Position numbers and translations under genes: made by a program. A model generated the notes under the pieces. The model was not told the DNA's origin, searched no databases, and saw only the letters and a list, made by a program, of their open reading frames with translations. This document shows, in pieces, positions 1 through 33,492 of a stretch of 33,492 nucleotides of DNA. Numbering within the stretch: the stretch's first letter is position 1; the number at the start of each line of letters is the position of its first letter. The stretch is from NCBI GenBank assembly GCA_903939515.1, contig CAJAHH010000099.1, positions 1-33,492 of the forward strand. The letters run 5' to 3'. The DNA comes from an uncultured Verrucomicrobiota bacterium (GTDB lineage: Bacteria > Verrucomicrobiota > Verrucomicrobiia > Limisphaerales > UBA9464).

Positions 1-184
1 CAATGAGCAGCTCACGGTGACCAAGGAAAACCTCAGCGCCGCTATTTCGCGCATCGCCGACGTCGACGTCGCCGAAGAGGCCACCTCCTACGCCCGCTAC
101 CAAATCCTCGTGCAGTCCGGCACATCGATGTTGGCGCAGGCCAACAAAATGCCCCAGAGCGCCTTGCAGTTGCTCCAGGGCTGA
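1..184 (+). CDS. fliC: Flagellin, C-terminal end (5' truncated by the window edge)
   Basis: The reading frame enters at base 2 and runs to TGA at 182-184, giving the last 60 residues of a flagellin. This is the C-terminal D0/D1 helix that packs in the filament core, ending in the usual Ala/Gln/Leu-rich tail ([15 protein letters not shown]). The translated end is identical to that of the complete flagellin at 295-1530. The DNA differs at only three positions (121, 154 and 170, matching 1467, 1500 and 1516), and all three changes are synonymous. Similarity continues a short way past both stop codons, so the two genes are tandem duplicates. No terminator is visible in the 110 bp before the next gene, so the two could be cotranscribed. 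Confidence 0.93.
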
Positions 185-294
185 TCTTTCCAGCAAGTTT
201 GACGAACCGTTCATCCTCAGAGACGGCCAGTAAGGACACAAGCGACCCCTGCTAACTGACTGTAAGTTTAACCTAAAATCTAACCCGAAAAACT

Positions 295-1530
295 ATGGTC
301 ATTAATACCAACGTCCAGGCGCTGCAAACAGCGAACAACCTGAACACCAGCTCAAACGCCCTCGCCAAATCCTTGTCCCGACTCTCCTCGGGTTCCAAGA
401 TTATCGCTCCGTCCGACGATGCCGCCGGTTTGGCGGTGAGCAGCCGGTTGGAATCGCAGCTCAAACGTCTGGATGCTGCAATTAACAACGTGGTGAATGC
501 GGTGTCCTTCACGCAAACCCAAGACGGTTTCTTGAAGACGATCGACAAGGCGTTCCGCCGTATGTCCGAGCTGGCGATGTTCGCTCAAGATTCCACCAAG
601 AGCGCCAGCGATCTCACCTTGTACTCTCAGGAATTCGTCCAGCTGCAAGATTACGTCAGCCAAAGCGTGAAGCAGACCTTCAACTCGGTGAAGCTGTTCT
701 CCGCCACCCCACTGGCCGTCACCATCGACTCCAGCGGCACGACCTTTGACATGGCGCCGATCGACTTGGGGAAGAGTGAGTACACCTCGTCACTGAACAT
801 TGCTCAGAGTTTGACCAACGCCAATGTTTCTAACATTGCACGATTGAGCGGCGGCAAGATTCAATTGACGGTGACAGATGCTGAGTACGCGAAAATGAAG
901 AAAGATGGTTCATTGACCATTTCTGGACTCACCAAAGCCCTCCCAACAACAGCATCAGCTGGCAGCGAGGTGGATATCTCCAGTTTAAATGGCACTTTCG
1001 ATATTCAAAATGCTTTTAAAGTTGGGGCCCTTAACATCATTGAGCTGGATGGATCTGCCGGCGGTACCACCGCTCTAGGCGTGGCTGCGAGCTGGACTTC
1101 GACCGTGGGATCAGTTGGTTCTACGCAAACATCCTTTGTAGAAGGCGCCGTTCTCACCGTACCAGTGGCAGCGACCGGCTTGACCTATACGGGAACTAAT
1201 GCAACCGGTCTTGCCGCCAAGACCGGACTGGACATCACCTCTGTTCCCCGCGCGCAGGCTTCACTCACCCGTATCCGCAACTCGATCGACAAGCTGGCTC
1301 AAGATCGCGCGTCATTGGGTGCTGTGCAAAGCCGACTCAACTTCACCAATGAGCAGCTCACGGTGACCAAGGAAAACCTCAGCGCCGCTATTTCGCGCAT
1401 CGCCGACGTCGACGTCGCCGAAGAGGCCACCTCCTACGCCCGCTACCAAATCCTCGTGCAGTCCGGTACATCGATGTTGGCGCAGGCCAACAAAATGCCT
1501 CAGAGCGCCTTGCAGCTGCTCCAGGGCTGA
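295..1530 (+). CDS. fliC: Flagellin
   Basis: This encodes the structural subunit of the flagellar filament, exported through the flagellar type III system. The 411-residue protein has the conserved N-terminal D0/D1 region (about residues 1-140, starting MVINTNVQALQTANNL and including the RLSSGSKI and DDAAGLAVS motifs). A variable, Gly/Thr/Ala-rich central region follows (about 140-320), then the conserved C-terminal D1/D0 helices (about 320-411). The central region is more AT-rich than the two ends, as is common for the surface-exposed domain. ATG at 295 is the only start that keeps the canonical MVINTN beginning; no clear Shine-Dalgarno lies upstream. It directly follows another flagellin gene with an almost identical 3' end. 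No other flagellar genes are in the window. Confidence 0.96.
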   Translation: MVINTNVQALQTANNLNTSSNALAKSLSRLSSGSKIIAPSDDAAGLAVSSRLESQLKRLDAAINNVVNAVSFTQTQDGFLKTIDKAFRRMSELAMFAQDSTKSASDLTLYSQEFVQLQDYVSQSVKQTFNSVKLFSATPLAVTIDSSGTTFDMAPIDLGKSEYTSSLNIAQSLTNANVSNIARLSGGKIQLTVTDAEYAKMKKDGSLTISGLTKALPTTASAGSEVDISSLNGTFDIQNAFKVGALNIIELDGSAGGTTALGVAASWTSTVGSVGSTQTSFVEGAVLTVPVAATGLTYTGTNATGLAAKTGLDITSVPRAQASLTRIRNSIDKLAQDRASLGAVQSRLNFTNEQLTVTKENLSAAISRIADVDVAEEATSYARYQILVQSGTSMLAQANKMPQSALQLLQG

Positions 1531-1560
1531 TCTTCCCGGCAAGATTAACAAACCTTTGCA

Positions 1561-1591
1561 AAAGGGGATCCCAGTTCATGGGATCCCCTTT
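1561..1591 (+). terminator. Hairpin downstream of flagellin
   Basis: There is a perfect 13-bp inverted repeat (1561-1573 with 1579-1591) around a 5-nt loop, 30 bp after the flagellin stop. The stem starts with AAA and ends with TTT, but no longer U tract follows. It is probably the flagellin transcript terminator or a 3'-stabilising hairpin. Confidence 0.6.
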
Positions 1592-1650
1592 GTGCGTCCC
1601 GGGGTCAGTGGGGTGTTGATGGCAGTATTGCTGGGGGCAACCCAAGCAAC

Positions 1651-1679
1651 AAAAAGCCCGGCCGAAGCCGGGCGTTTTT
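1651..1679 (-). terminator. Rho-independent terminator of the ferredoxin gene (probably bidirectional)
   Basis: A 7-bp GC stem (GCCCGGC/GCCGGGC) is flanked by A5 on the left and T5 on the right. Read on the minus strand the loop is the stable tetraloop TTCG, followed directly by T5, which is the textbook form of an intrinsic terminator. It lies about 60 bp beyond the ferredoxin stop and can also stop read-through from the flagellin side. Confidence 0.85.
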
Positions 1680-1739
1680 GTAGTCAGAATTTTGGTGGAC
1701 GACCGATGGGGTCACCGACCGGATTCTTCAAATCGCGGA

Positions 1740-1970
1740 TCAGCCGTTGTTGCCAATGGCTTCGACCGGGCAGCCTTCCATGGCCTCTTTGCAGGCGGCT
1801 TCTTCTTCGGGGGTCGTCGGCTGCTTCATGACGTACGAATAACCGCCGTCATCCCAGCGGGTGTAATTCTTCGGCGCGGTCTCGCGGCACAGGTCGCAGT
1901 CGATGCATTGGTTGTCGACGAAGTACTTGCCCGTGACGTTCTCGGAATACCGATTTGCAATGTCAGCCAT
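1740..1970 (-). CDS. Small [4Fe-4S] ferredoxin
   Basis: This is a 76-residue soluble electron carrier. Cysteines 22, 25 and 28 form a C-x2-C-x2-C motif, and Cys67 in the GCPVEAI motif gives the fourth ligand of a single [4Fe-4S] cluster. Cys60 is an extra cysteine in the position where two-cluster ferredoxins carry part of the second site, so a disulphide or a vestige is possible. Length and layout match single-cluster bacterial ferredoxins. The ATG at 1970 has no evident ribosome binding site. It is followed by a strong terminator, and the 123-bp gap to the CobA-HemD gene upstream suggests a separate transcript. Its redox partner cannot be told from context. Confidence 0.9.
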   Translation of the reverse strand: MADIANRYSENVTGKYFVDNQCIDCDLCRETAPKNYTRWDDGGYSYVMKQPTTPEEEAACKEAMEGCPVEAIGNNG

Positions 1971-2093
1971 AAATCAAAAAGTGGAGTCATTTATCGACCG
2001 AGCAAGTCTCGGGTGCAAGCCGCTTTTTCCTTATTTTGCTCGGTTTCCAACCAATCTTGTCATCTCCGGAGGATGTGACCGGTCAGAACACCG

Positions 2094-3620
2094 TCATCGA
2101 GCGGCCTGACGGACCAGTGTCTCCACCAACCCATCGATCGTATGCACACGGGCTTCGGCCGTAGGCTTCAACCCCAGGGCCTCCAGAGCCTTGCTCGTCT
2201 CCGGTCCGATGCTGAGGGTCCGAGGCGCCCCCGCCTTCCGAAGTGCCCCCGGCAAGTCGAAGCGCTCGTGGAAATATTGAACGGCCGAGCCGCTGGCGAA
2301 GGTGATCCAGTCGGCGCCTTCTTCGCGAAAACGGGCAGCGGCTCCATTCAAGTCGGCCGTCTCGGGAACAGTGCGATAGCTCGCCACTTCGTCCACAATA
2401 CCCCCGCGCTCCTCAATTAAGCGGGCGAGTTCTGAGGGCGTCTCTTCGGGGCGAATAACCAGGAAGCGCAAGTTCTCAATCGACTCCACCTTGGCGATGG
2501 CGTCGGCCACCTTGGTGGCCACGAATTGCTCCGGCATGGCATCCACCTGCAAGTGCAGTTCGGTGAGCTTGGCAGACGTCGCCGGACCCACGGCGGCGAT
2601 GCGCAAATTGCCCACGCTGCGAATGTCCGGATAGGCCTTGAAAAAGGTGTCAAAGAACGTGCTGACGCCATGCGGGCTCGTGAACACTAGCCAGTTGTAT
2701 TCGGTAATACCCACGATGCACTCGATCAACGGCTGCAGCGCCTTCGGTGGCTCAATTCGCAGCGTCGGGATCTCCAGAACATCGGCCCCGAGTTCCCGAA
2801 GGCGACGCCCCAGTTCCGACGCCTGACTCCGGGTTCGGGTCACCACCACACGACGGCCATGGAGAGGGCGTTGCTCGAACCAATTCAACCGTTTGCGTTC
2901 GGACACCACTGCGCCGACGACAATAATCGCAGGGCTCGAAACACCCGCCTTCTCAGCGGCCTCCGCGAGGGTGGCCAAGGTTGCGTCCACCGAACGCTGC
3001 CGAGCGGTGGTTCCCCATTGGACCATCGCCGCAGGCGTTTTCGGATCCTTGCCGGCCGCGATGAGCAAACTCGAAATGTCCCGAAGTCGCTCCACACCCA
3101 TCAAAATGACGAGGGTGCCAGGCATTTTCGCCAAGGCCCCGTAATCGAGGCAGGTCTCTGGCTTGGTGGGATCTTCGTGCCCGGTGATGACCGTGAACGC
3201 CGAACAGTGGTCGCGATGGGTCAGCGGAATCCCTGCGTAATTGAGCGCAGCGGTGACCGAGGAAACACCGGGTACCACCTCAAAGGGAACTCCCGCCTCC
3301 GCTAGTTCGTTGGCCTCTTCGCCCCCACGGCCGAACAAGTACGGATCGCCTCCCTTGAGACGAACCACGGTCTGGCCGGCCTTGGCCTTCTCCACCAGCA
3401 ATTGATTCAGGTCGTCTTGCGGTATGGCATGCGCCGCGGCCCGCTTGCCCCCGTAGATGCGCTCAGCAGTGGCGGGTGCCAGCGCCAAACAACTGGGCTC
3501 CACCAACGCGTCGTAGACGACAACATCGGCGCGCGCCAACACCTCGGCACCGCGTCGGGTCAGCAAACCTTCGTCGCCCGGACCTGCTCCCACCAAATAG
3601 ACCATCCCCTTGGACTTCAT
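2094..3620 (-). CDS. cobA-hemD: Fused uroporphyrinogen-III C-methyltransferase / uroporphyrinogen-III synthase
   Basis: This is a bifunctional enzyme of tetrapyrrole synthesis. The N-terminal half (about 1-250) is a SUMT-type SAM-dependent methyltransferase that makes precorrin-2 for sirohaem and cobalamin. Its motifs are VGAGPGD near the start, [20 protein letters not shown] and AGIPLTHR. The C-terminal half (about 255-508) is HemD-like, beginning [15 protein letters not shown], and cyclises hydroxymethylbilane to uroporphyrinogen III. Such fusions are known in several phyla. The frame stays open upstream to 3986, but that extension is low-complexity and covers intergenic repeats, so I place the start at ATG 3620 ([13 protein letters not shown]). 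ATG 3605 is an alternative. Neither has a good Shine-Dalgarno. It can supply precursors for the B12 used by MetH, encoded nearby. Confidence 0.93.
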
Positions 3621-3700
3621 GAGTGGGAGAGGGTAACTAGAAAACTCCAAGCCACCAAGGCAGGAACCCGAGCCCAGCGCTTTCGGAGCCACCTCCCCGG

Positions 3701-3918
3701 TAGGGCTCGAGTCTCTCGGGCTATCCGGTGCTGCTGCTGTTGTCTGTGTCTGCGGACGTGGCGCTTTCGGAGAAATCGCCCCACCTCGGAGGTGCTCAGG
3801 TGAGGCTGAGTTGGCGGAAGGACCCAGGGATGTAGCCCGAAGGCCTCCCCGGTAGGGCTCGAGTCTCTCGGGCCATCCCCACCCCGATAGGGCTCGAGTC
3901 TCTCGGGCCATCCCCACC
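3701..3918. repeat. Three copies of a short dispersed repeat in the 3621-4003 intergenic gap
   Basis: The core TAGGGCTCGAGTCTCTCGGG occurs at 3701-3720, 3853-3872 and 3888-3907. The last two copies belong to a 35-bp tandem unit (3853-3883 and 3888-3918) that is identical over 31 bases, ending in CCATCCCCACC. The core contains the palindrome CTCGAG and a near-palindrome GAGAGACTCGAG. A related sequence occurs at 27787-27822. The gap between 3621 and 4003 holds no convincing gene. Confidence 0.8.
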
Positions 3919-4003
3919 TCGCCCGGCAGCCCAGGGAGTGGACGGTGAGACACCATTCCTACCAGACCGGCAGGCCTCCCGCTCAAACTGTTCAGACCGG
4001 CTT

Positions 4004-4459
4004 TTAGAAGTCCAAGGCCACGCTGTCGGCCGCGACGGCTGCTTCGAGACAGCGACGAGCCCGCACCAAATCGGACGAGTGCTTCGGGGTTTCAGGCTGG
4101 GAGGACGCCGGAGTTGCCCACAATTGAGATAACGTTTCGATCAGCGCTGCGGCATGAACCCGGCGGAAACGACGAAGAACTCGAGCCTCAGGTGCATCGC
4201 CCGAGCACAAATACCGAAAGTCGTCCTCGTTTCGGCAGGCTTCTTCAATTTCTTCAGAAGCAAACCGGCCACCCGAGTAAGCATGAACCAAAACACTGGC
4301 CAGCATCCGAGTCGCAAAGAAACTGCCTCCCGCCTCAGCCCGAAACCCGAGAGCGGGCCACCCGACGGCACCGACGGCGTCGAAGACCTGTCGCAACCGG
4401 TCTCCCTCCGGGAAGCGTGCGTCTGTATCACGCCGGCTCGAATCAGGACTCAAGTTCAT
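4004..4459 (-). CDS. Stand-alone transposase N-terminal-domain (DUF772-like) protein
   Basis: The protein has 151 residues from the preferred ATG at 4459 (MNLSPDSSRR); the frame is open up to 4543. The middle segment (LASVLVHAYSGGR, then RNEDDFRYLCSGDAPEARVLRRFRR) resembles the N-terminal domain of IS5/IS1182-type transposases. That domain normally reads 'few residues, Tyr-rich helix, ...FRYL.G...PD..T..RFR'. The catalytic DDE domain that should follow is absent, and the protein ends in a Ser/Pro-rich linker and an Ala-rich tail. No terminal inverted repeats or target duplications are visible. It may be a domesticated DNA-binding protein or a decayed element. Its codon use looks like that of neighbouring genes. 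It is divergent from metH across a 221-bp gap. Confidence 0.65.
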   Translation of the reverse strand: MNLSPDSSRRDTDARFPEGDRLRQVFDAVGAVGWPALGFRAEAGGSFFATRMLASVLVHAYSGGRFASEEIEEACRNEDDFRYLCSGDAPEARVLRRFRRVHAAALIETLSQLWATPASSQPETPKHSSDLVRARRCLEAAVAADSVALDF

Positions 4460-4614
4460 TGATAAACGTTTGACCCGGGATGTGACAGTCCGATGACGAC
4501 CCCGCAACAACGACGTCAGGACTCCCAGGGTAAAGAATTCCACCCCGTGCGAGCCGCGCCCCGCTTCGCCTGCAAATCCGCCGCAGCGTCTGCGTCTGTA
4601 CGCTAAAAATACAT

Positions 4615-4638
4615 ATCAACGAATCGGGATGCGTTGAT
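4615..4638 (+). promoter_or_regulatory. Inverted repeat in the metH leader
   Basis: A 7-bp inverted repeat (ATCAACG at 4615-4621, CGTTGAT at 4632-4638) with a 10-nt spacer lies about 45 bp before the metH start, in the gap shared with a divergent gene. It could be an operator or a leader hairpin. I could not match the leader to a known SAM, SAH or cobalamin riboswitch. Confidence 0.3.
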
Positions 4639-4680
4639 TTATCTGTTGGCACCCTGCCAGAGGGAGGATAACCTGAGTCC

Positions 4681-7600
4681 ATGTCGAATCGTTCCGAAGC
4701 TCGGAATACATGGACGCGTGGTCAGGGATTTGTGGACCTGCTGGATCAGCGCATTGCCATCATTGATGGAGCAATGGGAACTGTCATCCAGCGTTACAAG
4801 CTGGGCGAGGCCCAGTTCCGAGGCGAACGGTTCAGCGATTGGAAGGGGAAGGACCTCAAGGGTAACAACGAGTTGCTCCAAATCACCCAACCGCAGGTCA
4901 TCGAAGAAATCCACCGGCACTATTTAGAGGCCGGGGCCGACCTCATCGAAACCAACACGTTTTCGGCCACCACCATCGGCCAGCACGACTTTTTCTTTCG
5001 TCATGCCGAGGGCCGCAAAGATCAGGCGTTCTTCAATGATGTGATCCAAGATCCGTTCCTGCGCGACCTGGCGCGGGAAATGAATCTGACTTCGGCCCGA
5101 CTGGCCCGGAATGCGGTCGATACGGTGTTCAAAGCCACGGGCATCCCCCGGTATGTTGCCGGGGCCATTGGACCGATGCCGGTCACCACCTCGATCTCTC
5201 CGGATGTCAACGATGCCGGATTCCGGTCCGTGAGTTTTGAGCAATTGGTCACGGCCTACACCGAACAGGTGGAGGCGCTCATCGAAGGGGGCGTGGATGT
5301 CCTGTTAGTAGAAACCATCTTCGACACGCTCAACGCCAAGGCCGCGCTCTTGGCCATCCAGCAAGTGCAAGATCGCTTGCAAGTCCGACTGCCGTTGATG
5401 ATCTCGGGCACGATCACTGACCTGTCTGGCCGCACGCTGACGGGGCAAACGGTCGAAGCCTTCTGGAACTCGGTCCGCCACGCCGAGCCGATCACCATCG
5501 GATTTAACTGCGCCCTCGGTCCCAAAGAAATGCGGGCCTACGTCCAGGAACTCCACCGCATCGCCGATACCAAAATTTGCGTGTATCCCAATGCCGGATT
5601 GCCCGACCCGTTGTCCCCGACGGGTTTCCCGGAAACACCGGAGACCCTCGCTCCTCAAATCCGTCCTTGGGCCGAAGAAGGTTGGCTGAACGTCGTGGGC
5701 GGTTGCTGTGGCACGACCCCGCCGCACATCCAGGCCATCGCTGAGGCGGTGAAGGGCCTACCGCCGCGGAAGACCCCTCAACTCCCACCGCTTCTGCGCC
5801 TCAGTGGCATGGAAGCCTTCAACCAAACCCGTGAGACCAACTTCATCAACATTGGCGAGCGTGCCAATGTCACGGGCTCACCGAAATTCTCCAAACTCAT
5901 CTTGGCCGGTGACTACGATGCCGCGTTGGCGATTTGCAAACAGCAGGTCGAGGCGGGGGCCCAGATCATCGATATCAACATGGACGAGGGAATGCTCGAC
6001 GGCGCTGCGGCGATGTCGAAGTTCCTCAATTTGATCGCTGCCGAACCCGACATCGCTCGGGTGCCGATCATGGTCGATTCGTCGAAGTGGTCGGTGCTGG
6101 AGACGGGCCTGCGTTGCCTCCAAGGCAAGGGCATCGTCAATTCCATTTCGCTCAAAGAAGGCGAAGAGCGCTTCCTTGAACAGGCCCGACTCATTCGTCG
6201 CTATGGCGCGGCGGTCGTGGTGATGGCCTTTGATGAGCAGGGACAGGCCGATTCCTTTGCGCGCCGCATCGAGATTTGCCAACGGTGTTATGACCTGCTC
6301 ACCCAGCGCGCACAGTTCCCGCCGCAGGACATTATTTTCGATCCGAACATCCTCACCGTCGCCACCGGGATCGAGGTTCACAATAACTACGCCGTCGACT
6401 TCATCGAGGCGACTCGATGGATTAAGACCCACTTGCCCTTCGCCAAGGTCAGCGGCGGCGTCTCCAACATCAGCTTTAGTTTCCGGGGCAACAACCATGT
6501 TCGGGAGGCGATGCACAGTGCCTTCCTCTTCCACGCCATTCAGGCCGGGCTCGACATGGGCATCGTCAATGCCGGGATGCTCGAAGTGTACGAGGAGATC
6601 GAGCCGGAGCTTCGGGACCTCGTGGAGGATGTGCTCCTCAATCGCCGTCCGGACTCCACTGAGCGTTTGGTGACCTATGGCGAGGCGCTGCGTCGTAAAT
6701 CGGGACCTGGGGGCACCGCCGAAGCCAAAGCCGACGAGGCCTGGCGATCGGAACCCGTTGAAAAGCGCTTGGCGCACGCCCTAGTCAAGGGCATCGACGC
6801 CTTCGTGGAACTCGACACCGAAGAAGCCCGCCAAAAGCTTGGGCGACCGCTGTTGGTCATCGAGGGGCCCCTCATGGACGGGATGAACCACGTCGGCGAC
6901 CTTTTTGGCGCTGGCAAAATGTTTCTCCCGCAAGTGGTGAAGTCTGCCCGAGTGATGAAGAAATCGGTCGCCTACCTCACTCCGTTCATGGAAGCCGAGA
7001 AGGCGGCTGCGGTGGCCGGCGGCTGCGAAGTTCGAACCCAAGGCAAAGTGCTCATGGCCACCGTCAAGGGCGATGTCCACGACATCGGCAAGAACATCGT
7101 CGGGGTGGTTTTGGGGTGCAATAATTACGAGGTCATCGACCTGGGCGTCATGGTGTCCTGCGAGAATATTCTCAAGGCGGCTCAGGAGCATCAGGTGGAC
7201 GTCATCGGTCTCAGCGGCTTAATCACTCCGTCGCTCGATGAGATGGCCCACGTCGCCCGCGAAATGGAACGCCTGGGCATGCGCCAACCCCTTCTCATCG
7301 GTGGTGCCACGACCAGCAAAGCGCACACCGCCATCAAGCTCGCGCCGGGATATTCGCAGCCCGTCATCCACGTGTTGGATGCCAGCCGCGCTGTGCCGGT
7401 GGTGAGCAACCTCATTAACCCGGACTTGAAGCCCGCCTACGTGGCTCAAATCCGCGAGGAGTACCAAGTCCTTCGGAGCAGCCATGCCGCGGCCAATACG
7501 CCGCTGCTGAGTTTGGAACAGGCTCGCAGTCAAGCCGCCCGGTTCGACTTCTCGGACCTGCCTCACCCAGAATTCACCGGAATCCGCGTCTTGGAAGACG

Positions 7601-8481
7601 TTCCGCTCGAAACGCTCCGGCCCTACATTGACTGGTCTCCGTTCTTCCACACTTGGGAACTGCGCGGGCGCTACCCGGCCATTTTGCAGCATGAGAAGTA
7701 TGGCGAAGAGGCCCAAAAACTCTTCGCCGATGCGCAAGCGCTGCTCGATGACTTGATCGCCCGAAAGCGCATCCGAGCCTGCGGAGTGTATGGAATTTTT
7801 CCGGCCAATCGCGATGGAGACTCCGTGCAAGTCTTCACCGACGAATCCCGCTCCAGCGTTCAAACCACCTTCCACATGCTGCGTCAGCAAGTGGTCAAAG
7901 AAGATGGAACACCCCAGTGGTCGTTGGCCGACTTTGTGGCTCCCAAGGGATCCCAAGACCATGTCGGCGGCTTCGCGGTCACCACCGGCATCGGACTGGA
8001 CGAAGTGGTGGCTGCCTACAAAGCCGGGCACGACGATTACAACGCCATCATGGCCGAGGCCTTGGCCGACCGCCTGGCCGAAGCCTTTGCCGAGTACTTG
8101 CACCAACGGGTCCGCAAGGAGTGGGGCTTCGGTGCTCAAGAACAACTGAGCGCCGAAGACCTTCTCGAAGAACGCTACCGAGGGATCCGGCCCGCCGGAG
8201 GCTATCCGGCCAGCCCCGACCACACCGAGAAACGGACACTGTGGTCACTCCTCGATGTGGAGGAGCGTACTGGCATCCGACTCACGGAGAGCTGCGCCAT
8301 GTGGCCCGGCAGCAGCGTCAGTGGACTTTATTTTGCTCACCCCCAGTCTAAGTACTTTGGAGTGGGCAAGCTCGGGCGCGATCAAGTCGCCGATCTGGCT
8401 CGCCGGAAGTCTGTTCCCGTGACCGAGATGGAGCGTTGGTTAGGACCCTGGCTCGCCTACGATTCGTCTCGTGAATCTTGA
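4681..8481 (+). CDS. metH: Cobalamin-dependent methionine synthase
   Basis: This transfers a methyl group from 5-methyltetrahydrofolate via methylcobalamin to homocysteine, in the cytosol. It has 1266 residues, slightly longer than the E. coli enzyme, with all modules present. The homocysteine domain (about 15-350) has zinc ligands Cys277, Cys342 and Cys343. The pterin-binding domain (about 385-660) starts with [11 protein letters not shown]. The B12 cap and Rossmann domains (about 690-930) carry the DxHxxG motif (Asp798, His800, Gly803), where His800 is the lower cobalt ligand. The C-terminal AdoMet reactivation domain (about 950-1266) has the [15 protein letters not shown] motif. An in-frame TAA at 4669 rules out an earlier start. 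The AGGGAGG sequence lies about 13 nt before ATG, a rather long spacing. Methionine synthesis here therefore depends on B12. Confidence 0.98.
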
Positions 8482-8539
8482 GCCCGCGTTTCCCAGATTG
8501 CGCCTGCGAGTATAACTGCCAAGTTCCCGAAGAATTTTT

Positions 8540-8902
8540 ATGTCAAAGCCTACGATTACTGCCTATTTGAAACCCTCGTGCGGATGGAGTGCGGGTGTCC
8601 GCGCCGTCTTCAAGAAGTACGACCTCGCTTTCGAAGAGCGCGACATCATCAATCGCTCTGAATTCTTCGAAGAAATGGTCCAAAAAACGGGCCAAACCAA
8701 GCAGCCCACCATCGAGATCAATGGCCAGATGCTGGCCGACGTTTCCGGCGAAGAGGTGGAAGCCTGGTTGCTTCAGAATGGCGTCGTGGGTGCCAACAGT
8801 CGGATCCCCGAAGTGCCCATCAATCAACCCTGCGCCCACGAAATGCCCGGGGCCTCAGGATCCGCTGCTCCTCAGTCCTCTCCGTTGGCCTTCAAGCGCT
8901 GA
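8540..8902 (+). CDS. Glutaredoxin-like protein with CGWS motif
   Basis: This is a 120-residue protein with a thioredoxin/glutaredoxin fold in its first 80 residues. It has a beta strand, then the active-site-like motif PSCGWS (Cys14, Ser17), a cis-proline segment around QPTIEING, and a C-terminal helix with SGEEVEAWL. The CxxS motif makes it monothiol-like, although classic monothiol glutaredoxins read CGFS and bind an Fe-S cluster with glutathione. The last 40 residues form an unusual Pro/Ser-rich tail with a second cysteine (Cys98). It is probably a redox or metal-handling protein, and its substrate is unknown. It starts 58 bp after metH and may be cotranscribed with it. The Shine-Dalgarno is weak. 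Confidence 0.8.
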   Translation: MSKPTITAYLKPSCGWSAGVRAVFKKYDLAFEERDIINRSEFFEEMVQKTGQTKQPTIEINGQMLADVSGEEVEAWLLQNGVVGANSRIPEVPINQPCAHEMPGASGSAAPQSSPLAFKR

Positions 8903-8938
8903 GGCTGCGTTCGCACCACACACTGTACTGGCAATCCC

Positions 8939-10186
8939 ATGCAACCATCCCGCACCGGCGTTCGGTCGTCCATCGGGGGCTGGTTGCTGGCGTTGCTGGC
9001 AGTCTTGGCGAGCCTCCCGACCACTCAGGCTGAACCCACGTTCGACGAAACCATCGACTTCATCCGCCGTACGGTCGAAGAGCATGGTCAGTTTCGAAAC
9101 ATCGCCGGGGGCGGCCGCATCCGGGTCAAACTGGCCCAGGTCCTGGGGCGTCGTTTGCGCTTCCGGACCACCGCCACCGATGGAATCCCCGGCAGTCTGG
9201 ACCGCAGCGAGTCGACTGAATTTTCGCTGGCCGATTTAGATCCCGATGCCACCCATGTGCGGTTGTGGTTTGCCGGCGAACGTCAGGCCTTTGCCGTGTG
9301 GATGACCGATGCCGGTCGTGTCAGCGGGGTGCGTCGATGGCAGGACGCCAATGAAGAGATGCCCGCCCGCACAGTCTCCTCAGGTTGGATCGCTGTCGAT
9401 GACGAGGCCCAAGCCCAAGCCCTAGCCAAAGCCCTCAATCACGCCATTCGTCTGGCCGGCGGCGCCTCGCGCAGCAGCACGGCCGACCAATTCTTTGGGG
9501 CATCCCCTGCCCGTCGCAATTACCCCGCCACCCCAGTGACCGGCCGTGTCCACCACGTGCTCTCGTTGGATGACGCCGTGGCCCTGATGCGTTCTCAATT
9601 GGAGCACCATCCCGAATCCTTCTCCTCGGTAAGCCCCACCGCCCCAGAAGTGGCTGGCCTGCCTCAAATACCGCTCAAAGGCTCTCCGCTTCAAGTCACC
9701 CTGCCCGGCGATGGACGAGACTTCGAAACCAACATCATCGACGTAGTCCGCTTCACCTGGCCCACCGACTCCAGCGGTAATGGGCTCACCGCGCTGCTGA
9801 GCGAATCCGAATCCTTTGTGGCTGCCGGCGTCTCGCCGCGCGACCCAACGGCGTTGCGTTGCCAATTGTTGCAACTGCCACTCACCGCCGGGCAATTACC
9901 CCCATTGGGAGCCCAAATCGGTGCCAACACGCCCGTTCGATTGTGGATGTCCATCGGCGAACCGTGGCCGAGTGGCGTCGAGGGTTTCTTCTGGCTCGCC
10001 CGAAAACAGGATGGGGCGCGGAACTGGCCGGTGCGCCTGGCCGTGTCCAAAAAAACCAAAGAGTTCGGACCGGACGCTGTAAAAAACGCGGCCACGGCCT
10101 TGGGTCTCAAACCCTCGGAAGGCCTCACCCGCATCCTAGAAGAAAACGCCAAGGCCGAGAAAGCCGCCCGCAAAGCCGACAAGTAA
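8939..10186 (+). CDS. Secreted protein of unknown function
   Basis: The protein has 415 residues and begins with a typical Sec signal peptide (basic MQPSRTGVR, hydrophobic WLLALLAVLASL, likely cleavage after TTQA near residue 31). I do not recognise the mature part. It starts with an acidic helix (FDETIDFIRRTVEEHG), followed by two similar beta-rich halves. The C-terminal part includes the segment LWMSIGEPWPSGVEGFFWLARK and ends in a Lys/Ala-rich tail. There is no lipobox, transmembrane segment or obvious catalytic motif. It lies 36 bp after the glutaredoxin-like gene on the same strand, so the two may share a transcript. A short GC hairpin (10189-10203) follows the stop but has no T run. Confidence 0.75.
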   Translation: MQPSRTGVRSSIGGWLLALLAVLASLPTTQAEPTFDETIDFIRRTVEEHGQFRNIAGGGRIRVKLAQVLGRRLRFRTTATDGIPGSLDRSESTEFSLADLDPDATHVRLWFAGERQAFAVWMTDAGRVSGVRRWQDANEEMPARTVSSGWIAVDDEAQAQALAKALNHAIRLAGGASRSSTADQFFGASPARRNYPATPVTGRVHHVLSLDDAVALMRSQLEHHPESFSSVSPTAPEVAGLPQIPLKGSPLQVTLPGDGRDFETNIIDVVRFTWPTDSSGNGLTALLSESESFVAAGVSPRDPTALRCQLLQLPLTAGQLPPLGAQIGANTPVRLWMSIGEPWPSGVEGFFWLARKQDGARNWPVRLAVSKKTKEFGPDAVKNAATALGLKPSEGLTRILEENAKAEKAARKADK

Positions 10187-10367
10187 GCCCCGGAAGATCC
10201 GGGTCGCCGTGGGGCCAGTTTCATTGAGCGTTTTCTCTAAACGCCTGCTAAACCCCTCACCCCATCCTTCTGGAGGCCCAGGCTCGCGGGATCTCTCGAC
10301 CCACGCGGATGCCGATCATCCCCTTCCCGCCCTACACTCCCGAACCGAACCGAACCGGGTCAAAGGC

Positions 10368-10449
10368 CTCAGGTACGGCTTAAGGACAAGCCATGGACCT
10401 GAGTGTTCCCAAACCGAAGATCCAGGTTCAATTCCTGGTCGGGACACCA
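10368..10449 (+). other. 3' half of a tRNA (T arm, acceptor strand and CCA) preceded by a nested inverted repeat
   Basis: Bases 10422-10438 form a canonical T arm (CCAGG, loop TTCAATT, CCTGG) with the invariant G53/C61 pair and TTCRA loop. It is followed by a 7-nt acceptor strand TCGGGAC (10439-10445), discriminator A and an encoded CCA (10447-10449). I cannot find the matching 5' acceptor strand, a D arm or a pairing anticodon arm upstream. Instead 10368-10403 holds a nested inverted repeat (CTCAGGT/ACCTGAG around GGCTT/AAGCC). It may be a tRNA fragment left by integration at a tRNA gene, or a tRNA decayed in its 5' half. No integrase is present. Confidence 0.5.
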
Positions 10450-10453
10450 CTTC

Positions 10454-10479
10454 AAAAGACCCGTTTTCATTGGGGTTTT
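10454..10479 (+). terminator. Possible weak terminator after the tRNA-like fragment
   Basis: AAAA and CCC (10454-10462) can pair with GGG and TTTT (10472-10479) around an 8- to 9-nt loop. A short T-rich stretch (GATTTTTA) follows. The stem is imperfect. Confidence 0.35.
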
Positions 10480-10627
10480 CGATTTTTACGGTTTCCGAGA
10501 GGACCTGAATCCACTGCTCTTTCCTCCAATTTTCCTCCAACCGAAGCTCGAATGGAGCCCGGTCCTGCGCGCATCAAGTCTGATCGGCGAACTGGCCAGA
10601 AGTCGGATTGCCTGCTACCTTGCGTGA

Positions 10628-10864
10628 GTGCCGAAGGTTTTAGAAAAAGACGGATTTGTTTTCTTTTTCTACAGCAACGACCATGACTCGATTCACATCC
10701 ATGTCCGTCGCGGAGGTGGAGAGGCGGTGTTCGATTTGGACAACGGTGTCGAGTTGCGGGAATCGCAAGGGATGAAGTTGAGTGATATCGCGAAGGCCGA
10801 GGCGATTGCGACCGAGTACAAACAACTGATGATCAAAAAATGGCATGAGCACCTTAACCGATAG
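10628..10864 (+). CDS. DUF4160 family protein
   Basis: The protein has 78 residues and starts with GTG at 10628; an in-frame TGA ends immediately before it, so the start cannot be further upstream. It shows the family pattern: a beta strand with FYSNDH, then HIHVR, then GGGEAVFDLDNGVEL, and a C-terminal helix ending IKKWHEHL. DUF4160 genes are typically found directly upstream of DUF2442 genes, as here, and the pair has been suggested to act as a toxin-antitoxin-like module. That role is not established from this sequence. Its end overlaps the next gene by 20 bases, indicating translational coupling. Confidence 0.85.
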   Translation: MPKVLEKDGFVFFFYSNDHDSIHIHVRRGGGEAVFDLDNGVELRESQGMKLSDIAKAEAIATEYKQLMIKKWHEHLNR

Positions 10865-11096
10865 CGCCCAGTCGGCCGAGCACCTCAACGGCATGATCGT
10901 GCTGACGATGCGCAGCGGATCGGAGGTGCGATTTCCGGTGGCACTCAACCCCCGACTGGTACGCGGGACACCTCAGGAGTTGGCCAATATAGAACTTTCG
11001 CCGTTCGGTTTGCACTGGCCCGATTTAGACGAGGACCTCTCGATCCGCGGCATCTTGGCAGGAGACTACGGGCAACCGGCGACGGTCAGACTCTAA
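10845..11096 (+). CDS. DUF2442 family protein
   Basis: The 83-residue protein's C-terminal half matches the DUF2442 signature: IELSPFGLHWPDLDEDLSIRG followed by a short tail. The N-terminal half has the usual beta-hairpin of the family (MIVLTMRSGSEVRFPV). It overlaps the upstream DUF4160 gene by 20 bp, so the two form a coupled pair. The family is small and of unknown biochemical function. The pairing suggests complex formation or a toxin-antitoxin role, which is an inference. Confidence 0.85.
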   Translation: MSTLTDSAQSAEHLNGMIVLTMRSGSEVRFPVALNPRLVRGTPQELANIELSPFGLHWPDLDEDLSIRGILAGDYGQPATVRL

Positions 11097-11321
11097 AGAC
11101 GCTTTCAAGCGCTCAAGCTCGCACACGCCCTCACTGATCAGGAAACCCTTCCCTGTTTTCGCAAAGATCGGTTCCGCGGCGAATCGATGCTGCATGGCCA
11201 AACCCTCAGCCATGAGTTCCTGAAAAATCGGATCGTCTTCCAAGTTGCTTACTGATCCATCCGGCATGGTCAAGATGCTAGCAGTTGGCTCACTGGGGGC
11301 AACGGTCCCGTCGACGCCCAA
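11025..11321 (-). CDS. Hypothetical small protein (doubtful)
   Basis: This frame encodes 98 residues from 11321, or 80 residues from ATG 11267 (MPDGSVSNLEDD). The middle (DDPIFQELMAEGLAMQHRF and the following KTGKGFLISEG) reads like a natural globular protein, but I do not recognise a family. Its 3' end overlaps the DUF2442 gene by 72 bp on the opposite strand, which lowers confidence. The rest of the 11322-11551 stretch holds only a short AATTTGGGAC direct repeat (11421-11440) and no gene. Confidence 0.35.
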   Translation of the reverse strand: MGVDGTVAPSEPTASILTMPDGSVSNLEDDPIFQELMAEGLAMQHRFAAEPIFAKTGKGFLISEGVCELERLKASLESDRRRLPVVSCQDAADREVLV

Positions 11322-11551
11322 CCAGCCCTACACCCAACTCGCCTCAACCCGACGATCGCGGGCCGCCCCAGCAAACAGCCAAGAAACCCAACAGGCATCG
11401 AAGGCCTAGTTTTCGAGGAAAATTTGGGACAATTTGGGACAACTTAGACGTTAGATGCCGCGGAATGCTGCGAGCTGTTTTTGATTTTTGCTCAGTCTTT
11501 ATGCATTTTCTAGTTTGTTCCCGTAGCATTTAGTGGATTCCTAAACCGTTG

Positions 11552-12445
11552 CTACACCCCAAACACGCGCCGGACGAATTCGCGGCTGCGGCGATGATTT
11601 TCAACAGCATTCCGAGTGACCTTAGTCCCTCCCTCCAGCGCCAGTTCCACGGAAAAACGCCGAGGCAAGTTCCGAGATTTGGCAAAGGCGGCGATATCGG
11701 AATAGTCGATATCGCCTTGATCGAGGTCTTCCCACCAGACCTGCCCACGGCTCTGGCGCAAATGCCAAGACACCACTCGCTCCCCGTACTGTCGCAGCGC
11801 ATCCATCGGCACAATGCCGCCCCGGTACATCCAATGAGTATCGATGCAAAAGTCTACCTCGCCGGCCCGAGTCACCGCAAAATTGTGATGATACTCACGC
11901 CCCTGACGGCCCAACTCCGGAGTGTGATGATGCACGCCGAGTCGCAATTTCAAGGACTTCAGCTCATGGCCCAACCGGCCTAGTGCCCGACCCTGATTGA
12001 CCAACTCCGCATCGGTCTTTTCACGACCAATGGGATCCACGTTGCACACGATCACCTCGAACCCCGATTTGGCGGCCACCTTGGCACCCGCCACCAAGCG
12101 CTCAACAACGCCATCCGCCCCGTCTGCGTGAAGAGCGCCTCCCGTGTACAAGCTCACAGGACGCAATCCCTTGGCCCGGAGTTTGGACGCAAACTCGGCG
12201 TTCTTTTCGGGGTGCACCGCATCGAGATTCCCCTCGGCATAATCATAGCCGGCATCCCGCAGACCCGAAAACACCTCGTCGAGGTGAGCGTTCATATCCT
12301 TGCCCTCGCGCTGGTAATATTGCCCCCAGCCATAGAGCTGACTCCCTACCACCCCAGCGGCCTTCGTCTCAGCCGCCCCAAACGCCACCCCAGCCATCGC
12401 CCAGGACGAAGTGCCCAAAAATTCTCTACGCGACCACATGCTCAT
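11552..12445 (-). CDS. Tat-exported sugar phosphate isomerase/epimerase-like TIM barrel protein
   Basis: The protein has 297 residues from ATG 12445 (MSMWSRREFLG); ATG 12439 is equally possible. The frame is open to 12580, but the Tat motif SRREFLG followed by an Ala-rich hydrophobic stretch fixes the real beginning. The mature part is a xylose-isomerase-like (AP endonuclease 2 family) barrel. Likely metal and substrate ligands lie in EGNLD, LGVHHHTPE, CIDTHW, WHLRQ and SVELALEG. Such proteins act on sugars, inositols or related polyols in the periplasm in many Verrucomicrobiota and Planctomycetota. The exact substrate cannot be told. It stands alone between small accessory genes. Confidence 0.85.
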   Translation of the reverse strand: MSMWSRREFLGTSSWAMAGVAFGAAETKAAGVVGSQLYGWGQYYQREGKDMNAHLDEVFSGLRDAGYDYAEGNLDAVHPEKNAEFASKLRAKGLRPVSLYTGGALHADGADGVVERLVAGAKVAAKSGFEVIVCNVDPIGREKTDAELVNQGRALGRLGHELKSLKLRLGVHHHTPELGRQGREYHHNFAVTRAGEVDFCIDTHWMYRGGIVPMDALRQYGERVVSWHLRQSRGQVWWEDLDQGDIDYSDIAAFAKSRNLPRRFSVELALEGGTKVTRNAVENHRRSREFVRRVFGV

Positions 12446-12707
12446 CAACCGACTAAAATCCGAATCCGCCCTCCTTCCAAGGTTCAAAACCAGATCCGGA
12501 AACATTGAAACCCATTCCCACAAGACCACTGATCCCTCCAATCCACAGACAGAAATCCCCTTAACACTCCTCTTCCCCACGGATGTGCCGCTGGCTTAGC
12601 GGGGGTTCAGTCGGCCGCGAACCAGGCCGTTTCCAGCCCAAAGCTAGAAACTGGCGATGACTCCCAACCCACTGCGATTCACGGGAGTATTGCCAAAAGA
12701 ATCTCTC

Positions 12708-12741
12708 GAACCAGAGGAGCACGTCTCCGTGCATCCGGCTC
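12708..12741 (-). mobile_element. Group II intron domain V-like hairpin (intron remnant)
   Basis: Read on the minus strand, this is 34 nt with the exact segment lengths of group II intron domain V. The lower strand is GAGCCGGAT (9 nt, with the AGC triad), the upper stem is GCACG/CGTGC, the tetraloop is GAGA (GNRA), and there is a 2-nt bulge TC and a 9-nt return strand CTCTGGTTC. Eight of nine lower pairs form, counting G-U. The bulge differs from the usual AC or CG, and no reverse transcriptase is present, so this is a degenerate 3' fragment. A later 6-bp inverted repeat (ACTCCC/GGGAGT) could be domain VI. It lies just past a truncated vapC start. Confidence 0.6.
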
Positions 12742-12802
12742 TACGAGACACGAACCGGACAGGTGATGAAATCCGTCCCCTGAAGCTGGTTGGTAACCCG
12801 TG

Positions 12803-12955
12803 TTACCGGGTGTTCGCGCCCAATTGGCACCGCCTTGAAAAGCATTTGCTGACCATGACGACGACAAGGCAAAACCTTGCGCCAAACACCCTACCAGAAC
12901 GGCGACCTGGTGCCAGCGCCGCAATCAGCACCGAACTGTCGAGCAGCACACTCAT
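12803..12955 (-). pseudogene. vapC: Truncated VapC-type PIN toxin
   Basis: ATG at 12955 overlaps the antitoxin stop (ATGA), the usual arrangement of vapBC operons. The first residues, MSVLLDSSVLIAAL, are the classic start of a PIN-domain ribonuclease with the first catalytic Asp (Asp6). After about 16 residues the sequence stops resembling a PIN domain, and the frame ends at TAA 12803-12805 after 50 residues. Full VapC proteins have about 130 residues and three more acidic active-site residues. No other frame restores the family convincingly. The break is followed within about 170 bp by a group II intron domain V-like hairpin, so insertion or rearrangement could have removed the rest. Confidence 0.65.
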
Positions 12956-13224
12956 CGACGCAGGGCGTGCTCGGCCTGCTCCTCACGATCAGCCTGAACG
13001 GCCGCTGCGGCGTCCATTTTGATGCCGAATCTCGGCAGCACGAGCACTCCGTCCTCCAGCATCCCTTCGGTCACCTCAGGAAGAACTTTCACGATCTCAA
13101 TACGATCCGCAGTGACCTCCGCCCGGACGCGAATGCCGGGCTGGGCTCCGAAAACCCGCTTGAGCGTGTCTGGCAGATGGATCTGCCCAGCATCATCCAA
13201 GGTGAATGTCGCGTTCATCGACAT
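12952..13224 (-). CDS. vapB: AbrB/MazE-type antitoxin (VapB-like)
   Basis: The 90-residue protein starts at ATG 13224 (MSMNATF); ATG 13218 is an alternative. The frame remains open upstream into repeat sequence, which is not coding. The N-terminal 45 residues fit the swapped-hairpin AbrB/SpoVT DNA-binding fold (ATFTLDDAGQIHLPDTLKRVFG...GIRVRAEV). The C-terminal part is an acidic and Ala-rich tail as expected for toxin binding. It would repress its own promoter and neutralise the VapC whose gene overlaps its stop codon. Because that toxin is truncated, the antitoxin may persist as an orphan or protect against other PIN toxins. Confidence 0.75.
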   Translation of the reverse strand: MSMNATFTLDDAGQIHLPDTLKRVFGAQPGIRVRAEVTADRIEIVKVLPEVTEGMLEDGVLVLPRFGIKMDAAAAVQADREEQAEHALRR

Positions 13225-13320
13225 AACTCTGCGTCGCAGCGGTCGGATCCGCAAGTACCTCTCAGTCTCCGCCGGCACTGTTTGTCCGTCAAACCGGAGC
13301 AAATGAGAGACGACCCACCA

Positions 13321-13480
13321 AGCGTCAGCGGATCGAGCCGAAACGAGCATTGGAAGCGAACACCAACACCCCTCGCGCACAGCGCGAAAGCCCAATCCTC
13401 CCCCGAGCTTCCCTGCGAGTGCAGGCTCGATCCGCAGAGCCCACCCGCCGACTCACCGTCTAACCCACGACAACCCACAG
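13321..13480. repeat. 160-bp foldable repeat, copy 1
   Basis: This is a direct repeat of 13602-13761 with about 90% identity. It is bounded by a 12-bp inverted repeat (GCGGATCGAGCC at 13328-13339, GGCTCGATCCGC at 13424-13435). Inside are nested pairs ATTGG/CCAAT (13349-13353, 13392-13396) and a hairpin CGCGC-ACA-GCGCG (13374-13386). The result is a long imperfect stem about 108 bp from arm to arm, with a purine-poor tail of CCCAC motifs. It lies about 100 bp upstream of the antitoxin gene and encodes no plausible protein. Confidence 0.8.
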
Positions 13481-13601
13481 CCAAACACCGCGAATCTGTT
13501 CAACGACAATTATTCTTCCCCACGCCCCCACGAACCAACCCCCGAACAAACCGACCCCACCCCCAGCCATTGGCCCCTGATCCCCGACCGAAAACTGACC
13601 G

Positions 13602-13761
13602 AGCGTCAGCGGATCGAGCCGGAACGAGCATTGGAAGCGAACACCACCACCCCTCGCGCAACGCGCGAAAGCCCAATCCTCCCCCTGAGTTTCCCTGCGA
13701 GTGCAGGCTCGATCCGCAGAGCCCACCCGCCGACACACCATCCAACCCACAACAACCCACA
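13602..13761. repeat. 160-bp foldable repeat, copy 2
   Basis: This is the second copy of the element at 13321-13480, in the same orientation. Its outer inverted repeat is at 13609-13620 and 13706-13717. The central hairpin is changed from CGCGC-ACA-GCGCG to CGCGC-AAC-GCGCG, so the stem is kept while the loop varies. The spacer 13481-13601 is C-rich and holds no gene. Nothing further is seen from 13762 to the next start at 13905. Confidence 0.8.
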
Positions 13762-13904
13762 CCCAACCTCCTCAGCCCTCCTGCCCCCCTGATCCCCGAC
13801 CCACAACCCAAACACCCCGAACCTCCCTTCCATCGCTAGCTCACCCCAAGTCGGATCCGAGGTTGCCATAACCCAGCCGCCTACACTTTGATCGTCCCAC
13901 GTCC

Positions 13905-15161
13905 ATGGCTGAATCGCTCCAAACGCGGGTATCCCGCATCGTCCAGGCCACCCCGGTCCATGACATCCATACTCATCTCTACGACCCCGCGCAGGGCGAG
14001 ATGCTGCTGTGGGGCATCGACGAATTGCTGGTGTACCACTACCTCGTGAGCGAGGCCTCTCGGCAAATGGCGCTCCCCCTCGAACGTTTCTGGAGTGCTT
14101 CCAAACAAGAACAGGCAGCCTATGTCTGGGAGGCGCTCTTCACCGAACATTCCCCCATCTCGGAAGCCTGCCGCGGAGTCCTCACCACACTCCACTTGCT
14201 CGGTATCGACGCCCGCAAGAACGACCTATCGAGCCTGCGGGGGTGGTATGCTGCCCAAAAGCCCGACCAGTTCATGAACCGAGTCCTGGAGACCGCCAAT
14301 CTGGCATCGGTGTGCATGACGAACTCTCCGTTCGATCCCATCGAACGCCCCACCTGGGACCGTGGTTTCGCCCGAGATCCCCGCTTTGTCGCAGCCCTAC
14401 GCATCGATCCGCTGCTCGTCGCCTGGCCAGAGACCTCCGTTTGGCTGCGAGAACAAGGCTATGCCGTTTCACGCGAACTCACCGCCCAAACCCTCGGCGA
14501 GGTGCGCCGTTTTCTGGCCGATTGGACGGCTCGGATCGACAGCCGCTATTGCATGGTGTCGCTACCTCCGTCCTTCGCCTGGCCGGCCGACACCGAAATC
14601 GCCCGATTAATTGAAGGCGCCGTCTTGCCGCATTGCCGCGATCAGGGTCAGGCCTTTGCGTTAATGATGGGAGTGAAACGGGCCGTGAACCCCCGTCTTC
14701 GGATGGCTGGAGATGGAGTGGGCCTGGCCGATTTGAATGCCCTTCAGGCCCTCTGTGCCGCGCATCCAGAAAACCGCTTTGTGGTGACCTGCCTCGCGCG
14801 TGAGAACCAACACGAGCTCGTCGTCTTGGCCCGTAAATTTTCAAACCTTCATCCCTTCGGCTGCTGGTGGTTTACCAACACCCCCCAACTCATCCGCGAA
14901 ATCACCACGATGCGCCTGGAGCTGTTAGGGACCTCCTTCACGCCGCAGCATTCCGACGCCCGCGTCCTCGATCAGGTGCTCTACAAGTGGCAACACTCTC
15001 GGGCAATCCTCGCCGAGGTCTTGGCTGAAAAATACACAGCAACCGCTACGGCGGGCTGGGAAGTCACCGATCCGGAAATCCAACGCGATGTGACCGAACT
15101 CCTGGGTGGTGGATTTCAGCGGTTTCTCTCGAGCGCTCGCATCCGTCCCGAAAAGCAGTAA
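13905..15161 (+). CDS. Uronate isomerase-like amidohydrolase
   Basis: The 418-residue protein belongs to the amidohydrolase superfamily. The HxH metal motif is in HDIHTHLYDP (His22, His24), near the N-terminus as in uronate isomerases. The C-terminal region GCWWFTNTPQLIREITTMRLELLG, followed by FTPQHSDAR and the final VLYKWQHSR, also resembles glucuronate isomerases (UxaC type). It is shorter than typical UxaC (about 460-480 residues). The natural role may be isomerisation of glucuronate or galacturonate, or a related hydrolysis; no pectin or uronate genes are nearby to decide. It has no signal peptide, so it should be cytosolic. The next gene starts 9 bp downstream. Confidence 0.75.
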   Translation: MAESLQTRVSRIVQATPVHDIHTHLYDPAQGEMLLWGIDELLVYHYLVSEASRQMALPLERFWSASKQEQAAYVWEALFTEHSPISEACRGVLTTLHLLGIDARKNDLSSLRGWYAAQKPDQFMNRVLETANLASVCMTNSPFDPIERPTWDRGFARDPRFVAALRIDPLLVAWPETSVWLREQGYAVSRELTAQTLGEVRRFLADWTARIDSRYCMVSLPPSFAWPADTEIARLIEGAVLPHCRDQGQAFALMMGVKRAVNPRLRMAGDGVGLADLNALQALCAAHPENRFVVTCLARENQHELVVLARKFSNLHPFGCWWFTNTPQLIREITTMRLELLGTSFTPQHSDARVLDQVLYKWQHSRAILAEVLAEKYTATATAGWEVTDPEIQRDVTELLGGGFQRFLSSARIRPEKQ

Positions 15162-15170
15162 ACTGCGCGC

Positions 15171-17408
15171 GTGCGCTCCACCCTGCTCTTCCTCTGCCTT
15201 CTGGGACTAGCCTCGGCAGAGGCTGCGTCGCTGAACCCCAAGTCGCCGCCGCAGAAGCCCGTTGGTAAATCGCCTGCCCGAAGCACCAAGACCACTGCGG
15301 AACCAACTGGCCGCACAACGGCCCAATTGGTGGACAAAACCCGCACGGCCATTGTCCGGATTGACGGTCGAGGCCGTGACGGCACCCAGGAGGGCGTCGG
15401 CACCGGGTTTATCATCGATGCGGAAGGACTCATCGCCACCAGCTTGCACGTCATCGGCGAAGGGAGATCGGTGCAGGTACGCCTGGCCGACGGCAGCACT
15501 CCGGAGGTCATCGGCATCCACGCCTGGGATCGGCCGCATGATCTAGCCATCCTTAGGGTTCGGGCTACCGGGCTGAACGCCTTGCCTTTGGGAGACAGCG
15601 ACAGCCTGCCTCAGGGGGCATCGGTCATCGCCTTAGGCCATCCGCTGGGCCTCAACCAGAGCGTCGTGGAAGGAGTTCTCTCTGCGCGTCGGGATCTCGA
15701 AGGGCGCCCCATGCTGCAGTTGGCCATGCCGATCGAACCCGGTAACAGCGGGGGCCCCTTGCTCGATCGATCCGGGCGCGTCCACGGCATCGTGAACGCC
15801 AAGAGCCTGCTGACCCAAAATCTCGGTTTTGCCACGCCCGCCAATCACCTCAAGGCTCTACTCAAGCAACCCAACCCCATGGCCATGGATCGCTGGTTGC
15901 GTCAGGGGGCTCTCAACACCAACCAGTGGGAATCCTTCCTCGGTTCCCATTGGCGCCAGAAAGGCGGTCGCATTCTAGTGGAGGGCACGGGCGCAGGTTT
16001 TGGCGGTCGCGCCTATCTCTTGAAACGCGACGCCGCTCCGGAAGGCACCGAACTTCAGGTTTCCGTTCGTCTCGACGACAATTCCGGAGCCGCCGGATTA
16101 ATCTTCGCCGGCGACGAGAACGGTCGGCACTACGGCTTCTACCCGACCGGCGGAGAACTCCGTCTGACCGCCTTCGAGGGACCCGATGTCTTCTCGTGGA
16201 GGATCCTGGGCACGGTGCCTTCGGCCGCGTATCGCAATGGCGACTGGAACAGCCTCCGAGTGCGGCGAACCGACGGAGTCTGGGAATGCTCCGTCAATGG
16301 TGAGGTGGTTTTCCGAAGCAAGGACAGTGCGCTCAATGGCTCTCGGGTTGGGTTGGCCAAATTCCGCAACACGGCCGCAGAGTTCCGCGACTTTCGTGTG
16401 GGCAAGGCCACGGCCGACGCAGAGCTGCCGCCGGATGTGGTGGCCAGCTTCACGGCCGGCCGCGAACCACGGGAAGCACTCAAAGCTCACCCGGGGCCCG
16501 CCGATCGATTCCTCCAAGAACGTGCTCAGCGCCTGGAGAGCGAGGCGACCCGTTTGCGCAAACTGGCGAAGGAGCTGCACCGCGAAATCGCTCGTGAAGC
16601 CTTGGTGTCGGAGTTGTCGCGCTCGCCGTCCGAGATTCGCCTGACCCACGCCACACTACTGCTGGCCTGGCACGATCACCCCGGGCTCAATATCACCGAC
16701 ACCGAACGTCAATTAGCCGAACTCGGCACGGAAGCTCGGTTGATGGTCAGTCAGGCCAAAACCGGACCAGACCGAATCGCGGCCCTGCGCCGATTCTTGT
16801 TCGAAGAGCAAGGCTTCCATGGCAGTCGGGGCGACTACCGCAATCCGGCCAACAGTCACCTGCAAAGCGTGCTCGAAGACCGCGAAGGCATTCCCATCAC
16901 TCTGAGCATTGTGTTCTTAGAAGTGGCCAAAGCAGCGGGCATTGAGCATTTAGAAGGCCTACCCCTGCCCGGTCACTTTTTGGTGCGCCATGCACCGCCG
17001 GGAGAACCCGCCCGACTCTATGATCCCTTTAATGGCGGCATCCCCATCACCTTTTCCGAGGCCGACGAACTGGGTACAGAAAGTGCCGGGGTGCCCATCC
17101 GCAGCGAATTTCTCGAAGCAGCCAGCCCACGATCCATTCTCATCCGAATGATCAACAATTTGCGAAGCTTCACGATGGAGCGCTCGGGCATCGAAGCGGC
17201 CCTCCCCTATTCCGACCTACTGGTCGCACTGGCCCCAGATGCACGCAGTGCGGCCGCAGAGCGGGTCGATCGAGCCCGGCTCAAATCCCAAATCGGAGAT
17301 CGTGACGGAGCCGCCGCCGACCTCCGAGCAGTTCTTGAAACCGTGCCGACGGGCCCTCAAGAGGCGCGTATCCGAGACGCCCTAAAAGCCCTAGAAAATC
17401 GCCCCTGA
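15171..17408 (+). CDS. Secreted trypsin-like serine protease fused to LamG-like and SirB1/transglutaminase-like domains
   Basis: This 745-residue protein starts with GTG at 15171, 9 bp after the upstream gene. It has a signal peptide (about 1-19). Residues 50-230 are an S1C (DegP/HtrA-type) trypsin fold with triad His93, Asp124 and Ser193 (TSLHVIG, HDLAIL, GNSGGPL). No PDZ domain follows. About 250-412 is a beta-rich module resembling LamG or DUF1080 (3-keto-disaccharide hydrolase-like). A charged helical, coiled-coil-like stretch spans about 440-485. About 535-680 matches the SirB1 N-terminal transglutaminase-like domain (GIPITLSIVFLEVA, GLPLPGHFLVRH, LYDPFNGG), and the last 60 residues look TPR-like. 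SirB1-type domains are normally separate cytosolic proteins, so this export-directed fusion is unusual. Confidence 0.85.
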   Translation: MRSTLLFLCLLGLASAEAASLNPKSPPQKPVGKSPARSTKTTAEPTGRTTAQLVDKTRTAIVRIDGRGRDGTQEGVGTGFIIDAEGLIATSLHVIGEGRSVQVRLADGSTPEVIGIHAWDRPHDLAILRVRATGLNALPLGDSDSLPQGASVIALGHPLGLNQSVVEGVLSARRDLEGRPMLQLAMPIEPGNSGGPLLDRSGRVHGIVNAKSLLTQNLGFATPANHLKALLKQPNPMAMDRWLRQGALNTNQWESFLGSHWRQKGGRILVEGTGAGFGGRAYLLKRDAAPEGTELQVSVRLDDNSGAAGLIFAGDENGRHYGFYPTGGELRLTAFEGPDVFSWRILGTVPSAAYRNGDWNSLRVRRTDGVWECSVNGEVVFRSKDSALNGSRVGLAKFRNTAAEFRDFRVGKATADAELPPDVVASFTAGREPREALKAHPGPADRFLQERAQRLESEATRLRKLAKELHREIAREALVSELSRSPSEIRLTHATLLLAWHDHPGLNITDTERQLAELGTEARLMVSQAKTGPDRIAALRRFLFEEQGFHGSRGDYRNPANSHLQSVLEDREGIPITLSIVFLEVAKAAGIEHLEGLPLPGHFLVRHAPPGEPARLYDPFNGGIPITFSEADELGTESAGVPIRSEFLEAASPRSILIRMINNLRSFTMERSGIEAALPYSDLLVALAPDARSAAAERVDRARLKSQIGDRDGAAADLRAVLETVPTGPQEARIRDALKALENRP

Positions 17409-17430
17409 CAATCCGGAGACCGGACCGCCT

Positions 17431-17451
17431 TGGGGTGACCCCAGTCTTTTT
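17431..17451 (+). terminator. Rho-independent terminator after the protease fusion gene
   Basis: Stem TGGGG/CCCCA (17431-17435, 17439-17443) with loop TGA is followed by GTCTTTTT. It lies 22 bp past the stop of the protease gene. It ends the amidohydrolase-protease transcription unit. Confidence 0.75.
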
Positions 17452-17463
17452 GTAGCCCGCTGG

Positions 17464-17916
17464 CTAGCGGACCGGTGGCACCTTTGAGAGTTTGCGTTGC
17501 AGGGATCGGCGGTGGATGCCCAACCGACGGGCCGCCGCGGAGATATTTCCATCGCAGTCACTCAGGGCGCGCTGAATGTGAACCCACTCGAGTCGTTGCA
17601 ACGACTGCATAGAATCTTCTGGAGGCTCCTTCATTTGCCCAATGCGCCTCAACTCGGCCAAGGCTTTGGAGGCCTCGTCGACACCCACCATCCAGACCTC
17701 CGACGCACCGAAGGTGCCTTCTATCGAGGGAGTTTCAGAACCAGCGACTCCCAGGTGGCGCCGCTGTTCACCCCAAGGCAAAACCCGCAGGCCTAACGAT
17801 TCCAACGCAACCCGGACCCGCTCGGCCTGGCCCGGGTCTCCTGCTATTACCAGAGTTGGCAGGCGCGACCCGGACGAATCGGATCTTGCTGTCGCCTCAG
17901 GGGTGTTTACGGCCAT
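17464..17916 (-). CDS. Small Fis-type HTH regulator (RegA/ActR-like C-terminus)
   Basis: The protein has 150 residues from ATG 17916; a TTG at 17949, 1 nt after the upstream PepSY stop, would give 161 residues and tight coupling. The last 45 residues are a Fis-type helix-turn-helix ([34 protein letters not shown]) like that of RegA/ActR/PrrA response regulators. The N-terminal part starts like a receiver ([24 protein letters not shown]) but lacks the acidic pair and the phospho-acceptor Asp, and is shortened. It is therefore probably a phosphorylation-independent DNA-binding protein. It is the last gene of a TonB-receptor/PepSY cluster and may control it. Confidence 0.7.
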
Positions 17917-17950
17917 GGAAGCTCTAGAAAATCGATCACTCAGGGACAAA

Positions 17951-18652
17951 TTAGACGCGCGGCCGGGTAAGTACGAAGAGGACCACCCCGGACAGGCTCA
18001 ACCCGAAGATACCGGCCGTTCCGATAACGAGAATTCCATCGCGCAGCACCTTGTTGGGAATAAAGGACAGCTTGTGCAAGTTGCTGAAAATGTTCGCCTC
18101 CCATTGCCGACCGTCGTCGGTAAAGCGGGTCACGCTTTCGGTCATCGTGCTCACGTAAACTCGCCGTCCCGCCGGATCCCCCGTCTCCATCCGGTACACC
18201 GGGAGCATGCGGAAAATTGGTATGTATTCGGAGTCGAAGGCCGTCAGGAAAGCCGTTTTCCGGACCGCCGCACCGCCAAAAAATCGTGTGGCAATCTCAG
18301 CGGCGAAGACCTCATCGCGCTCCGGAACTAACTTGCCCGTGGCGCCGCTAACATAAGCGGGGGCCTTGGCCTCCCGCGCCCAAACCACGTAGGTGGGTTC
18401 TCCAGCGATCATCCTCAAGTTCACGGCCCGAACCCCACTCGCCGCCGCGGGCACCGCTTGGACGGCGTGTGCCAGCGAAATGTGCACCGTGTTCACCGGT
18501 ATTTCAGGGCCACTAGGAATCGCCTTGGGCGGCGGATCCTGCGTCCATGTCATGACCTGATGAATAACGCCGCTGGAGGAGGCCAGTAGCGCACTCAGAC
18601 TGAAGACCAATCCGAGCCATCGATGCAGTTGACGAAGAGTTTTTGGGTTCAT
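17951..18652 (-). CDS. PepSY domain membrane protein
   Basis: The protein has 233 residues from ATG 18652 ([15 protein letters not shown]), a typical PepSY-associated TM helix start. TM1 is about residues 12-32. A large extracytoplasmic part with PepSY-type segments follows ([26 protein letters not shown]-like region near 165-180, and NLHKLSFIP). A C-terminal TM helix is at about 207-230. Members often accompany siderophore TonB receptors and take part in metal reduction or transfer at the inner membrane. It is 26 bp downstream of the receptor and 1 nt before a possible TTG start of the regulator, so the three likely form one operon. Confidence 0.82.
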
Positions 18653-18677
18653 GGAATCTCGAGAATACAGCGTTTGG

Positions 18678-20780
18678 TCAGAAGCGGATCTCGACCCCGC
18701 CAAAGAAGGATCGCCCGTCTCCTGGGTTGTAGGCGGCACTGGCCGGAGTCGCTCGATTCAGGACCCCGGTGGTGGCGATGTAGGCCTTGTCGGTGAGGTT
18801 CCGAGCATCGAAAAACAGCGAGACTCCACGCCGCGTCTGGTATCCGACACGGAGTCCAAGAATCGCATATCCCGGCGCATTGGCCGCATCCGTGTTGGCC
18901 AAGTCGATGGCGTAGGACTCAGGAGCCCACTCAACATTCGGTCCGAAGTAAAAGCCGCTCGGGTGCTGGTACTTCAACTCACCCCGAAGGTAGTGCCGAG
19001 GAACACCCGGCAAACGGTTGTCGCCATAGGTTGTATCCCCGTCGAAGCGGAAATCGTTGAACAAGTAATTGCCCTGAAGGCGAATACCGTCGTTCGGAAC
19101 CTCGGCTCCCGTCGCCAGAAGACCATCGACCACTCGCCAACCCCCACCCAACTCCACGCCCCGGTGGATGGTCCGTCCGGCATTCAAGGTCTGGGTGATG
19201 GGGGGATTAAAATTACCCACCTGAAGGCTCAGAAGTTCATCTTCCAACCACGCCTGATACAACGACGCGTCCCAGTCGAAACGGCCCAATTTCCCCCGCG
19301 TTCCAAATTCTAGCGTGGTGCCCGTTTGGGCGTTTAATTGCACTAGCCCATTGGTTGCACCCGGGGTCGCTGGCCGGCTTAACTCACCGAAAGTGGGGGG
19401 TTCAAAATTGCGGCTCACATTGCCAAAGATCTGAACGCCGCTGGCGGCCTCCCAGATCGCTCCCAGCTTGGGATTGAATCCGAGGTAGTCTTGAGTGTCG
19501 GTTTGATCACCGTCGGCAAGGAACCGGTCGGCGAACTCCCGTCGGGAGTAAGTGACCGAAGTGCCCGCCACCACGCTCCATCGGTCGTTGAGTTTGAGCG
19601 AGTCCTCGAAGTAGGTGTCCAGATTGGCCGAGGTCTGAGTGCTCTCGGCCGTCTTAGCTCCGCGGCGGGGGCGTCCCGCGAAAGTCCCATTCACGAAGCG
19701 ATTGTCCTCCGCCCATCCATAGACGGGTGCGAAACCGGCGGTCAGGCGGTTGCCGTATCCGGCGATCTCGCTCGAATGGACCATGCGAGCATCCAAGCCC
19801 AGATCGTTCGAGTTCTGGTCGAGAACCTGAAAAATGGGATGGTCCAAATCCTTGTAGCTCCAAAATCCGGAGACCTGTGCCTGAGTTTGATCCGAGGTCC
19901 AAGCCAAGCGATCACTCAATCGGTACAGCGAGTAGTCTCGCTTCTGGTCACCAGCGAAACTGCCCAACCGGGGATTATTTAGGGCGTTGCTTAGCGATAA
20001 CGATCCGGGCAACTGGGAATCAGAACGCACCGCGGTGAACCACAGGCGATTCTCCGCCTGATCCGAAATCCGGTACCCCACATTAGCCATCACTCGATCG
20101 GTGTCCTGCGCGGCGTGTTGGCGGTAGCCGTCTTGAGTGAAGTGCGTGAGACTCGCGTAGTAGTCGGCGGGCCCCGAAGAAAACCCACTGCTGACCTGCC
20201 CGCGCACGTAGGCGAAGGATCCTAATTCGAGACGGGATTGGAACGGACTGGCATCCCGCCCCGTCGGACTCACAAAATTAACAGCTCCACCCAGCGTCGT
20301 GCCTCCGTAACGCAGGGCATTGGCACCGCGCCACACCTCAATGTAGCGGGTCGACAAGGGTTCAATGGACTGCATGTCCACACCGCCATCGGCCAAGTTG
20401 AGTGGTGTGCCATCTTGAAGAATCTTGAGGCCGCGTCCGTGGAAGGTGCGTTGGAGACCCGATCCGCGGATCGAAATGCGGGCCTCCTCAGACCCGAAGC
20501 GGGACTGAACGTAGACCCCGGTTGTGAAGTCGAGCGCATCGCGCAGCGTGGAGGCTCGCCCTTGGCGCACTGTGTCGCCATCGACGAGGCCTGTGCCACC
20601 GGGGACGCGGGCTAGGTCTGCCGCCGCCGCAGTCATTGAGGGCACGGTGAGGGTGGGCTCCAACACGCCTTCGACCATGACTTTGGGCAAGGTTTTGGAT
20701 TCAGCGGCCTGAAGAATGGAAGCGCCTAAAATAGCGGTGACGCAGGACGAAACGGAAAGAGCAGAAAACGAAGAATTCAT
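18678..20780 (-). CDS. TonB-dependent outer-membrane receptor (FecA-like)
   Basis: This imports an iron chelate or related ligand across the outer membrane using TonB energy. It has 700 residues from ATG 20780 (MNSSFSALS); the frame is open to 20873, but only this start gives a normal signal peptide (hydrophobic core to about residue 25, cleavage near LQAAES). The plug domain (about 45-170) has RISIRGSGLQR, the TonB-box-like segment KVMVEGVLEP and FVSPTGRD. The 22-strand barrel follows, ending with the diagnostic C-terminal FGGVEIRF. The substrate is unknown; a PepSY partner downstream favours iron siderophore over vitamin uptake. The upstream 237 bp contain several inverted repeats. No clear Shine-Dalgarno. 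Confidence 0.92.
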   Translation of the reverse strand: MNSSFSALSVSSCVTAILGASILQAAESKTLPKVMVEGVLEPTLTVPSMTAAAADLARVPGGTGLVDGDTVRQGRASTLRDALDFTTGVYVQSRFGSEEARISIRGSGLQRTFHGRGLKILQDGTPLNLADGGVDMQSIEPLSTRYIEVWRGANALRYGGTTLGGAVNFVSPTGRDASPFQSRLELGSFAYVRGQVSSGFSSGPADYYASLTHFTQDGYRQHAAQDTDRVMANVGYRISDQAENRLWFTAVRSDSQLPGSLSLSNALNNPRLGSFAGDQKRDYSLYRLSDRLAWTSDQTQAQVSGFWSYKDLDHPIFQVLDQNSNDLGLDARMVHSSEIAGYGNRLTAGFAPVYGWAEDNRFVNGTFAGRPRRGAKTAESTQTSANLDTYFEDSLKLNDRWSVVAGTSVTYSRREFADRFLADGDQTDTQDYLGFNPKLGAIWEAASGVQIFGNVSRNFEPPTFGELSRPATPGATNGLVQLNAQTGTTLEFGTRGKLGRFDWDASLYQAWLEDELLSLQVGNFNPPITQTLNAGRTIHRGVELGGGWRVVDGLLATGAEVPNDGIRLQGNYLFNDFRFDGDTTYGDNRLPGVPRHYLRGELKYQHPSGFYFGPNVEWAPESYAIDLANTDAANAPGYAILGLRVGYQTRRGVSLFFDARNLTDKAYIATTGVLNRATPASAAYNPGDGRSFFGGVEIRF

Positions 20781-20849
20781 GACAGGTGAACAGCGGACGA
20801 TTGAGACAGAGGACTCCGGATGGGTTTCCCGGAAACGGAGCGCGCCCAA

Positions 20850-20893
20850 CCGGAAACAGGCGCGACCCAACACATCGGGACAGGGGTTTCCGG
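20850..20893 (-). promoter_or_regulatory. Inverted repeat in the receptor gene leader
   Basis: CCGGAAAC (20850-20857) and GTTTCCGG (20886-20893) are perfect inverted copies about 70 bp before the receptor start. A related half-site occurs at 20829-20836. This may be a leader hairpin or regulator site; I could not match it to a cobalamin riboswitch or a Fur box. Confidence 0.35.
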
Positions 20894-20934
20894 CGATTCA
20901 CGAGGACTGAGTCCTGTCAAACGACCCACCGCGC

Positions 20935-20948
20935 GGCTTACTTAAGCC
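20935..20948. promoter_or_regulatory. Palindrome upstream of the receptor gene
   Basis: GGCTTA-CT-TAAGCC is a perfect 6-bp inverted repeat with a 2-nt centre, about 155 bp before the receptor start, in the AT-richer part of the gap. It is a candidate operator. No -10/-35 pair can be assigned with confidence. Confidence 0.3.
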
Positions 20949-21017
20949 AATAGGGACCTGTGTGCGTTTGAAGGAGGATTCGGGACGCAGCCCGAACCCC
21001 TCAAGATTCACCGAAAA

Positions 21018-21401
21018 TTAGGCGTGCCGAGGAGGCTGCCACGGCGGTGAGCCAGAACGACTGAGTGCACGTTGATCCCGGGCGGGCGAGTGCTCGAAGG
21101 AGGATATTTCAGGCACGGGCAACTCAAAGGCCCGATCTGACGGGACCATGTCGGTCTTCGCAAAGGAGAAGACGAGGGTGGTCTGCTGCTGTTGGTTGTC
21201 GCGGCCCTGGCGGACCACCTTGCATAGAGCGCACGGATGGTGTCCGTCAAAGGTGGTTTCGATGGCCTGCACCCAGTCCATCTGAGTGCTGCGATCGAGG
21301 AGCATGACCGTCCAAGCAACGGACTGGAGCAAGGTCCATTGAAACCCGAGGGATATCCCCACGAGTCCAATCACCAACCATTGGCTCCACCGTTTCCTCA
21401 C
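21018..21401 (-). CDS. Small membrane-anchored protein with HPCALC motif, upstream of the receptor
   Basis: The protein has 127 residues from GTG 21401 (MRKRWSQWLVIGLVG); a TTG at 21440 would add 13 residues. The N-terminus is a basic stretch followed by a hydrophobic segment (about 7-35), so a signal anchor. After it comes GHHPCALCKVV with a C-x2-C pair next to two His residues, which could bind a metal or form a disulphide. A Gln-rich linker (NQQQQTT) and a proline-rich C-terminus follow. I do not recognise a named family. It reads toward the TonB receptor 237 bp downstream, so a metal-related accessory role is plausible but not shown. Confidence 0.6.
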   Translation of the reverse strand: MRKRWSQWLVIGLVGISLGFQWTLLQSVAWTVMLLDRSTQMDWVQAIETTFDGHHPCALCKVVRQGRDNQQQQTTLVFSFAKTDMVPSDRAFELPVPEISSFEHSPARDQRALSRSGSPPWQPPRHA

Positions 21402-21466
21402 TTTGAGGTCAATGAAGCATGGGGGTTGGAAGCGCGTCAACCTTCACTGCCTGTTTGAGCGCTGGA

Positions 21467-21493
21467 GGGTCTGCGGTTTTTTGCCGCAGACCC
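21467..21493 (-). terminator. Hairpin between the hydrolase and the small membrane protein
   Basis: A perfect 10-bp inverted repeat (GGGTCTGCGG at 21467-21476, CCGCAGACCC at 21484-21493) surrounds a 7-nt T-rich loop. It is 74 bp beyond the hydrolase stop on the minus strand. No U tract follows, so it could be a factor-dependent terminator or a processing hairpin. Confidence 0.45.
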
Positions 21494-21566
21494 GGTGGGA
21501 ACATCCCGTGGTTTGCCTCGAGATCCTCAATAGGGTGTGAGTTCGGAGAGGGGCTGAGCACTCCAA

Positions 21567-23669
21567 TCAACGCATCACCCAAGTCGCAGCGGCGATGGGA
21601 TCGCTGGTGTTCATGGAATTTAATTCGGACTGCCCCAAAGTGATCAACCCGTCTACGTCGCCGTACTTAGCACCGCCCGGCAGGAAGTCCGGCGAGTGGA
21701 TATCCAACACCCGGCCGAATCGAAACTCTCCAAGATGCAAGGCCACCCGATTCAGCGCTGGGCCCGACTGCGCTCGGGCAGCGGCGGCAATCGGAGCCGT
21801 CGCATCCAAGGCAATTAACGAGACCTGGCTCGAGGGCTTCTCATGCCCGCGGATGTACTGCACCGCCGTGAGCACGTCGTGGACTCGGTGCGTGAACACG
21901 GCCGGATTGTAGCCAAAGGTGTACGCCGCGGCCTCCCGTGGGTTTTTGACGCGCGGTGTGCGCGTGAGCGGTCGGCCATCGAGGGAAGACTCACCTTGAT
22001 GCAGCAAATCCAACCCGAGCACCGTTGCTCCACCGTCGACCAATTGCTGGACCGCAGGGACCAGCGAACCCGCAGTGGTATACAACCCTGATTTTCCATC
22101 CGCCGTGAGCCAGACGACGGTCTTGCCGTTCCACTGCTTCGGATGACAGAAAACCACGGGGATCTCTTCCCGACGGGACGTGTTCCGAATCAGGCCCGCC
22201 ATCTGGATCCAGGCTCCGCGGTCTTGCTTGTCCTTGAGAACCCAAGTGAGGGAGCTCGCCGGAGCCGGATCGCGGGCATCCAAGACCACATCCCAACCCA
22301 CCTTCAAGACCTGCCGGTATTGCTCGGGGGAGGCCGAGGCCATGCTCTCGAGCTGACGATTCGAATCCGCGGTCCACAGTTTCAGAAGGCCTCGCTCAAA
22401 CTGCGGATCCGCCGCCATCGGCGCCGGATGTCCGTCATCCCAGACACTCAGTTCCGATCGAGACGAAACCGTGTAGTCGCGCTCCAAGACCGGCTCAGCC
22501 TGACCCAGGTGGAAGTGTTTATTCAGCCAGTTGTAGAAGGCCGTTCGGGACACCGCATTGTAGTTGTGAGGAAAGTGCTCACCACGCTGCAGCATCACCC
22601 GGTCCGCGCCACCGAGGAGGCCGTAAAGGCGTTTGAGTTCAGGGAAGCCTTTGGTGGACATCTCCTTGGTCCAATCATCGGCGGTGGTCATGCCTTGAGG
22701 CTTGGGCGCAAACAGACCGGCAAACTCCACATTGCCCGTGCCCACCCGCAGTAAGCTCGCATTCTCGCAGGTGCAGCCCCCTTGCATGGCCGTGCTCACC
22801 ATGACCGCCGGAAAGGAAAGCGCGATGCGAGGATCGATGCCCGCCAGCAGCATGGTCTGGGTTCCGCCACCACTGGCTCCGGTGATGGCCACGCGCTGAG
22901 GATCCACCTCCGGCAACTCCAGCAGGAAGTCGAGAGACCGCACCGCGTTCCAGGTCTGGAGGCCCATGATGCTCTGGAGATGCGCCTCGGCCTGCGGACT
23001 ATAAAGCCCCCAGTTCTCGGTGGTGTTCATCTCGGGCCGTTGTTTAGCGAAGCTGTGGACCAGTTGACGGGAAAGCTGTTGGGAATCGGAGTCGCCCAAC
23101 ATGTCCCACTGCCATACCACACAGCCCATGCGAGCCAGTTGGACACACATGGACTGAAAGCGGCTCTTGCCTCCCTCAAGAAAGCGCTCCTGACCCGTGG
23201 CGATTTCATTGCGCAATTCCGCGTCGGTGGCCTGGGACAGTCGTGCATCGGCCCAGTGGCCATGCGCAAACAACACGGCGGGAGCCTTGCCGCCCTGAAT
23301 CTTCTTCGGCCGGTACAAGTTGCCGGTCACGAAAAACCCCGGCGCGCTCTCGAACTGCACCTTCTCCACGGTGTAATCACCGCGATCGATTCGCCCGTAG
23401 ATTTGAGCCTTGAGGTCCGACTTGGTCGGCATGGGCCACAATCCTTGCGACACCAAAATCCGCTGGCGCACCTGTGTTGCACGTCGCTCCCAAATCTCCG
23501 GAGTCGCGGGGGGCTGAAAGGGAAAATATCCGTCTAGATCCTTGGGTGGCTGAAGTCGCTGATCCTCGGGGTGTTGACCGACGGCCAGCGCTCGGGGGCC
23601 GTCGGCGGCCATGTTGGAGCTCCAGGACAAGGCAATGGCAACCAACGTGAGAACGCGCAGCGGGGACAT
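21567..23669 (-). CDS. Secreted two-domain alpha/beta hydrolase (acetyl-xylan-esterase-like)
   Basis: The protein has 700 residues from ATG 23669 (MSPLRVLTLVAIALS), which gives a signal peptide; the frame is open to 23726. The first hydrolase domain (about 80-420) has the oxyanion region LFAHGHW and the nucleophile Ser266 in GASGGG. The Asp and His of the triad probably lie in LLGGADRVM and GEHFPHNYN. The fold resembles acetyl xylan esterase (AXE1)/dienelactone-type hydrolases common in Verrucomicrobiota polysaccharide loci. A second, smaller hydrolase-like domain (about 500-690) has no GxSxG: the elbow reads ALDATAP. It probably is catalytically dead or structural. The natural substrate (ester-decorated polysaccharide, perhaps) is inferred. 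Confidence 0.78.
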   Translation of the reverse strand: MSPLRVLTLVAIALSWSSNMAADGPRALAVGQHPEDQRLQPPKDLDGYFPFQPPATPEIWERRATQVRQRILVSQGLWPMPTKSDLKAQIYGRIDRGDYTVEKVQFESAPGFFVTGNLYRPKKIQGGKAPAVLFAHGHWADARLSQATDAELRNEIATGQERFLEGGKSRFQSMCVQLARMGCVVWQWDMLGDSDSQQLSRQLVHSFAKQRPEMNTTENWGLYSPQAEAHLQSIMGLQTWNAVRSLDFLLELPEVDPQRVAITGASGGGTQTMLLAGIDPRIALSFPAVMVSTAMQGGCTCENASLLRVGTGNVEFAGLFAPKPQGMTTADDWTKEMSTKGFPELKRLYGLLGGADRVMLQRGEHFPHNYNAVSRTAFYNWLNKHFHLGQAEPVLERDYTVSSRSELSVWDDGHPAPMAADPQFERGLLKLWTADSNRQLESMASASPEQYRQVLKVGWDVVLDARDPAPASSLTWVLKDKQDRGAWIQMAGLIRNTSRREEIPVVFCHPKQWNGKTVVWLTADGKSGLYTTAGSLVPAVQQLVDGGATVLGLDLLHQGESSLDGRPLTRTPRVKNPREAAAYTFGYNPAVFTHRVHDVLTAVQYIRGHEKPSSQVSLIALDATAPIAAAARAQSGPALNRVALHLGEFRFGRVLDIHSPDFLPGGAKYGDVDGLITLGQSELNSMNTSDPIAAATWVMR

Positions 23670-23765
23670 GAGCCCGAGGCTAACGGGCCGCCAGCCAGAG
23701 ACAACCCCCAGAATCATGGCAGCCATCGGTAGGCACCGTCGCCACCGTCGACGCAGTCCTCTTCC

Positions 23766-25052
23766 TCACAGGGTCTTTAGCACCGCTTCGGCCGCTCGGA
23801 TCGTCGCTTCAATCTCCGCCGAGGTGTGCGCCGTAGAAATAAAGCCGGCTTCGAATTGGGAGGGTGCCAGGTAAACTCCGCGATCGAGCATACCATGAAA
23901 GAATCGAGCAAAGCGCGTGCGGTCGCTGCGCATCGCGTCCGCAAGGTTCCAGACCGGGTGCTCAGTAAAGTAACCGCAGAACATGGATCCGATCCGCTGG
24001 AACTGCATGGGGATCTGGGTCGCCTTTGCGACACCAACCATACCCTGCTCCAACTCACTCCCCACAGCCTCCAATCGATTCCAGGCATCGGACGACTGCA
24101 AGGCATCCAACGCGGCTAATCCGGCCGCCATGGCCAATGGGTTTCCGCTCAGGGTGCCGGCTTGATAGACCGGACCCAGGGGCGCCAGTTGATCCATGAT
24201 CTCGGCCCGCCCACCGAAGGCTCCGACCGGAAGACCACCGCCAATAATCTTGCCGAAGCAACTCAAGTCCGGCGTGAGCCCGAACACGCCTTGGGCACCG
24301 GCTGGACCCAGTCGGAATCCGGTCATCACCTCGTCGGCGATGAGCACGCTCCCGTGATCTCGGGTCAATTGCCGGAGCAGTTCCAGGTAGCCGGGCTTGG
24401 GCAAATACAGCCCAGCATTGGCCGGCACCAATTCAAGGATCACTGCCGCCAATTGACCGTCATGCTTCTCGAAAACCCTCCGCAGCGCCTCCGGATCATT
24501 AAAGGGAAGAACGAGGGTTTGACGCGCGACATCCGCAGGCACGCCCGCACTGTCTGGACATCCCAGAGTGAGCGCACCGGAACCTGCCTTCACGAGCAAC
24601 CCATCTGAGTGCCCGTGGTAGCAGCCATCAAATTTGACAATGAGATCCCGCCCGGTAAATCCACGAGCCAAGCGGATGGCCGACATCGTCGCCTCGGTAC
24701 CGCTATTGCAGAAACGCACCTTCTCCACCGATGGCACCAGGGATTTGACGCGTTGAGCCATCGTCACCTCCTGCGCGTGAGGAATGCCAAAGCTGGTGCC
24801 GCGCTCAGCAGTGCTCTGGATCGCCCGAATAATCGCCAAGGAAGCATGACCAAGGATCGCTGGCCCCCAGGTTCCGACGTAATCGATGTAGGTGTTACCA
24901 TCCACGTCGGTGACCCGCGCTCCGGAAGCCGAAGCTGCAAAGAAGGGGGTGCCGCCCACCGCCCGAAAGCCCCGGACCGGAGAGTTTACGCCGCCAGGTA
25001 TGTGCTTGAGGGCCTCAGCAAACAGGGCTTCGGATCGCGATCGAACGCTCAT
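23766..25052 (-). CDS. hemL: Glutamate-1-semialdehyde 2,1-aminomutase
   Basis: This converts glutamate-1-semialdehyde to 5-aminolevulinate, the last step of the C5 route to tetrapyrroles, in the cytosol. It has 428 residues, the usual length. The start is ATG 25052 (MSVRSRSEALFAEALKHIPGG); the open frame to 25106 is an extension without family similarity. The class III aminotransferase signature includes NSGTEATMSAIRLARG, the cofactor Asp in LIADEVMTGFR, and the PLP-binding Lys268 in CFGKIIGGGLPVGA. Together with the fused CobA-HemD at 2094-3620 it shows a complete-looking haem/B12 precursor route, though the genes are far apart. The gap to the hydrolase gene upstream of its direction is not coupled. 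Confidence 0.97.
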   Translation of the reverse strand: MSVRSRSEALFAEALKHIPGGVNSPVRGFRAVGGTPFFAASASGARVTDVDGNTYIDYVGTWGPAILGHASLAIIRAIQSTAERGTSFGIPHAQEVTMAQRVKSLVPSVEKVRFCNSGTEATMSAIRLARGFTGRDLIVKFDGCYHGHSDGLLVKAGSGALTLGCPDSAGVPADVARQTLVLPFNDPEALRRVFEKHDGQLAAVILELVPANAGLYLPKPGYLELLRQLTRDHGSVLIADEVMTGFRLGPAGAQGVFGLTPDLSCFGKIIGGGLPVGAFGGRAEIMDQLAPLGPVYQAGTLSGNPLAMAAGLAALDALQSSDAWNRLEAVGSELEQGMVGVAKATQIPMQFQRIGSMFCGYFTEHPVWNLADAMRSDRTRFARFFHGMLDRGVYLAPSQFEAGFISTAHTSAEIEATIRAAEAVLKTL

Positions 25053-25198
25053 GTGTCGAAGGACTGTGCCTTGCGGAACGAAGGGTGCAAAGCGCGCGCC
25101 GTCCAAGATCCCGGGTTGATTTAATTCTCAGCGCCCCTGCCGAACCCGTATTCTTGGAATCTAATCGATGGACCGGGATATCCCGACCGCTTCGAACC

Positions 25199-25789
25199 AT
25201 GCATCCCTCCCGACAGTTCCATCATTGCCCGCGCTGCGGAAAACCCATCACCCCGCCAGAAAACGGGGCTCCGATGAAGTGCGCCGCCTGCAAATTCCAA
25301 TTGTACTTCAATCCTGCGGTGGCGGTTGCTGTCTTCATCCAACGGGACGATGGGAGCATCTTGTTAATCCGGCGTGCGAACGATCCAGGAGCGGGGCTCC
25401 TGGCCCCTCCCGGCGGGTTTATTAATATGGGCGAGTGCGCCGAGTCCGCGGTGCATCGAGAGATTTTCGAGGAAGTAGGCATCCGACTTTTTGACCTACG
25501 ATTCCTCTGTTCTCAGCCCAACGAATACCTTTTCGACGGGGTGACCTACCCAGTGCTAGACCTCTTTTTCACAGCTCAACCTCTGGAGACCGAGGGCCCT
25601 TGCAATCCGGAAGAGGTTCATGCCGTGGAATGGCATCCGGCCAATACTCTGCAAGGTGAGGCGCTGGCCTTTCAGTCGATGCGGGCCGCCTGGCAGGTCT
25701 GGCTTGAAGCCGATGCAAAAATCAGTAAGCCCCCGGGCGATGGTGCGACCTCACTCAGCCCCAGTTCTTCGGATCGGCTCAACGGGTAA
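25199..25789 (+). CDS. NUDIX hydrolase with N-terminal zinc ribbon
   Basis: The 196-residue protein starts at ATG 25199 (MHPSRQFHHCPRCG). The frame is open from 25085, but that part has no similarity and overlaps the divergent hemL promoter. Cys10/Cys13 and Cys28/Cys31 form a zinc ribbon like that of NudC-type or NADH-pyrophosphatase-like proteins. The Nudix box runs from about 72 to 94 (GGFINMGEC, then REIFEEVGI). It should hydrolyse a nucleoside diphosphate linked to another moiety; the substrate is not determined. It stands 43 bp upstream of a second NUDIX-containing gene on the same strand and may be cotranscribed with it and folB. Confidence 0.88.
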   Translation: MHPSRQFHHCPRCGKPITPPENGAPMKCAACKFQLYFNPAVAVAVFIQRDDGSILLIRRANDPGAGLLAPPGGFINMGECAESAVHREIFEEVGIRLFDLRFLCSQPNEYLFDGVTYPVLDLFFTAQPLETEGPCNPEEVHAVEWHPANTLQGEALAFQSMRAAWQVWLEADAKISKPPGDGATSLSPSSSDRLNG

Positions 25790-25832
25790 ATCCTGCGTTT
25801 GCGAGTAGGGCCACCAGGGATAGCTTAGCTCG

Positions 25833-26891
25833 GTGATTCGCAATGTGATCTTCGATTGGTCTGGGACGCTGGTGGATGACCTTCCGGCCGTCTGGCGGGC
25901 ATCGAACCATGCGCTGCAACAGGCTGGAGTGCCGGAGATGGCTCTGGAGGACTTTCGGCGAGAGTTTCGTCTCCCTGCTCGGGACTTCTACATGGAACGG
26001 GTACCGAAGGAATCGCTTCCTGAATTAGAGGGTTGGTTTTTGGAGGGATTCAAGCGGGTCCAAGACACGGTCACACCCTTGCCGCATGCTCGGGAATTTC
26101 TGGAGTTTTGTCGGCAGCATGGGCTACGGACCTTTCTCCTCAGTGCGGTGCATCCGGCCTTGTTTGCTCACCAAGAAAAAAGCTCAGGATTTGGTCCGTT
26201 CTTCGACAAGACCTACCTCGGTGCCCACGACAAAAAAGACCTCATCGGACAAATCCTTCGGGATAACGAACTGGACCCAACTCAAACCGTGTTCATTGGC
26301 GACATGCAGCACGACATCGAAACCGCCCACCACGGAGGAGTGAAGTCAGTCGCAGTCCTGACCGGGTACGATAGCCTCGATAAACTGCGCGCGTCCAAGC
26401 CCCACCTGATTGTCGAGCACCTGTCTGAACTCCGCCGGCACTTGGAAGCCAATCAATTATGCTTGAATCCGGGTCCCGCGCCGCGTTCGGCGTTTCCGAT
26501 TCCGACCGTCGGGGCTCTCATTCGAGACGATTCGGGCCGCATGCTTTTGTTCAAGACGGCCAAGTGGTCCGGCATGTGGGGAATTCCCGGCGGAAAGATC
26601 GAATGGGGTGAACCCTCTGAGGAGGCTCTTCGACGCGAGGTTCGTGAAGAGACTGGCCTGGAAATCGATCAAATCCAGTTCGTGATGGTCCAAGACTCGA
26701 TCGCCTCCACCGAGTTTTACCGGGAGGCCCATTTCATCCTACTCAACTACACCTGCCTCGCCCTGCCTGGCCAGTCGGTGACCTTGAATGAAGAGGCTCA
26801 AGAATTCGCCTGGGTCCATTGGGAACAAGCCTTCGAACTCCCTCTCAACACTCCCACCCGACGATTACTGGAAATGGTTCGGGCTCTCTGA
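25833..26891 (+). CDS. Fused HAD-like phosphatase and NUDIX hydrolase
   Basis: The 352-residue protein starts with GTG 25833 (MIRNVIFDWSGTLVDD). Residues 1-205 are a HAD-superfamily hydrolase with a helical cap. Motif I is DWSGT, with nucleophile Asp8 but Ser10 where most phosphatases have the second Asp. The second motif Ser is in LLSAV (104), the motif III Lys is in the KKDLIG region (134-135), and motif IV is GDMQHD (156-161). Residues 222-350 are a NUDIX domain, with its box at 253-276 (GGKIEWGEPSEEALRREV, then REETGL). It precedes folB by 14 bp. The fusion could catalyse pyrophosphate removal and dephosphorylation of one substrate. A role before FolB is inferred, not proven. Confidence 0.85.
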   Translation: MIRNVIFDWSGTLVDDLPAVWRASNHALQQAGVPEMALEDFRREFRLPARDFYMERVPKESLPELEGWFLEGFKRVQDTVTPLPHAREFLEFCRQHGLRTFLLSAVHPALFAHQEKSSGFGPFFDKTYLGAHDKKDLIGQILRDNELDPTQTVFIGDMQHDIETAHHGGVKSVAVLTGYDSLDKLRASKPHLIVEHLSELRRHLEANQLCLNPGPAPRSAFPIPTVGALIRDDSGRMLLFKTAKWSGMWGIPGGKIEWGEPSEEALRREVREETGLEIDQIQFVMVQDSIASTEFYREAHFILLNYTCLALPGQSVTLNEEAQEFAWVHWEQAFELPLNTPTRRLLEMVRAL

Positions 26892-26905
26892 GTACACCTC
26901 TTTTT

Positions 26906-27253
26906 ATGGACATCATCACAATTGAAGACCTTGAGGTCTGTTACCACATCGGCGTTCCGGACGAAGAACGGGTCCATCCCCAGCGCCTGCTCATCAGTGT
27001 GAAAATGGACACCGACTTCACCTTGGCCGCTGCGGGTGATGACCTGAGTCACACCATCAATTATTACGCTGTCAGCCAACGGTTGCTTAGCCTCGGCCAG
27101 GGCAGGACGTGGAAGCTGCTGGAAACGTTGGCCGTCGATATTTCTGAATTGGTTCTCCGCGAATTTGGAGCCCGTCGGGTCCACGTCGAAATTAAGAAAT
27201 TCATCATCCCGGAAGCCCGCCACGTCTCGGTTCAGATCATTCGGCCTCAGTGA
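26906..27253 (+). CDS. folB: Dihydroneopterin aldolase
   Basis: This cleaves dihydroneopterin to 6-hydroxymethyl-dihydropterin and glycolaldehyde in folate synthesis. It has 115 residues from ATG 26906 (MDIITIEDLEVCYHIGVPDEER), the normal size. Conserved points include the GVPDEER loop with the active-site Glu, the LLETLA helix, and VEIKKFIIPEA with the catalytic Lys. It starts 14 bp after the HAD-NUDIX fusion gene, so translation is likely coupled. Folate from this pathway also supplies the methyl-tetrahydrofolate used by MetH. Confidence 0.95.
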   Translation: MDIITIEDLEVCYHIGVPDEERVHPQRLLISVKMDTDFTLAAAGDDLSHTINYYAVSQRLLSLGQGRTWKLLETLAVDISELVLREFGARRVHVEIKKFIIPEARHVSVQIIRPQ

Positions 27254-27372
27254 TCCCGGCAGGTCCCCTGCGAAAAGCGACTTGTCAGGGCGAATTGAAT
27301 GGTCAATTTGCCGCCCTCAGCCGGCCTCAAAGGCACCCCTTTTCGAGGCCAGCGCATGAAATACGGTATCTC

Positions 27373-27585
27373 ATGGAAGACCACATCGAGGTTGAGGGAA
27401 AAGTGATCGCTGTTCTGGCTGGAACGATGTTCCGCGTCGAACTCGACAATAAACACATCGTCTTGGCGACGATCTCCGGCAAAATGCGCAAACGTTTTGT
27501 CCGTTTGACGCCCGGCGATCGGGTGAAGATGAAAATGTCTACTTACGACCTCAACAAGGCCCGGATCATTTGGCGCATCGGCTGA
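27373..27585 (+). CDS. infA: Translation initiation factor IF-1
   Basis: This is a 70-residue OB-fold protein that binds the ribosomal A site during initiation. It starts at ATG 27373 (MEDHIEVEGKVIAVLAG); the frame is open upstream to 27250 without family similarity. Diagnostic parts are MFRVELDNKHIVLATISGKMRKRFVRL and the C-terminal KARIIWRIG; the length is canonical. It lies 120 bp after folB. It is not embedded in the usual ribosomal protein cluster here, so its position is separate from the S10/spc region. Confidence 0.96.
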   Translation: MEDHIEVEGKVIAVLAGTMFRVELDNKHIVLATISGKMRKRFVRLTPGDRVKMKMSTYDLNKARIIWRIG

Positions 27586-27786
27586 CCGGCCAGTCCGCAC
27601 CAGGGATTTTAGGCCGGGCGGTGCATCTGCCTTGCTCGGAGAATATCCGATCGCCGATGCTTGCGGCAGGATCTGGAGCATTCAGGGCCCCAAAGGGCCC
27701 CAAAACAAGGCGGAGAACCAAAGGTGGCGCAGACCGATGTGCCTCGCTCGAACTAATGACTCTATGAGGCGACCAACGGCCTCTCC

Positions 27787-27822
27787 GCTCGAGTCTCGAG
27801 CCTAGCCGAGAGTCTCGTGCCC
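27787..27822. repeat. Dispersed CTCGAGTCTC-type repeat in the infA-gyrA gap
   Basis: GCTCGAGTCTCGAGC is an almost perfect palindrome, followed by CCTAGCCGAGAGTCTCGTGCCC. The right half resembles the inverse of the repeat at 3701-3918. The gap 27586-27948 holds no credible gene. It also has a duplicated GGGCCCC motif near 27688-27704. Confidence 0.55.
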
Positions 27823-27867
27823 AAGACGTTGCCTTTTACCCGCTGACAAGCCCTTGGGCTCTTCTGA

Positions 27868-27897
27868 TCTGAAGCAACCCGGTCTGAAGCGACCCGG
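27868..27897. repeat. 15-bp tandem duplication
   Basis: TCTGAAGCAACCCGG (27868-27882) is directly repeated as TCTGAAGCGACCCGG (27883-27897) with one mismatch. It sits just beyond the gyrA 3' hairpin. Confidence 0.7.
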
Positions 27898-27901
27898 AGG
27901 T

Positions 27902-27934
27902 CCGCACGGGGTCTTTTTAGAGCCCCCCGTGCGG
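27902..27934 (-). terminator. Hairpin 3' of gyrA
   Basis: A 10-bp stem (CCGCACGGGG at 27902-27911, CCCCGTGCGG at 27925-27934) with a 13-nt loop starts 15 bp past the gyrA stop on the minus strand. The stem is strong, but a U tract is missing, so termination may need Rho. Confidence 0.55.
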
Positions 27935-27948
27935 TGAAACCCGAATGA

Positions 27949-30573
27949 TTACTTCGCCTCGGTGGCGACAGCGTCTTCTTCTTGCGATTCGCTGATCACC
28001 GGAGCGATGGCTTGCAACTTGTCCTTCTCGGCCAGGTTGATGAGCTTGACGCCCATGGTGTTGCGGCCGGCTTCGCGGATTCCCTTCACCGGGATTCGGA
28101 CCATTTGGCCACCCGAAGTGATGAGCATCAGCTCATCGGAATCACGGACAGTTAGTGCACCCACCACATTACCGGTCTTGTCACCGGTCTTCATGGTGAT
28201 GATGCCCTTGCCGCCACGGCTCTGCTGACGGTACTCCTCGAAGTCGGTCCGTTTGCCGATACCGTTTCCGCCGGCAACCAACAGCGTAGAATCGGGATCC
28301 ACGAGGGCCAAAGCGACGACCGCGTCCCCCTTCTCCAGCTCGATGCCCTTCACGCCACCGGCGTTGCGACCCATCGAACGCACCTGATCTTCCTGAAAGC
28401 GGATGCTCATACCCTGTTTGGTAATGAGAACGATCTCGTTGTTTCCGTTGGTGAGGCGAACCTCCACCAAGTCGTCGCCCTTATCGAGAGTGATGGCGAT
28501 GATCCCTCCCTTGCGGACATTCTGGAAATCGGACAGCTCGGTCCGCTTGACGGTTCCCAGTCGGGTCACGAAGAAGAGCTCGTTGGCCTGCTTCCAGGTC
28601 AAATCTTCCTTGTTGGAGCCATACTTAGAAGTCACCCGGACGAGCGTCTGAATCTTTTCCTCGCCGCGGAGCTCCAGAAGATTGGCAATGCTGCGACCCT
28701 TGGCCGCACGTCCCATATCCGGAATCTCGTGCACGCGCTCCACATACACGCGGCCCAAGTTCGTAAAGAACATGAGGTAATCGTGGGTGCTGCACGTGAA
28801 GAGATGCTCGATAAAATCGCTGTCTTCCAGCTTGTCCGTCTCCCGCGTGGTCATGCCGATGACCCCCTTGCCACCGCGCTTCTGAGCCCTGTAGCTGGAG
28901 ACGTTCGTTCGTTTGATGAGCCCGTTGTGGGTCAATGTCACGATAGCCCCCTCATTGGCGATGAGGTCTTCGATAGCCATCTCCCCCTCGTCGGGGACGA
29001 TTTCAGACATGCGCGGCGAAGCGTGCTTGTCCTTAAGATCCCGAAGCTCCTTCTTGATGATAGAAAGCACTCGGGACTCCTTGGCGAGAATGTCCAGCAA
29101 GTCCTTGATCCGCTCGACGAGCTCGTAGTACTCGGCCGTGACCTTGTCGATTTCGAGACCGGTGAGCTGGTACAGACGAAGTTCCAAAATGGCGTCCACC
29201 TGACGCTCGGTCAGCGCATAGCGACCCGCCGCGTTCAGTCGCTCTTCGCTGCGAATCAGGATGCTCCAACGCTCCACCTGAGCGCGGGTCCATTCGAAGG
29301 CCATCAACTTGATACGAGCCTCATCGCGGGTCTTGGAACTGCGGATGATGCGAATGAACTCATCTAAGTTGTTGAGGGCGCAAATGTAACCCTCCAGCAA
29401 CTCGGCCCGCTCTTCGGCCTTTCGCAATTCGAAACGGGTCCGACGGAGCACCACTTCGCGCCGGTGCTCAATGTAGCACTGGATGATCTCCTTCAGGTTG
29501 AGCGTCTTGGGCTTGCCGTGGTCGATGGCCAGGGCATTAACACTGAAGCTGGTCTCGAGCTGGGTGTACTTGAAGAGATTGTTGATGACCACCCTCGGGC
29601 TGGCATCGCGTTTGAGCTCAATGACTAGTCGGCAGTTCTCATCCGACTCGTTCCGCATCGCCGAGATCTCGGTGATGACTTTCTCTTGGACCAAGTTGGC
29701 GATTTGCTCCTCCAACCCGGCCCGGTTCACATTGTAGGGGATCTCAGTGATGACCAACTGCTCCCGATTGCCCTTGAGCTCCTCCACCCCGATTCGGCCC
29801 CGCAGCTTAATGCTACCCCGACCGCACCTGAAGTAATTGTGGATACCCTCGATGCCGCAGATGAAACCTCCGGTCGGGAAGTCAGGGCCTTTGATGAACT
29901 TCGTCAGTTCTGGAATGGTGATCGAGGGGTTGTCGATCTGGGCACAAACACCGTCAATCACCTCACCGAGGTTGTGCGGCGCCATGTTGGTGGCCATGCC
30001 GACGGCGATACCGGTACCGCCATTGACCAGCAAGTTCGGGAACGCGGCCGGCAAGACCGACGGCTCCATGAGTCGCTCGTCGTAGTTGGGAACGAAGTCC
30101 ACCGTGTCCCGATCCATGTCGGTCATCAAGGCCGCGCCCAGATGAGTGAGGCGGGCCTCAGTATAACGCATGGCCGCCGGAGGGTCGTTTTCGACCGATC
30201 CGAAGTTTCCCTTCCCGTCCACGAGTCTCTCCCGCATGGCCCACGGCTGAGCCATGTGAACCAAGGTCGGGTAAATGACCGCCTCACCATGGGGATGGTA
30301 ATCGCCCGAGGTCTGACCGCAGATCTTGGCGCACTTCATGTGCTTGCGACCTGGGACCAGGGACAGCCCCTCCATCGCGAAGAGGATGCGTCGCTGGGAG
30401 GGCTTCAGCCCGTCACGCACATCGGGCAGTGCGCGAGAGATGATAACGGACATCGAGTAGTCCAGAAACGAGGCCTTAATCTCGTCTGCGACGTTGATCG
30501 TGTGGATCTTCTCGTTGCCCGTGTAGGCACCACCACTGGCTTGCGGTTGTTTCGGTTGAATCTCTTCAGACAT
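27949..30573 (-). CDS. gyrA: DNA gyrase subunit A
   Basis: This is the breakage-reunion subunit of gyrase, which introduces negative supercoils. It has 874 residues, the usual length. The active-site tyrosine is Tyr137 ([10 protein letters not shown]; equals E. coli Tyr122). The N-terminal winged-helix/tower part ends near residue 510, and the C-terminal beta-pinwheel (about 520-860) contains the gyrase-specific GyrA box QKRGGKG, so this is gyrase rather than topoisomerase IV ParC. In the quinolone-determining region the sequence is [14 protein letters not shown], with Ala98 and Pro102 at the places of E. coli Ser83 and Asp87. It follows gyrB by 53 bp and is probably cotranscribed. Confidence 0.98.
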
Positions 30574-30626
30574 GGGGCGGAAAGTGAGGGATGGAGCAGG
30601 ATCGGTGTCGGTTTCGTCGCTTCAGC

Positions 30627-33492
<2,866 letters not shown>

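Follow-up and report, generated by a model that had tools for sequence, protein, structure and literature searches.

The locus described here raises the question of whether a single protein could carry out both hydrolytic reactions that folate synthesis needs between GTP cyclohydrolase and the dihydroneopterin aldolase FolB. In the window, the whole 33,492-nucleotide stretch of uncultured Verrucomicrobiota DNA that we analysed, a gene encoding a HAD domain joined to a NUDIX domain lies directly before folB, and the initial annotation had put this fusion forward for the two missing reactions before dihydroneopterin. Its candidacy is supported by a near-fixed linkage to FolB and by proteins in which the domains are fused in frame with FolB.

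A HAD-NUDIX fusion gene lies directly upstream of folB

The features of this part of the window are the following.

25199 to 25789, plus strand: further NUDIX gene, stand-alone, ending 43 bp before the fusion, with N-terminal zinc-ribbon-like cysteines
25833 to 26891, plus strand: HAD-NUDIX fusion gene (P0001), open reading frame and translation, GTG start, 352 amino acids
25833 to 26447, plus strand: HAD domain, residues 1-205, Pfam HAD_2, phosphoglycolate-phosphatase-like fold with a helical cap
25854 to 25868, plus strand: HAD motif I, D8-W9-S10-G11-T12, with the Ser codon (25860-25862) at the place of the second Asp of phosphatases
26232 to 26234, plus strand: HAD motif III lysine, K134
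26298 to 26315, plus strand: HAD motif IV, GDMQHD, residues 156-161
26496 to 26888, plus strand: NUDIX domain, residues 222-352, PF00293
26592 to 26660, plus strand: Nudix box, residues 254-276, with catalytic Glu and Arg
26892 to 26905, no strand: spacer of 14 bp from the fusion stop codon to the folB ATG
26906 to 27253, plus strand: folB (P0003), dihydroneopterin aldolase, 115 amino acids, ATG at 26906, stop codon ending at 27253; PF02152, TIGR00525
27376 to 27585: infA, downstream of folB

A Pfam scan of P0001 recognised both domains, with HAD_2 spanning residues 5-175 (E 6.8e-19) and NUDIX spanning residues 224-345 (E 1.9e-23; 83.4 bits for PF00293 against a cut-off of 21.1), as the initial annotation had said in describing one protein with a HAD and a NUDIX domain; its placing of the gene 14 bp before folB was equally exact. 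The GTG start fits the family, since residues M1 and I2 are near-invariant in an alignment of 63 fusions, and an AlphaFold model of the fusion protein, built with 62 relatives, has a mean pLDDT of 91.3 and a pTM of 0.76. The fusion is a genuine gene and no assembly artefact, because relatives occur in all 80 kept loci of a genome-collection scan (the best 80 of 160 matches, one of which, L088, ends at a contig end) and in 92 of 116 genomes of the host's order (counting a fragment in G258 that ends at query residue 295).

The folB product matches PF02152 at 3.7e-26 (92.3 bits) and stands barely over the TIGR00525 FolB equivalog cut-off (73.6 versus 72.15 bits); family model and catalytic residues alike place it in FolB. 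Those residues, which we take to be E21, Y53, E73 and K98, are found in 96, 96, 95 and 94 of 96 HAD-linked FolBs respectively, the remainder being gaps. The Lys is followed by Phe in 86 of these 96 sequences, and by Pro in every one of the 30 further phylum FolBs used for comparison (the 30 best-scoring). The stand-alone NUDIX gene upstream of the fusion resembles part of NAD diphosphatase and, among the 80 loci of the collection, is present at 14, in near relatives only (L010-L014, L016-L022, L024 and L025).

Folate genes of the host genome

The genome to which the window belongs is 95.9% complete and encodes FolE2 (4.2e-96), FolK (3.0e-27) and a member of the FolP family (Pterin_bind, 7.6e-87). 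A search for FolE, made in this genome only, gave no match, and with FolE2 present we rejected FolE as the first enzyme; FolE2 was found in 101 of the 116 genomes of the order. A 1266-residue open reading frame holding a pterin-binding domain, at 4681-8481 of the window on the plus strand, is presumably a cobalamin-dependent methionine synthase. The sole PTPS of the genome carries the sequence CARLHGH, which has the form CxxxHGH and not ExxHGH, the former being given as the QueD motif and the latter as the motif of the folate bypass in PMC5041015. A bypass of FolB by PTPS-III is not indicated by this single PTPS with its QueD-type motif.

The fusion is linked to FolB across the order

The 116 genomes of the host's order, probably Limisphaerales, were searched both with the fusion protein and with FolB. 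In 88 of the 92 genomes with the fusion, FolB lay downstream on the same contig and strand, within 500 bp in 87 of the 92 and within 150 bp in 79. The initial annotation had suggested a survey for the fusion beside folate genes and would have taken a usual position far from them as a refutation; the proximity seen in 87 fusions, together with three in-frame fusions with FolB (below), contradicts such a position. The four fusions that were not linked are those of G332 and G329, near contig ends, the cut fragment of G258, in whose genome FolB was not found, and that of G241, where FolB is on another contig and none was found within the 10 kb fetched around the fusion.

The order also held 14 matches to the HAD domain only, nine adjoining FolB and five not; the tally had been 16, with ten next to FolB, before we set aside G351 (residues 141-299, next to FolB), a fusion cut by the contig start, and G277 (residues 1-35), a scrap. 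FolB was not found in the HAD-only genomes G300, G318 and G345, the HAD of G284 is a second copy with an internal stop, and in G268 FolB is on another contig. In G243 and G294 FolB occurs with no match to the fusion protein; in G262 a fragment of FolB is present and the HAD is not.

In the collection, FolB lay downstream of the fusion in 71 of the 80 loci (one in fusion, 69 no more than 500 bp past the stop codon and one at 1454 bp). At five of the nine loci without it the DNA ends within 800 bp, and real exceptions are L030, L041, L061 and L077, where no FolB was found in about 6 kb of downstream DNA. At L091 (G178) the fusion has no FolB within 1.5 kb. In family f4 the HAD lies away from FolB (L102, L112-L114 and L195; also L189 and L190), the HAD gene of L190 having an ABC-3 transport gene on one side and a gene of the Lysine_decarbox family on the other.

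As a control, we examined 52 phylum HADs from the similarity class that comes next, and none lay within 500 bp of FolB; they were chosen among the matches listed, from genomes for which a FolB match was listed too, and FolB linkage across the phylum was read from the loci. When neighbouring genes were clustered by BLAST, FolB was the commonest neighbour (41 of 67 loci), followed by a cluster of minus-strand frames from 27 loci, 24 of 29 overlapping folB in antisense; the remaining clusters reached at most 13 of the 67 loci, and no folate family was found among the other neighbour clusters scanned. A constant partner beyond FolB was rejected, as the neighbours of the HAD vary by lineage (the Lysine_decarbox family, ABC transport, DUF2306, HisA, MlaD, TPR, DnaJ and exonuclease VII). 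Gene order thus argues for a strong pathway link between the fusion and FolB.

HAD and FolB domains are joined in frame

Three genomes, each from a different family, encode HAD, NUDIX and FolB as a single open frame, giving proteins of 520 (L185), 516 (L186) and 528 amino acids (L187, the same as L086), the last on a 4.9-Mb chromosome. A HAD domain joined to FolB in one frame, with NUDIX absent, was found at 19 loci, all of the kinship family f3 in the same class. The f3 loci with this two-domain arrangement are L096-L101, L103-L110 and L115-L119. In a tree of 103 HAD domains the HAD-FolB proteins group with two HAD-NUDIX proteins of the same family (support 99/90), so that the NUDIX domain was probably lost in the HAD-FolB lineage, and the three triple fusions fall separately (three changes); long branches (L194, L118, L111 and L185) blur the fine placement in this tree, whose bootstrap had not fully settled. 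Since the tie between HAD and FolB persists without NUDIX, the HAD domain probably acts at the step directly before FolB.

The HAD domain has an altered motif I

The initial annotation spoke of a HAD phosphatase domain, a description that stands for the superfamily and falls short for the phosphatase signature. The HAD motifs are all present, with D8, S/T104, K134 and D161 each in 110 of 110 aligned sequences and D157 in 109 of 110 (K134 was also invariant, 63/63, in the aligned fusions). The DxDxT signature of HAD phosphatases, with its second Asp in motif I, is absent from the fusion's HAD domain: motif I reads DWSGT at 141 of 143 HAD loci, DWCGT at two and DWDGT at none, putting Ser or Cys at this place in 143/143 loci, of which three (L001, L002 and L090) duplicate the gene in the window and among which the collection loci overlap in species with loci of the other genomes surveyed and are not independent of them.

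The second Asp of motif I is described as the general acid/base of HAD phosphatases in PMC6321591 and PMC12715507. A HAD domain that does without it may use another proton donor, may rely on substrate assistance or may have a phosphoanhydride as its target, and the domain would accordingly be either a phosphatase with an altered proton donor or an enzyme for a better leaving group. By VIA-align the HAD half gave Z 26.1 to 2ah5 (204 residues, rmsd 2.0), the same score to 3mc1, and 24.7 to the A. aeolicus phosphoglycolate phosphatase 2nyv.

Motif I was also read in the 20 next-nearest Verrucomicrobiota HADs that were fetched (17 from other classes and three from the same class, taken from the 52 controls). 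It was DWNGT in 18, DFNGT in one and DLDGT in one, the L219 sequence being read by eye, with its second match, DWNGT, taken and the first found spurious. With Asn at the place of the second Asp in 19 of the 20, the folate-linked HADs would seem to come from, or to lie next to, a wider Asp-less lineage. A broader set of Verrucomicrobiota HADs with Asn for the second motif I Asp is found at L204-L223 and L224-L231; four proteins of this set were scanned against NCBIfam and none fell in a named family, and the neighbours that were scanned are unrelated.

The NUDIX domain has a stand-alone homologue among pterin genes

The Nudix box GX5EX7REUXEEXGU is complete in the window protein, which marks the domain as a NUDIX hydrolase; G254, E260, R268, E269, E272 and E273 are each present in 63 of 63 aligned fusions, and the last Gly of the box, G275, in 19 of 63. 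The best PDB sequence matches of the domain are the MutT/NUDIX protein 4dyw and NudI; it also matches 'Nudix hydrolase 1' (6dby, 3.4e-9), the Arabidopsis dihydroneopterin triphosphate diphosphatase. The VIA-align list was taken up by HAD-domain matches, and the structural matches of the NUDIX half were drawn from Foldseek, which returned NudI and MutT-type proteins (for example NudI 6dt3).

Against the NudB equivalog model NF006961 the domain scored 27.9 bits, far under the cut-off of 103 bits, and the best match to this model in the window's genome was the fusion itself (2.9e-6). The cut-off was passed in none of 240 genomes of the phylum, yet in only one of 14 control genomes; it thus reflects resemblance to a particular sort of NudB rather more than it does function, and the check on coexistence with a clear NudB that the initial annotation proposed has no power here.

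In one genome of another class, G189, a stand-alone NUDIX homologue shares 46% identity with the fusion's domain over 130 residues. When searched back against the 240 phylum genomes (E <= 1e-12), it found itself and the six fusion proteins of the sample and nothing else. Its position is as follows.

L232, 5059 to 5520, minus strand: stand-alone NUDIX homologue, flanked by QueE and dihydropteroate-synthase-like genes

The QueE gene scored 285.9 bits, just under its cut-off of 300, and the gene overlapping the NUDIX gene has dihydropteroate synthase as its best NCBIfam match (90.3 bits against a cut-off of 162.6). Also listed at L232 are 4280-5098 and 5666-6319, both on the minus strand, and a further NUDIX gene lies beyond the dihydropteroate-synthase-like gene. 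No HAD or FolB of the fusion kind was found in the 10.5 kb around the G189 NUDIX gene, and the locus, in this one genome, gives the NUDIX half a tie to pterin genes that does not depend on FolB.

Proposed function and alternatives

We consider it likely that the NUDIX and HAD domains jointly perform the two hydrolytic steps between GTP cyclohydrolase (here FolE2) and FolB, and we are surer still that the fusion has its place somewhere in this branch of the pathway. The C-terminal NUDIX domain would convert 7,8-dihydroneopterin triphosphate to the monophosphate and pyrophosphate; the N-terminal HAD domain would remove the last phosphate through an aspartyl-phosphate on D8, releasing dihydroneopterin; and FolB, adjacent or in the same chain, would convert this to 6-hydroxymethyl-dihydropterin. 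We infer the substrates of the two domains and their order of action from their sequences and gene context. Points that weigh against this reading are the absent second Asp of motif I, the low NudB score, the sub-threshold match of the dihydropteroate-synthase-like neighbour in G189 and the genomes and loci in which fusion or HAD and FolB are not found together.

The chief rival reading has the HAD domain cleaving pyrophosphate or another anhydride: the NUDIX domain would make the monophosphate, the HAD domain would cleave a phosphoanhydride (most simply the pyrophosphate that NUDIX releases, or a terminal phosphate of the pterin triphosphate) and a general phosphatase would finish. A phosphoanhydride offers a good leaving group and a general acid is unneeded, a chemistry that a Ser or Cys in motif I would fit; a HAD pyrophosphatase of B. 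thetaiotaomicron, 3qu2, is among the structural neighbours (Z 22.4), and the model for the pyrophosphatase PpaX matches the HAD domain weakly (4.1e-7). We nevertheless hold this to be unlikely, as phosphoglycolate-phosphatase-like structures score higher and as the HAD adjoins or is fused to FolB in lineages that have no NUDIX domain, where it would be removing pyrophosphate without a local partner.

It is more doubtful that the FolB of this branch itself cleaves dihydroneopterin phosphate, leaving the HAD domain to dephosphorylate the two-carbon product or to serve mainly as a scaffold. All four catalytic residues are retained in the linked FolB, which argues against such a change of substrate. 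The linked FolB is nonetheless divergent, as the Phe that usually follows its Lys, where the others compared have Pro, indicates, and an annotation table of PMC5041015 lists an aldolase for the monophosphate. A scaffold would be hard to square with the near-invariant nucleophile, Lys and metal Asp of the HAD domain, which bespeak a working enzyme. Slightly less probable again is a general house-cleaning enzyme, a nucleotide NUDIX joined to a phosphoglycolate-type HAD and beside folB by history alone, for although the top sequence and fold matches (MutT/NudI and phosphoglycolate phosphatases) are both broad groups, such an enzyme would not account for the triple and double fusions with FolB, for a FolB linkage that endures in many families of the order amid changing neighbours, for the lack of any such linkage in the 52 control HADs or for the NUDIX homologue of another class that also lies among pterin genes.

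If the two domains do act in succession before FolB, the HAD domain could be the first phosphatase of bacterial folate synthesis that is dedicated to dihydroneopterin monophosphate and genetically linked, part of a wider, uncharacterised Asn/Ser/Cys HAD lineage that dephosphorylates without the second Asp, and HAD-NUDIX-FolB would be a three-step protein in some genomes; for this fuller claim we see the chances as evenly balanced.

Relation to known systems and significance

The HAD domain resembles the phosphoglycolate-phosphatase-like enzymes of HAD subfamily IA in fold (Z up to 26) and in motifs II-IV, and differs from them in the Ser or Cys that replaces the second motif I Asp at every one of the 143 loci. 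The D[W/F]NGT HADs of Verrucomicrobiota, its next-nearest relatives in the phylum, share the loss of this Asp (19/20), but are unfused in the stretches read, have unrelated neighbours and do not lie beside FolB. Phosphonoacetaldehyde hydrolase, also a HAD enzyme with a helical cap (Z about 21), has a motif I that likewise lacks the second Asp; it differs in its chemistry and has no pathway link here.

The NUDIX domain is comparable to FolQ/NudB of L. lactis, E. coli and Arabidopsis as a NUDIX hydrolase at the same presumed step and with the full set of Nudix Glu and Arg residues, the similarity being weak (27.9 bits with the NudB model); unlike them, the fusion falls below the NudB cut-off, is joined to a HAD domain and is linked to folB. 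Parachlamydia belongs to a phylum related to Verrucomicrobiota. For strain UWE25, Table 2 of PMC1971073 enters fused FolQ and FolB proteins, with a footnote that gives no fusion partners. This reported fusion concerns the same steps as ours, and differs, as far as the table entry goes, in that no HAD phosphatase domain is mentioned there.

The phosphatase acting before FolB was held in 2007 to be a non-specific enzyme (PMC1971073), and in the pterin-route figure of a 2026 review of bacterial pterins a phosphatase is still labelled 'unidentified' (PMC13259868). Riboflavin synthesis has had a comparable unknown phosphatase, for which an Aquifex enzyme was reported in 2025 (PMC12051542). In the open-access literature, a scope that leaves aside preprints and most subscription papers, we found no report of a HAD domain fused with FolB or genetically linked to it. 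A phosphatase fold joined to a diphosphatase and to FolB would make the missing phosphatase step addressable with one purified protein, and it raises the mechanistic question of how a HAD enzyme can function with Ser, Cys or Asn at the position of the Asp that serves phosphatases.
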